Positions 1 through 63,460 of a DNA stretch of 63,460 nucleotides are shown one piece after another. The notes below the pieces were generated by a model. It made no database searches, was not told the DNA's origin, and saw only the letters and a program-made list of their open reading frames with translations. A program made the position numbers and the translations under genes. Position 1 is the first letter of the stretch. Every line of letters begins with the position of its first letter. The DNA is from Lachnospiraceae bacterium (lineage in GTDB: Bacteria > Bacillota > Clostridia > Lachnospirales > Lachnospiraceae), in assembly GCA_017457865.1 (NCBI GenBank), contig JAFTGN010000025.1:1-63460 (forward strand), read 5' to 3'.

Positions 1-100
1 AACGGCATATTTGGCATTTTGAGCATAAAGCGAAAAAAATATTAGTACCGCTGCTGTGAACATCATTCTTACGAATGATTCGAAGCGAAAGCGTGTTTTT

Positions 101-153
101 TGAATAAAATTTCTGATAAAAGGCGTTCGGTAATATAGTTTCGCAATTGACTA
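101..153. repeat. partial copy of 194-bp palindromic repeat (family 2)
   Basis: The segment matches the right half of the element at 12968-13161 (shared core AAAAGGCRTTCGGTA followed by AGTTTYGCAATTG). Its end lies 8 nt beyond the stop codon of the following minus-strand gene. Upstream (62-78) is a short ATCATTC/GAATGAT hairpin; bases 1-61 show nothing I can name. Confidence 0.6.
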
Positions 154-161
154 TTTACGCA

Positions 162-1046
162 TCATTTTGCAGATACCAGTTCCCGGTTCAAACGGATGAC
201 CGCTTCCAACAGCTGTGCCACACCGTCTTCTTCATTGGTGCCTGTCATCACATCCGCTGCTTCCTTCACTTCCGGCCTTGCATTGCCCATTGCCACACCG
301 CAGCCGCACTTTTCAATCATGGCCAGATCATTGGTGCTGTCTCCGCACGCCATCACTGCTTCCGGCCCAATGCCAAGAAGCCGTCCCAGCGCCAGCAGCG
401 CTTCTCCTTTGTCACAACCTGCGTTGTTGATCTCAATATTGGCAGGTGTACCACCAGATACCACAATGTCTGTTCTGCCATCCAGCCACTGATAAGCCTC
501 CTCCATCAGCACCGGATCTCCAAAGCTGGTGTTGATCTTATCCACCGGCTGTGGATGTGCCTGATAAAAAGAAAAAATATCCGAAACCACAGTTCGGGTA
601 GACCTGACATATTCCAAAATAAAAGGATCCGGAATGGCTTTCTCCCAAAAAGACTGTTGTCTCTCATCACTGTATACCCGGTCTTCTATATATAACTCAC
701 AGGTACACTCCCGCTTCAAAAACCAGGGCATCAGTTCCAGCACCTTTTCCATCGGCAGACAGTTTCGATAAATGATTTCCCCGGTCTGTAAGTCTGCCAC
801 CTCTGCTCCATTGCTGCAAAGGCAGTACCGGACGCCTGGAATCGACAAAAATGCCTGAGGCACCCCCATCTTTGGTCTTCCTGTGGCAGGCAAAACTGTA
901 ATACCAGCCGATACCGCATCTGCAATGGCTTTTCGGGTACGAGCAGTGATTTCCTTTGCCTCATTGAATACCGTACCATCCATATCCAGTCCGATCAACT
1001 GTATCGGCACATGCTGGTATGCCTTCAGCTGTTCATATATCCCCAT
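162..1046 (-). CDS. HAD superfamily hydrolase, Cof type
   Basis: Predicted phosphatase of the Cof/IIB branch of the HAD superfamily, acting on small phosphorylated metabolites in the cytoplasm. Motif I (GLDMDGT, with both aspartates near residues 21 and 23) lies at the N-terminus, and the C-terminal metal-binding motif reads ACGDSTNDLAMI; between them is a cap of IIB size. At 294 residues it has normal family length. I start it at the ATG at 1046 because GGGAG lies 10 nt upstream; the ATG at 1067 (7 residues longer) has no clear ribosome site. It is a monocistronic-looking minus-strand gene. The substrate cannot be told from sequence. Confidence 0.9.
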   Translation of the reverse strand: MGIYEQLKAYQHVPIQLIGLDMDGTVFNEAKEITARTRKAIADAVSAGITVLPATGRPKMGVPQAFLSIPGVRYCLCSNGAEVADLQTGEIIYRNCLPMEKVLELMPWFLKRECTCELYIEDRVYSDERQQSFWEKAIPDPFILEYVRSTRTVVSDIFSFYQAHPQPVDKINTSFGDPVLMEEAYQWLDGRTDIVVSGGTPANIEINNAGCDKGEALLALGRLLGIGPEAVMACGDSTNDLAMIEKCGCGVAMGNARPEVKEAADVMTGTNEEDGVAQLLEAVIRLNRELVSAK

Positions 1047-1145
1047 GTTTCTTATACTCCCATTCATTCTTTTGTAGGATTCTTATACAAGTTCGCTTCT
1101 ATATAATCCACTCACAATTACAAGCAAAGTTTCTTTCTGTCTTTA

Positions 1146-2024
1146 CTACACCTGTAATTCCGGCAGATGCTTACAACAGGTAATGGCCAGAGACCCCGGT
1201 CCAATGTGACACGCTACACTCAAAGACAATGGATTGATGAGAATCTCGTGTCCCGGAAATACCTCAGCCAGCTCCTGCCGCCACCGCTTGATTTCTTCTT
1301 CATTCATGGTATGGGCCATCATGATTTTGATCTGCTCCGGCGAGGCATCTCCACCAAATCTGGTCTGAATGTCCTTTAATATTGCATTAACCATGATTGC
1401 CTTTGCCTGTTTCACAGAACGAGCCTTGGCAAATGCATCTAATTTCTCACCCTGAATCTCCAATACTGGCTTGATGCGCAGTAATGTTCCTAGCGCTGCA
1501 CCTGCCGGTGTGACTCTGCCGCCCTTTTTCAGATACTTTAATGTATCTACCATAATATAAATGCTGGAATCCATCTTGTGCAGTTCCAGAATGTGTTTGA
1601 TTTCCTTTGCTGTCTTCCCCTGCTCTGCCAGTGCCTTTGCCTCTAAGACAGACTGACGCTGGGTCACGGAAATCCGCTGGTTGTTTACCACCTGCACCCG
1701 TCCGTCAAAATCCTGCGCCAGCATTGCCGCAGTTTCACAGGAACCGGACAGGCCACTGGACATCGGAATATGTACGATCTCATCATACTGTTCTAACAGG
1801 TCTTCCCACAAATTCAAAATATCCCCCGGCGACGGCTGGGAAGTATGGATTTCCGCATCCCCTTCCAGCTTTTCATAAAATGCCTCTTGCGTCAGACTGA
1901 TATCCTCGAAAAACAAATCTTCTCCAATGTAAAATGGCATCGGCAACACAGAAACCCCCAGTTCCTTTGCCTCCTGCTGGGTAATTCCGCTGTTACTGTC
2001 TGTCATAATCGCTACTTTGCTCAC
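1146..2024 (-). CDS. DegV family fatty-acid-binding protein
   Basis: DegV/FakB-type protein. Members bind a fatty acid and, in Firmicutes, present it to the FakA kinase for incorporation into phospholipid. Visible signatures are the N-terminal MTDSNSG, TSQPSPGD around residue 63, the MSSGLSGS loop and a C-terminal HIGPGSLAI. I choose the GTG at 2024 because GGAGG sits 5 nt before it; an in-frame ATG at 2048 would put the ribosome site inside the gene. No fakA lies nearby, as is usual for these multi-copy proteins. Length (about 292 residues) is normal. The exact ligand is unknown. Confidence 0.9.
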   Translation of the reverse strand: MSKVAIMTDSNSGITQQEAKELGVSVLPMPFYIGEDLFFEDISLTQEAFYEKLEGDAEIHTSQPSPGDILNLWEDLLEQYDEIVHIPMSSGLSGSCETAAMLAQDFDGRVQVVNNQRISVTQRQSVLEAKALAEQGKTAKEIKHILELHKMDSSIYIMVDTLKYLKKGGRVTPAGAALGTLLRIKPVLEIQGEKLDAFAKARSVKQAKAIMVNAILKDIQTRFGGDASPEQIKIMMAHTMNEEEIKRWRQELAEVFPGHEILINPLSLSVACHIGPGSLAITCCKHLPELQV

Positions 2025-2076
2025 ATTTTCCTCCTTGTATCCCCCCAAGGGGTATCCCTTTACATTTTGTTATTTT

Positions 2077-2210
2077 GTAACTGTTCAGTGCTTTCACTGT
2101 TATGGGCAAAAATCCATTCCAAATCGACTTTGTTGATGGGATTTTTGCCTGCATTACTCGGGATTTTGCTTTGCAAAACCCTCGCGAAATATTGGCTCCT
2201 GAATAGTTAC
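2077..2210. repeat. 134-bp palindromic intergenic repeat, family 1, copy A
   Basis: Starts GTAACTGTTCAG and ends CTGAATAGTTAC, imperfect terminal inverted repeats. Inside are nested hairpins: GGCAAAAATCC/GGATTTTTGCC, ATCGAC/GTTGAT (with a G-T pair) and TTTTGC/GCAAAA. Other full copies lie at 9068-9201 and 32679-32808. It has no coding capacity. It lies upstream of the DegV gene and 80 bp beyond the stop codon of the NlpC/P60 gene. Confidence 0.85.
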
Positions 2211-2290
2211 GTTATTTTCCTGATTAACCGCATTTTTCATCATCAGGGAACTCTTGATTCTATTTTACACTGAACTGAGAAAATCCTCTG

Positions 2291-3769
2291 TCAAAAGGAG
2301 ATCACATAAGTCAGTACCTCCTCATACGGTTTTAAACTACCTGTATAAATATATAATGATGTTTCCACGCAGCTGTAAATGTCCATCAGGTTTGCACCAT
2401 CTCCACTATACCTGGAAACAGTATGTGCAATTCTTGGTTCGCCATTTACAATGCCCATATACATTGCCACATGTCCTTTCATCAGCAACAGGGAACCTGC
2501 CGGAAGACTGCGAATCAATCCATCTCTTGTTTCTGTTCCCATTTGTTCCAGAGAAATGACCACTGCACCTGTGGCAGCCATATTGCCAGTATTTCTGGGC
2601 AGAAAAATCCCAAAGCATCGATATACTGCACCTACCGTAGAGGAACAATCATAATTCAAATGCTTATCTCCCCATCCATAAGACACGCCTACCATTTGCT
2701 GCATCCGCTGTGCGGCAGCTTCATAGGTATAAGGGAGATATCCATCTGAAATATCTTTTTCCACAGACAAAACCGTTTCTGTCAGTTCCAGCCTTCCTTC
2801 TCTGTTTACCGGATAGGAAATGCGCATAGTAGTATCATCCTTTTCCAGAAGAGGAAATGCAGTGCCCATCCGAAACGTATGCAGTCCTTCTATCTTCACA
2901 TATGGCTCAATCACCACCGCCGGATGCTGCAATCCTTCCTGCCACTGCTGCAATACTCCATGTTCTGTCAGCCCCACACACTCTCTGGCAATCCAGCCTT
3001 TGTCATTGCTGCCAATGACATACACATACACTCCATCTGCTGACGTATGCAGGACCGCCACCATTTCTCCAATGAGAAACAGGCTTTCCTGCATGTAATC
3101 AAATGCCTGTGGACTGACTTCTGTCTGAAGGACTGCATCAGTGGGAAATATGCGCACATCTGCATTGTCTGTCAGAATGCCATATTGGACACTCACCCTC
3201 TCCGGTATGGCATCCAGATTCCGATTTGCCTCTATGGCACTTTGCTCCTCTGGTGTCAGTGCATGACCATTGCACCAGCTGCCTTCCGGAAAGGGAGCAG
3301 ACAAAATCCAGTTTTGCACTTCTTCTCTGGTCAGATCCGAAACAGACAGCACATCATAACAACCCGATGCCGGATTGGACCATGTGGCAGTATTGATGGC
3401 CTGAATCTGCTCTTTTGTCAGGTCTGCTGATGTCACAAATTCTGGTTCTACAGAGGTATCACCGGTTTCCTCCGTGCTGCTTTCTGTCTCAGATTCTAAT
3501 ACAGTTTCTGTGACAGTCTCCTGTTGAGAAGATAATGCCTCAAACTGTTCCCTCTCTATAGATTCTTCTGTTCCTTCCACCGCATCTATGACCAAAATCC
3601 CTTTTGTCTGCAACGAATATTCCGATTCCGAAACCCTTTCCACAATACTTACTTCTATACTTTCAGGTGACCTGCTGCCGCATCCTGCAAGAACCATGGT
3701 TCCGCCAAGCAGCCACAAAAAATTCCATCTGCTGATTTTGTGCAACTCTGTTCTATTCTTCCTTTTCAT
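2291..3769 (-). CDS. Lipoprotein with SH3-like and NlpC/P60 peptidase domains
   Basis: Probable cell-surface peptidoglycan hydrolase (gamma-D-glutamyl-diamino acid endopeptidase class, C40). A lipoprotein signal peptide ends in the lipobox L-A-G-C (Cys30). A Glu/Thr/Ser-rich linker follows, then SH3-like segments in the middle, then the NlpC/P60 domain with the nucleophile in NYDCSSTVG and the histidine in KGHVAMYMG, and a second histidine in AHTVSRY. I start at the ATG at 3769, which has GGGGGAG 5 nt upstream; an ATG 7 codons earlier lacks one. At 492 residues it resembles the SH3-plus-NlpC hydrolases common in Clostridia. It is anchored outside the membrane; the cleaved bond is inferred from family. 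Confidence 0.88.
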   Translation of the reverse strand: MKRKNRTELHKISRWNFLWLLGGTMVLAGCGSRSPESIEVSIVERVSESEYSLQTKGILVIDAVEGTEESIEREQFEALSSQQETVTETVLESETESSTEETGDTSVEPEFVTSADLTKEQIQAINTATWSNPASGCYDVLSVSDLTREEVQNWILSAPFPEGSWCNGHALTPEEQSAIEANRNLDAIPERVSVQYGILTDNADVRIFPTDAVLQTEVSPQAFDYMQESLFLIGEMVAVLHTSADGVYVYVIGSNDKGWIARECVGLTEHGVLQQWQEGLQHPAVVIEPYVKIEGLHTFRMGTAFPLLEKDDTTMRISYPVNREGRLELTETVLSVEKDISDGYLPYTYEAAAQRMQQMVGVSYGWGDKHLNYDCSSTVGAVYRCFGIFLPRNTGNMAATGAVVISLEQMGTETRDGLIRSLPAGSLLLMKGHVAMYMGIVNGEPRIAHTVSRYSGDGANLMDIYSCVETSLYIYTGSLKPYEEVLTYVISF

Positions 3770-3887
3770 ATCCACTCCCCCAAACTCCATTCAAACTGTA
3801 CTTGTCACTGTCTGGTACCTTTTTCAGTTTCCTGTTCTCCTCTGTACTTCCACAGTCCATGTCAGTTCTCATTGGTTTGGAATGGAA

Positions 3888-4171
3888 TCAGCGTACGGCA
3901 TCCAGTGCTTGCTGAATGTCCTCTATAATGTCTTCTGCATTTTCAATGCCCACAGAAAAACGGATCAGATCCGGCTGAACCCCAGCCTCTAATAGCTGCT
4001 CGTCGGATAACTGACGGTGGGTATGGCTTGCCGGATGCAGCACACAGGTACGGGCATCTGTTCACTGGAATCATATTCGAATGTGGTACTCTGATAAATG
4101 GGCAATACCCTCGGTTCTCCCTTCACCGGTGTAAAGCCTGCCTGTACACACATGTTTTCCCTTCTGTTCAT
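3888..4171 (-). pseudogene. metY: Remnant of O-acetylhomoserine sulfhydrylase gene
   Basis: The minus strand first encodes the typical N-terminus (CVQAGFTP, then [20 protein letters not shown]), then jumps to the far C-terminus of the same enzyme read in another frame: [52 protein letters not shown], stop (TGA at 3888). About 350 central residues, including the PLP-lysine region, are gone and the two ends are out of frame. The functional enzyme would make homocysteine from O-acetylhomoserine and sulfide. This copy cannot. No SAM riboswitch consensus is visible upstream of it. Confidence 0.85.
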
Positions 4172-4478
4172 ATTCTGTTCATATTCTTCTCCATTCCGAA
4201 GTCCGGTGCATCTCTTCCACCATTTCTTCTATTCCATTCCTTTTTTATTCCCGAATTACAACAATTCCAGGGAACATCTCGCCATTCCGAAACCGATTGG
4301 CAAATCAGCCTGTCTTTTTCCGAACATTTCATCAGGCAGAGATACCCTTATTTTAGTATAGAATCCCCTGAAACGCAAGCATATTCTTCTCACATAAATC
4401 CTATGGCTTGTGACTCTATTTTGCACATTCTGTTTTGCACATTTTGAAAAACAGCTTTTCCATTTGGTGAAATTGGTA

Positions 4479-4484
4479 TATAAT
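4479..4484 (+). promoter_or_regulatory. -10 element upstream of pyrBI
   Basis: TATAAT about 64 nt before the pyrB start codon, with TTTTCC 17 nt upstream as a weak -35. The rest of the 4172-4547 gap holds no gene and no recognisable PyrR attenuator. Confidence 0.5.
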
Positions 4485-4547
4485 AGGTTCAGCATGCAGT
4501 CCTGTCCGTCTGCCTGCTCAAAATCTGAGATTTTTAAGGAGTTACGT

Positions 4548-5468
4548 ATGAAACATTTACTAAATCCTCTGGATTTTACAGTTGAAGAAACCAATCGACT
4601 GCTGGATCTTGCCAGTGACATTGAGAAACATCCTGACCGATACGCACATCTTTGTGATGGCAAAAAGATCGCCACACTTTTTTACGAGCCAAGTACCCGA
4701 ACCAGACTAAGTTTTGAAGCCGCTATGATGAATCTGGGCGGCAAGGCACTGGGCTTTTCTGATGCCGCCAACAGTTCCGCTTCCAAGGGTGAGACCGTAG
4801 AAGATACCATCCGGGTAGTCAGCTGCTATGCAGACATCTGTGCCATGCGTCATCCAAAAGAAGGCGCACCTTACGTAGCTTCTCTTTTTTCCAGAATTCC
4901 CATCATCAATGCCGGCGACGGTGGACACCAGCACCCTACCCAGACACTGGCAGATCTTCTGACCATCCGTTCCCTGCAGGGTCGTCTGGACAATTTCACC
5001 ATTGGTTTTTGCGGCGATCTGAAATTTGGACGTACCGTGCATTCTCTGATCAACGCACTGACTCGTTATTCTAATATCAAATTCATCCTCATTTCTCCAC
5101 CTGAGTTGAAGGTTCCGGACTATGTGCGGGATGATGTATTGCAGGGATTTGAATATGAGGAAGTGACCAGTTTAGAGGAGGCCATGCCAAAGTTAGATGT
5201 ATTATACATGACCCGGGTACAGCGTGAACGTTTCTTTAACGAAGAGGAATACATCCGTATGAAAGATTCTTACATTCTGGATGCAGAGAAGATGGCACTG
5301 GCAAAGGACAACACACTGGTGCTCCATCCACTGCCAAGAGTCAATGAAATCGCACCGGAAGTAGACAATGACCCCCGGGCAAGCTACTTCAAACAGGTAC
5401 AGTACGCAGTTTATGTGAGAATGGCTTTGATTTTGACGCTGCTTGATCTGGCACCGGAATTGAACTGA
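4548..5468 (+). CDS. pyrB: Aspartate carbamoyltransferase catalytic subunit
   Basis: Catalyses carbamoyl phosphate + L-aspartate to N-carbamoyl-L-aspartate, the committed step of pyrimidine synthesis. The carbamoyl-phosphate motif STRTRLSFE and the C-terminal HPLPRV loop are intact, and the 306-residue length is standard. The ATG at 4548 follows AAGGAG at 7 nt; earlier in-frame methionines lie upstream of or within the promoter. pyrI follows after 16 bp, so catalytic and regulatory chains are made together and should form the allosteric dodecamer. Confidence 0.97.
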
Positions 5469-5484
5469 TGGGAGGAAATGCATT

Positions 5485-5907
5485 ATGTTGAATATTAGTG
5501 GAATTGTAAATGGTGTGGTACTGGATCACATTCAGGCTGGCAAGAGCATGCAGATTTATAAATATCTGGGACTGGATAAATTAGACTGCCAGATTGCCAT
5601 CATCAAAAATGTACGCAGTGACAAGATGGGCAAAAAAGACATCATCAAAATCGAATGCGGCATCGACACATTGAATCTGGATGTATTGGGTTATCTGGAT
5701 CACAACATTACCATCAACATCATCTCTGATGGAAAGGTCTGTGACAAGATTCCCCTGACTCTGCCAAAGAAGATCACCAATGTGATCCGTTGTAAGAATC
5801 CACGTTGTATCACTTCCGTAGAGCCACACCTGCCTCATATCTTCCATCTGACTGATCCGGAGACAGAGCTATATCGGTGTGCCTATTGCGAGGAAAAATA
5901 TCGATAA
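5485..5907 (+). CDS. pyrI: Aspartate carbamoyltransferase regulatory subunit
   Basis: Binds nucleotide effectors and holds PyrB trimers together in the class B aspartate transcarbamoylase. The 140-residue protein has the N-terminal allosteric domain and a C-terminal zinc site made of four cysteines: C-x4-C in RCKNPRC and C-x2-C in RCAYCEEK. GGAGG lies 9 nt before the ATG. Cotranscribed with pyrB, and a strong hairpin terminator follows at 6001. Confidence 0.96.
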   Translation: MLNISGIVNGVVLDHIQAGKSMQIYKYLGLDKLDCQIAIIKNVRSDKMGKKDIIKIECGIDTLNLDVLGYLDHNITINIISDGKVCDKIPLTLPKKITNVIRCKNPRCITSVEPHLPHIFHLTDPETELYRCAYCEEKYR

Positions 5908-6000
5908 CAAGTCCGCAGGTCAACCTCTCATCCACGGAGTCGATTGGAATGGATCTTGATCCGTAGACAAGCAACTGAATCGAACATTATGATTTTATCA

Positions 6001-6048
6001 AAAACCGGCAGTCCTGATCTAATCATTGATCCAGTTCCTGCCGGTTTT
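6001..6048. terminator. Bidirectional terminator between pyrI and the ZIP gene
   Basis: AAAACCGGCAG pairs perfectly with CTGCCGGTTTT, flanked by A and T runs, so it can end transcription from both converging genes. Confidence 0.85.
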
Positions 6049-6059
6049 TCTATGGTTTC

Positions 6060-6839
6060 TCATCCTAACCCCACATCCAATGCCATCATCAGCACAAACC
6101 CTACTGCAAAGCATACTGCTCCTACATTGGAATGATTTCCTTCTGACAGTTCCGGGATCAATTCCTCCACCACCACATAAAACATGGCGCCTGCTGCAAA
6201 ACTCAGCAGATAAGGAAGTACCGGTAGAAAAAATCCGGCTGCCAGAATGGTCAACACTGCCCCGATGGGTTCCACCACACCAGACAGCACCCCGTACAAA
6301 AATGTCTTTCCTTTTGGCATGCCCTCTGCCAGAAGAGGCATGGAGACAATCGCACCTTCCGGAAAATTCTGCAGGGCAATGCCAAGTGCCAGTGCCAACG
6401 CCCCTGCTGCACTGATCTGTGCATTGCCATACATCCAGCCTGCATAGACAATTCCCACTGCCATCCCTTCCGGTAAATTGTGTAATGTCACAGCCAGAAT
6501 CAACTTGGTGGTCTTTTTCAATCCACTTCTTGGTCCTTCCTCGCTGCGATCTAAGTGCATGTGTGGAATCCACATATCCAATACAAGTAAAAATAACATA
6601 CCAATCAGAAAACCAATGGATGCCGGAAGAAACGCCAGCTTTCCCAAGCCTTCCGATTGCTCCATGGCCGGAACCAGCAGACTGAAAAAAGATGCCGCCA
6701 CCATAATCCCCGATGCGAATCCTGTCAGTGCATATTTCAATCGCTCACTCATGCCTCCCTTGAAAAAGAATACACACGCCGCACCAAGACTTGTACCGAC
6801 CAAAGGAATCATGATGCCTTCTGCCATCGTAAACCACAT
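6060..6839 (-). CDS. ZIP family divalent metal transporter
   Basis: Integral membrane protein of the ZIP/ZupT family, importing zinc or other divalent cations. About eight hydrophobic segments are visible. The metal-binding helices carry HNLPEG (helix IV) and NFPEG (helix V), and a variable loop with HMHLD precedes them. Starting at the ATG at 6839 (AAAGGAGG 6 nt upstream) gives 259 residues, the normal size; the open frame extends further upstream without a ribosome site. It stands alone, next to a Nudix gene in the same direction. Metal specificity is not determinable here. Confidence 0.92.
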   Translation of the reverse strand: MWFTMAEGIMIPLVGTSLGAACVFFFKGGMSERLKYALTGFASGIMVAASFFSLLVPAMEQSEGLGKLAFLPASIGFLIGMLFLLVLDMWIPHMHLDRSEEGPRSGLKKTTKLILAVTLHNLPEGMAVGIVYAGWMYGNAQISAAGALALALGIALQNFPEGAIVSMPLLAEGMPKGKTFLYGVLSGVVEPIGAVLTILAAGFFLPVLPYLLSFAAGAMFYVVVEELIPELSEGNHSNVGAVCFAVGFVLMMALDVGLG

Positions 6840-6968
6840 ATCGTCCTCCTTTATTTCGTGCTGATCTTTGTTTCGCAAAAGATCGACTTCTGAATCGTTC
6901 CCTTCGCTTTTCAATTCATTGTCTTTTGTTCCCTGTGTTACTTTATGCAGAATATCACTGCATGTGAT

Positions 6969-7541
6969 CTATGCATTCCACTGTAATTTTTCCAATTCCT
7001 CTAAGAATCGCTCATATTCTTCCAAAATGATACACATTTCTGCACTTCCGGCACGAAGCCTGCGCAAAATTTCCTGACTGTCCATCCAGACTAGTTCGCT
7101 GATTTCCTCACGCTGAAAGGTCAGTCCTTCCATAGGAAAATTACTGCGCAGCACATAGACCGCATGAATCTCATTGTCATGAAATGGCTGTCCATGAAAC
7201 TCCTCTACATATTCCATCCGATATTGAAACAGATAGGTCAAATCTTCTGCACAAACCGGCAGTCCCAGTTCCTCCTGCAATTCCCTGACTGCAGTAGACA
7301 AAAAAGTCTCACCGGCAGATACATGTCCCGCACTGGAGGTATCCAACTGATCCGGATGAGAATCCTTTTCATGGCTGCGCCTTTGCAGCAGTACATCAAA
7401 ACTGCCATCTTCTCTTTTCGGTGAAATCACCCACATATGACTTGCCCCATGTAAATCTCCGTCTCTATGCACTTCACTGCGCAGTTTCCGCACACCGGTA
7501 GATGTTCCGGACTCATCCAGTATATCAAACCATTCTTCCAT
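6969..7541 (-). CDS. Nudix hydrolase, isopentenyl-diphosphate-isomerase-like
   Basis: Nudix-fold protein of 190 residues resembling the YfcD/IPP-isomerase-like subgroup. The Nudix box is complete: G-H-V-S-A-G-E, seven residues, then RELQEELGL, in mid-protein, with an N-terminal DESG stretch typical of this subgroup. It probably hydrolyses a nucleotide-diphosphate-type substrate; the identity is open. GAGAGGAACGT precedes the ATG. It is followed on the same strand by the ZIP gene about 130 bp away. Confidence 0.87.
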   Translation of the reverse strand: MEEWFDILDESGTSTGVRKLRSEVHRDGDLHGASHMWVISPKREDGSFDVLLQRRSHEKDSHPDQLDTSSAGHVSAGETFLSTAVRELQEELGLPVCAEDLTYLFQYRMEYVEEFHGQPFHDNEIHAVYVLRSNFPMEGLTFQREEISELVWMDSQEILRRLRAGSAEMCIILEEYERFLEELEKLQWNA

Positions 7542-7802
7542 ACGTTCCTCTCAGCAGATCTTATCCTCTGCTCTCTTTCCAAATAAACATGGATATCGCA
7601 TAATTGCAGACATCCGTACAACCGAAAACCTCATGCATTGTAGCATGTACTTTCCCGTGCGTCAATCGTCAACCTGCCCAATTTCCTTGAAACAGCTGTG
7701 GAATCGTATCTCCATCTGGGACTGTAATACCATTATATTGCTTTTGCTTTTGTTCAAACAATTACTGCAATTAAAAAAATTTAGAAAATTTGCAAAAACT
7801 GC

Positions 7803-7831
7803 TTGACAAAGTTTGCGGGATGCGATATATT
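7803..7831 (+). promoter_or_regulatory. Promoter of the tRNA-Pro/Glu/Glu cluster
   Basis: TTGACA (7803-7808), 17-bp spacer, TATATT (7826-7831), 13 bp before tRNA-Pro. Confidence 0.85.
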
Positions 7832-7844
7832 ATTAGAGCAGCGG

Positions 7845-7918
7845 CGAGGCGTGGCTCAGTTTGGTAGAGCGCTGCGTTCGGGACGCAGAGGTCGCAAGTT
7901 CAAATCTTGTCGCCTCGA
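7845..7918 (+). tRNA. tRNA-Pro (CGG)
   Basis: Complete cloverleaf: acceptor CGAGGCG/CGCCTCG, anticodon stem CTGCG/CGCAG with loop TTCGGGA, so anticodon CGG reads CCG. No encoded CCA. Confidence 0.93.
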
Positions 7919-7927
7919 CTGCTTTCT

Positions 7928-7999
7928 GGCTAGTTGGTCAAGGGGTTAAGACGTCGCCCTCTCACGGCGAAAACAGGGGTTCGATTCCCCTACTAGCTG
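7928..7999 (+). tRNA. tRNA-Glu (CTC), copy 1
   Basis: Acceptor GGCTAGT/ACTAGCT, anticodon loop CTCTCAC giving CTC (reads GAG). 72 nt, no encoded CCA. Begins 9 nt after tRNA-Pro. Confidence 0.93.
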
Positions 8000-8063
8000 C
8001 TCAGAATGTGATACATTCACATTCTTTGATATCCTCTTTTGAGGTTTTGTTTCAATTTTATAT

Positions 8064-8135
8064 GGCTAGTTGGTCAAGGGGTTAAGACGTCGCCCTCTCA
8101 CGGCGAAAACAGGGGTTCGATTCCCCTACTAGCTG
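8064..8135 (+). tRNA. tRNA-Glu (CTC), copy 2
   Basis: Base-for-base identical to copy 1 over all 72 nt, while the 64-bp spacer between them is unrelated to either flank, so it is a recent gene-length duplication or was homogenised by conversion. Confidence 0.93.
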
Positions 8136-8166
8136 CTGACTATTTGAAAGAATAGCCCAACCCGGA

Positions 8167-8200
8167 AAGTGCTGTAAATCATCTTTACAGCACTTTTTTT
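8167..8200 (+). terminator. Terminator after the tRNA cluster
   Basis: AAGTGCTGTAAA and TTTACAGCACTT form a perfect 12-bp stem with a 5-nt loop, followed by a T run. It ends 14 nt before the yggS start. Confidence 0.92.
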
Positions 8201-8214
8201 ATAAGGAGGTTTTT

Positions 8215-8907
8215 ATGATTTCAGACAATATTCACGCAGTGCAGTCGACCATTTGCCAGGCTTGTGTCCGCTCCGGCAGAGATGCTTCTGCTGTCACACT
8301 GATGGCAGTCAGCAAGACCAAACCCAATGAAATGCTGTTAGAAGCCTACGAAGCCGGGATGCGTGTCTTTGGTGAAAATTATGTACAGGAACTTTGCACC
8401 AAAATGGAAACACTGCCCGATACTTTCATCTGGCATATGATCGGACATCTGCAGCGCAACAAGGTAAAATATATCATTGGTAAAGTAGCGCTGATTCACT
8501 CCGTAGACTCTCTGCGTCTGGCAGAGCAGATAGAAAAAGAAGCCGCCAAGGCAGATGTCATTCAGGATATTTTGCTGGAAGTCAATGTGGCAGAAGAAGA
8601 AAGCAAGTGGGGCTTCACTTTAGAAAATGCCGGAGACATGGTCAGAACAATCTCTAGCTTTCCTCATCTGCGCATTAAGGGACTGATGACCTCTGCCCCC
8701 TACACATTGAATCCGGAAGAAAACCGTATTTATTTCAGACAACTGAAACAGTGTTTTGATGCCATCGGCAATCTGTCTATCCCAAATGTTTCCATGGAAG
8801 TGCTCTCTATGGGCATGACCGGTGATTATGAAGTAGCGGTAGAAGAAGGCGCCACACTGGTACGTGTGGGAACCGGCATCTTCGGGGAACGGAATTACAG
8901 CAAATAG
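8215..8907 (+). CDS. YggS family pyridoxal-phosphate homeostasis protein
   Basis: Single-domain PLP-binding protein (PLPHP, fold type III barrel) that buffers vitamin B6 and influences amino and keto acid pools. The PLP lysine is in LMAVSKTKP near residue 35; the FGENYVQE and WHMIGHLQRNK motifs and the C-terminal SMGMTGDYEVAVEEG phosphate loop are present. 230 residues, normal length. AAGGAGG lies 6 nt before the ATG. It sits right behind the tRNA terminator, which may allow some readthrough, and is followed by its own terminator at 8966. Confidence 0.94.
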   Translation: MISDNIHAVQSTICQACVRSGRDASAVTLMAVSKTKPNEMLLEAYEAGMRVFGENYVQELCTKMETLPDTFIWHMIGHLQRNKVKYIIGKVALIHSVDSLRLAEQIEKEAAKADVIQDILLEVNVAEEESKWGFTLENAGDMVRTISSFPHLRIKGLMTSAPYTLNPEENRIYFRQLKQCFDAIGNLSIPNVSMEVLSMGMTGDYEVAVEEGATLVRVGTGIFGERNYSK

Positions 8908-8965
8908 GGTCGCATCCTGTGCGCAGCACTTTTTTGGTGACAAAATTTTTCTGTTATCTAAAAAC

Positions 8966-9020
8966 AAGTCCGAGAGGAAATTTCAACTGTCTTTCTGTTA
9001 AGATTTCCTCCCGGACTTTT
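8966..9020 (+). terminator. Terminator after yggS
   Basis: AAGTCCGAGAGGAAAT and ATTTCCTCCCGGACTT form a long stem with one A-C mismatch, followed by TTTTCG. Confidence 0.8.
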
Positions 9021-9067
9021 CGTTTGCGGATATCTATGATATTTTATGTCTTTATATGATGCTCATC

Positions 9068-9201
9068 GTAACTGTTCAGTCCCCTCACAGTTACGGGCAA
9101 AAATCCATTCCAAATCGACTCCGTCGATGGGATTTTTGCCTGCATGACTCAGGATTTTGCTTCGCAAAACCTTCGCGAAATATCGCCTCCTGAATAGTTG
9201 C
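9068..9201. repeat. 134-bp palindromic intergenic repeat, family 1, copy B
   Basis: Same length and layout as copy A. The left end GTAACTGT-N11-ACAGTTAC is itself a perfect 8-bp hairpin, ATCGAC-TCC-GTCGAT is fully paired here, and the right end stops 8 nt from the stop codon of the glycerophosphotransferase gene at 9210. Confidence 0.88.
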
Positions 9202-9209
9202 TACTCTTC

Positions 9210-11039
9210 TTATTCCTGCATCGCCTGGTAAATCAGTCCTGCTACACGTTCTGACGCCTTTCCATCAAAATCATCAAAGAAACGTTCCGCAAAGGCTTTT
9301 ACCTTTTCCTGTGCCAGATCCTGGTCGATGATCGCCTGCTCCAATGCTCTTTGTGTATAGAAGAATCTGCCTGGTACAAAGGATTCGAAATTGAAATAGA
9401 AATCACGATCTTTAATGTAACTCTTCAAGTCGAATGTGTAGAACAACATTGGAATATTCAGTAAGGAAGCTTCAAACACCAGAGAAGAATAATCCGTAAT
9501 GATCAAATCCGTCACAAACAGCAGATCATTTAACTCGCTTTCCTCCGACAAATCCAATACCCGGTTCTCATATCCTTCCGGAATGGGGTGTTTGGTCTGT
9601 ACAAACGGATGGTGCTTGATGATCAGGAAATACTCCTCTCCCACTGCATCCATAAATTCATCTACTTTGAAACGTCCCATCGGATACTTTGCATTTTCTC
9701 TCACATGACCACGGAACGTAGGCGCAAATAAGATGACCTTCTTACCCTGTAACTGTGGATACGCCTGGTAAAGTTTTCTGCGGGTTTCTGCCTTGTATGT
9801 CTCATCGAAGAAAATATCCGTACGGGGCACACCTGTGGCATAAATATTTCTGGTAGATACACCAAAACCTTCCGCATACCAAATGCTCACATTTTTAGAA
9901 CTTACAGTGACATAATCATAATTTCGATGATTTCTGCTCTTTTGTGCCGTTCCCTTTGGTTTGCCCAGACGGGTAAATCCAAATGTCTTAAATGCACCGC
10001 ATGCATGCCACAGCTGGAACACCTTTGTCTCTGCACGAAGATCAAAATAATGAATATACGGTGTATACTCATCCAGCAAAATCACTTTACTGGTGGCACA
10101 CAACCATGCAAACCGTTCCAGGTCCTTCTTTGTCATTCCAAAAATATCTTTTGTATTCAGGTACGTCTGAATATCCAGAGAAGTATCATCTTTGATCTTC
10201 TCATACACAAACCCAAAGTTTCCAGATAATTCCTCTCTCCGGATGGAAATGAAAGAAACCCGATTCTCTGCCAGTGTCTCTGTCCTTTTATACCGCTGGA
10301 ACATATAAACCAGATAACCGTATTTGGCTTTCTTCCACTGCTGTTTCCAATACGATCTTACATTTCGAACAGACAGCTGGTGCTGGCTGAAATAGTACAG
10401 CCTGGCATTGATATGTCCGATAAACTTTCGAAACTTATTTGCCTTTGTCTTCTTCGCCTTTCCCGCATAACCGATGATGCCAAAGGTGGCCATTAACGCA
10501 TCAACGGCAAACCAGGGCAGCAGACACAATGCCACCACAAAAGAAATCCAGTGATACACCGTATTCAGCACCTTTTTCACCCGTGTACCCACAGACTTCT
10601 TCTCTGATGCCGCGATCCGCTTTTCTCTGCCTGATCTTGGTGTAAACACCAGACGATTCCCCTCTACCTGGCAGACAAAACAAGATTCATCCTGCTCCAT
10701 CAGTTCCGGTGTCAGATCTACCGCAATCCCTTCCTCGTAGTAATCTCCATACAAGAGATTCAACTGCATGGAAATCGGTTCATTGGAACTTCTGCTCTTC
10801 CAGAACAGCCGGTCCAGAAGATATTCATAGTTACTGGTAATGGTCAGGATATCCTCATCCTCATTCTTCGTTACCTTGCGAATCACCAATGGCAGTCTTC
10901 TGTCCTCTATTCCATTGTCAAAGTATAGAATCAGCTTTGGTTTTGCAAGGTCATTGATGAAGTCAAATGTTCCGGTCAATTTCAAGCGAAAACGGTTCTC
11001 CCGAATATTGATTTCGTTGACACATATGTCATACCTCAT
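9210..11039 (-). CDS. CDP-glycerol glycerophosphotransferase family protein (TagF-like)
   Basis: Membrane-associated polymerase of the TagB/TagF type, which transfers glycerol phosphate from CDP-glycerol to a teichoic-acid or related wall glycopolymer. Residues 1-130 form a beta-rich N-terminal domain, a hydrophobic stretch follows at about 165-200, and the glycerophosphotransferase domain fills the last 360 residues with WHACGAFKTFGF, YATGVPRTDIFF, ILFAPTFRG and ITDYSSLVFEA. The ATG at 11039 has AGGGG 8 nt upstream. 609 residues. It is alone, with no tag/tar neighbours, so the acceptor polymer is unknown. Confidence 0.9.
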   Translation of the reverse strand: MRYDICVNEINIRENRFRLKLTGTFDFINDLAKPKLILYFDNGIEDRRLPLVIRKVTKNEDEDILTITSNYEYLLDRLFWKSRSSNEPISMQLNLLYGDYYEEGIAVDLTPELMEQDESCFVCQVEGNRLVFTPRSGREKRIAASEKKSVGTRVKKVLNTVYHWISFVVALCLLPWFAVDALMATFGIIGYAGKAKKTKANKFRKFIGHINARLYYFSQHQLSVRNVRSYWKQQWKKAKYGYLVYMFQRYKRTETLAENRVSFISIRREELSGNFGFVYEKIKDDTSLDIQTYLNTKDIFGMTKKDLERFAWLCATSKVILLDEYTPYIHYFDLRAETKVFQLWHACGAFKTFGFTRLGKPKGTAQKSRNHRNYDYVTVSSKNVSIWYAEGFGVSTRNIYATGVPRTDIFFDETYKAETRRKLYQAYPQLQGKKVILFAPTFRGHVRENAKYPMGRFKVDEFMDAVGEEYFLIIKHHPFVQTKHPIPEGYENRVLDLSEESELNDLLFVTDLIITDYSSLVFEASLLNIPMLFYTFDLKSYIKDRDFYFNFESFVPGRFFYTQRALEQAIIDQDLAQEKVKAFAERFFDDFDGKASERVAGLIYQAMQE

Positions 11040-11205
11040 TTCGTTACCCCTATTCCACGTCTTTCAACGCTCTTCCTTTTGTGTTTTTGAATTCTTGTGT
11101 GATCCAGTGTACCCTCTCTACACACCACAATGTATCATTTTACCATTGTCTTCCCAAAATGTAAAGCACAAAAACATGTGTATTTATACAAAAAATAGAG
11201 CATAA

Positions 11206-11260
11206 ATTTACAGCCGGATATGCTCCCCATGTCTCCATGCAAGCATATTCGACTGCAAAT
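11206..11260 (-). terminator. Hairpin downstream of the ior/acyl-CoA ligase operon
   Basis: Minus-strand sequence forms a 19-bp imperfect stem (2 G-T pairs, 1 mismatch) 28 nt past the ligase stop. A run of six T follows after about 15 nt, so it may be a terminator of ordinary strength. Confidence 0.55.
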
Positions 11261-11287
11261 GCATACACAATCAGTTCCCTGATTATG

Positions 11288-12922
11288 CTATGCCATATTT
11301 TGTGCTTCCACCAGATTGGTACTATTATACATTTCTCTTAAACGAGGCTTCTCAATCTTACCAGTTGCATTCCGTGGCACCTTGGTAAAGATAATCTTAC
11401 GAGGACGCTTGTATCTTGGCATTCCCAGACAGAATTCATTTACCTCTTCTTCTGTCAGACTCATGCCTGGTTTGACTTCAATCACCGCTGCTGCAATTTC
11501 GCCCAGTCTTTCATCTGCCAGACCGATGACTGCCACATCCATAATGGCAGGATGCTGGCTTAAGAAATTCTCGATCTGCACCGGATACAGATTCTCGCCA
11601 CCGCTGATGATCACATCTTTCTTTCTGTCCACCAGATAATAGAAACCATCTGCATCCTGTTCAGCCATATCGCCAGTATATAACCAGCCGTCATGGAGTA
11701 CTTCTGCAGTCGCTTCCGGATTGTTAAAGTAGCAGGTCATCACACCGGGACCTTTCACTGCCAATTCACCTACTTCGCCCTGTGCCACCTCTGTACCATC
11801 CTGATGAATGATCTTGGCTTCCCATCCATATCCTGGAATGCCGATGGCGCCTACCTTATGGATATTCTCTACACCCAAATGGACGCAGCCTGGTCCGATA
11901 GACTCCGACAGACCATAATTGGTGTCATACTGATGGTGCGGAAATACCTCTTTCCATCTCTTGATCAGACTTTGGGGAACCGGTTGGGCACCGATGTGCA
12001 TCAGTCTCCACTGGCTCAATTCATAATCTTCCAGATGAAGCTGTCCGCTCTCTAACGCCACCAGAATATCCTGTGCCCAGGGCACTAACAGCCATACAAT
12101 GGTACATTTCTCATTGGAAATGGTCTCCAATATGGTCTTTGGGGTGACACCTTTTAATAAAACTGCCTTCCCGCCGCTGATCAAACTGCCAAACCAATGC
12201 ATCTTGGCACCGGTATGATACAGAGGCGGAATACACAAGAACACGTCATCCTTCGTCTGCCCGTGGTGCATCTGCTCTGTTTTGGCAGAGTGCATCAGGC
12301 TCTCATGGTTATGTAAGATTGCCTTGGGAAATCCGGTGGTACCAGAAGAAAAATAAATGGCCGCATCATCTGCATCTGTCAGCTCCGGTCCCACATAATG
12401 AGAAGAACAGTTGGCTGTCAGTTCGTCATAAGAATCTGCAAACATCGGACAGTCCCGACCTGCGTAAATGAGCCAGCAGTTTCGGCTGATGATTTCCTCT
12501 TTTTCTTCAATTCTACCGATAAACTGAGGCCCAAAAATCAACGCATTGGCCTCGGATAATTTCAGACAATACTCAATTTCCTCTGCATCAAAACGGAAAT
12601 TCATAGGCACCACAATGGCACCGGTCTTTAAAATACCAAAATAAATGGGCAGCCACTCTAAGCAGTTCATCATCAGAATCGCCACTTTGTCACCCTTACG
12701 GATGCCCCGCTCTGTCAACAGATTGGCAAAACGATTTGCTTTTTCATTAAACACATGCCATGTAATCTCTCTTCTGTAATGGGTCATGGTAGTCTGCTGG
12801 ATCAGTTCAAACTCCCGCCAGGTCATACGCTTCTTTTCCTGAATATCGGGATTCACCTCTACCAGACACACATCAGATCCATACTGACTGGCATTTCTCT
12901 CTAAAAATTCTGTAATTGGCAT
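11288..12922 (-). CDS. AMP-forming acyl-CoA synthetase
   Basis: Activates a carboxylic acid with ATP to the acyl-AMP and then the CoA thioester. The AMP-binding signature YFSSGTTGFPKA, the Y-T-G-D motif, DRKKDVIISGGENLYP and the C-terminal catalytic lysine segment NATGKIEK are present. 544 residues. I take the ATG at 12922 because AAGGG lies 6 nt upstream; a longer frame would start inside the repeat at 12968-13161. It lies downstream of iorA-iorB on the same strand, so an aryl or branched acid connected with 2-keto acid breakdown is the likely substrate, but this is inference. Confidence 0.9.
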   Translation of the reverse strand: MPITEFLERNASQYGSDVCLVEVNPDIQEKKRMTWREFELIQQTTMTHYRREITWHVFNEKANRFANLLTERGIRKGDKVAILMMNCLEWLPIYFGILKTGAIVVPMNFRFDAEEIEYCLKLSEANALIFGPQFIGRIEEKEEIISRNCWLIYAGRDCPMFADSYDELTANCSSHYVGPELTDADDAAIYFSSGTTGFPKAILHNHESLMHSAKTEQMHHGQTKDDVFLCIPPLYHTGAKMHWFGSLISGGKAVLLKGVTPKTILETISNEKCTIVWLLVPWAQDILVALESGQLHLEDYELSQWRLMHIGAQPVPQSLIKRWKEVFPHHQYDTNYGLSESIGPGCVHLGVENIHKVGAIGIPGYGWEAKIIHQDGTEVAQGEVGELAVKGPGVMTCYFNNPEATAEVLHDGWLYTGDMAEQDADGFYYLVDRKKDVIISGGENLYPVQIENFLSQHPAIMDVAVIGLADERLGEIAAAVIEVKPGMSLTEEEVNEFCLGMPRYKRPRKIIFTKVPRNATGKIEKPRLREMYNSTNLVEAQNMA

Positions 12923-12967
12923 AACTTTCCCTTTTCCGGCTGATGCCGGCTCTTTCCATATATTATT

Positions 12968-13161
12968 TAGGCGATTGCAAAACTTTTTATCAGACCAGAA
13001 GACAGCCTGCATATCAAAATTTTATTTGAACAGATAATCAATCGTATATTGTACTGCCTGAAAAAGTCATATTGCGAACGAAGACAGTACATAAACAAAA
13101 CTGGATGTTCAAATAAAATTTTGATAAAAGGCATTCGGTATCACAGTTTTGCAATTGCCTA
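12968..13161. repeat. 194-bp long-hairpin repeat, family 2, intact copy
   Basis: Ends are inverted repeats (TAGGCGATTGCAAAACT; AGTTTTGCAATTGCCTA). Inside, ATCAAAATTTTATTTGAACA at 13013 is repeated as its exact reverse complement at 13106-13125, and TGTACTG/CAGTACA pair further in. The whole element can fold into one hairpin. No coding capacity. It lies within the ior operon, 4 nt beyond the iorB stop. Confidence 0.88.
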
Positions 13162-13165
13162 CATA

Positions 13166-13744
13166 TTATTCTTCTGCCAGCTGGTATCCTACCTCAAAGG
13201 CTTTCAGATTCACATCAACCGTCTTTGGCGGAACCGTATTGCGGATGACTGTCTCCCACTGGTCTTTGGTGTATGCCATATGTCTGGCAGCCACGCCCAG
13301 AATGATGGTATTGAATACTCTGGAATTCCCCAGCTTCAATGCTTCTGCCATAGAATCCACTGCAATGACCTTATACTGCGTGGAAAGTGTCTCAATGATA
13401 CCTTCCGGATATTCTGCCTGACCAGTCACCACCGTCATCGGATCGATCCGCTGGTCATTGACAATGAGTACACCGTCTTTTTTCAGGAAATGTACATAAC
13501 GCAGTGCCTCTAACCGTTCAAATGCAATGATCACATCTGCGCAGCCCTCTTCTACGATTGGTTCGGTCACTTCCTCTCCATACCGCACAAATGTCACTAC
13601 ACTGCCGCCTCTTTGTGCCATACCATGCACCTCGGAGAGCTTTACATCATAACCGGCATCCAATGCCAGACCACCTAATATACGGCTGGTCAGCAATGTT
13701 CCCTGACCACCTACGCCTACTATCATAATATTTGTCACTGCCAT
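13166..13744 (-). CDS. iorB: Indolepyruvate:ferredoxin oxidoreductase subunit beta
   Basis: Gamma-type (IorB) subunit that with IorA oxidises aryl-pyruvates, from transaminated aromatic amino acids, to aryl-acetyl-CoA with ferredoxin as electron acceptor. The N-terminal GVGGQGTLLTSRIL and SEVHGMAQRGG are hallmark motifs. 192 residues. Its ATG overlaps the iorA stop codon (TAATG), so translation is coupled. Located in the cytoplasm of a strict anaerobe. The ligase gene follows after the repeat. Confidence 0.95.
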   Translation of the reverse strand: MAVTNIMIVGVGGQGTLLTSRILGGLALDAGYDVKLSEVHGMAQRGGSVVTFVRYGEEVTEPIVEEGCADVIIAFERLEALRYVHFLKKDGVLIVNDQRIDPMTVVTGQAEYPEGIIETLSTQYKVIAVDSMAEALKLGNSRVFNTIILGVAARHMAYTKDQWETVIRNTVPPKTVDVNLKAFEVGYQLAEE

Positions 13745-15495
13745 TATTTCGCCCCTCCATTCGGTGTAAATCCAATCGCCCCAAACTTACAGTTCTTCAT
13801 GCAAAGACCGCATCCGTTGCACATGGTGGCATCAATCTTTACGATGCCTTCCTGTGTTTTGGTCATAGCCGGACATCCGGATACCATACACATGCCGCAC
13901 TTTTTGCACTTGTCTGCTTCTACATAGCACTTGCCCTTTGGTTTGAATTCCTTTAACAGCGCACATGGGGACTTTGTAATAATGACAGATACGGCCTCTC
14001 TTGCCACTTCTCTCTTGATCAGCTGTGCCAGCTCCTCGATTTCAAATGCATCGATCTCATATACATGTTCAATGCCCATTGCCTTACACAGATTATAAAT
14101 GTCAATGGCATAGGTAGGCTCTCCCTGTAAAGTCTTACCGGTAGCCGCATGATCCTGATGACCGGTCATACCGGTTGTAGAGTTGTCCAGAATGATCACC
14201 GTTCCGGTTGCTTTGTTGTAGACCATATTCATCAGAGAGTTTACACCTGTATGCAGGAAAGTAGAATCTCCAATGACTGCCACCCAATCCTTGATGTAAT
14301 CTCTGCCTTTTGCCTTTTCCATTCCATGAAGAGTGGAAATGCTGGCACCCATACAGACAGTAGTATCTACTACATTCAGTGGTGCTACTGCACCTAATGT
14401 ATAACAGCCGATGTCACCTGCCGCATGCAGTTTCAGCTTCTTCAAAACAGAGTATACACTTCTGTGTGGACATCCCGGACAGAGAATCGGCGGACGTGCC
14501 GGTACCTGTGCCGGTGCAGTCAGGTTCAGTTCCTCGCCACCGATGGCCTTCCGCAACATGTTGGTGCTGTACTCGCCCTGAATGGTCAGCAATTCCTTAC
14601 CCACTGCCGAAATCCCCCATGACTTGACCTGTTCCTCAATCACCGGCTCCAACTCTTCGATGACATACAGTTTGTCCACCTTGGATGCAAACTCTTCGAT
14701 CAGTTTTCTTGGCAATGGATGGACCAGACCAAGCTTCAATACCGAGGCATCCGGAAATGCCTCCCGTACATACTGATAGGGAATCCCGCTTGTAATAAAA
14801 CCTATGGATGTATCACGATATTCTACACGATTGATAGCCATGGAAGATGCATCCTCTGCCATCTGCTTCATACGCTGTTCTACTACCACATGCCGCTTGA
14901 TGGCATTGGCAGGCATCATGACATTTTTCTGCACATTGCGCTCGTATGGCTTGTCCGGAATCTCTTCTCTCTCTTCCAGATTGACGATACCCTGAGAATG
15001 AGACAGACGAGTGGTGGTCCGAAGCATCACGGGCGTATCATATTTCTCACTATATTCAAATGCCAGTTTTGTGAACACACGGGCTTCCTCGCTGTCAGAA
15101 GGCTCCATGACAGGAATCATCCCAGCTCTGGCAACCATACGGGAATCCTGTTCATTCTGGGAACTGTAAATTCCCGGATCATCTGCTGCCACCAGCACCA
15201 ATCCTCCATTGACGCCACTGTATGCAATGGTAAACAACGGGTCTGCTGCTACATTGACACCTACCAGCTTCATAGATGCCAGTGCTCTCACACCGGAGAT
15301 AGAAGCACCAATGGCCACTTCCATTGCGACTTTTTCATTGGGAGACCACTCTGCGTAAATCTCCGGATACTTGACAATATTCTCACTGATCTCTGTACTA
15401 GGGGTACCCGGATACGCTGCAGAAACTTTCACGCCAGCTTCATAAGCACCTCTGGCGATGGCTGCATTTCCTAACATAATCTGTTTCTGACTCAC
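13744..15495 (-). CDS. iorA: Indolepyruvate:ferredoxin oxidoreductase subunit alpha
   Basis: Thiamine-diphosphate-dependent subunit of IOR. An N-terminal pyrimidine-binding region (AAYPGTPSTEISEN), a central transketolase-like domain, a TPP domain with PGCPHRSVY and GDSTFLHTG, and a C-terminal two-[4Fe-4S] ferredoxin (CKKCGMCMVSGCP, CNGCGLCMKNCKFG). I prefer the GTG at 15495, giving MSQKQIMLGNAAIARGAYE as homologues begin, with GGCAGG 5 nt upstream; an ATG pair at 15525/15528 with a weaker AGGA is the alternative. About 583 residues. First gene of iorA-iorB-ligase. Confidence 0.93.
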   Translation of the reverse strand: MSQKQIMLGNAAIARGAYEAGVKVSAAYPGTPSTEISENIVKYPEIYAEWSPNEKVAMEVAIGASISGVRALASMKLVGVNVAADPLFTIAYSGVNGGLVLVAADDPGIYSSQNEQDSRMVARAGMIPVMEPSDSEEARVFTKLAFEYSEKYDTPVMLRTTTRLSHSQGIVNLEEREEIPDKPYERNVQKNVMMPANAIKRHVVVEQRMKQMAEDASSMAINRVEYRDTSIGFITSGIPYQYVREAFPDASVLKLGLVHPLPRKLIEEFASKVDKLYVIEELEPVIEEQVKSWGISAVGKELLTIQGEYSTNMLRKAIGGEELNLTAPAQVPARPPILCPGCPHRSVYSVLKKLKLHAAGDIGCYTLGAVAPLNVVDTTVCMGASISTLHGMEKAKGRDYIKDWVAVIGDSTFLHTGVNSLMNMVYNKATGTVIILDNSTTGMTGHQDHAATGKTLQGEPTYAIDIYNLCKAMGIEHVYEIDAFEIEELAQLIKREVAREAVSVIITKSPCALLKEFKPKGKCYVEADKCKKCGMCMVSGCPAMTKTQEGIVKIDATMCNGCGLCMKNCKFGAIGFTPNGGAK

Positions 15496-15653
15496 AAAAA
15501 CCTGCCTTTCCTGCACAGTTCCCATCATAATGTTCCTGCGCAATCCCTTATATTTTCTTCTGAAAAAGCTTCTGATTTTCTGATGCATATCCTGCTTCCT
15601 GACTGTTCCGACTCCACACAGTTCTCCTGCTCTCATTCTATGTATGCACAGAT

Positions 15654-15683
15654 ATCTGCGCCGAAAATAGTTCCGGCGCAGAT
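15654..15683. other. Inverted repeat in the iorA upstream region
   Basis: ATCTGCGCCG and CGGCGCAGAT form a perfect 10-bp stem with a 10-nt loop. No T run follows on either strand, so it is more likely an operator or 5' UTR stem than a terminator. The rest of the 15496-15885 gap is AT-rich and holds nothing else I can name. Confidence 0.5.
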
Positions 15684-15885
15684 TCCAAACCTCATTATGC
15701 TTTTTTCATGTTTTCCAACAGTTGCAAGCGATTGCCACTGTTTATGTCTTATAGATGCAGCAACTGTATCTTCATACACACAACTGCAAATATATATTAT
15801 TATACATCTTCTCAATAGAAAGGAAAAGAGTTTTTTGTCATTTTACACAGATTTTATTCTAATATTCCTGTTTTTTCTTCCATAT

Positions 15886-17385
15886 TTATTTGTCATAGCA
15901 GGAAAACAGCTTGTTCATTTCCTTCTCATCCGGTTTCCACTGCTTTGGTGTGAGCAGGCTCACTACCGGTACCAGAACCAGACTGGCCAGCATGGTAAAT
16001 GCACCGCAGTTGATCGGAGATGCAAAGAACTTCAGGTACATATTGGCAACGGTCACGCCCACACCAAAGAGGAACGTCACCCATACGGATAACTTGGTCA
16101 CGCCCTTCCAATACAGACCATATAAGAATGGCGCCAGGAATGCGCCTGCAAGTGCCCCCCAGGAAATGCCCATCAACTGTGCAATAAAGGTAGGCGGATC
16201 CAGTGCGATCACCACAGAGATCAAAATAAAGAACACAATGAAAATACGCATAATCAACAACTGTTTTTTGCTGTCCATCTTCTCTTTCATTGCTGGCTGG
16301 ATCAGATCCAGTGTCAAAGTGGAACTGGATGTGAGCACCAGAGAAGACAAAGTAGACATAGAAGCAGACAATACCAGCACAATGACCACACCAATCAAAA
16401 TCTCAGGTAAAGTGGAAAGCATTTGTGGTACGATCTTGTCAAATGCCACATTGCCATCTGCCTTATAAATAGCTGGAGAATCAAACAAACGCCCAAAACC
16501 GCCCAGGAAATAACTGCCACCTGCCACGATCACTGCAAATACAGTAGACACGATGGTACCGATCTTCACAGACTTATCACTGTCAATAGCATAGAACTTA
16601 CCAACCATCTGAGGCAATCCCCATGTACCAAGAGAAGTCAGGATGACCACGCCCAGCAGGTTTCTTGGGTCTGTACCAAACAGTGCGGTAAACTTGCCCA
16701 CCTGACCTGCGGTAGCGGGAATATCACTTTCAATCTGGGACAACGCAGATACCGCTGCAGACAGCCCCCCCTGGTTATGCAGTACGCCAATAATCACAGC
16801 TGCAATACCAAACAACATGAAAATACCCTGAATAAAATCATTGATGGCTGTTGCCATGTAACCACCTAAGATCACATACACACCTGTCAATGTGGCCATA
16901 ATGATCACACACACACGATAATCGATATTAAATGCCATCTCAAACAGATTGGACAGACCATTGTATACAGATGCGGTATATGGAATCAAAAATACAAATA
17001 CAATGACAGATGCCACAATCTTCAGTGCATTGCTGTCATAACGCTTTCCAAAGAAATCCGGCATAGTGGCAGAATCCACTGCCTTGGTCATGATACGAGT
17101 ACGTCTGCCCAGTACCATCCATGCCAGCAGAGAACCGATGACTGCATTGCCGATCCCGATCCAGGTCGATGACATCCCATATTTCCATCCAAACTGTCCG
17201 GCATACCCGATGAATACCACTGCGGAAAAATAAGAAGTACCATAGGCAAAAGCGGTCATCCAAGGCCCAACTTTTCTGCCGCCTAACACAAATCCATTGA
17301 CGTTAGTTGCGTGCTTCCTGCTGTAAATTCCCACTGCTACCATTACAGCGAAAAACAACAGCATGAAAATAATCTTTACTACCAT
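15886..17385 (-). CDS. Sodium:solute symporter family protein
   Basis: SSS-family secondary transporter with about 13 membrane helices over 499 residues, taking up an organic solute with sodium. Family features include GGRKVGPWMTAFAYGTSYFS in the second helix, VILGGYMATAINDFIQG, and a serine/threonine-rich segment (VLTSSSTLTLDL) resembling a sodium site. It resembles the PutP/PanF group; the substrate is not readable from sequence. The ATG at 17385 has GGAGG 8 nt upstream. It has its own promoter (17466-17494) and no partner genes. Confidence 0.92.
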   Translation of the reverse strand: MVVKIIFMLLFFAVMVAVGIYSRKHATNVNGFVLGGRKVGPWMTAFAYGTSYFSAVVFIGYAGQFGWKYGMSSTWIGIGNAVIGSLLAWMVLGRRTRIMTKAVDSATMPDFFGKRYDSNALKIVASVIVFVFLIPYTASVYNGLSNLFEMAFNIDYRVCVIIMATLTGVYVILGGYMATAINDFIQGIFMLFGIAAVIIGVLHNQGGLSAAVSALSQIESDIPATAGQVGKFTALFGTDPRNLLGVVILTSLGTWGLPQMVGKFYAIDSDKSVKIGTIVSTVFAVIVAGGSYFLGGFGRLFDSPAIYKADGNVAFDKIVPQMLSTLPEILIGVVIVLVLSASMSTLSSLVLTSSSTLTLDLIQPAMKEKMDSKKQLLIMRIFIVFFILISVVIALDPPTFIAQLMGISWGALAGAFLAPFLYGLYWKGVTKLSVWVTFLFGVGVTVANMYLKFFASPINCGAFTMLASLVLVPVVSLLTPKQWKPDEKEMNKLFSCYDK

Positions 17386-17465
17386 AATTTTATCCTCCGT
17401 TTCTTCACATTGCTTCATTGCAGATAAAAACGTGACGCTTTAAAGCAGTGAAGTGATACAAAAAC

Positions 17466-17494
17466 AGTATGCCATATGTGATTGTTTTTGTCAA
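17466..17494 (-). promoter_or_regulatory. Promoter of the symporter gene
   Basis: On the minus strand, TTGACA (17489-17494), 17-bp spacer, CATACT (17466-17471). Confidence 0.65.
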
Positions 17495-17533
17495 TTATAT
17501 TTTGCGTACAAGGAAAAATTGTAGCATATTATA

Positions 17534-17576
17534 CAAAAAAAGAGGAAAGAAAGCAAGTTTTCCTTCCTCTTTTTTA
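17534..17576 (-). terminator. Terminator after the response regulator gene
   Basis: AAAAAGAGGAA and TTCCTCTTTTT pair around a 16-nt loop, with T runs available on both strands; it lies 8 nt past the regulator stop codon. Confidence 0.8.
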
Positions 17577-17583
17577 TGCAATA

Positions 17584-19107
17584 TTACGCACTCTCCTCCT
17601 TGTGCCTACAAGATTCCGGTGTACACCCAAAATACTCCAGAAAGCTTCTCCCAAAATAAGAATTGTTGGAAAATCCCACTTCTCTGGCAATCTGGGTAAT
17701 CTTCATACTGGTAGTCTCCAATAACTCCTTTGCCTTTGCCATCCGTACATCCCGTATAAACCGGTTCAGATTCACTCCTGTTTCTTCCTTAAACACACTG
17801 CTTAAATATCCCGGAGAAAGATAAACCATTCCAGCCAGCATTTCTGTATTCAGATTTTCCCCATAATGATAATAAACATAGTTTTTCACCTCAGATATTT
17901 CCTTTCGAGACCCTCTTTCATTCTCCTCTACATAACACTCCAATTTTTCAATGGTTCGTTCCACAATGGTCAATACTTCTCCAATGGTCCGACAGTGATA
18001 TAGATCATCAATTTCTTTTGCCAGCGCAGTCTCCTCTGCATCTGGAATCACATCATAAATCTCTTTCAGAATATTGGAAAACACAAACTTTACATACATT
18101 TCAGAAAACTTTTGGCTGCTTCCATACTTTGCTTTCAGCAGTTCAAAGTTCTGATGAAGCCTGTTCAAATCTTTATAACGAATGTTCTCAGAAATATTTC
18201 GTAAAATCTCACTTTCCATTTCTGCTGTAATTTCCACTACGGCTTCTGCCTCTCCATTCAGGTACACATGACGGCCAAGTTGATAAAACCGCTCCCCTAA
18301 CAACTGTTCCATCTGGGAAAATTCCCTTGGCAAAGCTTCATAAACCGTCAATTCTCTACTGACTGCAAAACAACATTCCACCTGATAACTACTTTGAAAG
18401 AAACGATACAACTGCTCTGCAATATTTCTGCCGTCACTGTATCGCTCCTGCACAAAAAATACCGCTTCAAAAGCATTCAAATTCAGATAATACAACCGTC
18501 GGTTCAAATGTTCCGTCAACGCTTCCATAAACGGCTTTTCGTCCAACTCAAAAAAAGCGGTATCGCTGTTTGCCAGAATCATCCGGTGAAAACGGATGGT
18601 TCCATGCCCCTGCTTCACTGACAACAGACCACTTTTTTCCAGAAATTCTCCATTGCCTGTATATAGATAATTCAACAAAAAATAATTCCGCAGGTGTCCC
18701 TTTGTGGTATTGTCCTCCTGTTTTTTCTCATTTCTCTGTCGAATGGCTTCCATCACCCGAAGAAATGCCGCATGAAATTCCGCAGGGTCAACAGGTTTTA
18801 ATACATAATCCGATACTCCATACCGCATAGCCTCTTTGGCAAACGCGAAATCCCCATACCCGCTGCAAATCACCATTTCCAACTCCGGATCAAGTGCTCT
18901 TGCCTTTCCCGCCAGTTCAATGCCAGTCATACCAGGCATCTTCACATCGGTAAACAAAATATCCACTGACTCCTCCTTCAATAAGTCCAGTGCATCTTCT
19001 CCATTTCCAGCCTGCAAAATACGAAACGTGCCTTCCTCCCGGTTTAACAGAAGCCGGATGCCTTCCCGTTCAATTTTTTCATCGTCTACGATCAATATTG
19101 TAAGCAT
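17584..19107 (-). CDS. YesN-like response regulator with AraC-type DNA-binding domain
   Basis: Two-component regulator, usually controlling a sugar ABC transporter. Receiver domain at residues 1-120 (acidic pair in IVDDEK, phosphorylated aspartate in DILFTDVKMPG, lysine in YVLKPVD), a long middle domain, and an AraC HTH pair in the last 100 residues (LSPGYLSSVFKEETG, REVGFSNNSYFGRSF). Start at the ATG at 19107, with GGAGG 9 nt upstream. 507 residues. It follows the ABC permease genes but is separated by a terminator, and the YesM-type histidine kinase that usually accompanies it is absent from the window. Confidence 0.93.
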   Translation of the reverse strand: MLTILIVDDEKIEREGIRLLLNREEGTFRILQAGNGEDALDLLKEESVDILFTDVKMPGMTGIELAGKARALDPELEMVICSGYGDFAFAKEAMRYGVSDYVLKPVDPAEFHAAFLRVMEAIRQRNEKKQEDNTTKGHLRNYFLLNYLYTGNGEFLEKSGLLSVKQGHGTIRFHRMILANSDTAFFELDEKPFMEALTEHLNRRLYYLNLNAFEAVFFVQERYSDGRNIAEQLYRFFQSSYQVECCFAVSRELTVYEALPREFSQMEQLLGERFYQLGRHVYLNGEAEAVVEITAEMESEILRNISENIRYKDLNRLHQNFELLKAKYGSSQKFSEMYVKFVFSNILKEIYDVIPDAEETALAKEIDDLYHCRTIGEVLTIVERTIEKLECYVEENERGSRKEISEVKNYVYYHYGENLNTEMLAGMVYLSPGYLSSVFKEETGVNLNRFIRDVRMAKAKELLETTSMKITQIAREVGFSNNSYFGRSFLEYFGCTPESCRHKEESA

Positions 19108-19127
19108 ATTCTTCGTCCTCCATTCAG

Positions 19128-19165
19128 AAAAAACTGCGGTGTAAAAGTTCCCCCTTACACCGCAG
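19128..19165 (-). terminator. Terminator between permease and response regulator genes
   Basis: Minus strand CTGCGGTGTAA...TTACACCGCAG (11-bp stem) followed by six T. It should cut regulator expression from the transporter promoter. Confidence 0.88.
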
Positions 19166-19198
19166 CCCAATCCCTGTCTGTGAGACAATGGGATATGT

Positions 19199-20038
19199 TT
19201 AACCTTTTACTGCACCTGCCACCACACCTTCGATAATGTATTTCTGACAAGCCAGATAGAAAATGATAATCGGTACAATGGACAAAACAAGTGTACCCAT
19301 CATGGCACCCATATCTACGGAACCGTATCCGCCCTTCAGATACTGTACTGCCATCGGAACCGTTTTCCATCTTCTGGCATCCAGTACCAGAGATGGCAAA
19401 AGGTAATCGTTCCATACCCACATCGCCTGTAAAATTGCCACTGTTACACAAGTTGGTTTGCAAATCGGCAACACGATCTGAAAAAAAGTCTGCAATGGTG
19501 TACATCCATCAATCATGGCAGCCTCTTCGATTTCCAACGGAATAGATTTCATAAATCCGGTAAACATGAAAACAGACAAACCCGCTCCAAATCCCAGATA
19601 GATGATCACAATGCCCACAGGATTACCCAGATGCAGCATATTTGCAATCTTAGATAAAGTGTACATCTCCATCTGGAATGGCACCACCATAGCAAACAGG
19701 CACAAAGTATAGATCAAAGAAGTGACCTTTGTTTTCACACGGCAAATATACCATGCACACATAGAGCAGCAGAGAATCATGGCCAATACAGAAAATACCG
19801 TAATGAATAAGCTGACCCCAAATGCCTGAATCAGATTGGTCTGCTGGATCCCTCTCACATAGTTCTCCAATCCTACAAACATCTTTTCAGATGGAAGTTT
19901 GAATGGATACTTACTGATGTACTGCTTCTTTTTAAAAGAATTGATGACCACCAGTACAATAGGATACACATAAGCAAGAGAAATCAATGTAAAAATGACC
20001 GTCAAAAGAGGTCCATGTTTTGTTTTTTTCTTTTCCAT
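19199..20038 (-). CDS. ABC sugar transporter permease (MsmG/MalG type)
   Basis: Second membrane subunit of a CUT1 carbohydrate importer. Six hydrophobic segments, and the EAA loop that docks the ATPase is clear near residue 180: EIEEAAMIDGCTPLQTFF. 279 residues. Its ATG overlaps the stop of the preceding permease (TAATG), so the two are coupled. No ATP-binding subunit is encoded here; CUT1 systems in Firmicutes often share a distant MsmK-type ATPase. Confidence 0.93.
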   Translation of the reverse strand: MEKKKTKHGPLLTVIFTLISLAYVYPIVLVVINSFKKKQYISKYPFKLPSEKMFVGLENYVRGIQQTNLIQAFGVSLFITVFSVLAMILCCSMCAWYICRVKTKVTSLIYTLCLFAMVVPFQMEMYTLSKIANMLHLGNPVGIVIIYLGFGAGLSVFMFTGFMKSIPLEIEEAAMIDGCTPLQTFFQIVLPICKPTCVTVAILQAMWVWNDYLLPSLVLDARRWKTVPMAVQYLKGGYGSVDMGAMMGTLVLSIVPIIIFYLACQKYIIEGVVAGAVKG

Positions 20039-20880
20039 TACTGCTGCACCTCCTTAGAACGGGTCAATCTGTTTTGTACCATGGCGATGATCGCCACCAG
20101 AATAAAGAAGATGACCGCCTTTGCCTGTCCCACTCCTTCATAACCGGTTCGTCCATAAAACGTATAGTAAATATTCAGAGCCAGCATTTCTGACATCTTG
20201 GAGGGGGCTCCATTGGTTAGTGCCAGGTTCTGGTCAAACAGTTTAAAGCCGTTGGTCAGCGTCAGGAACGTACAAATGGTGATAGACGGCATAATCATGG
20301 GAATGGTAATGTAACGCAACACCTGCCACTTGGAAGCGCCATCGATAGCTGCTGCTTCTACCAGATCCCCCGGAATATTCTGGATACCCGCAATATAAAT
20401 GATCATCATATAACCAACCTGCTGCCACAGCATCAGGATAATCAATCCCCAAAAGCCATATGCAGACGTGTAGGTTAGTGTCTTTCCAAAATATGCCAAT
20501 ACACCGTTTAGCAACAGCTGCCAGATGTAACCCAGAATCAAACCACCGATCAGATTTGGCATAAAAAACACAGTTCTAAATATGTTCGTTCCCGCAAACC
20601 CTTTTGTCAACAATTTTGCCACTACGAAAGCAAGCACATTGATCAACAACACAGACGCCACGGTAAATGCTGCCGTATACCATGCGGCATGCAGGAAGGT
20701 AGGATCCTGAAACGCTTTTACATAATTACTGAGTCCAACAAATTTTGCATCAATTACTGTAGTGAATTTACAGAAAGAAAGGTAAATTCCCAAAATAAAT
20801 GGGGCAATAAAACCAATGGTAAATGCAATCATTGTTGGAAGGACAAATATGGGGAAATATTTTTTAATTGACTTTTCCAT
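20038..20880 (-). CDS. ABC sugar transporter permease (MsmF/MalF type)
   Basis: First membrane subunit of the CUT1 importer, six hydrophobic segments, EAA loop DLVEAAAIDGASKWQ. 280 residues from the ATG at 20880, which follows TGGAGG at 5 nt; the frame is open further upstream through a hairpin but lacks a ribosome site there. Works with the neighbouring permease and binding protein to import a mono- or oligosaccharide. Confidence 0.93.
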   Translation of the reverse strand: MEKSIKKYFPIFVLPTMIAFTIGFIAPFILGIYLSFCKFTTVIDAKFVGLSNYVKAFQDPTFLHAAWYTAAFTVASVLLINVLAFVVAKLLTKGFAGTNIFRTVFFMPNLIGGLILGYIWQLLLNGVLAYFGKTLTYTSAYGFWGLIILMLWQQVGYMMIIYIAGIQNIPGDLVEAAAIDGASKWQVLRYITIPMIMPSITICTFLTLTNGFKLFDQNLALTNGAPSKMSEMLALNIYYTFYGRTGYEGVGQAKAVIFFILVAIIAMVQNRLTRSKEVQQ

Positions 20881-20917
20881 ACATACCTCCAGGTTTTGGA
20901 TCAATTTCACATACAAC

Positions 20918-20950
20918 AGAGGGCAGGCAGTTTCTTCCTGCCTGCCCTCT
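20918..20950 (-). other. Stable hairpin between binding-protein and permease genes
   Basis: AGAGGGCAGGCAG and CTGCCTGCCCTCT form a perfect 13-bp GC-rich stem with a 7-nt loop. No uniform T run follows on the minus strand, so it more likely stabilises or partly attenuates the message, giving more binding protein than permease. Confidence 0.7.
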
Positions 20951-20982
20951 GCAAGTTTACTCATTTTGATGTGATTTTACGA

Positions 20983-22332
20983 TTACTCGTTTGCTGCCTG
21001 ATACTCAGTTGCCCATCCGTCTACGAATGCGGTCACTACATCGTCCCAGTCACCGGTGCCCTGTGCATACTCTAACAATGCAGAACCCACACCATTCTTC
21101 CAGTTTTCAGAAGGCATGGTTGTAAAGTTCCAGGATACAGCAGTCTTTCCAGCCTTGGTATATTCATCATTTGCAGCTACCAGAGGATTGGATGGCAGAT
21201 ACTCGTCAAATGTGGTAAATGGAGTCACAAATCCCATCTCATTTGCCAGCATATCACGCCCTGCGTCACTCTCTACAACCCACTGTAAGAAGTCTAATGT
21301 GGCCTGAATGTCTTCTTCAGAAGCCTTGCTGTTGACACACCAGTAGTTTTCAGAACCGGTACACAGACCTTCATTTTCTTCATCCTCACCACCGATGTAG
21401 ATTGGCAACATACCCATATCTTCATCTGCTACTTCCATATCTTTGATGTCGTTGTATGCCCAGGTACCATTCTGATAGAAAACAGCCTCACCCAGTGCAA
21501 ACTCAGAAGCAGCATCTTCGCCTGTCTTGGAAGACAACATAGATGGCTCACAGGTCGCATTGTTGATATACAGATCCCAGATTGCCTTATAGTTATCTAA
21601 GTAAGTACCCTTGATGGCATCTGTAGAGCTGATGCCGTCTGCCAGATATTCATAATAAATTGGCAGGTTTGCCAAGTGGGTCTTAAATCTCCAGTCAGAA
21701 GAAGAATCCATACCAGCAGAAGTAAATGCACCTTCTACGCCAAGTTCATCTTTACGTGCCTGAATGTCTTCTGCTACGTCCTTCAATGCCTCAAAATTGT
21801 TCAGTTCATCAATAGAAGTGATCACTGCATCATCCAATGCAAAATAGTCATTCAACAGTGCCTTATTGTAAATGATACCATATGTTTCAATTACATAAGC
21901 AATGCCTTTTACTGCATCTCCTTCTTTTAACACGTAATCATCACTTGCAATGTCTTTGTATACTGCACTGTCGGAAAGGTCATAGCAATAATCCTTCCAG
22001 GAAGCCAAACCTACCGGACCATTTACCTGGAATAAAGTAGGTGCCTCATCTTTTGCCATCTCGGACTTCAGTGTGGACTCATATGTACCGGAAGCAGCTG
22101 TCTGTACATCTACCTGTACCCCAGTCTCATCTGTATAAGTCTTTGCCAGTTCTACCCACTGCTCAGCCTGCTCTGGTTTGAAGTTTAAGTAGTAAACTTT
22201 TCCAGTAGAAGCAGTCTTACCGGATGCTGCTCCAGACTCTGTTCCTGGTTCTGTCTTACTGCCACATCCTGCAAACACAGAACCTGCCATCAAAACAGCC
22301 AATGCCAACGCTGTAATCTTTTTTGCTTTCAT
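20983..22332 (-). CDS. ABC sugar transporter substrate-binding lipoprotein
   Basis: Extracellular solute-binding protein of family 1 delivering a carbohydrate to the two permeases downstream. Signal peptide with lipobox F-A-G-C (Cys near residue 24), then a Ser/Thr-rich tether, then the two-lobed domain. AAGGAGG lies 9 nt before the ATG at 22332; 449 residues. The sugar cannot be named. The -10 hexamer TATAAT lies about 145 nt upstream with no good -35, which fits activation by the neighbouring YesN-like regulator. Confidence 0.93.
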   Translation of the reverse strand: MKAKKITALALAVLMAGSVFAGCGSKTEPGTESGAASGKTASTGKVYYLNFKPEQAEQWVELAKTYTDETGVQVDVQTAASGTYESTLKSEMAKDEAPTLFQVNGPVGLASWKDYCYDLSDSAVYKDIASDDYVLKEGDAVKGIAYVIETYGIIYNKALLNDYFALDDAVITSIDELNNFEALKDVAEDIQARKDELGVEGAFTSAGMDSSSDWRFKTHLANLPIYYEYLADGISSTDAIKGTYLDNYKAIWDLYINNATCEPSMLSSKTGEDAASEFALGEAVFYQNGTWAYNDIKDMEVADEDMGMLPIYIGGEDEENEGLCTGSENYWCVNSKASEEDIQATLDFLQWVVESDAGRDMLANEMGFVTPFTTFDEYLPSNPLVAANDEYTKAGKTAVSWNFTTMPSENWKNGVGSALLEYAQGTGDWDDVVTAFVDGWATEYQAANE

Positions 22333-22476
22333 AATAGAATCCTCCTTTTTCTTACCAGCAGCAAAGATGCTTCGTGACTGGATTCCCGTTCTCCTCCTGT
22401 TGGATCCCCAGTAAGCATTTGTTCTGTCATAGGAATGTCCCATGACAGTTTTTCTTTGCTGTTTTCTGATAGTTCT

Positions 22477-22482
22477 ATTATA
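22477..22482 (-). promoter_or_regulatory. -10 element of the ABC transporter operon
   Basis: TATAAT on the minus strand without a recognisable -35 at 16-18 bp, as expected of an activator-dependent promoter. The 336-bp gap 22333-22668 otherwise holds only the terminator hairpin at 22587. Confidence 0.45.
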
Positions 22483-22586
22483 AACACCAACAGGGCATTT
22501 TAGAAATAACAAAAATCTCCAAAACATATCAAATTTTCACGAATACGCTAAAGTCATTCCGCTTTTTTTATATTTTTTCACCAAAA

Positions 22587-22632
22587 CATCCCCTTTCAGG
22601 CAATGGCAAAATGCCATATCCAAAAGGGGATG
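22587..22632 (-). terminator. Hairpin after the DUF975 gene
   Basis: CATCCCCTTT pairs with AAAGGGGATG, with an inner TGGCA/TGCCA stem, 37 nt past the DUF975 stop codon; TTTT follows on the minus strand. Confidence 0.6.
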
Positions 22633-22668
22633 AGTGTGTATCTTTATTTGTTTTTGATATCTCTCTGG

Positions 22669-23379
22669 TTATCCAACGGCTTCCGCATCCGCACCACGTC
22701 CAGTGACCTGTAAATAAAACTCTGCTTCTGACACATTCATATAGGGATTCAGCCACAGAAGACCGATTCCCAGTGTAAAGATACACAAGAACGCCCATCC
22801 GATAAAACTCAAATGCAGCAAGAACAAATCCATCTTGTGTCCGTCCATCAATTCCTTCGAACGTTCTATTGCTTCCGAAATTCCCATATCCGGATACTCA
22901 GCCATCAGATACGGTGCCATGGCATACCGATATGCGGCAATGATACCCGGAATGACAAGCAGCAACGACCACAAAAATACTTTCAAAAATGTAAACCATT
23001 GCAGCCCAAATGCTTTCCAGATGATTCCCTTATGTGCAAACAGCTCGGAAACACCGCCATCTACACCCAGAGACAGCTTCACACAATACTGACAGTATCC
23101 CAGTTGGATCATACCACCGACCAGAAACACAATGATGGTATACACTGCCAGAAAAGGCAGTATCATCAGAAAAACATGCCATACCTGTTCCAACACCGGA
23201 TACCGATCCAACATAGCCTGCCAGCTATCCAAATCCATATTATTGCTGCTACTGCCAGCGAAGGAACCAGAACCACCCGTTCCGCCTAACAGTGCTGCCA
23301 CAAATGTCACCAGAATGGCAGATCCCCAGTGTCCGGACAATGCCCGCCTTGCCCTGCTTCTTAATATGCTCAAATCCAT
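22669..23379 (-). CDS. DUF975 family membrane protein
   Basis: Integral membrane protein of 236 residues with the DUF975 layout: an N-terminal ARRALSGHWGSAI, then hydrophobic segments near residues 20-35, 70-95, 125-150 and 180-205, with ERSKELMDGHKMDLF before the last helices. Family function is unknown. GGGAGG lies 6 nt upstream of the ATG. Unlike many family members it has a Gly/Ser-rich stretch early in the protein. No linked partner genes. Confidence 0.88.
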   Translation of the reverse strand: MDLSILRSRARRALSGHWGSAILVTFVAALLGGTGGSGSFAGSSSNNMDLDSWQAMLDRYPVLEQVWHVFLMILPFLAVYTIIVFLVGGMIQLGYCQYCVKLSLGVDGGVSELFAHKGIIWKAFGLQWFTFLKVFLWSLLLVIPGIIAAYRYAMAPYLMAEYPDMGISEAIERSKELMDGHKMDLFLLHLSFIGWAFLCIFTLGIGLLWLNPYMNVSEAEFYLQVTGRGADAEAVG

Positions 23380-23557
23380 ACCATACCTCCCGTAAAAATT
23401 TGTATATATTCAGTATAGCATCTTTCTTTACAAAAACAAGGGTATGCTTCTGACAATTCTACAACTTTCTTTCCTCTGAAAACAAATGAGAAGAATACCG
23501 TAGGGTAGTGTTCTCTCAGCAGCAATGGCATTTACATCAAAGTGATAGATCTCCTAG

Positions 23558-23911
23558 CTATTTGCTGCAAAATCTTTCCAATTCCTCCAGTACCCGGTCT
23601 ACTTCCTGGGGTTCTAACCCTCCACAACACATCTTGTGAGAATCCCAGTACACAAGTAAAAAATCTCCCTGCACCATTGTTCCCATCAATTTTCCCGCCA
23701 GTACATTTTCTGTCAAATCTCCACTTGCTTTAGCATCCGCATATCCCATCAGTGCCACACCACAGTCTGCGCCAAAGGCAATCAGAGAATGGGACCAGCA
23801 TCGTTTCACCTGCGTGGCATGTAAAACCTGCTCCAGTGTTTCTTCTGTCCATTCTCCTATGCAAACCGGCACCACACTGCCATCTGCCTGCATCAATATT
23901 GCATTTTCCAT
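23558..23911 (-). CDS. Small hypothetical protein
   Basis: I do not recognise this 117-residue protein. It is acidic and soluble, with no signal peptide or membrane segment. It has a cysteine-glycine pair repeated (GADCGVALMG; CCGGLE) and ends in a predicted helix rich in Glu/Leu. The ATG at 23911 has GGAG 7 nt upstream. It lies just after the MurE-like gene on the same strand (105 bp), so the two may be cotranscribed. No function is proposed. Confidence 0.65.
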   Translation of the reverse strand: MENAILMQADGSVVPVCIGEWTEETLEQVLHATQVKRCWSHSLIAFGADCGVALMGYADAKASGDLTENVLAGKLMGTMVQGDFLLVYWDSHKMCCGGLEPQEVDRVLEELERFCSK

Positions 23912-24016
23912 TTTTATGCTCCGTTCTTTCCCTATACAGCGCCAAAGCAACTACAAACGACCGCCTTTTGTCCGGTTCATGATACCGCTCCTGCACTGTG
24001 CTTTTGTATCGTTGGA

Positions 24017-25489
24017 TTACAGTCCCAGTTCCCTGATGACCTGCTTCACAAACTCCGTATCACTATGTGGATATTTTACCCCGTTTTCTTCCTGATACGT
24101 CTCATGTCCCAGACCGATGATGGTGATCAGATCGCCCGGCTGTGCATGGGTGATGGCATAACGGATGGCATCCTGACGTTTCGGAATGACAAGATACGAC
24201 CCTTCTGTCTTATCCAACCCTACATGGATGTCTTTTAAAATCTCCTCGAATGTCTCCCAACGGTTATGACCTGCTGTGACGATGCTCAAATCTGCCAGAC
24301 GGCCGCTTGCTTCCCCCATCTCGTACCGGCGGGACTTAGAACGGTTTCCGTCTGCCCCAAATACACAAACCAGACGTTTGGGTCGATACTCCCTCAGCGC
24401 TTCCAAATGGTTTCTGGTGCTGTACCCATTGTGGGCAAAATCCACACAGACCTTAAACTCTGGAGATTCATATACAATGTCAAATCTTCCTTTGATATGC
24501 ACATCTGCCAGTGCTTCATTCATCTCCTCGACTGTCACTCCCATCCGGTGTGCCACGCACACTGCTGCCAGTGCATTGTATTCATTGAAATCCCCCGGCA
24601 GTCCCAGATGAATGGCACCCTCAAACCCGTCCGGTCCGGTCACTTCAAAATCCAGCCCCGGCTTGCCCTCTGCAAAAGTCTTCACCAGATGACTGCCCTG
24701 ATAGTCTGCCTGCTTCTTTGTGCTGTATCCCACATATGGCACCGTAATCTGTGCCAGCAATGCCTCTGTATGGGAATCGTCCAGATTGACCACACCCAGC
24801 TTGCTGTGCTCTACCAGCTGTGCCTTACAGTACAGATACTCCGCAAAATCCTTATGCTCATTAGGACCAATGTGATCTCCCTCGGAAATGTTCGTCCAGA
24901 TGCCATAATCGAACGTAAATCCATCCACTCTGTGCTGTTTCATGCCCTGGGAGGATACTTCAATCACTACATGGGTACAGCCGGCATCTACCATCTGCCG
25001 CAGATACATCTGCAATTCCATGGGATCCGGTGTAGTATTGTTCAACTCATGTACCTCTGTATCAATGATTGCTCCATTGGTACCGATGGTACCGGTACGT
25101 AAACCGGCACAGCGGAGCATATCTGCCAGCATATGGGTGGTAGTGGTCTTTCCTTTTGAACCAGTGATCCCGATGGTAGTCAGCTGCTCTGCCGGATATC
25201 CATACCACGCACATGCCAGAAGCGGCAGTACCGTTCTGGTGTCCTCTACTTGAATCACTGCTGCATGTGCCACCCCTTCTACCGGATGCTCTGTGACGAT
25301 CAGAGCGGCACCTTTCTCATCGATCTCCTGCACACAGTTGTGGGTATCAAACCTGGCCCCCTGAATGCAGATAAAAACATCACCCGCCTTTACCTGGCGG
25401 TTATCATGGGAGATGCCTGTTACCTCTCTCTCCGGATTTCCCTGTATCCATGTATAGGAAATGCGTTCCAGCAAAGTTGCAATTTTCAT
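24017..25489 (-). CDS. Mur ligase, MurE-like (UDP-MurNAc-tripeptide synthetase family)
   Basis: ATP-dependent amino-acid ligase that in the MurE family adds residue three to UDP-MurNAc-dipeptide. Domain 1 residues 1-95, P-loop GSKGKTTTTHML near residue 113, NNTTPDP, the catalytic-lysine region YLYCKAQL, and the C-terminal domain with FGADGNRSKSRRYEMGE. Where canonical MurE has the D-N-P-R type specificity motif this protein reads T-A-G-H-N-R-W-E, so the added amino acid may differ or this may be a second, specialised ligase. 490 residues; ATG at 25489 with GGAG 6 nt upstream. Confidence 0.88.
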   Translation of the reverse strand: MKIATLLERISYTWIQGNPEREVTGISHDNRQVKAGDVFICIQGARFDTHNCVQEIDEKGAALIVTEHPVEGVAHAAVIQVEDTRTVLPLLACAWYGYPAEQLTTIGITGSKGKTTTTHMLADMLRCAGLRTGTIGTNGAIIDTEVHELNNTTPDPMELQMYLRQMVDAGCTHVVIEVSSQGMKQHRVDGFTFDYGIWTNISEGDHIGPNEHKDFAEYLYCKAQLVEHSKLGVVNLDDSHTEALLAQITVPYVGYSTKKQADYQGSHLVKTFAEGKPGLDFEVTGPDGFEGAIHLGLPGDFNEYNALAAVCVAHRMGVTVEEMNEALADVHIKGRFDIVYESPEFKVCVDFAHNGYSTRNHLEALREYRPKRLVCVFGADGNRSKSRRYEMGEASGRLADLSIVTAGHNRWETFEEILKDIHVGLDKTEGSYLVIPKRQDAIRYAITHAQPGDLITIIGLGHETYQEENGVKYPHSDTEFVKQVIRELGL

Positions 25490-25661
25490 ACTCTTCTCCA
25501 TTCTAAATTCTTTTTCTCCTGATTTTGTAACCATTGATTCCAAACAGATCCAACCCTACGTTCATCATACCAAAATTCAGTCATAAATCAAGTATTCTGG
25601 AAAAAATACTTAATTCTGCCAACACTACAAAATATTACAAAAATTTAAGAACCCTGCAAGG

Positions 25662-25690
25662 TTGCAATTTTGCCCAAAAGGCAATATAAT
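25662..25690 (+). promoter_or_regulatory. Promoter of the dehydratase activase gene
   Basis: TTGCAA (25662-25667), 17-bp spacer, TATAAT (25685-25690). The transcript begins with a leader of about 140 nt containing an inverted repeat GTAACGGTT (25719) / GAACCATTAC (25754-25763) related to the ends of repeat family 1. The rest of the 25490-25834 divergent gap is AT-rich without a gene. Confidence 0.75.
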
Positions 25691-25834
25691 GTTTTTGATT
25701 GTCTTTTCATAAGACATCGTAACGGTTTAGTCATGCACCAGATCATGATTTCTGAACCATTACGAAACAACCGTTTCACCATCCGGAATGCAATATGGAA
25801 TTCCGGTCAAAAGAGAACAGAAATGAGGGATACT

Positions 25835-28800
25835 ATGGCTTGCGAAATCAACACTGCTTATCATAAGTTGGGCATTGACATCGGTTCTACCACTGTCAAA
25901 ATTGCCATTCTCAACCAGAACAACGATATACTCTTTTCCGATTACGAGAGACATTATGCAAATATTCAGGAAACTCTGGCAGAACTGTTGCGCAGAGCAT
26001 ATGAGGCACTGGGTCCTATGACTCTGTCCCCTGCCATTACCGGCTCTGGTGGACTGACATTATCTCAGCATTTGAAAGTGCCCTTTGTACAGGAAGTGGT
26101 ATCTGTAGCCACCTCTTTACAGGATTATGCCCCTCATACAGATGTGGCAATCGAGCTTGGCGGTGAAGATGCCAAGATCATTTATTTTACCGGCGGCATC
26201 GACCAGCGTATGAATGGCATCTGCGCCGGTGGTACCGGTTCCTTTATTGACCAGATGGCTTCTCTGTTACAGACAGACGCTTCTGGTCTGAATGAGTATG
26301 CAAAAAATTATAAGGCCATTTATCCCATTGCAGCCCGGTGCGGCGTATTTGCCAAGACAGATATCCAGCCGCTGATCAATGAGGGGGCCACCAGAGAGGA
26401 TTTGGCTGCTTCCATTTTTCAGGCAGTGGTAAACCAGACTATTTCCGGACTGGCCTGCGGCAAGCCCATCCGTGGAAATGTAGCATTCCTCGGTGGTCCT
26501 CTCCATTTCCTGGATCAGCTGCGCGCCCGTTTCATTGATACACTGGGTCTGACCGGTGATGCCATCATCGCACCGGATCATTCCCATCTGTTTGCTGCCA
26601 TCGGTGCTGCTATGAACAACAAACCGGAAGTCCAGATTTCCATCGAAGATCTGCACCGTCAGCTGAAAGAAGGCATTGCCATGGAATTCGAGGTCAAGCG
26701 CCTTGAGCCATTGTTTGCCGATCAGGCCGCTTTTGAGTCATTTGAGGCACGCCACAACCAGCATACTGTGAAAAAAGGAGATTTGGCTTCCTATCACGGT
26801 AACTGCTACCTGGGCATCGATGCCGGTTCTACCACTACGAAAGTGGCACTAGTAGGAGAAGACGGCACCTTACTGTATTCTTTCTATAATAATAACAATG
26901 GTAGTCCTCTGTCTACCACTGTGACTGCCCTTCGCCAGATTTATGAACAGTTGCCAAAGGATGCCAAAATCGTGTACTCCTGCTCCACCGGTTACGGGGA
27001 GGCGCTGATCAAATCTGCGTTGATGTTAGACGAGGGTGAAGTGGAGACCATTGCCCACTACAAAGCGGCTGCTTTTTTCCAGCCGGATGTAGACTGTATC
27101 TTAGACATCGGCGGTCAGGATATGAAATGTATTCGCATCAAAAACCAGACTGTTGACAGCGTCCAGTTAAATGAGGCATGTTCCTCCGGCTGTGGTTCCT
27201 TTATTGAGACATTTGCAAAATCTCTGAACTACAGCATCGTAGACTTTGCACAGGCGGCATTATTTGCCAAGAACCCCATCGACTTAGGAACCCGCTGTAC
27301 CGTATTTATGAATTCCAATGTGAAGCAGGCACAAAAGGAAGGCGCAACCGTAGAGGATATCTCTGCCGGTCTGGCATATTCTGTCATCAAAAATGCCCTG
27401 TTTAAGGTCATTAAACTGACAGATGCCAAAGATCTGGGGGAACATGTGGTGGTACAGGGCGGTACCTTCTACAACAATGCAGTTTTGCGCAGTTTTGAAC
27501 TGATATCCGGCTGTGAAGCAGTCCGTCCGGACATTTCCGGTATCATGGGTGCCTTTGGTGCGGCCCTGATTGCCCGTGAACGGTACGAGGGGAAACAGAC
27601 CACCATGCTTGGCATCAATGACATCGTGGCTCTGACTTATAAAACTACCCTGACCCGTTGCAAAGGCTGTACCAACAACTGTCTGCTAACCATCAACAAT
27701 TTCAGTGGTGGTAGACGTTTTATTACCGGAAACCGCTGCGAGAAAGCACTTGGCAATTCCCAGAATCAGGAACATCTGCCAAACTTGTTTGACTATAAAT
27801 ACCACAGAGTTTTCGACTATGAACCACTGTCTGAGGAAGAGGCCATTCGTGGTACAGTGGGGATTCCACGTGTATTGAATATGTACGAGAACTTCCCCTA
27901 CTGGGCAACCTTCTTCCGTATGTTGAAATTCCGGGTGGTGCTTTCTCCGGACTCTACCCGCAAAATTTACGAACTGGGCATCGAATCCATCCCAAGTGAA
28001 TCCGAGTGCTACCCTGCCAAAATCAGCCACGGCCATATTACATGGCTGATCCGCAACGGCATCAAGTTCATCTTCTATCCATGTATTCCATATGAGAGAA
28101 ACGAATCCGAAAGTGCGCAGAACCATTACAACTGCCCGATCGTCACCTCGTATCCGGAAAACATCAAGAACAATGTGGAAGAACTGAAACTGAATCAGGT
28201 GAATTTCATGAACCCGTTCCTGGCATTGACAGACGAAGCGGTAGCCACCAAGCGCTTGGTAGAGGAATTCACAAAAGCTTTCAACATTCCGGCAAAGGAA
28301 GTTCGTGCTGCTGCACATGCCGCATGGACAGAGCTGATTGCTTCCAGAGATGATCTGCGTAAAAAAGGTGAGGAAACCTTACAGTTTATGAAAGAAACCG
28401 GCAAGCGGGGCATCGTCCTTGCAGGACGGCCTTATCACATTGACCCGGAAATCCACCATGGTCTGCCGGAGCTGATCAATTCCTTTGGTTTTGCGGTGCT
28501 GACAGAGGATTCTGTGGCACACCTTGGCAAGATGGACGGGCGGCTCATCGTCATGGATCAGTGGATGTACCATTCCCGTCTGTATGCGGCAGCACAGTTT
28601 GTCCGCACACAGGAAAATCTGGATCTGATTCAGCTAAACTCCTTTGGATGTGGTCTGGATGCGGTGACCACAGATGGGGTCAATGATATTTTAACCGGCT
28701 CTGGTAAAATTTATACCGTATTAAAAATTGATGAGGTCAACAATCTGGGGGCTGCCAGAATCCGTATCCGCTCTCTCATCGCTGCCATTCATGAGCGTGA

Positions 28801-30097
28801 GAAGAAGAACCTGCCCCGTGAAGTGAAGTCTTCTGCCTACGAGCGTGTGATCTTTACAAAGGAAATGCGGAAAGAATACACCATCCTTTGTCCGCAGATG
28901 ACACCGATTCACTTTGACCTGATTGGTCCGGCACTCAGTTCCTGCGGCTACCATGTAGAGGTACTGCCGGAAAGCAAGAATTCCATTGACATTGGACTAA
29001 AATATGTCAACAATGATGCCTGCTATCCATCTCTGATCGTGGTAGGACAGATCATGAATGCACTGCTGTCCGGTAAATATGATTTGAATAAAACCGCAGT
29101 TTTTATGAGCCAGACCGGTGGCGGCTGCCGTGCGTCCAACTATGTAGGCTTCATCCGTCGTGCATTGCAAAAAGCAGGTATGGAACAGGTACCGGTCATC
29201 TCTGTGAACTTCAGTAAGTTAGAGAGCAATCCAGGTTTCCACTTTACAGTGCCTATGCTGTTAAAGGCCGTTTATGGTGCCATTTATGGTGATATCTTTA
29301 TGCGTGTCCTGTACCGCACCCGACCATATGAGGCCGTTCCCGGCTCTGCCAATGCACTCCATGAGAAATGGAAGGCAATCGTCATCGAATCACTGTCCAG
29401 AAAGAGCGTCAGCTACTCGGAATTTAAGAAAAATGTCCGGGGCATCATTGCGGACTTCGAGGCGTTAGAACTGCTTGACATCAAGAAACCAAGGGTTGGT
29501 ATCGTAGGTGAGATTCTGGTGAAGTTCCTGCCACAGGCAAACAACCATCTGGTAGACCTGTTGGAAGCAGAAGGGGCAGAAGCAGTGATGCCAGACTTGT
29601 TAGACTTTATGTTCTACTGCTTCTACAATGCCAACTTCAAGGCAGAAAACTTAGGTGCCAAGGCATCCACCGCAAGACTCTGTAATGTTGCCATTGCCGC
29701 ACTGAAAAAAGTGCGTAAGGTGGCTGCCGATGCATTTGCCAGGAGCAGTCGCTTCGACAACATGTCTGACATCGAACATCTGGCTGAACTTGCCAAATCG
29801 TTTGTGTCTCTGGGCAACCAGACCGGCGAAGGCTGGTTCCTGACCGGTGAAATGCTGGAACTGATCCACAACAATGTGCCAAACATTGTCTGCACCCAGC
29901 CATTTGCCTGTCTGCCAAACCACGTAGTAGGAAAGGGTGTGATCAAAGAACTGCGCCACAGTTTCCCGGATGCCAATATCGTGGCCATCGACTATGATCC
30001 GGGTGCTTCTGAGGTGAACCAGCTGAACCGTATCAAACTGATGTTAGCCACTGCCCAGAAAAATCTGGCAGCAAAAGAGCAGACAAAGTCAAATTGA
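25835..30097 (+). CDS. Giant fused 2-hydroxyacyl-CoA dehydratase activase
   Basis: A 1420-residue protein of the BcrAD/BadFG/HgdC ATPase family. Two ASKHA ATPase modules in tandem: GIDIGSTT near residue 13 with iron-sulfur cysteine in [10 protein letters not shown] near 129, and [10 protein letters not shown] near 327 with [10 protein letters not shown] near 449. A DUF2229 region (about 650-880) and a C-terminal region resembling a dehydratase component (about 900-1420) follow. Such activases use ATP to drive one electron into 2-hydroxyacyl-CoA dehydratases. I prefer the ATG at 25835 (GAGGGA 4 nt upstream); 25823 is possible. Longer frames begin before the promoter. No dehydratase genes are adjacent. 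Confidence 0.9.
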
Positions 30098-30216
30098 CAA
30101 GCAGGCTTGTCCCTTGACACATTGTGCATAGAAATGAATCCCAACCGCAGCCATACGAAACAGTGGCAATCATACATAAAATAATCCATTTGTATGACAG
30201 GATATTCCTGTGACAC

Positions 30217-30262
30217 AAACCAAAAAAGGAACCGTGACACACCACGATTCCTTTTTTGGTTT
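30217..30262. terminator. Bidirectional terminator between activase and serpin genes
   Basis: A 20-bp stem (AAACCAAAAAAGGAA... with one mismatch) around a 6-nt loop, with A and T runs on both sides, between converging genes. The gap 30098-30410 holds nothing else. Confidence 0.88.
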
Positions 30263-30410
30263 GCACCTTTTATTTGATACAACCCCTGTTTCTATTTTCC
30301 CATTCCTACTATATGCACCAATGTGTCTGGATATGACAAAACTCCCCCGATTTTTGTCTTTATTGCTTCTACTTTCCAGTTCATTTTCTTTTACGTTGTT
30401 TCCCTCTTTC

Positions 30411-31988
30411 CTATTGTTGTGTGGGCTCATATACCACACCGGCAAGAACAGGAACATGTTGCGCATTGGTCACCGTTACAAAAAATGGACGATTCATCTT
30501 GAGCTCTGTTCCAGTAGATTCCTCTACAGATATCACCTGCTCTTCTGCCTCCCCCTCTATAGGCACATTCAGGAATTCCTGACCACTTACGCCAAAGTCC
30601 AGTACTTGCACCAATTCTGTCAGACACACCTGGTCATCTGTCAAACCGGAAAAATCTGCCCGTTCCCATGAGAAAATATCGGTCACTGCACAGTCCTGTA
30701 GAGCAGTTTTCAAATCCAGTTCAGACGCAATCTCAAACTTGGGGATCAAGACCTGCGTACCGGCTTCCCTCTGGCCTTCCCAGGTTTCCTCTTCCTGAAG
30801 CAGCTGTGCCATCTCTCCAAAAGACTCTAACAGCAATTCTTCTACAGAAGTGTCTTCATCCGGCAGGAACAGCCATATGGAATCCCCTTCCGGCAATGGC
30901 AAAGATACACCACGAAAATGAGTTCCGGTATAAAATACAAAATCCCCTTCCTGACGCATCCATTCACAGTTTGTGGTTTTGTTATACCCATAAAAACGAT
31001 CTGAAATAACATCCGTAGACTGAACCACATCCTGCCATCTTGCCTGATAGGTCACTGTGGACAACACTGCCAGCTGAACCTCCTCTCCCAATGAGATATC
31101 TTCCACCTGTTCTGAAGAAAAACCATCATTCTGTTCTTTCAGCCATTCCCGGACATAATAACCCAGTACATCTGTTCCCATTCCACCATTGTAAACGGAG
31201 GTCAGGTACTGGTCTGCCAGAAGTGCACAGGCATCCTCTTTCACCGCATAGTCCTTAGATACCCACAGAGAATTTGCAAACTGAGAATGGATTGCATCTG
31301 TATTTTTGTAACCGGAAAGCCACAAAGCCTGTACCAGTTCATCCAGATCCTCTGTATCCTCCATCCCAAGCAATGACAGCAACTGTTGTCTGTTGCTTTC
31401 TCCTGTCACTTCTGCCAGTGCACCCACTGACAAATATAATTGTGTAGGAGAATACACCTGATTCTGCTCTCCTGTATCCCCCAATACAAGAGGAATCATC
31501 AGCTGATAAAACTGCCACAACTGGTTCTTATACACCTCTAACAGTGCTGTGTCTGCCTGTTGTTCCATTGCTTTCTTTTCATAATCTACCTCTGCGCTGA
31601 TCCAGTAATTAAAGGTAACTGCTTCCTCCTTATCTCCAATGTCTATCTCCACCTCATCTGCCGTGTCCAATGTAGCCTTTTGGAAAAAGTCATCGGTATC
31701 CCATGCAATTTTTTCCTCTGTTCCCTCCTTTGCTCTGGTTTCCTGAAAAAGTGCCTCTGCATCCCCACTTTTTCCAACTCCCGATTTCCCACGTCTGGAG
31801 TTCATCCATACACTCCCATAGAAAACACCACCTGCCACCAACATCAGACTGGCAGTTAATGCAATCCAGCGAATGAACAGACTTTTATGAGTTCTTCGTT
31901 TCAGGTTCTGGTGATAATTGACTGCTTCTGTGATCAGTTTGTCATCAATATTACCAATGGCTTCGCTGATTTTTTCTGCCTTTCTCAT
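30411..31988 (-). CDS. Membrane-anchored serpin with anti-sigma-like N-terminus (serpin 1)
   Basis: 525 residues. Residues 1-36 resemble the cytoplasmic start of clostridial anti-sigma proteins (AIGNIDDKLITEA), residues 37-58 form one membrane helix, a linker follows, and residues 150-525 are a serpin ending in MNRPFFVTVT. The reactive-centre hinge is lost: where the inhibitory sibling has EEGCEAAAYT this one reads GQEFLNVPIE, with loop length unchanged. It is therefore probably not a trapping inhibitor but could still be cut or bind a ligand outside. The ATG overlaps the sigma gene stop (ATGA), as in sigma/anti-sigma pairs. Confidence 0.88.
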   Translation of the reverse strand: MRKAEKISEAIGNIDDKLITEAVNYHQNLKRRTHKSLFIRWIALTASLMLVAGGVFYGSVWMNSRRGKSGVGKSGDAEALFQETRAKEGTEEKIAWDTDDFFQKATLDTADEVEIDIGDKEEAVTFNYWISAEVDYEKKAMEQQADTALLEVYKNQLWQFYQLMIPLVLGDTGEQNQVYSPTQLYLSVGALAEVTGESNRQQLLSLLGMEDTEDLDELVQALWLSGYKNTDAIHSQFANSLWVSKDYAVKEDACALLADQYLTSVYNGGMGTDVLGYYVREWLKEQNDGFSSEQVEDISLGEEVQLAVLSTVTYQARWQDVVQSTDVISDRFYGYNKTTNCEWMRQEGDFVFYTGTHFRGVSLPLPEGDSIWLFLPDEDTSVEELLLESFGEMAQLLQEEETWEGQREAGTQVLIPKFEIASELDLKTALQDCAVTDIFSWERADFSGLTDDQVCLTELVQVLDFGVSGQEFLNVPIEGEAEEQVISVEESTGTELKMNRPFFVTVTNAQHVPVLAGVVYEPTQQ

Positions 31989-32545
31989 ATCACAAAACCC
32001 TCCTTTTCTAAATATTCCTTGAGTCCTGCCCGAATCCGAAACAAGCTACTTTTTATTTTTGACTGACTGCATCCGTTTTGTTTTGCCAGTACTTTTACAG
32101 AATCACAGTAAAAATACCGGCGAATGAACAACACTCGTTTGTCCTGCGGAAGTGTATACAGATACTGGCTGATGACAGAAGACAACATCTGTCCATCCAA
32201 CTCCATCTCTATGGTACTTCCGGCAGGAATACATTCTTCCAGTTCATCCAGTGACGCTTCAAACTCTGCACCGCCTCTTTTCACGCTCGTCTGTCTTCTA
32301 TAGCAGTCAATGGCTGTCTGTCTGGTAATCTTCCCCAAATACACAGGCAAAGTCTTTGGCCGCTGAGGCGGTATGGAGTTCCACGCTTTTAGATAGGTAT
32401 CATTGACACACTCTTCACAGTCCTCTAGATTCCCCAGAATGCGGTACGCAATCTTCGTCAAATACCGTCCATATTTTGTTCTTGTTTCCGCAATTGCAGA
32501 TTCCTCCCGTCTCCAGAATAAATCTACAATGGTTTCGTCTTTCAT
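31985..32545 (-). CDS. ECF-type RNA polymerase sigma factor (sigma 1)
   Basis: 186-residue sigma70-family factor of ECF type. Region 2 at about 15-80 (RYLTKIAYRILGN, then DCEECVNDTYLKAWN) recognises the -10; region 4 at about 125-180 (LPQDKRVLFIRRYFY, then KSSLFRIRAGLKEYLE) recognises the -35. AAGGAG lies 6 nt before the ATG. The stop codon overlaps the start of serpin 1 by 4 bp, so the two are translated in a fixed ratio. It is a close paralog of the factor at 34454 along its whole length. The regulon is unknown but probably includes its own promoter. Confidence 0.92.
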   Translation of the reverse strand: MKDETIVDLFWRREESAIAETRTKYGRYLTKIAYRILGNLEDCEECVNDTYLKAWNSIPPQRPKTLPVYLGKITRQTAIDCYRRQTSVKRGGAEFEASLDELEECIPAGSTIEMELDGQMLSSVISQYLYTLPQDKRVLFIRRYFYCDSVKVLAKQNGCSQSKIKSSLFRIRAGLKEYLEKEGFVI

Positions 32546-32627
32546 CGGGCTCTCCTTGTTGACTCATTTTCATCTTTTCTCTTTCGTATTCCATTTGCAA
32601 ATGGCGTAGCGATTTTCTGCTACATAT

Positions 32628-32657
32628 ACTATACCGCAAAAAAGAAGGCTTGGTTGC
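32628..32657 (-). promoter_or_regulatory. Putative promoter of the sigma 1/serpin 1 operon
   Basis: Minus strand GCAACC (32652-32657), 15 bp, CGGT, running into TATAGT (32628-32633). The same arrangement and spacing occurs before sigma 2 (35094-35118). It could be read by the ECF factor itself and, via TATAGT, by the housekeeping sigma. Confidence 0.45.
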
Positions 32658-32678
32658 ATATTTTTTCAAAAAATTTTT

Positions 32679-32808
32679 GTAACTGTTCAGTACCCTCACA
32701 GTTACGGGCAAAAATTCCAAATCGACTCCGTCGATGGAATTTTTGCCTGCATGACTCAGGATTTTGCTTCGCAAAACCTTCGCGAAATGTTGCCTCCTAA
32801 ATAGTTAC
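32679..32808. repeat. Palindromic intergenic repeat, family 1, copy C
   Basis: 130 bp: same as copy B except for a 4-bp loss in the first inner arm and the matching shorter pairing arm. It ends 11 nt from the serpin 2 stop codon and separates the two sigma/serpin operons. Confidence 0.88.
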
Positions 32809-32819
32809 AAATCTTTCTG

Positions 32820-34457
32820 TTATTCCATCTGATTGACTACACCTGCAAACAACGGCAATCCGTTTCCATTGCTGATATAGAACAGAAATGGACGATCCAC
32901 CACAAAATCAATTTCCTCATCCTGTTCCATTGCAGCAGTTGTTTCCACCATGATCACCGTATATGCTGCTGCCTCACAGCCCTCCTCATCTACTTTCACA
33001 CGGGCGGCATGGGTGATCTCAGAAACTTCCAGGTGTTCCACATCCTCTGTCAATGGGGTAAAATCAGACCGTCCGGCATCAAACACATCTGTCACACCAA
33101 GTCCCATCAGACCCTTCACCAAATCCTGTTCTCCGTCTACATCAAACTTGGGAACAGACAGATTTACCTGATAGGTTTTGTTTTCCGCACCGCTCCTTCC
33201 CTTCGACTGTACCATCGAAAGCACATCCTCATCACCTGCTAAGGATTCCGGTGTCACACCTTCTTCCGGCAATATCAACCACATCCCGTCCCGTCCATTG
33301 GAAAATGGCAGATATACAGCCGTAAAATCATCTCCTGTATACAAGGACATCCGACTGCTCTGGTGCATGAAATCACAAAGCACATCTCCCTCTACCTGAT
33401 GGAACGTCTGAGGTTCTGTACTGTCTTTCCAGAACTCATCGTCCCAGCGTGCTTTAAAATAAATAGAAGAAGCCAATGCGATCACTGTGGCCGGACTCAG
33501 TTCCATATTTTGCACATACTCTTCTAACAGTCCTCCCGTCTGTTCATTCAACCAGTCACGCAGTGCCTGGTTCAGTTCCTCTGACCCCATCTGACCGGCA
33601 TAAGAAGAGGCATAGTAGTCCTGTGCCAATGTATCCAATGTATCCTGCCGGAAATTCACCTCTTCATTCAGCCATATGGAATTGCCTAAAATACAGGTAC
33701 TCAATCCGTCATCTATATAATTGCTCTGCCACAGTGTAGAAATCTGACTGCGCAGTGTCTCTGCACTGTCTACCCCTAACAAATCCAGCACCTGACGGCT
33801 GCTTTCTCCATCTGTAATCTCTGCCAGCATACCCAGTGCCAGATACACATTGATGGGGGAATAGACCCGGTTTTCTCCTGCTGCCTCTGCCGATTCTCCC
33901 AGAAAGACCGGCAGGGTTTTATCCAGAAATGTACCCATATCCGTCTGAACGGACAGCTGGTTTCTGGCAGAATTCTGTTCACTCCACAAGTCATACTGGG
34001 TAAAATATGCATCTGTGTCCATTACACCGGTATCCTCATTTACATACTCCATCTCATCCGGATAGGGAATCTGTTCCGGATATACCGCAAGGGCGATCTG
34101 CTGTACGTTTCCCTGTCCATGTTCCGGACTTTCTCCCGTCTGTCCATTCTGGGCTTCTGTTCCCTGACTGCCTGCTGCCTGTGTAGTTCCCTCTTTTCCT
34201 GCCTCTTCTTTGGTGGGACGTTCCTCTGTCAATGTCTCCTGATTTTCCTTTCCAACAGTCTCCCCGATCGGTGCTTTCTTTAGCAGTGGACTGGCAAACC
34301 ACAGCGCCCCGCCAATCAGCACACAGCTTGCAGCCAATCCTGCAAAACGAAGGGCACCTGTTTTCTTTTTCTGCTTTGTTCCTCTCGCCTCTTCTGCCGC
34401 AACCAACAACTTCTCATCTACATACTCCATTGCATCACTGAGTTCTTCTTTCTTCAT
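32820..34457 (-). CDS. Membrane-anchored serpin with anti-sigma-like N-terminus (serpin 2)
   Basis: 545 residues. The N-terminal cytoplasmic segment carries AMEYVDEKLLVAAEEA, with a membrane helix at about 33-54, a low-complexity Glu/Gly/Thr/Gln linker to about residue 120, then a full serpin ending in FVVDRPFLFYI (serpin signature). The hinge EEGCEAAAYT fits the inhibitory consensus. Counting from the P15 glycine (about 493) puts P1-P1' at Thr507-Ala508, which suggests an elastase- or subtilisin-like target; the loop is about 3 residues longer than in alpha1-antitrypsin, so the bond could shift. ATG overlaps the sigma stop (ATGA). Confidence 0.9.
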   Translation of the reverse strand: MKKEELSDAMEYVDEKLLVAAEEARGTKQKKKTGALRFAGLAASCVLIGGALWFASPLLKKAPIGETVGKENQETLTEERPTKEEAGKEGTTQAAGSQGTEAQNGQTGESPEHGQGNVQQIALAVYPEQIPYPDEMEYVNEDTGVMDTDAYFTQYDLWSEQNSARNQLSVQTDMGTFLDKTLPVFLGESAEAAGENRVYSPINVYLALGMLAEITDGESSRQVLDLLGVDSAETLRSQISTLWQSNYIDDGLSTCILGNSIWLNEEVNFRQDTLDTLAQDYYASSYAGQMGSEELNQALRDWLNEQTGGLLEEYVQNMELSPATVIALASSIYFKARWDDEFWKDSTEPQTFHQVEGDVLCDFMHQSSRMSLYTGDDFTAVYLPFSNGRDGMWLILPEEGVTPESLAGDEDVLSMVQSKGRSGAENKTYQVNLSVPKFDVDGEQDLVKGLMGLGVTDVFDAGRSDFTPLTEDVEHLEVSEITHAARVKVDEEGCEAAAYTVIMVETTAAMEQDEEIDFVVDRPFLFYISNGNGLPLFAGVVNQME

Positions 34458-35011
34458 ACATACCCCTCTTTCTCCAGAAACTTCTGTAATTCTTTTCTGG
34501 TTCGATATAAACTGCTTTTCACCTTTGCTTCGCTCCCCTTTACATAACCTGCAATCTCTTTGATGGAATCACAAAAGTAATACCGGTACAGAAACATATT
34601 CCGCTGTTCTGCCGGCAAGCCATACAAATACCGGCTGATGGCCTCTCCCAACTGTCTGTACTCTGCTTCCTGCTCCAAAGAACGTTCCCCTGAAACACAA
34701 TCCGACAGTTCTTCCAACGACAGTGCATACTCACAACTGCCCCGTTTTTGACTGGTATACCGTCTGTAACAGTCGATTGCCAGCCGTCTGGTAATCTTCC
34801 CCAGCCATGCCGAAAGCCGCTCCGGACGGTTGGGCGGAATGGCATTCCATGCACGCAAATAGGTGTCACTGACACTTTCCTCACAATCTTCATAATTTTC
34901 CAGAATGTGATACGCAATCCGGAACAGATAATGGTCGTATTTTCGCTTCGTCTCGGTAATGGCACGTTCATTTCTGGCAAAATAGAGATCTAAAATCTGC
35001 TCATCTTCCAT
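34454..35011 (-). CDS. ECF-type RNA polymerase sigma factor (sigma 2)
   Basis: 185-residue ECF factor, paralog of sigma 1. Region 2 includes DHYLFRIAYHILEN and DCEESVSDTYLRAWN, and region 4 includes LPAEQRNMFLYRYYF and KSSLYRTRKELQKFLE. AGGAGG lies 6 nt before the ATG. Four-bp overlap with serpin 2. Upstream sequence resembles that of sigma 1, so the duplication covered promoter, sigma gene and serpin gene. Role: probably transcription of genes needed when surface proteases are present (inference from the partner). Confidence 0.92.
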   Translation of the reverse strand: MEDEQILDLYFARNERAITETKRKYDHYLFRIAYHILENYEDCEESVSDTYLRAWNAIPPNRPERLSAWLGKITRRLAIDCYRRYTSQKRGSCEYALSLEELSDCVSGERSLEQEAEYRQLGEAISRYLYGLPAEQRNMFLYRYYFCDSIKEIAGYVKGSEAKVKSSLYRTRKELQKFLEKEGYV

Positions 35012-35084
35012 ATACGCCTCCTATGTAATATTTGCAGAATCGCAACTGCTCCGTGCACAGTTACGAGATGAATTTTCTGCTTCT

Positions 35085-35118
35085 ATTATAAAACACGCAA
35101 AACAGAAAGAAAAGTAGC
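35085..35118 (-). promoter_or_regulatory. Putative promoter of the sigma 2/serpin 2 operon
   Basis: Minus strand GCTACT (35113-35118), 15 bp, CGTG (35094-35097), then TATAAT (35085-35090) and a shared GCAGAAAAT downstream. No TTGACA is present at 17 bp. A short hairpin related to repeat family 1 (GTAACTG/CAGTTGC, 35042-35064) lies in the leader. Confidence 0.45.
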
Positions 35119-35200
35119 AGAATTTTTCAGAAAAAAAGAACAGTCCCCACTTTTTATGGTTTCTGTCCTCTTCTTCTAAACATATGGCAATGCCATCTTC

Positions 35201-35863
35201 TTATCCCTCAATCTCCCACTCTACTGTCACCGTATCGGATACTTGGATGTCATCCGGTTCAATGTTCATATCATAACTGTTTGCCACCGCACAGGACTTG
35301 GCAAGTGTCATTCTGCGCATAGGATTCACTTCCAGATCCAGTTCTCCCCAGGAATAGTCAATTTTCTGAATGTCCTTTAACGTAACCCCGGCAGCCTGTG
35401 CCAGCACCTGTGCTTTTGCTTTGGCATCTGCCACAGCATTGCCAAGGAGCGCATTTTTTGCCCCTTCCGCATCTTTCACCGTATATCCTATGACAATCTG
35501 TGGAGAAACGGATGCATTTGCCAGCCCATACAATACTTTCCCCAGAAGTGTATTGTCCGAATCAAACTCCACCTTGCACACATGGGTAAACTGGTATCCC
35601 ACAAACTGCTGCTTATAATTGTGATGCTCGTCCTGCACACTTTCATACACTGTATCCACCTGAAAGGACACAGTCTTCAGGTCACTTCCCGCAAAACCCA
35701 GTTCTGCCATCAGGGTTCTCAAACCTTCCGTATCCTCTGAGGACCGTTTCAGTGTCTCTTCATACTCTGAAAATGTCCCTTCCAGCGTCATGGTAATCCG
35801 TGTCAGATCCGGCTTTAGACGCAGCCTGCCCTTTCCTGTGACACGCATGATCCTTTGTTCCAT
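35201..35863 (-). CDS. SIMPL domain protein (DUF541)
   Basis: 220-residue protein of the SIMPL/YggE family. It begins with the typical VTGKGRLRLKPDLTRITMTLEG, has a central VGYQFTHVCKVEF strand region and a conserved AVADAKAKAQVLAQAAGVTL helix, and ends in a beta strand. No signal peptide is evident, so this form may stay inside the cell. The function of the family is poorly understood (linked to oxidative or envelope stress). ATG at 35863 with GGAGGG 6 nt upstream. Last gene of a peptidase E-nfo-SIMPL series. Confidence 0.88.
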   Translation of the reverse strand: MEQRIMRVTGKGRLRLKPDLTRITMTLEGTFSEYEETLKRSSEDTEGLRTLMAELGFAGSDLKTVSFQVDTVYESVQDEHHNYKQQFVGYQFTHVCKVEFDSDNTLLGKVLYGLANASVSPQIVIGYTVKDAEGAKNALLGNAVADAKAKAQVLAQAAGVTLKDIQKIDYSWGELDLEVNPMRRMTLAKSCAVANSYDMNIEPDDIQVSDTVTVEWEIEG

Positions 35864-36000
35864 CCTGTTCCCTCCATCACTTTCTCTCATACCCGGAAAT
35901 CATCGTCGCAAAAAACAAAATACCGTTGCCCATGCAAAAAATTTATGCCATTTCATCCGATTCACCACCTTCCTGCTCACAAAAGCGCCTTTATCTGCAC

Positions 36001-36906
36001 CTATTTCTGTGCGTCTTCCATTATTTTCTCTACCATCTCCGGGTCAAATACACCCTGTTTCAGCATCTCAATTTCATACCGGTATGGCGGTGCGCTCAAC
36101 TTTTTCTCCTTGTTGTAGGTTACATAAGGAGATTCTAAGATCTTTGGTATAGTTTCAAAGTCAGGATGGGACGCAATGTAGTGCAACGCCTCAAACCCAA
36201 TATGTCCAAATCCAATATTCTCATGACGGTCTTTGCCTGCTCCCTGAGGATTCTTGCTGTCATTTAAATGGAACACCGCAATCTGGTCTTTGCCGATGAT
36301 CCGGTCAAACCGCTCCATCACGCCATCAAAATCGGTACGAATATCATATCCTGCATCGCTGGTGTGACAGGTGTCAAAGCAGACACGCAGCTTGTCCTGA
36401 TGAACCACGCCATCATAGATAGCAGCCAGTTCCTCAAAACTGCGTCCCAGCTCACTGCCCTTGCCTGCCATAGTCTCTAATGCAATGTGGCACCTGGTAT
36501 CGGCAGTCAGCACTTCATTCAACCCCTTGATGATCTGGCGAATACCAGCTTCCTCTCCTGCTCCTACATGAGAACCTGGATGCAGTACCAATGTATCACT
36601 GCCCATAGCAACGGCACGCTCTAATTCCACTGCCAGAAACTCCACTGCCAGCTGATATGTCTCCGGCTTAACCGTATTGGCCAGATTGATGATATACGGT
36701 GCATGGACGATGAACTGGTGGATTCCATTGGCTTTCATCAATGCCTGTCCTTCCGGAATCCGCAATTCACTGATGTCCTTTCGCCTGGTGTTCTGCGGTG
36801 CACCTGTATACACCATAAAGGTATTGGCTCCGTAAGAAAGGGCTTCCTTCACAGACCCCTCAAACATTTCTTTTCCACTCATTCCCACATGAGAACCGAT
36901 TAACAT
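36001..36906 (-). CDS. nfo: Endonuclease IV (AP endonuclease)
   Basis: Cleaves DNA 5' to abasic sites in base-excision repair, using a tri-metal centre. TIM-barrel protein of 301 residues; metal ligands lie in [47 protein letters not shown] and [11 protein letters not shown], all intact. The ATG at 36906 lies in the end of the peptidase E gene (7-bp overlap) with GGAG 8 nt before it, so the two are coupled. Confidence 0.96.
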
Positions 36907-37616
36907 CTTATTTCTCCTTCCTCTTCGCTGACTTTCCTGCACACTCCATCCTGAATCAACCATGCCTCGCCACAAATCCGTTCCACACCATTCTCTCCAT
37001 ACAGATAACTGCCATCCGGCAGGGCATAAAACTGCCGTCCCATACTGTCCGGATAGGTGATGTCCTCAAATACCCGTAATCCGTCTAATGTCTGGTCCTT
37101 CAAATCCTGATAATGGGGCAGAATCATACACTCCGTCAGTCCCAATCCCTCCAGAAACCGTTCGTAGGAAGGATCCACTGCCTCTCCTTCTAATTCCGGC
37201 TGGGCATACACCACCTCTGCACTGTTCATAGTTCCTGCACTGATGCCCATGACCACTCCATCAAACTCCCTCATCCACTCTTTTAAGCGGATTGCATGAA
37301 AAAACCGGTTCTGTGTAGGCACATGTCCCCCTGCCAGTATGATCAAATCACTTTCTCTCACCAGCTGTTCTGCCTCGGAAGCATTGCGTCCATCTAACAC
37401 ACGATACCGGGTCAACTCTATGCCAGTCAGTTCTATGGTCTTCTGCACCCCGAAAGCAAATTCATCTGTAAATGCAGTATCATCCGGGTCAGATGTAATA
37501 AACAACCCTCGTTTTCCCTGTCCCACAGCATCCTTGAATCTGGCGGCAAACTCATTTCTGGTCGTAAATGGCTCTCCCCTCCCGCTAAAAGGAGAACTGG
37601 TCAAAAATAAAATCAT
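36900..37616 (-). CDS. Peptidase E family (S51) / class I amidotransferase-like protein
   Basis: 238-residue cytoplasmic protein with the S51 fold. The nucleophilic serine is in [13 protein letters not shown], preceded by [15 protein letters not shown]; the histidine is in ILPHYQD. Family members hydrolyse Asp-X dipeptides or related substrates. ATG at 37616 after CAGGAG; the frame upstream runs into the promoter and is not used. First gene of the operon with nfo. Confidence 0.85.
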
Positions 37617-37664
37617 ATATTTTTCTCCTGTTTTATAATCTTTAAATTTACAAACCTTTCTTAC

Positions 37665-37693
37665 AGTATACCTGAAGGATCCCTTTTTTTCAA
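37665..37693 (-). promoter_or_regulatory. Promoter of the peptidase E-nfo operon
   Basis: Minus strand TTGAAA (37688-37693), 17-bp spacer, TATACT (37665-37670). Confidence 0.8.
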
Positions 37694-37728
37694 GCATTTT
37701 CTGCAACATTTTGTTTTTCTACGATGCC

Positions 37729-37760
37729 AAAAAGGCTGCTGCCCATAGACAACAACCTTT
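37729..37760 (-). terminator. Terminator after thrC
   Basis: AAAGGTTGTTG pairs with CAGCAGCCTTT (11 bp with three G-T pairs), followed by T residues on the minus strand. Confidence 0.8.
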
Positions 37761-37790
37761 CGCTCATTGATACAGACTTTCGCCTGTTAT

Positions 37791-39281
37791 TTAGTTTACG
37801 CCTAAGATCTCTCTCACGGTCTTTTCCATATCGACAGTCTCGCATACTCTGTCATGTAACACAGCGGCACTGCGAATGTCTTCGATTGCCTGAGGCACTG
37901 CCACACCAGACAGACGATTTAACTCGTCTACCAGTTCAAAATCGGTCTGGCTGTCATAAGATGGGTCAATGGCATTCATGACACTTCTGGTAAACTTGTA
38001 TGGGCTGGCAGTAGAGGCAATCACTGCCTTCCTGGTATCACCGGTCTTTGCCACATACTTGTCATATACACAGGAAGCCACTGCGGTGTGGGTATCCATG
38101 ATATACCCTTCTGCATCATATACCTTCTTGATCTGTGCGGCGCACTCTGCCTCAGAAGCATAGTCTCCATAGAATTCGTCTAACTGTGCCTTCATGGCAT
38201 CTGTAATGCTGTACTTACCATCTGTCTTCAAAGACTCCATCAGAGAAGCATCTACGGCTGCATCTGCCCCTGCGATCTTATAGATCAAACGTTCCAGGTT
38301 ACTGGAGATCAAAATATCCATAGAAGGAGAAGTGGTCAGGATAAATGGACGGTTCTTATCATAGCATCCGGTTGCAAAGAAGTCACACAATACCTTATTG
38401 TCATTGGATGCACAGATCAGCTTATCGATCGGCACGCCCATGTTCTTTGCATAGTAAGCAGCCAGAATATTGCCGAAGTTACCAGTTGGTACTACCACAT
38501 TGATCTGCTCACCTTCTGCAATCTCACCGGACTGTAACAGCTGTGCGTATGCATATACATAATATGCCACCTGTGGTACCAGACGGCCAATGTTGATGGA
38601 GTTTGCAGAAGAGAACTGTAAGCCTGCTGCATCCAGGTCCTTCTTCAGCTGCTCATTGCCAAACATGGCCTTGACACCGTTCTGGGCATCATCAAAGTTA
38701 CCGGTAATGCCCACTACATAGGTATTGGCACCCTTCTGGGTCACCATCTGCTTCTCCTGAATGGGGCTGACGCCATTCTTTGGATAAAATACAACGATCT
38801 TGGTTCCTGGCACATCTGCAAAACCAGCCAAAGCGGCTTTACCGGTATCACCAGAAGTTGCAGTCAGGATGACGATGTCATTGCTGCAGTGATTCTTTCT
38901 GGCAGAAGTCACCATCAGATATGGGAGAATAGAAAGCGCCATATCCTTAAACGCAATGGTAGAACCATGGAACAACTCCAAATAGTATGCACCGTTTTTC
39001 TTTACCAGTGGTGCAATCTTTTCTGTATCAAACTTGCTGTCATAGGCATTGTTGATGCAATCCTTTAACTCTTCCTCTGTAAAGTCTGTAAAGAACTGCT
39101 TCATCACTACATACGCAGTTTCCTGATAACTCTTGCCTGCAAAAGCAGTAATGGGCTGATCCAGTGCTGGAATGCGATCCGGTACAAATAAACCGCCATC
39201 TTCTGCCAATCCCTGCAGGATCGCCTGAGATGCTGTCAATGCTTCCTTACCACCTCTGGTGCTTCTGTACAATAATTCCAT
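37791..39281 (-). CDS. thrC: Threonine synthase
   Basis: PLP enzyme converting O-phosphohomoserine to threonine. 496 residues, the long (yeast-like) form common in Clostridia. The PLP lysine is in STIAFKDMALS near residue 110, and the phosphate loop is in LTATSGDTGKAALAGF. N-terminal LYRSTRGG is typical. GGAGG lies 6 nt before the ATG. Encoded as a single gene after pyk, with a terminator at 37729. Confidence 0.96.
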   Translation of the reverse strand: MELLYRSTRGGKEALTASQAILQGLAEDGGLFVPDRIPALDQPITAFAGKSYQETAYVVMKQFFTDFTEEELKDCINNAYDSKFDTEKIAPLVKKNGAYYLELFHGSTIAFKDMALSILPYLMVTSARKNHCSNDIVILTATSGDTGKAALAGFADVPGTKIVVFYPKNGVSPIQEKQMVTQKGANTYVVGITGNFDDAQNGVKAMFGNEQLKKDLDAAGLQFSSANSINIGRLVPQVAYYVYAYAQLLQSGEIAEGEQINVVVPTGNFGNILAAYYAKNMGVPIDKLICASNDNKVLCDFFATGCYDKNRPFILTTSPSMDILISSNLERLIYKIAGADAAVDASLMESLKTDGKYSITDAMKAQLDEFYGDYASEAECAAQIKKVYDAEGYIMDTHTAVASCVYDKYVAKTGDTRKAVIASTASPYKFTRSVMNAIDPSYDSQTDFELVDELNRLSGVAVPQAIEDIRSAAVLHDRVCETVDMEKTVREILGVN

Positions 39282-39414
39282 TTCAATCCTCCATTTCGAA
39301 GTGTATCCATCATTTCGTTATTTTGTAAAAAGATTTCCTACAATGTTTTAGTCTACCATATACCCTTTCAAAAAACAAGCCATTTTGCTATAGAAGCAAC
39401 GCTTTTCCAATTTC

Positions 39415-41157
39415 TTATGAATTACAGGAAATGGTTCCCTTTTCTCCATCAATGGTGACGATGGCACCATTTTTCAAGATATCCGTAGCATGGACTGCCC
39501 CAATAATCACTGGAATATCCAAACTGTATCCTACTACCGCTGCATGGCAGTTTGGATCATCGGTTTCTACGACAATACCGGCAGCCTGCTTTAACTGGGC
39601 GATGATGCTGTTGTCGGTCTTCTTCACCACCACGATTTCTCCGCTCTTAAAGTTCTCCTGAATCTCTTTGGCATCCTTGCCCACGCACAAAGATGCACTT
39701 GCCTTCTTGCTGACCAGACCGGTTCCACGAAGGAGAATATGACCTACCACATGTACTTTGATCAGGTTCGTCATACCGGCCACACCCAGCGGCACACCGG
39801 CGGAGATCACCACCAATTCCCCTGATTTGACAATGCCCGCAGATTCTGCTGCTTCTACCGCATGTTCAAACAGATCATCCGTATTATACTCTTCCTTGAT
39901 CAACAATGGTGTCACACCCCAGGACAGATTCATCTGACGACAGACCTGTGGATTGGTACTGCATCCAATGATCGGACAGGAGGGACGATACTTGGAAATC
40001 ATCCGGGCAGTGGCACCGGACAATGTCACGGTAATGATGCCTGCCGCATTCAGATCCAGTGCAGTGGTACAGGTTGCATGAGAAATGGCATTGGTCACAT
40101 CCGGATTCACCAGCGAACTTCTGGCATAGAATCGATTTCTGTAATTGATATCCTTCTCTGTTCGTTTTGCAATCCGCACCATGGTTCGCAATGCCTCGAT
40201 GGGGTATGCACCGGCAGCTGTCTCACCGGACAACATAATGGCACTGGTGCCATCGTAAATGGCATTAGCCACGTCTGTAGACTCTGCACGAGTCGGACGT
40301 GGATTCTTCATCATGGAATCTAACATCTGTGTGGCAGTAATGACAATCTTCTCTGCATTGTATACTTTACGAATGATCTTCTTCTGAATGACCGGTACAT
40401 CCTCTAACGGAATCTCTACACCCATGTCCCCTCTGGCAACCATGATACCATCTGATACACGAATGATTTCATCAATATTGTCTACGCCCTGTGCATTTTC
40501 AATCTTGGCAATGATCCGCATGGTCGTACAGCCGTATTCATTCAGCAGTTTCCGAATCTGCATGATGTCATCCGCACTGCGCACAAAAGATGCGGCAAGA
40601 AAATCAAACCCATTTTCAATACCAAAGATGATGTCATCCCGATCCTTTTCACTCATATAAGGCATGGTCAAATTTACATTTGGTACATTGACTCCTTTAT
40701 AGTTGGAAATCACACCACCATTGACAATGGTACCAATGATATCTGTCTCATTGATGCTCATGACTTTCATCTCAATCAGACCATCATCAATCAAAATACG
40801 GGAACCAATAGACACATCATCAATCAGTCCTTTATATGTAATGGAAACAATCGTCTCATCTCCTAACACCTCTCTGGTGGTCAAGGTAAAGGTCTGTCCT
40901 GCGGTCAGTTCCACTTTTCCAGCACCAAAATTCTTGATTCGAATTTCTGGACCCTTCGTATCCAGCAAAGTAGCCACTGGCAGATTCAGTTCTGTACGAA
41001 GCCGCTCTACACGCTCTAAATTCTTTTTGTGCTGCGCATGATCCCCATGAGAAAAGTTAAAACGAGCTACATTCATTCCCTCTATCATCAACTTCCGTAA
41101 CACCTTATCATCTTCTGTCGCCGGTCCCAATGTACATATAATTTTTGTCTTTCTCAC
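39415..41157 (-). CDS. pyk: Pyruvate kinase with C-terminal PEP-utiliser-like domain
   Basis: Last step of glycolysis, PEP + ADP to pyruvate + ATP. Barrel motifs MNVARFNFSHGDH, MVARGDMGVEIPLEDV and TATQMLDSMM are intact. After residue 470 there is the extra domain found in Bacillus and Clostridia enzymes, with TGLVSKKASASLCVG and DDPNCHAAVVGYS in a PEP-utilising-enzyme swivelling fold. 580 residues. Start is GTG (41155-41157), preceded by GGAGG at 6 nt. Confidence 0.96.
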   Translation of the reverse strand: MRKTKIICTLGPATEDDKVLRKLMIEGMNVARFNFSHGDHAQHKKNLERVERLRTELNLPVATLLDTKGPEIRIKNFGAGKVELTAGQTFTLTTREVLGDETIVSITYKGLIDDVSIGSRILIDDGLIEMKVMSINETDIIGTIVNGGVISNYKGVNVPNVNLTMPYMSEKDRDDIIFGIENGFDFLAASFVRSADDIMQIRKLLNEYGCTTMRIIAKIENAQGVDNIDEIIRVSDGIMVARGDMGVEIPLEDVPVIQKKIIRKVYNAEKIVITATQMLDSMMKNPRPTRAESTDVANAIYDGTSAIMLSGETAAGAYPIEALRTMVRIAKRTEKDINYRNRFYARSSLVNPDVTNAISHATCTTALDLNAAGIITVTLSGATARMISKYRPSCPIIGCSTNPQVCRQMNLSWGVTPLLIKEEYNTDDLFEHAVEAAESAGIVKSGELVVISAGVPLGVAGMTNLIKVHVVGHILLRGTGLVSKKASASLCVGKDAKEIQENFKSGEIVVVKKTDNSIIAQLKQAAGIVVETDDPNCHAAVVGYSLDIPVIIGAVHATDILKNGAIVTIDGEKGTISCNS

Positions 41158-41288
41158 TTTTGTCCTCCATTTTCATCCTTGATTCCGAAACATTGTATCG
41201 TTCTTTCTTGTGCCCTCTTTGCCATCTTGTTCTGAACAGTGTCATTCGACTGATAGCTGGCACGCTTCCATCATATCACATCTGTTTC

Positions 41289-41900
41289 CTAATAGTACAA
41301 TTTCCCCTCCTCCACGATAGAAACTGTACCATTATGTGATTCTAATATTGTGACTCCACAATTTTTCTGCACACCGTCCTTCCAGAAATCCGCAATGGGT
41401 ATGGGTTTCACCGCTGAAAGCAGTCCACGCAGTGCCGCACCATGACAGGCAATGAGTATGGTTTCCTGCTCGTATGCCTCTGTGTGAATCAACTCCCGCA
41501 AAAATGTGCTGGTTCGTTCCATCAACTGCTCTATGGATTCTCCATCTTCCGGGCATACATACCGCTCCGGATGTTCAAAAAAATTCACCAACTGCACATC
41601 TCCTATGATTCCTGCTTCTGGATGATGCACCAAACCTTCCAATGAACCAAAACTGATTTCCCGTAATCTGGGCTCTACAATAACAGGAATCTGCCTGTCC
41701 CCCACAATCATTCGAGCCGTCTCTGCGGCACGTACCAACGGACTGGTAAACACACGATCAAAGGAAATATCCTTCATTCCTTCCGCAGTCAGCTTCGCCA
41801 CCCGAATGCCATTTTCATTCAATGGCACATCAGAATGTCCCTGCAAACGGCGAATCCTATTCCAATCCGTCTCACCGTGTCTGATGATATAAATCTTCAT
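41289..41900 (-). CDS. Histidine phosphatase family protein
   Basis: Cytoplasmic phosphoglycerate-mutase-like phosphatase of 203 residues. The phosphohistidine motif IIRHGETDWN opens the protein, the basic pocket arginine is in SPLVRAAETA, an acidic residue in EISFGSLEG and the second histidine in IACHGAALRG. The substrate is unknown (a CobC-like or general phosphomonoesterase role is possible). I start at the ATG at 41900 (CAGGAG 11 nt upstream), since longer frames begin within the -35 box of the promoter at 41965-41993. Confidence 0.9.
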   Translation of the reverse strand: MKIYIIRHGETDWNRIRRLQGHSDVPLNENGIRVAKLTAEGMKDISFDRVFTSPLVRAAETARMIVGDRQIPVIVEPRLREISFGSLEGLVHHPEAGIIGDVQLVNFFEHPERYVCPEDGESIEQLMERTSTFLRELIHTEAYEQETILIACHGAALRGLLSAVKPIPIADFWKDGVQKNCGVTILESHNGTVSIVEEGKLYY

Positions 41901-41964
41901 GTCTTCTGTACTCCTGTTTTTCTGACACTTTGCGAGCACACGTTCATACCGCAAAGATAACTTT

Positions 41965-41993
41965 ATTATAATACAGTGAAAAAGTTTGTGCAA
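41965..41993 (-). promoter_or_regulatory. Promoter of the histidine phosphatase gene
   Basis: Minus strand TTGCAC (41988-41993), 17-bp spacer, TATAAT (41965-41970). Confidence 0.8.
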
Positions 41994-42074
41994 TATTAGA
42001 AACTTTTTTATGTGGCAATTTTGGACATATCACTTTCCAGTCAAAACCACTGGCTAAGCGGTGGTCTTGAATAC

Positions 42075-42111
42075 GCAAAAAGCGACATAATCAAAACTGA
42101 TCATGTCGCTT
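42075..42111 (-). terminator. Terminator after the tRNA-Asn/Arg pair
   Basis: AGCGACATGATCA pairs with TGATTATGTCGCT on the minus strand, followed by a T run. Confidence 0.88.
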
Positions 42112-42126
42112 CCTCATTTACAAAGA

Positions 42127-42200
<74 letters not shown>

Positions 42201-42204
42201 ACAG

Positions 42205-42276
42205 CTCCCCGAGCAGGGCTCGAACCTGCAACACCGCGGTTAACAGCCGCGTGCTCTACCATTGAGCTATCGAGGA
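42205..42276 (-). tRNA. tRNA-Asn (GTT)
   Basis: Acceptor TCCTCGA/TCGGGGA, anticodon stem CGCGG/CCGCG with loop CTGTTAA, so GTT. Four nt before tRNA-Arg in transcription order. Confidence 0.94.
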
Positions 42277-42302
42277 ATGTGTTGTTTTTCTCAACAGAAC
42301 TT

Positions 42303-42330
42303 ATTATACCACATTCATTCTATATGTCAA
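42303..42330 (-). promoter_or_regulatory. Promoter of the tRNA-Asn/Arg pair
   Basis: Minus strand TTGACA (42325-42330), 16-bp spacer, TATAAT (42303-42308). The remaining gap to rplT (42331-42539) shows only an imperfect TGTATAC/GTATACA hairpin near 42440-42466. Confidence 0.88.
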
Positions 42331-42539
42331 GCGTTTTTTTAATCATTTTTCAAATTTTTGATTTTTTTGAAACAATTAAAACAACGAGCAAAATGTACTG
42401 CTTATATCCTGTCATTCTGTTAAATTCTATCACGATTCCAATGTATACCGCCAATCTCTGGCAGTATACACGGTATCATACACTGTCATATAGATAGTGA
42501 TTCTTCCTACTATCCTCACGAACTACAAGTCCAGAATCA

Positions 42540-42896
42540 TTAAGCAAGCTTTTCCTTTGCTACATCTACCAGCTTTGCAAAGCCTTCTGCATCATATACA
42601 GCCATGTCAGCCAGTACCTTACGGTTCAGATCTACGTTTGCCAGCTTCAAGCCGTACATAAACTTGCTGTAAGACAGACCATTCAATCTTGCTGCTGCAT
42701 TGATACGAGCGATCCACAGCTGTCTATACTGTCTCTTCTTCTGCTTTCTGCCTGCATATGCAGATGTCAAAGCTCTCATTACAGACTGCTTTGCACATCT
42801 GTACTGCTTGGAACGAGAGCCATAGTAACCTCTGGCCATCTTTAAAACTTTCTTATGCTTACGCTTAGCGTTCATTCCGCCTTTCACTCTTGCCAT
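42540..42896 (-). CDS. rplT: 50S ribosomal protein L20
   Basis: 118 residues, with the basic N-terminal [15 protein letters not shown] extension and [15 protein letters not shown] that bind 23S rRNA. In Firmicutes L20 also represses its own infC-rpmI-rplT operon through the leader. AGGAGG lies 9 nt before the ATG. Third gene of the operon. Confidence 0.98.
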
Positions 42897-42955
42897 TGTC
42901 TTATCCTCCTGAATTCTTCAATATATCTCAGATTTTTGTTTTTTACCACAAAAAA

Positions 42956-43153
42956 TTATAAATATGGTAAAATCTTCTTCATCGTCTTCTCGTTTGCAGA
43001 GTCTACGATAGCTGCCTTTCTCAGATTTCTCTTTGTCTTAGCAGACTTCTTTGTTAAGATATGGCTCTTATAAGCTTTCATTCTCTTTAATTTACCAGTA
43101 CCGGTTTTCTTAAAACGCTTTGCTGCTGCGCTCTTTGTCTTTAACTTTGGCAT
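42956..43153 (-). CDS. rpmI: 50S ribosomal protein L35
   Basis: 65-residue basic protein starting [18 protein letters not shown]. The ATG two codons earlier sits only 2 nt from AGGAGG, so the second ATG (43153, 8-nt spacing) is the likely start. Lies between infC and rplT as in most Firmicutes. Confidence 0.97.
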
Positions 43154-43188
43154 TGTCATTTCCTCCTGACTGATTAAGATAATTTACA

Positions 43189-43215
43189 GTAACTGTTCAG
43201 TAGCCTCACAGTTAC
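43189..43215. repeat. Solo hairpin from the left end of repeat family 1
   Basis: GTAACTGT-N11-ACAGTTAC, the first 27 bp of the 134-bp element on its own, starting 11 nt past the infC stop codon, inside the infC-rpmI spacer. Confidence 0.75.
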
Positions 43216-43226
43216 AATTTATGATA

Positions 43227-43733
43227 CTAACGCTTCGGAGATAAAATCAGGCTCAGACTCTTCCCTTCAAGCTTCGCCGGCTTATCTACGACCGCAATCT
43301 CCTTCAGACCTTCGAAGAAATCATCCAGAATGTATCTGGACTCTGCCATATGGCTCATCTCACGTCCACGGAAACGTAATGTAACCTTTACCTTGTCACC
43401 TTTTCCAAGGAACTTGCGTGCGTTGTTCATCTTAGTATTGATGTCGTTTGTATCAATATTCGGTGACAAACGAATCTCCTTTACCTCGACGACCTTCTGC
43501 TTCTTTCTTGCTTCTTTTTCTTTTCTGGCCATCTCATAACGATACTTTCCGTAATCAATGATCTTGCACACTGGTGGTTTTGCATTTGGAGCAATCTTCA
43601 CCAAATCCAACTCTGCTTCTCTGGCAAGCTTCATCGCTTCCTTAGAAGACATGATTCCTAACTGTTCTCCGCTTTCACTTACAACCCGGACTTCCTTGTC
43701 ACGAATCTGCTCGTTAATCATTAACTCGCTAAT
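43227..43733 (-). CDS. infC: Translation initiation factor IF-3, ATT start
   Basis: IF-3 prevents subunit joining and checks the start codon. The protein contains INEQIRDKEVRVV and a KGDKVKVTLRFRGREM C-domain. The best start is the ATT at 43733 (ATT AGC GAG TTA ATG ATT AAC), with GGGGGTG 7 nt upstream. Non-canonical ATT/ATA starts are the known basis of IF-3 autoregulation in infC. The internal ATG at 43721 has no ribosome site. 168 residues. Heads infC-rpmI-rplT; the transcript has a leader of about 270 nt with an attenuator. Confidence 0.93.
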   Translation of the reverse strand: MSELMINEQIRDKEVRVVSESGEQLGIMSSKEAMKLAREAELDLVKIAPNAKPPVCKIIDYGKYRYEMARKEKEARKKQKVVEVKEIRLSPNIDTNDINTKMNNARKFLGKGDKVKVTLRFRGREMSHMAESRYILDDFFEGLKEIAVVDKPAKLEGKSLSLILSPKR

Positions 43734-43857
43734 AACTGTGCACCCCCATCGTCTAATTTCTGGTACTTGATACAAATTACAGTACATAAGAAAAGAATTC
43801 TGCAACAGCAGATTACTTGCGTCAAACATTTTTGCATAATAGACCTTTCCTATCACG

Positions 43858-43887
43858 TAAAAAAAGTGGACAGCATACACTATCCAC
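43858..43887 (-). terminator. Leader attenuator of the infC-rpmI-rplT operon
   Basis: Minus strand GTGGATAG-TGTATG-CTGTCCAC followed by seven T, 125 nt before infC. An upstream leader segment GAGTATCCACTC (near 43938-43949) can pair with GTGGATA of the left arm and so compete with the terminator. This matches the logic of the L20 leader in Firmicutes. Confidence 0.75.
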
Positions 43888-44008
43888 CTCAAAAACACTT
43901 TCAAGTATAAACCCAAGTCGCCTCCTGCGCTAAGGTGAGAGTGGATACTCTGCTTTCTTTTCTATCACTGATGTGTTGTGGAACTGATCAATCCTCACAA
44001 CATTGTGT

Positions 44009-44037
44009 ATGATATCACACTTACGCTCTGCTGTCAA
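44009..44037 (-). promoter_or_regulatory. Promoter of infC-rpmI-rplT
   Basis: Minus strand TTGACA (44032-44037), 17-bp spacer, TATCAT (44009-44014). The -35 overlaps the trmD stop codon. Confidence 0.85.
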
Positions 44038-44780
44038 CCATTTTTTTGCATTTGATTGCGCAATTCTTCCAGATACTGCTGCTCCTTTTTGGAAAGTGCC
44101 GCATCTTTCAAAAGATCCGGACGCCACTGTAATGTCCGGGCAATGGACTGCTGTCTGCGCCATTTTTCAATATTGGCATGATGACCAGATAGCAGCACAT
44201 CTGGCACCCGCTTTCCCATAAATTCTTCCGGACGGGTGTACTGGGGATATTCCAGCAGATTGTCATGAAAAGACTCTATATCTGCTGACAACTCATTGTT
44301 CAACACGCCGGGAACCAATCTGGAAATGCAGTCAATCATCATCATGGCTGGCAGTTCTCCCCCGGTCAATACATAATCTCCTGCAGAAATCTGGTCTGTC
44401 ACCACCAATTCCAGAGCCCGTTCATCAATTCCTTCATAATGACCGCATAAAAAGACCAGTTCTTCCTCTGCGGCAAGTTCCTCCGCTACCTTCTGGTTGA
44501 ACACTCTCCCCTGGGGGGTCAGATAAATCACTCTGGGCTTATGTCCAATCCGCTCTTCCAATGCCTTGCACGCATCATACACCGGCTGTGGTCCCATAAC
44601 CATACCTGCACCGCCGCCATAAGGATAATCATCTACTTTGTGATGTTTGTTGGTGGAATAATCCCGAATATTGATGGCTTCCAGAGAAATCAACTTCTTC
44701 TCCATAGCACGCCCCAAAATACTGGTGCCAAGCCCCTGGGTGATCATTTCTGGAAAAAGCGTCAACACATAAAAGTTCAT
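44034..44780 (-). CDS. trmD: tRNA (guanine-N1)-methyltransferase
   Basis: Methylates G37 of tRNAs reading CNN codons with SAM, preventing frameshifts. SPOUT trefoil-knot enzyme of 248 residues. Knot motifs are YLTPQGRVFNQ, CGHYEGIDERA and SAGDYVLTGGELPAMM. AGGGG lies 6 nt before the ATG. It ends the ylxM-ffh-rpsP-khpA-rimM-trmD series; rplS, which often follows trmD, is not here, and the infC operon comes next. Confidence 0.97.
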   Translation of the reverse strand: MNFYVLTLFPEMITQGLGTSILGRAMEKKLISLEAINIRDYSTNKHHKVDDYPYGGGAGMVMGPQPVYDACKALEERIGHKPRVIYLTPQGRVFNQKVAEELAAEEELVFLCGHYEGIDERALELVVTDQISAGDYVLTGGELPAMMMIDCISRLVPGVLNNELSADIESFHDNLLEYPQYTRPEEFMGKRVPDVLLSGHHANIEKWRRQQSIARTLQWRPDLLKDAALSKKEQQYLEELRNQMQKNG

Positions 44781-44851
44781 ACCTATCCCCTATCTTGCTT
44801 TCTTACCATTTTCACTGACTAATGCCACGTAAAAATAAAAACACTATCCTT

Positions 44852-45364
44852 TTACAGATCCAGCAATCCCGGAATCACATGAATGGTCATACGGTCTTCC
44901 TCTAAATCCACATTCAGTATGCAATCTTTAATCGCCGGAATCATATATTCTTTTCCAGCCTCTCCTCTGACGATATACACATCATTGGCACCGGTCTCAT
45001 ACACCTGTACCAGTGTCCCCAGTACAGTTCCCTCTTCCGTCACCACTTCCATATCCAGCAGATCGGCAATGTAATTTTCATCTTCTTCGCAAGGCACAGC
45101 ATCCTCTCTGTGGATGTATAATTCACTTTGACGAAAATTCTCTACATCATTCAGATTGTCCAGTCCCTTAAATTTCAAAATCACCTGATTCTTAAAATAC
45201 TTCACCCCAGTGATATGCAGGGTCTGCTGTACCTTTCCATTGTCTAAAATCACTTCATCTAACTCTTCAAAACGGGTCGGGTCATCAGTGGTGGGAAATA
45301 CCTTCACCTCTCCACGAACACCATGTGTGGTCGTCACCACACCTACACGCAATAATTCTTCCAT
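44852..45364 (-). CDS. rimM: Ribosome maturation factor RimM
   Basis: Assists 30S head assembly and binds S19. N-terminal RVGVVTTTHGVRGEVKVFP and the C-terminal PRC-barrel with DLLDMEVVTEEG and MIPAIKDCILNVDLEEDRM are intact. 170 residues, standard length. Upstream of trmD as is nearly universal. Confidence 0.95.
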   Translation of the reverse strand: MEELLRVGVVTTTHGVRGEVKVFPTTDDPTRFEELDEVILDNGKVQQTLHITGVKYFKNQVILKFKGLDNLNDVENFRQSELYIHREDAVPCEEDENYIADLLDMEVVTEEGTVLGTLVQVYETGANDVYIVRGEAGKEYMIPAIKDCILNVDLEEDRMTIHVIPGLLDL

Positions 45365-45420
45365 ATTGAATTTCTATCCTCATCTGGTGTGTTTACTACA
45401 CCTTTTCTATGAAGAAAAGA

Positions 45421-45445
45421 CCGCTGTAGTCTTCTATTACAGCGG
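45421..45445 (-). terminator. Hairpin between khpA and rimM
   Basis: CCGCTGTA pairs with TACAGCGG; on the minus strand TCTTTTCTT follows. It could act as a leaky terminator lowering rimM-trmD relative to ribosomal protein genes. Confidence 0.5.
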
Positions 45446-45465
45446 CCTGTCTGCTTTACTCATTT

Positions 45466-45492
45466 GCAACTGTTCCATCTCTGCACAGTTAC
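45466..45492. repeat. Solo hairpin related to repeat family 1, overlapping the khpA stop
   Basis: GCAACTGT-N11-ACAGTTAC; the khpA TAA stop codon (45489-45491) lies within its arm. Confidence 0.65.
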
Positions 45493-45716
45493 TCTATTTC
45501 CACAATTACCTTCTTGTCTTCTCTGGTTGCGGCAGCCTTCACCACAGAACGGATTGCTCTTGCAATTCTGCCCTGTTTGCCGATTACCTTACCCATATCA
45601 GAAGGTGCTACCTTCAAAGAAACAACGATTCCATTCTCTGTTTCTTCTTCTGTCACAACCACTTCATCGGGATTGTCTACCAGTGACTTTGCAATGACTT
45701 CTACTAATTCTCTCAT
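45489..45716 (-). CDS. khpA: KH domain RNA-binding protein (KhpA/YlqC)
   Basis: 75-residue single KH-domain protein that binds RNA and, with KhpB, influences cell division and envelope genes in Firmicutes. The GXXG loop is in VIGKQGRIARAIR. ATG at 45716 preceded by GGGAGG at 5 nt. Sits between rpsP and rimM, its usual place. Confidence 0.93.
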   Translation of the reverse strand: MRELVEVIAKSLVDNPDEVVVTEEETENGIVVSLKVAPSDMGKVIGKQGRIARAIRSVVKAAATREDKKVIVEIE

Positions 45717-45777
45717 TGAAACCTCCCTGACTGCCGGATTGACCGGCGACAAATGTGGTCAAAAGATTCCTTCGGAA

Positions 45778-46023
45778 TTACTTCTCGATGCCTGCGATCT
45801 TCAATAACTTTGCAACAGTCTCGGTTGGCTGTGCGCCGTTGTTTAACCATTTCTTAGCGGACTCTTCATCAAACTTGATGACACTCGGCTCCTTTGTTGG
45901 ATCATAGTAACCAATCTCCTCAATAAATCTACCATCTCTTGGAGATCTTGCATCTGCTACTACTACTCTGTAGAAAGGTGCCTTCTTCTGTCCCATTCTC
46001 TTTAATCTCATCTTAACAGCCAT
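45778..46023 (-). CDS. rpsP: 30S ribosomal protein S16
   Basis: 81-residue protein with the standard [19 protein letters not shown] start and [19 protein letters not shown] motif. Cotranscribed with ffh and khpA. Confidence 0.98.
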
Positions 46024-46143
46024 TGTAATGTTCCTCCATACAATAAATTAATATAATAAAATAATATAAATGTGGTAACGATTCCAAGTCAGGCGCAATG
46101 TTCCTTTTCTGATTACGCTGTGGCTTCATCTGTTACATCTATG

Positions 46144-47496
46144 CTAAAAAGGAAGGGAAAATCTTCCTCTTTTGCCTCTTTTACCGCCCATCATGCCAGG
46201 CATCTGCTTCACCATCTTGCGCATCTGCTCAAACTGCTTCACCATACGGTTCACTTCTCCGATGTCTACACCTGCACCTTTGGCGATTCGGTTCTTTCTG
46301 GATGGATTGAGCAATGCCGGATTGCTGCGTTCCTCCGGTGTCATGGAATAAATGATGGAAGCCACACGATTCATCTGCTTTGTTCCCTCATCTACATCCA
46401 GATCAACCTTCTTCCCGCCGGTCAATCCCGGAATCATATCCAGAATGGTACTGATCCCACCCATGTTGTTCAGCTGCTCCATCTGATCCAGATAATCATT
46501 GTAATCAAACTGTCCCTTTTTCAGCTTTTCCTGCATCTGGGCTGCTTTTTCCTTGTCCAGATTGCGCTCTGCATTCTCAATGGCAGTCTCAATGTCTCCC
46601 ATGCCAAGAATACGGGATGCCATACGATCTGGATGGAACTGCTGTAACTCATCTCCCACCTTCTCGCTGGTACCGGTATACAGAATAGGCTTTCCTGTGA
46701 CACTGCGGATAGAAATCGCCGCACCGCCTCTGGTATCACCGTCTAACTTGGTCAGGATGACACCACTGATGCCGATCTTCTCCTCGAAGGTCTTCGCCAC
46801 ATCTACCGCCATCTGACCTGTGGTGGCATCTACCACCAGCACCGTCTGGGTCACACCCACTGCCTGCTTGATCTGTTCCAGTTCCTCCATCATGTCATCA
46901 TCAATCTGCAGACGACCTGCGGTATCGATGATGACGATGCCGTAATTCTGTTCCTCTGCACGAGTCATAGCTGCCTGTGCAATCTCTACCGGGCTGTAGT
47001 CGATTCCCATGGAAAATACATCCACACCGGTCTTCTCTCCGTTGATCTCCAACTGCTTGATTGCTGCCGGACGATACACATCGCAGGCCACCAACAATGG
47101 TTTCTTTCCGGTCTTCTTCAGGGTACCTGCCAGCTTGGCAGCTGCGGTGGTCTTACCTGCACCCTGCAAACCCATCATCATGATGATCGTCTTCTCACGC
47201 CCTGGTCTGATCTCTAACTCTGTGGTCTCGGAACCCATCAGGTTGATCATCTCTTCCCGTACAATCTTGATGACCATCTGTCCCGGATTCAATCCGTTCA
47301 TGACTTCCTCACCAACTGCACGTTCCTGCACCGATTTGGTAAACTGCTTCACAACCTTAAAATTCACATCTGCTTCCAGAAGAGCCATCTTGACTTCCTT
47401 TAATGCAGCCTTTACGTCATCTTCTGTCAGTCTGCCCTTGCCCCGCAGATTCTTAAATACATTCTGGAGTTTGTCAGATAAACTTTCAAATGCCAT
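46144..47496 (-). CDS. ffh: Signal recognition particle protein Ffh (SRP54)
   Basis: GTPase that binds signal sequences and 4.5S RNA for cotranslational membrane targeting. N domain residues 1-90, G domain with MGLQGAGKTTAAAKLAG, IIDTAGRLQ and LTKLDGDTRGGAA, then the methionine-rich M domain from about 300 ending in MPGMMGGKRGKRGRF. 450 residues. Follows ylxM, its putative regulator, after 31 bp. Confidence 0.97.
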   Translation of the reverse strand: MAFESLSDKLQNVFKNLRGKGRLTEDDVKAALKEVKMALLEADVNFKVVKQFTKSVQERAVGEEVMNGLNPGQMVIKIVREEMINLMGSETTELEIRPGREKTIIMMMGLQGAGKTTAAAKLAGTLKKTGKKPLLVACDVYRPAAIKQLEINGEKTGVDVFSMGIDYSPVEIAQAAMTRAEEQNYGIVIIDTAGRLQIDDDMMEELEQIKQAVGVTQTVLVVDATTGQMAVDVAKTFEEKIGISGVILTKLDGDTRGGAAISIRSVTGKPILYTGTSEKVGDELQQFHPDRMASRILGMGDIETAIENAERNLDKEKAAQMQEKLKKGQFDYNDYLDQMEQLNNMGGISTILDMIPGLTGGKKVDLDVDEGTKQMNRVASIIYSMTPEERSNPALLNPSRKNRIAKGAGVDIGEVNRMVKQFEQMRKMVKQMPGMMGGKRGKRGRFSLPF

Positions 47497-47527
47497 AATC
47501 GTCTCTCCTTTCTGCTGGTGTTCGATC

Positions 47528-47872
47528 CTAGAATAACGCTATCATCTCTCTGGAAATCTGCCCGATCTGCTTCATCAACTCTGCATCATATGCAGTTTCA
47601 CACTGGATGATCCGTTCATTCAGTTCCTCTGCCAGTTTTCCGGCTTTGCGAAAACGCTCTACCAAGTGAAGCTTCTCCTCATAACCAGTCAGAATCTTAT
47701 TACAGCGCTTGATCAGATCATGCACGCCCTGTCTGCTGATGCCCTGCTCCTCTGCAATCTCTGTCAAAGACAGGTCATCAAACAATGCTGCTTCATACAC
47801 CGCTTTCTGATGATGTGTCAGCATTTCTCCATAAAAATCATATAACAGTGTGTATTCTACGATATGTTCCAT
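47528..47872 (-). CDS. ylxM: YlxM family SRP-associated DNA-binding protein
   Basis: Small helix-turn-helix protein (114 residues) found just upstream of ffh in Firmicutes and involved in SRP function. Motifs YDFYGEMLTHHQKAVYEAAL and SLTEIAEEQGISRQGVHDLI (HTH) are visible. ATGs at 47881 and 47872 are both possible. The promoter -10 at 47889 leaves only about 3-12 nt of leader, so the mRNA may be nearly leaderless. Confidence 0.9.
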   Translation of the reverse strand: MEHIVEYTLLYDFYGEMLTHHQKAVYEAALFDDLSLTEIAEEQGISRQGVHDLIKRCNKILTGYEEKLHLVERFRKAGKLAEELNERIIQCETAYDAELMKQIGQISREMIALF

Positions 47873-47888
47873 TCCCATCACCTAGGAT

Positions 47889-47917
47889 ATCATACACAAA
47901 AACAAAAGAGCTGTCAA
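47889..47917 (-). promoter_or_regulatory. Promoter of ylxM-ffh, overlapping a terminator-like hairpin
   Basis: Minus strand TTGACA (47912-47917), 17-bp spacer, TATGAT (47889-47894). The TTGACA is part of the right arm of GCTGTCAAG/CTTGACAGC (47910-47935). The gap 47936-48088 holds no supported gene. Confidence 0.75.
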
Positions 47918-48088
47918 GTATTTTTTCTTGACAGCCCGAAAATTTGTACATGTCTGAATTTGATACTCAGACCCTCTCTCTTCATTGCTCGTGACCCATC
48001 CATCTGATCATGGGTGCATCTTCTCGGCGTAATCCTCAATGCTGTCATCAATCCTATGCTATTTCCAAGAAGTCTCCCTGATTTTGTG

Positions 48089-48298
48089 TTACCATGCATG
48101 TTTTCCGGTTGTCATCAGGCTATCAATATCCATATAGGCATTCTGTAGTGCTTCCTGATGATATCCCCAGTAACCATCATAGATTTCCTGAGTGATCCCT
48201 TTTTCATCCCACTCACGCAAGACATCACCGGTAGAACGGTTTTTATCACACGCATATTTCTCAATCAGAAAGATAAAAAACTTCAATTTCTCGTTCAT
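48089..48298 (-). CDS. DUF3791 domain protein
   Basis: 69-residue acidic protein matching DUF3791: NEKLKFFIFLIEKYACDK, then TGDVLREWDEKGITQEIY and DGYWGYHQEALQNAYMDID. Function unknown; these proteins are commonly encoded beside DUF3990 proteins. GAGGGG lies 6 nt before the ATG, and only one base separates it from the preceding stop codon. Third gene of a tightly packed cassette; possibly an antitoxin or cofactor (inference). Confidence 0.82.
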   Translation of the reverse strand: MNEKLKFFIFLIEKYACDKNRSTGDVLREWDEKGITQEIYDGYWGYHQEALQNAYMDIDSLMTTGKHAW

Positions 48299-48299
48299 A

Positions 48300-48545
48300 T
48301 TATTCCCCTCTCACATAGACGGAATTCCTTGGATCTCCGGTGACCTGCTCTACTTCCCACATGTCGAATATCGCACGTTCAGGAAAACTAAGCAGTCCAT
48401 ATTCCGCATCTTCCAGCATCTCATGTGTTTTTGATGTCAAAAACTTTCTGGTAGCATCCATTGGATCCATTCCATATTTATCAATAATAAGCTGGATTAC
48501 CTGCCGATCATAATAATCCATTGCAAAATATACATTCTTTTTCAT
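48300..48545 (-). CDS. Small protein linking the DUF3990 and DUF3791 genes
   Basis: 81 residues starting MKKNVYFAMDYYDRQVIQLI, soluble, with DPMDATRKFLTSKTHEMLED and a C-terminal DMWEVEQVTGD. I know no function. Its length and helical look would fit a DUF3791-like or antitoxin-type fold. ATG at 48545 overlaps the DUF3990 stop by 4 bp (ATGA), and GGAGG lies 10 nt upstream inside that gene. Confidence 0.78.
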   Translation of the reverse strand: MKKNVYFAMDYYDRQVIQLIIDKYGMDPMDATRKFLTSKTHEMLEDAEYGLLSFPERAIFDMWEVEQVTGDPRNSVYVRGE

Positions 48546-49021
48546 ACCATCTTTACCTCCGTGCATTTAAGAAGTGCTATTGCGGTCTTTGTCTTGAATG
48601 TATATTGATCCTTAAGTTTCTGAGGTAGTAACCTTTTGATCGTACTTTCAGCATCAAGGAATCCATCCAGATACAAAAGAATTGTAGGGAATGTCTGATC
48701 ATCCGCAACAGGTCCAACGATAAGATCCCAATCATCCTGTAGCGCAGTACCTTTTCGATTAGAAGCTACATACTCTAACCAATCCAAATCCGCTTTAGTG
48801 AAAAACAATATTTTTAACTTTGTCAATTCTTCATCATCAATTTCATAGCAAGAAACACAGGCCGCACCAGTTCCACGAATGCGAACTGATCTCTGTGCCC
48901 ATGATTTTGCCTGTTCAAAATCACTTGTTGTATAAAATCCTTTTCCAAAATCAAGCTCTCTCTGTATCCTCAACAAATGCGGTTCCCTGACTTCCACATT
49001 ACTTCCATGATATAAAATCAT
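48542..49021 (-). CDS. DUF3990 protein, putative ADP-ribosyltransferase-like
   Basis: 159 residues. The start ILYHGSNVEV and the following DFGKGFYTTSDFEQAKSWA look like the first two active-site elements (H and Y) of ADP-ribosyltransferase-fold proteins; the family is DUF3990. It could modify a protein or nucleic acid using NAD, perhaps as a toxin. The frame is open 10 codons further, but AAGGGGG 6 nt before the ATG at 49021 fixes the start. Heads a three-gene coupled cassette. Confidence 0.8.
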   Translation of the reverse strand: MILYHGSNVEVREPHLLRIQRELDFGKGFYTTSDFEQAKSWAQRSVRIRGTGAACVSCYEIDDEELTKLKILFFTKADLDWLEYVASNRKGTALQDDWDLIVGPVADDQTFPTILLYLDGFLDAESTIKRLLPQKLKDQYTFKTKTAIALLKCTEVKMV

Positions 49022-49151
49022 ACATTCCCCCTTATACAAACATCTTTTCAAATATAGATTTTCTGATATTCTTCAACTCACAAAAAACTCCCTCTTGCAA
49101 TACATACAAGCCTATATTCAGCATATCATATGACTCGAACCATTTCAGTCA

Positions 49152-49814
49152 TCACTTGATTATTTCAGAAATACGCTCATCCAATAGTTTTTCATAGATC
49201 GCTTTTCCAAGCATCGTCTGATTATCAGGGTCAAGATGCACACCATCCGCAGGGCTTGTTTTTACCACCTTTGCTGCATCCAGGAAATAGCAGTGGTACA
49301 TGTCCGCAAGTTGCTGATACCAGCCAGAAAGTTCCGCAGATACCTTTCTGGCACGGGCAAAATCAAAACAGTCTTCCAGCCATGAGTCCTTCCCATTTTC
49401 CCCTATGACGGGCGGTGCAATGAGCAGAATTTTCATCTGATCATTCATACGAAAATGATTGTATGCCTGCACCTTTTCCAGAAACAGCTGCATTTCCCCT
49501 GCAATGTCCATGGAAGAATAGGAGAACTTGCGTTTCAGGTCATTGGAACCCAGCATCAGTATCATAAGATCAAGTGGTTTTTGACTCTCAATGCAGGGAA
49601 TGATGTATTTGATCCCATTTTTTTCGCCTTCTGCCGGGTCTTCCGTAGCAATGGTCCTGCCATTTTGCCCCTCTTCGATGACTTTACAGGTATCTCCCAG
49701 TAAATTTTGAAGCACACCTGTCCAACGTTTTTCTTCACTGATTCTGTTTCTCTTTTCCGGATCAAATCCCCATGTAAGAGAATCACCAAAGCATAGAATT
49801 CTGTATTTTTCCAT
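49152..49814 (-). CDS. SGNH/GDSL hydrolase
   Basis: Esterase/lipase-like enzyme of 220 residues. Block I CFGDSLTWG (Ser near residue 10), block II glycine in EEGQNGRT, block III MLGSNDLK and block V DGVHLDPDN with the catalytic Asp/His are all present. No signal peptide, so it acts inside the cell; the substrate (acyl or acetyl ester) is unknown. ATG at 49814 with GAGG 7 nt upstream. Confidence 0.92.
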   Translation of the reverse strand: MEKYRILCFGDSLTWGFDPEKRNRISEEKRWTGVLQNLLGDTCKVIEEGQNGRTIATEDPAEGEKNGIKYIIPCIESQKPLDLMILMLGSNDLKRKFSYSSMDIAGEMQLFLEKVQAYNHFRMNDQMKILLIAPPVIGENGKDSWLEDCFDFARARKVSAELSGWYQQLADMYHCYFLDAAKVVKTSPADGVHLDPDNQTMLGKAIYEKLLDERISEIIK

Positions 49815-49841
49815 TCTCACACCTCTTTTTCTCATATTTTT

Positions 49842-49888
49842 TAAGCGTTTGCGAAACTATGATACCGAACGCCTTTCATCAAAATTTT
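49842..49888. repeat. Partial copy of repeat family 2 at a gene end
   Basis: Reverse-complement match to the right half of the 194-bp element (GATACCGAACGCCTTT core). The stop codon of the next minus-strand gene (49879-49881) lies inside it. Confidence 0.7.
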
Positions 49889-50193
49889 TTCATTTTTGCA
49901 CGCAACTTATCAGCCAAGATTAGTACAACATATATCATCAACGCAGCCGCAACCACATACATCAGAAAACTCACCGGACGAAATCTCAATGTATGCGTCA
50001 CTTCTTCATCCGGAAGCATAGGATAAATATGGGTAGCCTGCCATCCAAATCCGTTTTCTATCGTAATTTCCCCACCAACCCTTCGAACACACCATTTCAG
50101 ATAATTTCCCTGCTGAAAGGCTCTGTAATTCACATACATCCCAATACCGTTCACGAGCAAAGAGATCACAACCGCAATGATTCCTTTCTTCAT
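49879..50193 (-). CDS. Small two-helix membrane protein
   Basis: 104 residues, function unknown. Hydrophobic segments at about 4-22 (IIAVVISLLVNGIGMYV) and 75-97 (FLMYVVAAALMIYVVLILA) flank an outside loop with IENGFGWQATHIYPML, and the tail KLRAKMKKF is basic and cytoplasmic. ATG at 50193 after GAGGAGG at 8 nt. The last codons and stop come from repeat family 2 sequence, so the C-terminus may have been trimmed or rewritten by the repeat. Confidence 0.7.
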   Translation of the reverse strand: MKKGIIAVVISLLVNGIGMYVNYRAFQQGNYLKWCVRRVGGEITIENGFGWQATHIYPMLPDEEVTHTLRFRPVSFLMYVVAAALMIYVVLILADKLRAKMKKF

Positions 50194-50269
50194 AGGCACT
50201 TCCTCCTCACCATATCCAAACCAGTTTTTTCTCTTTCTATTATGACATCTGCCCCGAAAAAACACAAGA

Positions 50270-50303
50270 AAAAAGAAGCACTGATTTGCGAAAAACCAGT
50301 GCT
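50270..50303 (-). terminator. Terminator after hisD
   Basis: AGCACTG pairs with CAGTGCT on the minus strand, then TCTTTTTTC; 8 nt past the hisD stop. Confidence 0.82.
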
Positions 50304-50310
50304 CCCAAAA

Positions 50311-51597
50311 TTACTTTCTTACCTTTACCGCCAGCGCATGTGCGTGCATGCCTTCTGATTCTGCAAGCTGCACGATATAATCGGCATTCTTTTTTAATGC
50401 AGTTTCGGAATATCGAATCACACTATATCCTCTTACAAACTCCGAAACAGACATACCGGAAGAAAACCTGGCCGTCCCACAGGTTGGCAAAATATGATTG
50501 GTTCCGCAGAAATAATCCCCTACCGGTTCGGTACTATATGCTCCTACAAACACAGCCCCGGCATTGGTTAATTGAGACAGTACCCCTTCGTAATCATCTA
50601 ATAGCAATTCCGCATGCTCGGGGGCGATTGCATTGACTGCATCTACTGCTTCCTGAATAGAATCCACTACGAAAATGTCACCATAGTTTTCAAAACTTCT
50701 TTTGGTTGCCTCTGTCAGATGATTTTCCTGACACAAGCGGAGAATTTCACTTTTTATCTTTTGCGCCTGTGTTTCAGACAGACAAAATGTGGTGCTGGCT
50801 TCAAAACCTGTGCCATGTTCCGCCTGCGACATCATATCCGCCGCAATAAAAGTAGGATTGGCAGCTTCATCCGCAATAATCGCAATCTCGGAAGGTCCTG
50901 CAATAAAGTCGATCTTCACTTCCCCAAACAGTAATTTCTTCGCCATCTGGGTGTAATTGTTTCCCGGACCGGCGATGACATCCACCTTCTTCACAGTCTC
51001 GGTTCCGTACGCAACGGCTGCCAGTCCCTGTGCCCCGGAAATCTTATAATAGTTTTTCACATTCAGATAATCCGCCACATATAACAAATGTTCATCTATG
51101 GTACCATCTGCTCTCGGCTTTGTCAGTATGTATATATTGGGCACTCCTGCCACAATCGCAGGAATCAGGTTCATATACAGGGAAGATACCAACGCCGCCA
51201 TATTTCCGGGCACTGTAACCGCCAGACTGTCAATGGGTGTGTATCTGCGTTCTAATACCACCCCGTCTTCGTATTCCTCTGTAAACCCTTTCGGCAACTG
51301 TCTCTTGTGGAATCGGAACAAATTGGCACAGGCTCTTTTGACCGACTCCTTAAATTCCTCTGATACCATGTCCCTTGCCCGGGCAAATTCCTCCTCAGAT
51401 ACAAACAATCCAATTTCATTGATGTTCACGTGATCAAATTGTTTCATATAGGAATAGAGTGCTTCATCCCCTTTTTCTTTCACATTTTGCAACACATCCT
51501 TCACAGTCGCTTCCACTTCCGCAGAACTGCTGCTCCTTCGTTTCAGAAGATTTCTGTACCTGACATTTTCCTTACTGAATTTACTGATCGTCACCAT
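50311..51597 (-). CDS. hisD: Histidinol dehydrogenase
   Basis: Zinc enzyme oxidising L-histidinol to L-histidine in two NAD-dependent steps. 428 residues, normal length. Motifs: VTVPGNMAA, KISGAQGLAAVAYGT, DVIAGPGNNY, FIAGPSEIAIIADE, QAEHGTG (zinc ligand region) and IAPEHAELL (catalytic Glu-His). ATG at 51597 with AAAGGAG 9 nt upstream. It stands alone, away from other his genes, with its own promoter and a leader attenuator. Confidence 0.96.
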   Translation of the reverse strand: MVTISKFSKENVRYRNLLKRRSSSSAEVEATVKDVLQNVKEKGDEALYSYMKQFDHVNINEIGLFVSEEEFARARDMVSEEFKESVKRACANLFRFHKRQLPKGFTEEYEDGVVLERRYTPIDSLAVTVPGNMAALVSSLYMNLIPAIVAGVPNIYILTKPRADGTIDEHLLYVADYLNVKNYYKISGAQGLAAVAYGTETVKKVDVIAGPGNNYTQMAKKLLFGEVKIDFIAGPSEIAIIADEAANPTFIAADMMSQAEHGTGFEASTTFCLSETQAQKIKSEILRLCQENHLTEATKRSFENYGDIFVVDSIQEAVDAVNAIAPEHAELLLDDYEGVLSQLTNAGAVFVGAYSTEPVGDYFCGTNHILPTCGTARFSSGMSVSEFVRGYSVIRYSETALKKNADYIVQLAESEGMHAHALAVKVRK

Positions 51598-51744
51598 TGT
51601 CCGATTCTCCTTTCTGTCATAAAATCTGCTTCTCCACCGCAAACGCCATGCAGGAATCCTGATGGATCCCGAAGAAAGAACCTTCTGCTTACGGCATGCA
51701 TCCGATCGACGCATATACTTATTAGAAGAATATCTGACAGAAAT

Positions 51745-51783
51745 AAAAAAACGCCTGTCAGAGAACTTTTCCCTAACAAGCGT
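51745..51783 (-). terminator. Leader attenuator of hisD
   Basis: A 15-bp stem with three G-T pairs (ACGCTTGTTAGGGAA...) and a 3-nt loop, then TTTTTT, about 150 nt before the start codon and about 25 nt after the predicted transcription start. A following CTGTCAGA (51730-51742 region) can pair with TCTGACAG of its right arm, a possible antiterminator. Confidence 0.8.
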
Positions 51784-51813
51784 GGATCAAGCACATTGCT
51801 TACTATCACTTAT

Positions 51814-51842
51814 ACAGTAACAAACCACGTCTGATTTGTCAA
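51814..51842 (-). promoter_or_regulatory. Promoter of hisD within a 14-bp inverted repeat
   Basis: Minus strand TTGACA (51837-51842), 17-bp spacer, TACTGT (51814-51819). The -35 lies in the proximal arm of CGTCTGATTTGTCA (51828-51841) / TGACAAATCAGACG (51854-51867), which may also end transcription of the upstream gene. Confidence 0.75.
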
Positions 51843-51880
51843 GCAGAAACTTCTGACAAATCAGACGCTCCTGAAACATA

Positions 51881-52837
51881 TCAACATTGTTTTCTCAAAG
51901 ACATTCCGCAATTGGGACAAAATCTCGTTGGCATATCATTTAACACAAACCCACATTCCGGACAACATTTCCATTGCCCATCCTCTGTCCCTTCCGACTT
52001 GGACGTTTGCTTCGGATCAGTCCTGCTCTTTTCTGGACCTTTCTCTGTATCAGCCATTCCAGGATCCAAACACTGTGTCATGCCCATATTTCCAGGCATA
52101 CCAAACATCTCTTTCCCCATGGGTCCATCCACAGGAGCATTCATCATATGAACAGCCGGTCGCAAGGCTTCTTCTGGAATCCGAATCCGATCCAGCATCT
52201 CTTCACGGGTAAATACAGACATGGGCGTACTCACATCAAAAACCTGCATATAGCCTGTCAGCATATCCGGATGCACTTGCAGTTTTCCAAATACGCCAAA
52301 CGTATCATCAATCAAATTCTCCGGAACCAGATATACCTGATCCGGCGTACTCTCATAACTGACTACATGAAACCGCCCCAGTTCTCTGCCACACCAACTG
52401 ATCACGTTTCCGCAGATCGTAAGTTCCAATCCTGCCCCGTCCCTCGTCCACTCTTTCCAGACCCCTACAAGTTGATCCAGATAGGCATCATCACGTATGG
52501 TAATATGATCAAAAGGCCCATGATCCACCTTGTTGAGGGTGTAGAGCGTTTCTCCCATGATCGTATAATAATACAACAATTGCAGCTGCCCGTTTTCATA
52601 TGAAAGCTCCCTGATTTCGGTCATCATATCCCCTGTATACGTGCGGGAAAGCACATTGTCTCCGAGAGAAATCACAGTCCGGGCACCACTTTCCAACAAA
52701 TCGGCATCATAAGAAATGTCCGTAGTGAGACAGATAGCACGGCGGTAATCCCGTACAGTCAGTGTTTCATTGCGAATTTCCAAATAATAATGATACCCTT
52801 CCTCCCAAAATCCATTCAACTTGTCTGAATCGTTCAT
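51881..52837 (-). CDS. Uncharacterised protein with C-terminal zinc ribbon
   Basis: 318 residues, not recognised. Residues 1-215 form a beta-rich region in two similar-looking halves (each opens with a G-F-W or G-V-W turn, LNGFWEEGYHYYLEI and LVGVWKEWTRDGAGLEL), suggesting an internal repeat. A Met/Pro/Gly-rich linker follows, and a zinc ribbon closes it: CCPECGF and FCPNCGMSL. No signal peptide. ATG at 52837 with AAAGGAG 6 nt upstream. Lies between hisD and a Nudix gene. Confidence 0.8.
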   Translation of the reverse strand: MNDSDKLNGFWEEGYHYYLEIRNETLTVRDYRRAICLTTDISYDADLLESGARTVISLGDNVLSRTYTGDMMTEIRELSYENGQLQLLYYYTIMGETLYTLNKVDHGPFDHITIRDDAYLDQLVGVWKEWTRDGAGLELTICGNVISWCGRELGRFHVVSYESTPDQVYLVPENLIDDTFGVFGKLQVHPDMLTGYMQVFDVSTPMSVFTREEMLDRIRIPEEALRPAVHMMNAPVDGPMGKEMFGMPGNMGMTQCLDPGMADTEKGPEKSRTDPKQTSKSEGTEDGQWKCCPECGFVLNDMPTRFCPNCGMSLRKQC

Positions 52838-52931
52838 CCTATTCTCCTTTCTTCCTATTCGCCAATCCGCAAAACTAGCTGTTTCATATCCACTCTTTCT
52901 ATACAGTTTCAATGCAGATGGATGATCAATC

Positions 52932-53414
52932 TTATTTTTTCAGTAGTTCGCACAATGCGGTATATTCTCGAAGATACATGCCTCTTCTCATCTCATCCGT
53001 CTCTGCATATACATGATGTTGTGAAAAAATGTTCCATATTTCATCAATGGGAAGCCATCTCGGCTCCATCCCAACTTCTTTTTCCCGTTCAGTCAGTTTC
53101 ACTTCAGATTTTCCAATGATTTCGCCAATAAAATATCGATTGACCCATTTCCATTCTTTGTAATACTCATCAATTTCCAGAACACACTCCGATGGGCGAA
53201 TCAGCATTCCTGTTTCTTCTGCCACTTCACGAACACAACAATCACGCTCATTCTCATCCACTTCAAGACCACCGCCTGGTATCATCCATTGTCCGGTAAT
53301 CGTTTCGTAAGATAGGAGCATCTTGCCATCTCTCAGTATGATTCCACGACATGCGGTTCGTGTCTTGTCCCATTTTCCAAAGTAATTCTTTCCTACAATA
53401 TCAATTGTTTTCAT
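52932..53414 (-). CDS. Nudix hydrolase
   Basis: 160-residue Nudix protein; the box reads G-G-G-L-E-V-D-E, then CCVREVAEETGM, at about residues 50-70. Substrate unknown. It is the downstream neighbour of a broken kptA and lies in a run with sirtuin and macrodomain genes, so ADP-ribose or a related dinucleotide is a reasonable guess. ATG at 53414 with AAGGG 11 nt upstream. Confidence 0.88.
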   Translation of the reverse strand: MKTIDIVGKNYFGKWDKTRTACRGIILRDGKMLLSYETITGQWMIPGGGLEVDENERDCCVREVAEETGMLIRPSECVLEIDEYYKEWKWVNRYFIGEIIGKSEVKLTEREKEVGMEPRWLPIDEIWNIFSQHHVYAETDEMRRGMYLREYTALCELLKK

Positions 53415-53457
53415 AATACATTTTCCCTTCAATGATTCAACCAAAATTTTGGCGACA

Positions 53458-53837
53458 CTAAAGTTTCTCTTCCTTCTCCAGATACTTTACCGGCACCTCT
53501 TTTGTCAGCCAGACTCCATTGACAGACAGGAAAAATTCAAATCCATCTTTCTGCATCTCACCGGTTTTCACCCGATAAATCACCGGTTCCCCATGCCTTC
53601 TGCCCACTCCTTCTGCTGTTTCTCTATCTTTTGACAGATGTACATACAATCTGCTTTTTGGAATCAGCCCCTGCTTCTCAATAGATTCTACATACTTTTT
53701 TGCAGTACCATGATAAAGGTATTCCGGTGGTTCTGCCACAGACAGTTCTACGTCAACCGGAATGGAATGCCGATCACCTCCGGCTTGTGTCGCAGAATCA
53801 GACTAATGTATCTTCCAAGTGATTTCAAATCCGACAT
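53458..53837 (-). pseudogene. kptA: RNA 2'-phosphotransferase gene with internal deletion and frameshift
   Basis: The start is typical: MSDLKSLGRYISLILRHKPE after AAGGAGG, but at VIGIP it runs into TTGACGTAG and stops. In another frame the C-terminal half continues from SIPVDVELSVAEPPEYL, then YHGTAKKYVESIEKQGLIP and VHLSKDRETAEGVGRRHG to a normal end. About 55 central residues are missing. The intact enzyme removes a splice-junction 2'-phosphate from RNA using NAD. The remaining 93-residue frame could be expressed but lacks the N-terminal domain. Confidence 0.85.
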
Positions 53838-53851
53838 ATTGCCCTTCCTCC

Positions 53852-54622
53852 TTATGAACCAATATTTCTATCTGCTTTTTTGCAGTTTTTTCTCACCTTA
53901 ACCAACAAAAAATCCGGTTTGTGCAGTAAATCATAATCCTCTGGATATTGTGCAAGCAATTCCTGGGTAGGAACCGGTTCCAGTATCTGTTGGATTGTAA
54001 ATCCAGCTTCCACTAATCCATTGATAATTCCCGAAAATGTTCTATGATATTTTTTCACATGTTCCACAAACCAGGTAGACTCCCGTTCTCCTTCCACGCT
54101 ATAATCGGACAGATTGGCATATATTTTTCGTCCATTCTCATCTCTCGTCCACCTTTCCCCACCGGAGAAACAGGTATTAAAGGGATGCTCCTGTGAGAAA
54201 ATAAACACACCATTCTCATGCAGCAGTTCATAAACAGATTTCACAACTGAATCAAACTCTTCTACATAATGCATTGCAAGAGAGCTGACCACCACATCAA
54301 ATTTCTCTTTCCGTTCTGCAATATCCTCCATTGGCATACGGACATAAGTAATGTTTGGATGACTGTTTTCTTCTTTTGCCACGGCAAGCATCTTCTCCGA
54401 AATATCAATGCCCACCACACGATCCGCACCTGCCTGCACATAATGCATACAATGCTCCCCAAAACCGCACCCAAGATCTAACACTGTCTTTCCTTTCAGG
54501 TCTGGCAGCAGAGAAAACAATGCCGGTTTCTCATATAGCTCATTTGCATTTACTTCACGCTCTCTGATTTTTTGATATCCCTAGAAAAATCTCTCATTGT
54601 CATAAATATTTTGCTTTGCCAT
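53852..54622 (-). pseudogene. SAM-dependent methyltransferase gene with early amber stop
   Basis: Natural start is the ATG at 54622, overlapping the end of the sirtuin gene: MAKQNIYDNERFF, then TAG (54581-54583), then GYQKIREREVNANELYEKPA continuing in frame into a complete class I methyltransferase (VLDLGCGFGEHCMHYVQ, VGIDISEKM, FSQEHPFNTCF). One base change (for instance from GAG) explains the loss. An internal start at 54520 would give 222 residues without the first helices and has no ribosome site. Substrate unknown. Confidence 0.82.
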
Positions 54623-55562
54623 TGTCTTCTCCCCTATTTCCTTTCAACTTGTGGAGAATCTCGCTGATATCCCCATCGATACAAATGGATTGTCCTGCAA
54701 TCTGTTCCGGGCAGAATGCCTCCCCGTAGTTCAAACAGGCATACACAGCCTTGGGATTTGCCCCGGTCATCTGCCAAAACGGATATTTGATGATCCCAGG
54801 GGTATTGGCGCCCACGCCCAGTTCCAGATACAGCACATGTAGCGTTTCATGTCTTTGCAAAAACTCCCCATAAGCCGCCGATGCCTTATGCCACCCTTCA
54901 TCTTCCACAAAACTGTCATCTGCCCGAAGATTCATCGTCATGTCACTTCCATCATCCGGACATTTCGGAATCAAGTCAGAAGGAACCCCCATGGCAAGCA
55001 CGCCATCCTCTGGTACCTGGAACACACCATGTGCATCTTTCACAAACCCCTGTGCCGTCATGGCCTGCATCACCCACTCTTCATTGTCATAGGTTTTCTG
55101 AATAGCAGGATTCACACTCTGGAACAGTCCGTAATCTCCCTGGGTATAAAACAGTCGCTTTTTATCGAAACCTGCCTTCTGAAATTGATGATCCACATTT
55201 GTGGTAATCACAAAATAATCCCGATCCTTTACAAGAGAAAGCAGTTCCTGATACACAGGCTTTGGTGCATCAATATACCGATTATAGTAGATATGCCTTG
55301 CCCACCATGCCCAACGTGTCTCCGCATCTGGGAAAGGATAAAAACCGCCAGAGTACATATCTCTGATTCCAAAACGCTTTGCAAAATCAAAAAAATATTT
55401 TTGAAAGCGTTCTCCTCCATATGTAAAACCAGCCGATGTAGACAGTCCCGCACCTGCGCCGATCACAATGGCATCTGCCGATGCAAGCTCCTGTTCCAGA
55501 CGCTTCAACTGTTCCGCCTGTGTTCCTGTTCCATGAGACAGAGTTCGATTATAATACCTCAT
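54600..55562 (-). CDS. Sirtuin, class-M-like (putative protein ADP-ribosyltransferase)
   Basis: 320-residue Sir2-family protein. NAD-binding VIGAGAGLSTSAGFTYGG near residue 33, then FVITTNVDHQFQKAGF in place of the usual T-Q-N-I-D, and TQGDYGLFQ. No zinc-binding C-x2-C pairs are evident. These features and the nearby zinc macrodomain gene fit SirTM sirtuins, which ADP-ribosylate rather than deacetylate. ATG at 55562 after AAAGGAG. Its 3' end overlaps the start of the broken methyltransferase gene by 23 bp. Reversal by the macrodomain at 57282 is the expected counter-reaction. Confidence 0.88.
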   Translation of the reverse strand: MRYYNRTLSHGTGTQAEQLKRLEQELASADAIVIGAGAGLSTSAGFTYGGERFQKYFFDFAKRFGIRDMYSGGFYPFPDAETRWAWWARHIYYNRYIDAPKPVYQELLSLVKDRDYFVITTNVDHQFQKAGFDKKRLFYTQGDYGLFQSVNPAIQKTYDNEEWVMQAMTAQGFVKDAHGVFQVPEDGVLAMGVPSDLIPKCPDDGSDMTMNLRADDSFVEDEGWHKASAAYGEFLQRHETLHVLYLELGVGANTPGIIKYPFWQMTGANPKAVYACLNYGEAFCPEQIAGQSICIDGDISEILHKLKGNRGEDNGKAKYL

Positions 55563-55603
55563 TGCACTGACTCCTTTCTGTATGAAAAGTACTAACATTA
55601 AAT

Positions 55604-56440
55604 TCACAAAAGTGCGTATATCTTTCTAACGCTCTCCACCACTGATTCATATGAAATATCCGCAGCATAAAAATACTTCTTCTGATATCCTTTCCAAAGG
55701 CTGATGAGCTTTTCATCACTGGCAATTCTGTCTATTATTACGACTCCCTGCTGAGCAAGCTCATTGCTGTTTCGCTTCTGGCATGTGGCTTGAAAAGCCT
55801 GCTTAAAGACTTCATGGTCTATGCTATCTTCATAGCGAAGCAGCAGTGTATAAAGATCATAAAAATCTCTCATTCTTGTATTTAAAATGCCTCTGACTAA
55901 AATCGTTTGCAGTTTTTCAGCCAACACCGTTTCAAGGTTGTATGACCATAATTTGATAGAACGCTCCTCTAACATCAGACGGTAATCATACTCAATCGCC
56001 CTTGGTGTTATTACATCACCTGTTGAAATATCTATCTTGATTGGAGTTACCATTTCTCCCAGCATGGAATCGAGAGCTAGTCTGATTCCGGGATATTCCA
56101 TGTCATCCATTATTCTTGAAACTTCTTTGATTACAAAAGACACATTGTCATCCAAATCCACGCTACATATTTCCTTAACTATTCTTTCAGTTTCTGTTCC
56201 TGAAAGTTCAAAGTTTCTAATAGATGTATCTATATCCATGGTCGAACGCATTGATACGCCAACCATAGAGGTTACTAAAATACCACCCTTGATTATGAAT
56301 TCCTCAGAATATGATGAATTTGCAATTCTCTCCAAAAATCTTTCCATCATATAAATTCGCATCAAGATACGTGCATCAGCCTTGCTTTCCTTTGCTATCT
56401 TTTTTATTTTACCCTTAACTTGTGCCTGACTAAATGCCAT
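55604..56440 (-). CDS. AbiEii/AbiGii family nucleotidyltransferase toxin
   Basis: 278-residue nucleotidyltransferase of the AbiEii class, the toxin of type IV toxin-antitoxin systems involved in phage abortive infection. The core motif is FIIKGGILVTS followed by STMDIDTSI (the D-x-D), with later LETVLAEKLQTIL and RMRDFYDLYTLL typical of the family. GGAGG precedes the ATG at 10 nt, and the start overlaps the antitoxin stop (TAATG). AT-rich compared with neighbours, in line with transfer. Confidence 0.92.
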   Translation of the reverse strand: MAFSQAQVKGKIKKIAKESKADARILMRIYMMERFLERIANSSYSEEFIIKGGILVTSMVGVSMRSTMDIDTSIRNFELSGTETERIVKEICSVDLDDNVSFVIKEVSRIMDDMEYPGIRLALDSMLGEMVTPIKIDISTGDVITPRAIEYDYRLMLEERSIKLWSYNLETVLAEKLQTILVRGILNTRMRDFYDLYTLLLRYEDSIDHEVFKQAFQATCQKRNSNELAQQGVVIIDRIASDEKLISLWKGYQKKYFYAADISYESVVESVRKIYALL

Positions 56441-57033
56441 TAAAGCATAACCTCCATATATTCTCTGATTATTTTATCTACATGAAAAGCCTTAGCATAC
56501 TCCATGAGCTTATTTAAATCCTTATCATTTCTTCCTACATAAGTCTTTAACGCAGTCTGAAAATCTTGAATTTCAAACCAGCTTCTGGATCTTACTAAAT
56601 CACAGACAGTTCTTTCCAAATCATACATTGGAATAACATGCCCAAAAGATGTATTCACTGTAATAGCCCCTATTGCCAAAAGCTCTTTTTTTACTGTAAA
56701 CACCTTAATCCCATCTTTAACAAGGGCTGATGTCCCATATCCGGTATATACAGTAATTGTTTTTTTTATTGGTTCCCTGTCAACAAGTCCATGATAGTAA
56801 AGTGCTTCATCATGAGAAAAAACACCTTTTGGACAACGCAGTGACAAGACATAGCTCTCATCCTCCCAAGTATCGGGCGAAACATATACACCATGAGCCA
56901 CACGCTCGTAATGATTTTTTTCTATAAATTTATATAGTTGAAATTTAGAAAACCCTTTATCCATCGCATCTTTCGTTAAAAGTGTTCCGGAACTATCAAC
57001 AATTTTTTCAATATTATCCATATGCATCACCAT
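56440..57033 (-). CDS. AbiEi family antitoxin
   Basis: About 197 residues. N-terminal winged-helix DNA-binding part (GFSKFQLYKFIEKNHYERVA, HGVYVSP) and a C-terminal antitoxin domain (CPKGVFSHDEALYYHGL, IPMYDLERTVCDLVRSR). AbiEi represses its operon and neutralises AbiEii. The start is uncertain among ATGs at 57033, 57027 and 57021; none has a strong ribosome site. The upstream gap 57034-57281 is very AT-rich with no other gene and presumably holds the operator. Confidence 0.9.
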   Translation of the reverse strand: MVMHMDNIEKIVDSSGTLLTKDAMDKGFSKFQLYKFIEKNHYERVAHGVYVSPDTWEDESYVLSLRCPKGVFSHDEALYYHGLVDREPIKKTITVYTGYGTSALVKDGIKVFTVKKELLAIGAITVNTSFGHVIPMYDLERTVCDLVRSRSWFEIQDFQTALKTYVGRNDKDLNKLMEYAKAFHVDKIIREYMEVML

Positions 57034-57281
57034 CTTTCTTGCTAAGATCATAATCCATATTAGCACAAAAGTAAAGTGTTTTATAAATAATCTTACAAAA
57101 GCCAAAAATTATCTTCCATTTGCACATTATAATTATCCACCGAAAAAGTACAACCACTAATTTGATTGTCCTTCATCATGCTTTGAAAGTAGCGTACTTT
57201 CCAGTATATTGTAAGGATTTTCTAGTTCTTTTATGGTTAACTTTTAGCAATTTTCTATTTATACAATTTTAACGCATTTTA

Positions 57282-58061
57282 TCAATTTAATATCTTATCA
57301 TAAATACATAAATCCAGATCTTTAAATACATTGAAGACCACCTTCATCCGACTACCAGTTTCATCAAGCCACTTCCTGACTGTCTCTACAGCAATCTCAG
57401 CCGCTCTCTGATTTGGGAACATGAATACACCGGTAGAGATACAGCAGAACGCAATGCTACCAACACCGTTCTCCTCTGCTATATCAAGGCACGATCTATA
57501 AGATGATGCTAGTAAATCCTCATGTTGTTTCATTAAAAGACCTTGTACAATAGGTCCCACGGTGTGAATCACATACTCACAAGGCAAATTATATGCCGGA
57601 GTAATCTTTGCCTGACCAGTTGGCTCAGGATGTCCCTGCTTTTCCATCATACAATTACACGTCTGGCGTAATCTAAGCCCAGATTTGCTGTGTACAATAT
57701 TATCTGCGCAGGAATGAAGGATTTGCCAGCATCCAGTCATGCCACTATTTGCAGGGTTTACGATGGCTCCAATCTTAAGTGTAGTCATATCACCCTGCCA
57801 GAGATATATCCTGCTGTCACTTTCAATTGGTGTAAGACTTTCAATATCAACGATTCCTCCTAATCTGTTTTCTTCAGATAAGTATTCATCATGAATCTTC
57901 CAAAACTCATCGTCATAATCCTTTGGAACCCAAATATTCATGAGTCCACGCAATAAGTTCTTTTGCCCCTGTTTATCCTTAGGGATTGGATAATTGCTAA
58001 GCTGACTGTCCTCTTTCTGCAATTCCTGTATTAACCATATTCTTTGCTCGTCATGATTCAT
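57282..58061 (-). CDS. Zinc-containing macrodomain protein-ADP-ribose hydrolase
   Basis: 259 residues: an N-terminal helical extension (about 1-75, with NLLRGLMNIW) and a macrodomain. AIVNPANSGMTGCWQILHSC carries the Gly-Cys-x4-His-x-Cys zinc ligands of the SirTM-linked macrodomain group, and the phosphate loop is in CCISTGVFMFPNQRAAEIA. It removes ADP-ribose from protein, reversing the sirtuin. In many Firmicutes this gene is next to SirTM; here 1.7 kb of AbiE DNA separates them. GGGGG lies 10 nt before the ATG. Confidence 0.92.
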   Translation of the reverse strand: MNHDEQRIWLIQELQKEDSQLSNYPIPKDKQGQKNLLRGLMNIWVPKDYDDEFWKIHDEYLSEENRLGGIVDIESLTPIESDSRIYLWQGDMTTLKIGAIVNPANSGMTGCWQILHSCADNIVHSKSGLRLRQTCNCMMEKQGHPEPTGQAKITPAYNLPCEYVIHTVGPIVQGLLMKQHEDLLASSYRSCLDIAEENGVGSIAFCCISTGVFMFPNQRAAEIAVETVRKWLDETGSRMKVVFNVFKDLDLCIYDKILN

Positions 58062-58154
58062 TTAGAGATAGCCCCCTTTCTTCCGCATCTTCATCCAAAA
58101 GCATACCATAAGCCAATCTAATTGCCAGATTTTCCTACCTCAATTGCTCATATC

Positions 58155-58775
58155 TTACCTCTTTTCTACCGCATCCACAGGACAGACATTCCTACAGTTT
58201 CCACAATGCAGGCAATGTTCCTGTACGATCACATGCGGCACTTCTTCTGTTCTGATACAATTCTGCGGACATACTTCCACACAGCTTCCGCAGCCTATAC
58301 AGGCATCCGTAATCCAATATCCTTCTGCCTTGCTTTCCACACCGCCCAATGCAAACGAGGCCCTTTCAATTGGCTGTTTGGATAGATCAAACCATTCCCC
58401 TGTACCCTCGTAGATCTGAAACACGGTCAGTGCCTGCATCGATTCTTCTGTGGGATAAATCTGATGCATATACGGATTCTTCTGGAAAAGTTCCGGAATT
58501 TTTTCATTCCCCAGCTCCCGCACCTTCCCGCGGATGGACACGGCCACTCTGGACATCGTATCTTCCCCTTTCATCCCAGTCAGTGCAAGGAAACCACGGC
58601 GGATCAAGCGATCATAAAACCCCTTTCCCTTTGCAGTCAAAAAGTAAAGACTATTCTCATCGCAATCCATCATATCGATTGCCGCTGTCACGGGAAGTCC
58701 CTCTTCATCCACTGTCGCCACAATCGTGGTATGAATCACGTCTACAATATAAGATAAATATTCTCTCGTTTCCAT
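58155..58775 (-). CDS. Pyridoxamine-phosphate-oxidase-like flavoprotein fused to 2[4Fe-4S] ferredoxin
   Basis: 206 residues. Residues 1-135 have the split-barrel FMN-binding fold (HTTIVATVDEEGLPVTAAID, LYFLTAKGKGFYDRLI). Residues 150-206 are a ferredoxin with CIGCGSCVEVCP and CLHCGNCRNVCP. Likely an electron-transfer flavoprotein reducing an unknown substrate in the cytoplasm. AAGGAGG lies 6 nt before the ATG. Probably controlled by the Rrf2 gene just upstream. Confidence 0.9.
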   Translation of the reverse strand: METREYLSYIVDVIHTTIVATVDEEGLPVTAAIDMMDCDENSLYFLTAKGKGFYDRLIRRGFLALTGMKGEDTMSRVAVSIRGKVRELGNEKIPELFQKNPYMHQIYPTEESMQALTVFQIYEGTGEWFDLSKQPIERASFALGGVESKAEGYWITDACIGCGSCVEVCPQNCIRTEEVPHVIVQEHCLHCGNCRNVCPVDAVEKR

Positions 58776-58826
58776 CGCAACCTCCTTGTCATATCATGCC
58801 AAACTCCTGCTTTCCCAAGTTCCTGC

Positions 58827-59270
58827 TCATGATCCTTCTACTGTCAACAACTCCTGCATGCCATCTCTGAGATCTTCTATGGTGTATTTTCGCATCTCAT
58901 TCTCCATCGCATCCTGAATGGCTTTCAGTTTTCCATCCAACAGACCATGAACATTTCTGCCTACAGGACACTGGGGGTTTGGATTCTCATGGAAATGAAA
59001 CAGCGTGTCATCTTCAATGGAATCTACCGCTTTATACACATCATAAAATGTAATATCTGAAAGAGGTCTGGTGGGCGTGATGCCGCCCGTTCCTCTGGCC
59101 ACTGTAATCAATCCTGCCTGTTTCAGCTGCGTCAGGATCTTCCGAATGATCACCGGGTTGGTATTGATACTCGATGCGAGGAAGTCGCTCGTCACTTTAT
59201 ATTCCTCCTGAAACGTATCCACACAGGTGAAGATATGCAGTGCAATGGTAAATCTGCTTGAAATCTGCAT
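58827..59270 (-). CDS. Rrf2 family transcriptional regulator
   Basis: 147-residue winged-helix regulator. MQISSRFTIALHIF start, recognition helix around NPVIIRKILTQLKQAGLI, the wing ARGTGGITPTRP, then a long helix. Only one cysteine (NPQCPVG) sits in the sensor loop, so it is not a three-cysteine [Fe-S] IscR type; it may sense redox state or a thiol. ATG at 59270 after GGAGG at 8 nt. Divergence is absent: it shares direction with the flavin/ferredoxin gene 51 bp downstream. Confidence 0.93.
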   Translation of the reverse strand: MQISSRFTIALHIFTCVDTFQEEYKVTSDFLASSINTNPVIIRKILTQLKQAGLITVARGTGGITPTRPLSDITFYDVYKAVDSIEDDTLFHFHENPNPQCPVGRNVHGLLDGKLKAIQDAMENEMRKYTIEDLRDGMQELLTVEGS

Positions 59271-59340
59271 ATGTATTACCTCCTGCATCTAATTTTGATA
59301 TTTCAGTTGTAACCATCACAGTTTCATCTGTTGTGTTTTT

Positions 59341-59369
59341 AATATACCACCTCTTTGATGTAATGTCAA
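59341..59369 (-). promoter_or_regulatory. Promoter of the Rrf2-flavoprotein operon
   Basis: Minus strand TTGACA (59364-59369), 17-bp spacer, TATATT (59341-59346). Confidence 0.82.
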
Positions 59370-59503
59370 TGGTTACATCATTTGCTTGCAAAGAAAATGT
59401 GGAAATATCACAATTTGTACTTCTTAATTCATTCACAATCATCCTCCTTTACTCATTAAGAATTCTGCCACAGCAAAATTCTCTCCCCCGATTGCACAAA
59501 AAC

Positions 59504-59532
59504 AGCCCGGTTATTTTTTCAATAACCGGGCT
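59504..59532 (-). terminator. Terminator after the HD-domain gene
   Basis: AGCCCGGTTATT and AATAACCGGGCT form a 12-bp stem, followed by GTTTTTG on the minus strand. It lies about 150 nt past the stop; 59533-59681 has no other feature. Confidence 0.82.
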
Positions 59533-59681
59533 CACCCGACATCTTCTGCTCGACATTATAATTGCGATTATAAGCCCTCCGATGATATCTTACAATATTC
59601 CATTCATTTCAGTTTGTTCAACCACGCAAATAACTTCTCTTTTTGCTCCGTATGTTCCATCGCACCCAGTTTATCACTTAC

Positions 59682-60269
59682 CTATTCCTTTATATTTCCT
59701 TTTTGGATGTGTTCCTGTATCATACTATCAATCACCTGAAACAATGCTTCTGACCCCAATCTGGTTTTGCTCTGCCGTCCATACACCTGACTGGCATGTA
59801 CCTGATGTTCCCTCCAGTCACTACCTCCATTGCTGTGATTTAACATGAGCGGCTGCAAATTGTCCATGGCGTGGGCAAATTTTGCCTCTGCTGTCTGATA
59901 TTCCTCAAATTCATCAAAGAGCCTGATCAATTCTTCTTTCTGATCTGTGGGCAACAGTGAGAAAATCCTTTCTTTTGCTTCATCTTCTCTATTCTTTTGC
60001 GTCATGAGAGATGCATCGTCATAGGCATAGGTATCTCCTGCATCAATTTCCACAATATCATGAATCAGGCACATCAGCATCACTTTTGCAATATCCACCT
60101 GCTCATTGGAATACTCTCTGAAAAGATATGCCATAATCGCCATGTGCCATGCATGCTCCGCATCATTCTCATTTCTTCCATGACCGGACAGATGGGTCTG
60201 GCGAAAAATATTTTTCTCTTTGTCAATTTCCAACGCAAAATCCAGTTGTCGTTTCAGTCTTTCATCCAT
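59682..60269 (-). CDS. HD domain phosphohydrolase (YfbR-like)
   Basis: 195-residue HD-superfamily protein resembling 5'-deoxynucleotidases. Metal-binding residues lie in NDAEHAWHMAIMAY and CLIHDIVEIDAGD, with a third aspartate in AMDNLQPL. It probably dephosphorylates deoxynucleoside monophosphates. ATG at 60269 with GGAG 9 nt upstream. Same direction as, and 37 bp after, the aldo/keto reductase gene. Confidence 0.88.
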   Translation of the reverse strand: MDERLKRQLDFALEIDKEKNIFRQTHLSGHGRNENDAEHAWHMAIMAYLFREYSNEQVDIAKVMLMCLIHDIVEIDAGDTYAYDDASLMTQKNREDEAKERIFSLLPTDQKEELIRLFDEFEEYQTAEAKFAHAMDNLQPLMLNHSNGGSDWREHQVHASQVYGRQSKTRLGSEALFQVIDSMIQEHIQKGNIKE

Positions 60270-60306
60270 TGTTCTACTCTCCACTCGTTTCGCTCGAATC
60301 TTCCGA

Positions 60307-61443
60307 TTATTTCTCGTAATGCTCTGCCACATCTTTCAAGTAATCAATAATCGTCAAGTGCTGGGGACAGACACTCTCGCACTGGCCGCATTCCACACAT
60401 TCACTGGCCTTTCCGAACTTATTGGAAAGCATTCCATAATTGCTAAAGTTAATCGTCCATCCCTTTTCTTCCAGACGTTCCCGCATATCCTCATTGTAAA
60501 TAGAGAAATACTGTGGAATGGCAATGTTCATCGGACATCCTTCCGTACAGTAAGAGCATCCTGTGCAGGGAATGGTGATCTGGCTGTTGATCAGATCTGC
60601 CACCTGGAAACAAACTGCCTTCTCCTGCTCTGTCAGCGGCACAAACTGTTCCATATAACTGAGATTATCCTGCATCTGCTGAAGGTTGCTCATTCCGGAC
60701 AACACCATCATGACATTTGGCAGACTTGCCGCAAAACGGATGGCCCAGCTTGGTACAGACATGGACGAATCCAGCTGCGCAAACAGTTTCTCTGCTGCTT
60801 CCGGTACTTTTGCAAGGGTTCCCCCCTTTACTGGTTCCATGACAATGATGGGCTTATTGTGTTTCACTGCCACTTCATGACAGGCTCTTGCCTGAATCCA
60901 TTCACTTTCCCAGTCTAAGTAGTTGATCTGCAGCTGTACAAATTCCAGTTCCGGATGTTTGGTCAATATCTCATCCAACAGTTTTGCAGAATCATGGAAG
61001 GAAAATCCCGCATGTCTGATCAATCCCTGCTCTTTTTTCTCCATAATCCAATTGAAACAGTCAAATTTCTCATATTTTGGCAGCATCTCCGCCTCAATTC
61101 CATGAAGCAGATAATAATCAAAATATCCGGCGCCTGTCTTTTTCAACTGCTCATTGAAAATCTTATCCCGATCCTCAAGAGAATTAAAAAATCCTGCGTG
61201 CAGTTTGGTGGCAAGGGTAAAACTTTCTCTTGGATGGCGATCCACAAGGGCTTCCTTGACCACATTTTCACTGGCAAACCCATTGTACATCCATGCAGTG
61301 TCAAAATAGGTGAATCCTTTCTCCAAAAACAGATCCACCATCTGTTTCACCTGTTCTACATCTACATTTGCCGCATCTGTCGGATCCAACAGGGGCATCC
61401 GCATTAACCCGAAACCTAATTTTTTTGCTGGTATGAAATCCAT
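60307..61443 (-). CDS. Aldo/keto reductase with C-terminal [4Fe-4S] domain
   Basis: 378 residues. The AKR barrel carries the catalytic Asp and Tyr in TYFDTAWMYN, Lys in LATKLHAG and His in YYLLHGIEAEM. A C-terminal ferredoxin-like domain has CTGCSYCTEGCP and CVECGQCESVCP, as in many anaerobe oxidoreductases. Substrate unknown. ATG at 61443 with AAAGGAGG 8 nt upstream. An insertion sequence ends 38 bp before the start codon, so the native promoter is probably displaced. Confidence 0.93.
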   Translation of the reverse strand: MDFIPAKKLGFGLMRMPLLDPTDAANVDVEQVKQMVDLFLEKGFTYFDTAWMYNGFASENVVKEALVDRHPRESFTLATKLHAGFFNSLEDRDKIFNEQLKKTGAGYFDYYLLHGIEAEMLPKYEKFDCFNWIMEKKEQGLIRHAGFSFHDSAKLLDEILTKHPELEFVQLQINYLDWESEWIQARACHEVAVKHNKPIIVMEPVKGGTLAKVPEAAEKLFAQLDSSMSVPSWAIRFAASLPNVMMVLSGMSNLQQMQDNLSYMEQFVPLTEQEKAVCFQVADLINSQITIPCTGCSYCTEGCPMNIAIPQYFSIYNEDMRERLEEKGWTINFSNYGMLSNKFGKASECVECGQCESVCPQHLTIIDYLKDVAEHYEK

Positions 61444-61516
61444 ATCATATTCCTCCTTTTTGTATGCTGTTTTCATAAAAATTTTCCACCTGTGCGGTTG
61501 GATTTTAAGCAATTAG

Positions 61517-61546
61517 CCCTTGCTCTAATGAGCAGGGGTGTTTTTT
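61517..61546 (+). terminator. Inward terminator at the left end of the insertion sequence
   Basis: CCCTTGCTC-TAAT-GAGCAGGGG followed by TGTTTTTT; it would shield the transposase from outside transcription. Confidence 0.82.
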
Positions 61547-61790
61547 CGTCCTTATGCAGGCCTAATTGTAGTTAAGAATTATGCTTGATAAAAACCTTGA
61601 TATAGTCTATAATTACATATATGTAGTTAAGACAGGAGGCTTTCAAGGTGTTCATCCATGCTGTGCCAGATAACCGTGGAAAGAAGAACGACTCCCTTAT
61701 CTCAAGGCTGCCTTTAACCGTGGTGACCCTGAAGCTATCCTTGAACGTGAAAAACGTAGCCAAGAAAAAAGTGAAGGGAGACCAATAATT

Positions 61791-62060
61791 ATGGATCAAT
61801 ACACCGAGAATAAGAAGCCGGTTGTCGAGTATACCGCAAGAATCACTCTTCCAAATGGCGAAGTCATCGAAAAAACAGTTTCTAACACCGGGGACTTCCC
61901 GTCCCTTGAGGATTTTGACCTTTCCACGCGTGAGGGGTTCCTTGAAGATTTTGATCATTTTGAGAAAACCATTCTCAAAACCAGCAGGGAACTCAACAAC
62001 GAGATATCAAAAGAACTCCTTGGGGCATCCTCTAAAAAAAACAGGAAACCACAAAAGTAA
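61791..62060 (+). CDS. Transposase N-terminal reading frame (orfA)
   Basis: 89 residues, MDQYTENKKPVVEYTARITL onward, acidic, ending in a basic SKKNRKPQK. It terminates 12 nt before the conventional start of orfB in another frame. An A8 run at 62034-62041 would let ribosomes slip back one base and continue into orfB. Coding-like sequence continues upstream in the same frame (KAAFNRGDPEAILEREKRSQ, 61701-61760) but without a start codon after the TAA at 61671, so this part may be decayed or entered by another slip from the GTG at 61648. Confidence 0.7.
   Translation: MDQYTENKKPVVEYTARITLPNGEVIEKTVSNTGDFPSLEDFDLSTREGFLEDFDHFEKTILKTSRELNNEISKELLGASSKKNRKPQK
62034..62041 (+). promoter_or_regulatory. 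Probable -1 ribosomal frameshift site
   Basis: Eight A residues within TCT AAA AAA AAC of orfA. A -1 slip here gives K-K-K-Q-E-T-T-K-V-K-T-T-S-L-D-A-E-V, continuous with orfB. A GATGCGG/CCGCATC hairpin follows about 32 nt downstream. Confidence 0.65.
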
Positions 62061-62071
62061 AAACTACTTCT

Positions 62072-63304
62072 TTGGATGCGGAAGTCGGCCGCATCAGCTT
62101 TAATGTCCATGGCTTGTTTGCTGATTCTCTTCAGCCAAAAGAACGGGTTCTTTCCCTATCTTTTCTGGAAGCCTCATCCTGCGTATGCGTCAAAACAAGT
62201 TATCGTGACGCCACTGACATACTCAACCGATTTCTTGGGCGGACAGGAGCCGGAACCATAAAGCTCCGTACTTTGTCCGACAGCATCTGCCGTATCGGTA
62301 ATGAAATATCACAGGAACTTTCTGATGTTACTGAAAGAATCCTGAAAATGTACGGCTTCGACGAGGATAGTGGTCTGCCTATGGATGGCGTGGTTCTTAC
62401 CGATAACATAACATCCGTGTCTGGTTCTTCCACTATCGAAATCGATGAATCCGTAATCACAGAGGCGATAGCCTGTGTTAATGATTCCCGTGAGGAAAAG
62501 ATCCCTTTTTCTGCCGAAGAAGTAACCATAGAATCCATTCCGTCTGAATGTGTTTACATTTCTGTAGATGACATCGGTGTAAAGAAACAAAAGGATTCCA
62601 GAAAAGAAGGCTCTGTAAGGGATTCCAAATACGTTGAAAATACTGTTGCTCACATACAGTATGGTAATAAGTCATATATTCTTACCGGCATAGGGATGCA
62701 GAATGTCTTCAAGTCGATTCTTGCATTTCTTCTTGTCAACGATCTGCTTTCTCGTGAGATTGTATTCCTGATTGATGGAGCGAACGATCTTAAGGGACAT
62801 ATCAATTCTGTTTTTGCATTTCATCCTCATACGGTCATACTTGACTGGTTCCATCTTAAGAAACGGTGTCAGGAGCGGCTCAGCCAGTCGATCAAAGGGA
62901 AGGACAGGCGAAATGCCGTCCTCGAAAAACTTCTCCGTTATCTTTGGGTCGGCGATGTAACCGGTGCCAGTACATATCTGTCATCATTAGACCAAAGCGA
63001 CATCAAGAACCAGAAGTGGCTGGATGACCTTCTCGGATATCTTGACAGAAAAAGCTATGCAATCAGCTGCTATGCGTTAAGAGCCAGGCTAGGGCTCAGA
63101 AACTCCAGCAATCCCGTGGAAAAGGCAAATGACCTTCTTGTGGCTCAGCGTCAGAAACATAATGGAATGGCTTGGTCATCTAACGGTAGCGGATCCCTCG
63201 CTGCATTGCAAATGATACATCTGAACCATCAGCAGGATCTTTGGTTCCGGAAAAAGGAACTATACCTATTCACACCTTCATTTGATAAGGAACAGGCAGC
63301 TTAG
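62072..63304 (+). CDS. DDE-type transposase (orfB)
   Basis: 410 residues from a TTG, or about 492 as an orfA-orfB fusion. The catalytic acidic residues appear to be in VYISVDDIGVKKQ, in VFLIDGANDLKGH with ILDWFHLKKRC, and in the C-terminal NPVEKANDLLVAQRQKHNGM. The C-terminal N-G-M-A-W-S pattern resembles ISKra4-like transposases. No ribosome site precedes the TTG, which favours expression by frameshift. It cuts and joins at the inverted repeats of the element. Confidence 0.85.
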   Translation: MDAEVGRISFNVHGLFADSLQPKERVLSLSFLEASSCVCVKTSYRDATDILNRFLGRTGAGTIKLRTLSDSICRIGNEISQELSDVTERILKMYGFDEDSGLPMDGVVLTDNITSVSGSSTIEIDESVITEAIACVNDSREEKIPFSAEEVTIESIPSECVYISVDDIGVKKQKDSRKEGSVRDSKYVENTVAHIQYGNKSYILTGIGMQNVFKSILAFLLVNDLLSREIVFLIDGANDLKGHINSVFAFHPHTVILDWFHLKKRCQERLSQSIKGKDRRNAVLEKLLRYLWVGDVTGASTYLSSLDQSDIKNQKWLDDLLGYLDRKSYAISCYALRARLGLRNSSNPVEKANDLLVAQRQKHNGMAWSSNGSGSLAALQMIHLNHQQDLWFRKKELYLFTPSFDKEQAA

Positions 63305-63460
63305 TACCAATCCTATATAATCACCTCATCGACTGCATATTTGGAGATTGATGCGGTCTTATCGGTGACTCTTTATTTCATGCTGATATCCCCGACTATA
63401 ACAGGATTCTTTATAAGCCTACCATGCTATTCTGAAAAATCCAACCGCACAGGTGGAAAA

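Follow-up and report, generated by a model that had tools for sequence, protein, structure and literature searches.

Two adjacent gene pairs of a Lachnospiraceae bacterium each appear to encode an ECF σ factor and a transmembrane anti-σ factor that uses a serpin as its extracellular sensor, such that attack by a serine protease would free the σ factor; from sequence analysis, we give this reading a probability of about 0.6. The pairs lie on the minus strand of a stretch of 63,460 nucleotides (JAFTGN010000025.1, positions 1 to 63,460), which is referred to as the window. In each pair, the σ gene and the serpin gene are joined by a four-nucleotide ATGA overlap, and in the serpin proteins, serA and serB, a short N-terminus precedes a single predicted membrane helix, which is followed by the serpin domain (Table 1).

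Table 1 Features of the two σ–serpin gene pairs (positions in the window).
Feature	Position	Strand	Evidence or property
sigB: ECF sigma factor	34454..35011	-	185 aa; Sigma70_r2 E 7.4e-12, r4_2 E 1.4e-8, each above cut-off
serB: proposed transmembrane serpin anti-sigma factor	32820..34457	-	545 aa; ATGA overlap with sigB
serB residues 1-34: cytoplasmic module, proposed sigma-binding segment	34356..34457	-	module HMM and whole-genome search (serB is an input row in both)
serB residues 41-59: predicted membrane helix	34281..34337	-	best hydropathy window
serB serpin domain, residues 190-542	32832..33890	-	Pfam Serpin E 1.9e-64
serB hinge and reactive-centre loop, P17 (Glu491) to P1' (Ala508)	32934..32987	-	P1 = Thr507, counted from hinge
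candidate ECF-type promoter of sigB, TGCTAC-N16-CGT	35095..35119	-	pattern match
sigA: ECF sigma factor	31985..32545	-	186 aa; Sigma70_r2 E 2e-11
serA: second proposed serpin anti-sigma factor	30411..31988	-	525 aa; ATGA overlap with sigA
serA residues 1-34: cytoplasmic module	31887..31988	-	whole-genome module search E 1.3e-20; segment included in the query alignment
serA residues 37-55: predicted membrane helix	31824..31880	-	best hydropathy window
serA serpin domain, residues 172-522	30423..31475	-	Pfam Serpin E 7.7e-39
serA hinge region, degenerate	30549..30599	-	GVSGQEFL from Gly466, not Gxx-Ala-Ala-Ala
candidate ECF-type promoter of sigA, TGCAACC-N15-CGG (GCAAC-N17-GGTA)	32634..32658	-	dyad search

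Both σ factors exceed the TIGR02937 cut-off of 42.9 bits (sigB 60.8, sigA 70.7) and have regions 2 and 4 and the length of about 185 residues characteristic of ECF σ factors, region 4 of sigA (Sigma70_r4_2) being below the Pfam cut-off (19.4 vs 25.7 bits). The serpin family PF00079 (cut-off 27 bits) is matched by serB with 218.7 and by serA with 134.4 bits. The best 19-residue hydropathy window begins at residue 41 in serB and residue 37 in serA, from which the N-terminus is predicted to lie inside the cell and the serpin outside. With a σ gene encoded alongside, a single predicted helix and a short N-terminus, both proteins have by sequence the features of transmembrane anti-σ factors, their topology being that given by hydropathy. 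The preliminary description of this region had located the two pairs and their overlaps correctly, and Pfam, TIGR02937 and hydropathy agree with it; it had also called them tandem, which is true of their position, but not of their kinship, as serA and serB share just 27% identity (alignment A1) and the hinge of serA is lost.

The two pairs are kept side by side in G001, one of the two other genomes of the genus compared, where serB is 93% identical. Against a contig of RUG702, dN/dS is 0.21 for serB, 0.44 for serA and 0.26 for the serA serpin domain, and residues 1-34 of serB and of serA (34 codons each) show no amino-acid change. The layout was found again in 19 genomes beyond the genus. Conservation in G001, the low dN/dS and this recurrence argue that the arrangement is not due to chance.

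Several comparisons support an anti-σ role of the N-terminal module. Of the 72 serpins carrying it, 68 have an adjacent σ gene, vs one of the 207 that lack it (the other 206 have none), a contrast that is partly circular, since the HMM was built from 46 σ-linked proteins and the rows are related, and in which module-ii rows were mostly scored as module i because the HMM matches both types. In the loci read, the module is also matched by 18 non-serpin ORFs; 16 of them have a σ gene upstream, one is at a contig edge and one is apparently false. Across 31 whole genomes, 14 of the 18 module matches at E<1e-5 sit directly behind an ECF σ gene and two have no σ gene within reach; after removal of five query rows and two near-copies, 7 of 11 are so placed, at least six of them with non-serpin ectodomains. 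Counting against an anti-σ role, the N-terminal segment is short and matches no Pfam family in serA, serB or eight relatives. The zinc-binding class I and RsgI-type anti-sigma families of Pfam are not found in serA and serB at E values up to 10. The RsiV-type Pfam domain is likewise absent, both from serA and serB, where Serpin alone appears at E values up to 10, and from the eight relatives, HMMER filters dropping weak matches.

The module tracks the σ factor more closely than the serpin does. Over 63 triples (after removal of duplicates, of one truncated σ factor and of four proteins whose starts are doubtful), the distance correlation between σ and module is 0.72 (0 of 500 permutations as high), and 0.68 with the serpin held constant; that between σ and serpin is 0.33, and 0.02 with the module held constant; that between serpin and module is 0.44, and 0.31 with σ held constant. 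For type i only, the values are 0.63 for σ–module vs 0.39 for σ–serpin. The earlier assignment of the N-terminus as an anti-σ segment is supported by this correlation and by the whole-genome matches. Between module types i and ii, the serpins have a mean identity of 48%, their σ factors of 20%. On a serpin tree including 45 randomly drawn free serpins, the fused type-i label has to change 23 times, with 11 of these changes forced by starred branches (L283_1, L292_15, L242_7 and L243_1 were labelled fused type i by hand, although no adjacent σ was detected). Ectodomain swapping, the coupling of the genes, the link between module and σ and the preserved hinge (except in serA; see below) can be read from sequence comparison.

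In a sample of 80 loci most like serB, an ECF σ gene immediately precedes 51 of 86 serpin ORFs; the contig scan used a closer set of 8 fused proteins as its query, which biases the sample towards serB. An alignment of 22 fused proteins was dropped as a query for being too diverse. The ATGA-type overlap of both window pairs is found in many relatives. Flavonifractor sp. An112 and Cuneatibacter sp. NSJ-177 are among the strains carrying a fused gene. In a family-level census of 170 distinct serpins (ORFs below 370 aa excluded; L064_18, a cut copy of L048_10, counted once with it, which reduces 171 to 170), 26 are of the fused, σ-linked type and 14 others follow a σ gene and a gene for a non-serpin membrane protein, these three-gene sets being undercounted, as 1.5 kb of upstream sequence was present in just 78 of the 120 unlinked rows (119 after a duplicate was merged). 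Of the 13 middle proteins listed for the three-gene sets, 10 were scanned, and none of the 10 matched a Pfam family over cut-off.

Upstream sequence of 600 nt or more was present for 159 of the distinct serpins (11 had less). Of these 159, 119 belong neither to the fused type nor to a three-gene set; nine of the 119 nevertheless have a σ gene near in another way, either directly upstream (L114_4), 0.7-1.1 kb away (L073_18, L104_4), over 2 kb away (L039_4, L091_6, L104_1) or just downstream (L015_10, L027_0, L051_0). The preliminary description had named serpin genes lying mostly away from σ genes as evidence against its proposal. Literally taken, the 119 of 159 are such evidence, but the count mixes two classes of serpin, given that those distant from σ lack the module (206 of 207) and that a lipobox pattern is matched by 94 of the 186 serpin ORFs of the family. 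In other Clostridia, no σ gene was found upstream of any of 50 class-level loci, a non-random set of the 30 best-scoring (about 1.5 kb upstream) and 20 chosen mostly for long frames (up to about 3 kb), with less sequence at contig ends.

The same lipobox-like N-termini, common among free serpins, would also fit a serpin that is effector and not sensor, that is, a membrane-tethered shield under its own anti-σ tail, with another cue (membrane stress, a second protein or a cytoplasmic signal) freeing the σ factor. The separate serpin of the 14 three-gene loci resembles such an output, and RsiV, too, acts as an inhibitor (PMC5014341). We consider this explanation unlikely: the serpin is the sole sizeable extracellular domain of the fused proteins, which leaves little else to receive an outside signal, and an output needs no fusion to an anti-σ factor, yet the fused label changes often on the tree.

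The hinge of serB is of the inhibitory type (P17 Glu, P15 Gly and small residues at P12-P10), but its P9 is Tyr vs Ala in the consensus; compared with RUG702, the hinge is identical and the loop centre altered. The best PDB sequence relative of its serpin is conserpin (E 2.9e-37). In serA, the hinge instead reads GVSGQEFL, and the G001 copy is likewise degenerate. Among the loops parsed by script, which excludes the fused L306_8 and L013_5 as well as several free and three-gene rows, the inhibitory hinge is retained by 55 of 56 fused serpins of type i and 13 of 14 of type ii, and about equally by free serpins (62 of 68), so that it indicates a working serpin, not a sensor. In 73 fused loops, P15 is Gly in 73, P12 Ala or Gly in 73 and P8 Thr in 71, and the entropy of P5-P1 (2.2-3.1 bits) is that of a variable bait. 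At P9, 67 of the 73 have Tyr or Phe, vs Ala in the inhibitory consensus, a feature common to many free serpins too. The earlier proposal that the serpin acts as sensor for an anti-σ factor gains from its being the only sizeable ectodomain and from the hinge kept in fused relatives, and loses from serA, for which the lost hinge weakens the protease-cleavage reading and which is more likely a non-inhibitory version.

Some non-inhibitory serpins are known to bind peptides or small molecules, and the serpin fold could sense such a ligand here, trapping no protease. The loss of the serA hinge in a domain that is under constraint (dN/dS 0.26) and the bulky P9 of most fused loops are in line with this; however, the rest of the hinge is near-invariant and the loop centre variable, which is the pattern of inhibitory serpins and makes a pure ligand sensor quite improbable.

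In the protease-sensing mechanism that we propose, the cytoplasmic segment of ~34 residues would hold the σ factor, and the extracellular serpin would expose its reactive loop to attack as a bait. The attacker, a serine protease that is probably of the elastase or subtilisin kind in view of the small P1 residues, would cut the loop or be trapped, causing the irreversible stressed-to-relaxed change of the serpin. The stalk would thereby be exposed to site-1 proteolysis, for which signal peptidase is a candidate, and a site-2 protease would then cut within the membrane. The freed σ factor would transcribe its own operon and yield more serpin, itself also an inhibitor; sensing, trapping (once per molecule) and switching would all fall to one protein. 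We infer the membrane topology, σ binding, the protease trigger, the order of cleavage and the autoregulation. More tentatively, and at slightly less than even odds, the stressed-to-relaxed change may act as a transmembrane switch in a suicide-trap receptor that is consumed in reporting a single attack and replaced through the freed σ, and closely related serpins may have been placed repeatedly on unrelated ECF/anti-σ chassis.

The genome itself encodes a site-2 protease (E 5.6e-63) and a signal peptidase I (E 3.2e-43). An AxA motif, a possible signal-peptidase site, lies behind the helix in 44 of 62 sequences vs 26.6 in shuffled ones, a similar segment being present in lipoprotein serpins; it is absent from the 30-residue stretch after the helix of serB. 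These post-helix stretches vary widely among the fused proteins, which would suit plain shedding, in which any protease clipping the stalk or loop removes the bulky ectodomain and thereby sets off intramembrane proteolysis, whether or not the serpin changes its state. An outside site-1 cut followed by a site-2 cut is also the RsiV scheme (PMC6066255), but shedding would leave unexplained a kept hinge, required for loop insertion, beside a variable bait, and we regard it as very unlikely. That the N-terminus is no anti-σ module and the serpin merely co-transcribed with the ECF gene, as the missing Pfam match to a known anti-σ domain might suggest, is scarcely tenable beside the 68 of 72 vs 1 of 207, the module behind σ genes with other ectodomains and its tracking of σ.

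The promoter patterns first tried mostly failed; a dyad search then gave GCAAC-N17-GGTA, with partial coverage. This dyad, the candidate promoter of sigA, is upstream of 8 module-ii loci, and TGC(A/T)AC-N16-CG(G/T) occurs in 4 of 69 upstream regions, all from the window or RUG702. Promoter dyads cover a minority of the regions (10 of 69 strictly, near-copies included).

The known role of serpins is inhibition; that of ECF/anti-σ pairs is to sense cues such as envelope stress or lysozyme. The sensor domain of BlaR1-type receptors is a relative of the effector enzyme and is covalently modified by the β-lactam sensed; a sensor that is related to an effector and covalently modified by its target would be common to BlaR1 and the system proposed here, but BlaR1 responds to a β-lactam via a repressor, with no σ factor and no serpin. 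The ectodomain of RsiV is not known to be a serpin, nor is σI known as an ECF factor. The closest precedent is RsiV/σV of Bacillus subtilis, an ECF σ with a transmembrane anti-σ whose ectodomain inhibits an enzyme of host defence: this ectodomain binds lysozyme in the active-site pocket of the latter, binding exposes a signal-peptidase site, the site-2 protease RasP then acts, and σV transcribes its own operon (PMC5014341, PMC6066255). The ligand of RsiV is lysozyme; serA and serB match no Pfam domain but Serpin. Exchangeable extracellular sensors are also found on the RsgI anti-σ proteins of Clostridium thermocellum and Acetivibrio cellulolyticus, which, unlike the serpin proteins, pair with σI and whose sensors are named as carbohydrate-binding or PA14-like; serpins figure in the available parts of these papers as separate cellulosomal proteins only (PMC3413522, PMC3990059). 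The siropins, serpins of another gut Firmicute, Eubacterium siraeum, inhibit human neutrophil elastase and proteinase 3 and were studied as inhibitors, with no operon or σ-factor context given in the text available (PMC5127057). Our searches of open-licence PMC papers found no published serpin anti-σ factor and did not contradict the earlier statement that no described system couples a serpin to a σ factor.

Serpin anti-σ proteins are probably annotated simply as serpins, because their anti-σ module has no Pfam family in the proteins scanned. If our reading is true, gut bacteria would read extracellular serine-protease activity directly, for example that of host elastases, and some of the numerous serpins in gut Firmicutes would have a role; which proteases trigger which σ factor, and whether the loop sequence sets specificity, would become testable.

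Each of the two ECF σ genes of the window, sigA and sigB, is followed by a serpin gene, and the coordinates, the ATGA overlaps and the Pfam Serpin and ECF domains agree with the two adjacent operons claimed in the preliminary description. ECF region 2 is present in both SigA and SigB (Pfam) and both proteins score above the cut-off of TIGR02937 (NCBIfam). In serA the Serpin domain (Pfam) spans residues 172-522 (E 7.7e-39), in serB residues 190-542 (E 1.9e-64); N-terminal of it, both have about 34 mostly polar residues (the module, proposed to bind σ), one hydrophobic stretch, the best window of which begins at residue 37 (serA) or 41 (serB), and a linker.

Coordinates of the two σ–serpin pairs
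Gene	Position	Strand	Description
sigB	34454-35011	minus	ECF σ gene
serB	32820-34457	minus	serpin gene, ATGA overlap with sigB
sigA	31985-32545	minus	ECF σ gene
serA	30411-31988	minus	serpin gene, ATGA overlap with sigA

A genome-wide search of the source assembly (2.6 Mb, 114 contigs, estimated 100% complete) gave no serpin match beyond serA and serB. Both pairs are present in G001, a 74% complete genome of the same genus, and the sole serpin of another congener, G002 (91% complete), has a lipoprotein-like signal. Adjoining serA on the opposite strand is a 1475-aa ORF (25670-30097), which presumably resembles a 2-hydroxyacyl-CoA dehydratase activase type protein; five tRNA genes lie in two clusters (7845-8135 and 42127-42276).

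An HMM of the module was built from 46 fused proteins (module, one predicted membrane helix and serpin domain). Among 293 distinct serpins, where enough upstream sequence was available, a σ gene lies directly upstream of 68/72 serpins with the module versus 1/207 without it, a table that is partly circular, as the source proteins of the HMM are σ-linked and the rows are related. Three of the four modules lacking an adjacent σ (L048_10, L114_5, L292_15) are on contigs with a σ gene farther upstream, and none was found for the fourth, L062_0; the single σ-adjacent serpin without a module, L114_4, adjoins L114_5. Eighteen non-serpin ORFs of these loci are also matched by the module: 16 follow a σ gene, one is at an edge and one is probably a false match. 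A more independent check is the whole-genome search of 31 genomes, in which 14 of the 18 matches at E<1e-5 stand directly behind an ECF σ gene, most with a 4-nt overlap, the other four being that of L114, one at a contig start, and L330 and L331, with no σ gene in reach. The 18 include five query rows and two near-copies of such rows; when all seven are left out, 7/11 stand behind σ, at least six of them with non-serpin ectodomains. Weaker matches (1e-5 to 1e-3) in these genomes are behind σ in 4/7 cases. The source genome itself has two further ECF/anti-σ-like pairs with the same module and non-serpin ectodomains, L335 (G000:C10) and L337 (G000:C98). The serpin gene is coupled to the σ gene, and the adjacency counts of both searches support the anti-σ-like N-terminus proposed earlier; the assignment of the serpin-bearing proteins as anti-σ factors is strong by sequence.

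In the sampled family, which we take to be Lachnospiraceae, 140/397 genomes have a serpin. The loci of most matches listed were examined and, after removal of duplicates and of ORFs <370 aa, gave 170 serpins, 26 of which are fused to a helix and an N-terminus resembling those of anti-σ factors. Four of the 26 are serA, serB and their copies in G001; the remaining 22 come from 19 genomes. Another 14/170 are preceded by a σ gene and then a membrane protein that is not a serpin, 11/170 have <600 nt of upstream sequence, and 119/170 belong to neither arrangement, with σ nearby in some other way for nine of these; 1.5 kb of upstream sequence is present for only 78 of the 120 rows counted as neither before one duplicate was removed. 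Scanning contigs with a query built from eight close relatives gave 524 relatives. In the best 80 loci, whose record titles are for the most part Lachnospiraceae, Oscillospiraceae or unnamed Clostridia, and which include strain-named Flavonifractor, Pseudoflavonifractor phocaeensis and Cuneatibacter records, an ECF σ gene is immediately upstream of 51/86 serpin ORFs >=300 aa and farther upstream of 2/86, and none was detected for 33/86, the contig-edge L283_1 among them. In 50 loci chosen non-randomly from elsewhere in the class, the available upstream sequence contained no σ gene (0/50).

Serpins of other Clostridia families (L210-L228; 563-941 aa) have long N-terminal extensions and N-termini that look secreted. 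The serpin ORFs of L037, L047 and L053 show neither a clear signal peptide nor a membrane helix in the called frame, and are possibly cytoplasmic or have wrong starts. A 717-aa fused serpin of type iii (L013:697-2850, G098:C6) carries BspA-type leucine-rich repeats C-terminal of the serpin. A same-strand ECF σ gene lies 74-94 nt downstream of the serpin gene in L015, L027 and L051, followed in L015 and L051 by a module-bearing non-serpin protein.

Over 63 σ/module/serpin triples, σ and module distances correlate at 0.72 (0/500 permutations as high; 0.68 with the serpin held constant), σ and serpin distances at 0.33 (0.02 with the module held constant), and module and serpin distances at 0.44 (0.31 with σ held constant); type i alone (50 rows) gives 0.63, 0.39 and 0.46, respectively. 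Serpins on type i versus type ii modules share on average 48% identity (45% within type i), whereas their σ factors share 20%. A FastTree serpin tree (164 rows, some labelled by hand, the 45 free rows being a random draw) requires 23 changes of the fused type-i label, and well-supported branches force at least 11 of these. Serpins have thus switched repeatedly between free and anti-σ anchors. Both kinds also occur in a row, as σ, secreted-type serpin and fused serpin in L114:1-6270 (G004), where sensor-like and effector-like serpins are side by side, and as σ, fused serpin and secreted-type serpin in L262:1869-5419 (uncultured Eubacterium MAG).

The hinge is kept in 55/56 parsed type-i fused serpins, the exception being serA, which may be a non-inhibitory variant, and in 13/14 of type ii (the exception has one Val). 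It is also kept in 62/68 parsed free serpins, and is therefore a mark of a working serpin, not of a sensor. In 73 fused loops P17 is Glu (71), P15 Gly (73), P12 Ala/Gly (73) and P8 Thr (71), P5 to P1 are variable (2.2-3.1 bits), and the residue counted as P1 is mostly Ala (25), Gly (16), Thr (10) or Ser (9). P9 is Tyr or Phe in 67/73, as in many free serpins of the set, whereas PMC8233489 gives Ala at this position of the inhibitory consensus. serB and its counterpart on a RUG702 contig (L230) have identical hinges and different loop centres. In this comparison dN/dS is 0.21 over serB as a whole, 0.20 in its serpin domain and 0.32 in the hinge-loop segment (25 codons); the serpin domain of serA has 0.26. 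The fused serpin still looks like a protease trap.

ECF-like dyads, candidate promoters, lie upstream of both sigA and sigB. GCAAC-N17-GGTA is found upstream of 10/69 σ genes, near-copies included, versus 0.06 in shuffles (eight carriers are type ii and one is sigA), and a looser pattern in 14/69 versus 2.4, which suggests that some members of the set are autoregulated.

In the passages of open-licence PMC papers examined, no serpin anti-σ factor is described, and nothing contradicts the earlier statement that no serpin–σ system is known; this covers four papers with both serpin and σ/anti-σ terms (PMC3413522, PMC12484212, PMC3990059, PMC10059941) and two on serpins (PMC8233489, PMC5127057). 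According to PMC5014341 and PMC6066255, the anti-σ factor RsiV binds and inhibits lysozyme, which opens it to signal peptidase and afterwards to site-2 protease. The same plan would fit the serpin pairs, with a protease in place of lysozyme as the ligand of the ectodomain, followed by the two cleavages. Site-2 protease and signal peptidase I are encoded in the source genome; both families are also matched in most of 14 control genomes, so their presence is permissive only. Possible signal-peptidase motifs (AxA) follow the helix in 44/62 fused proteins versus 26.6 in shuffles; serB has none in this stretch, and a segment of similar kind occurs in some lipoprotein relatives. Of the proposed serpin anti-σ sensor, the gene coupling is shown and the anti-σ part is strongly supported by sequence, and we infer that protease sensing by the serpin is its most likely function.
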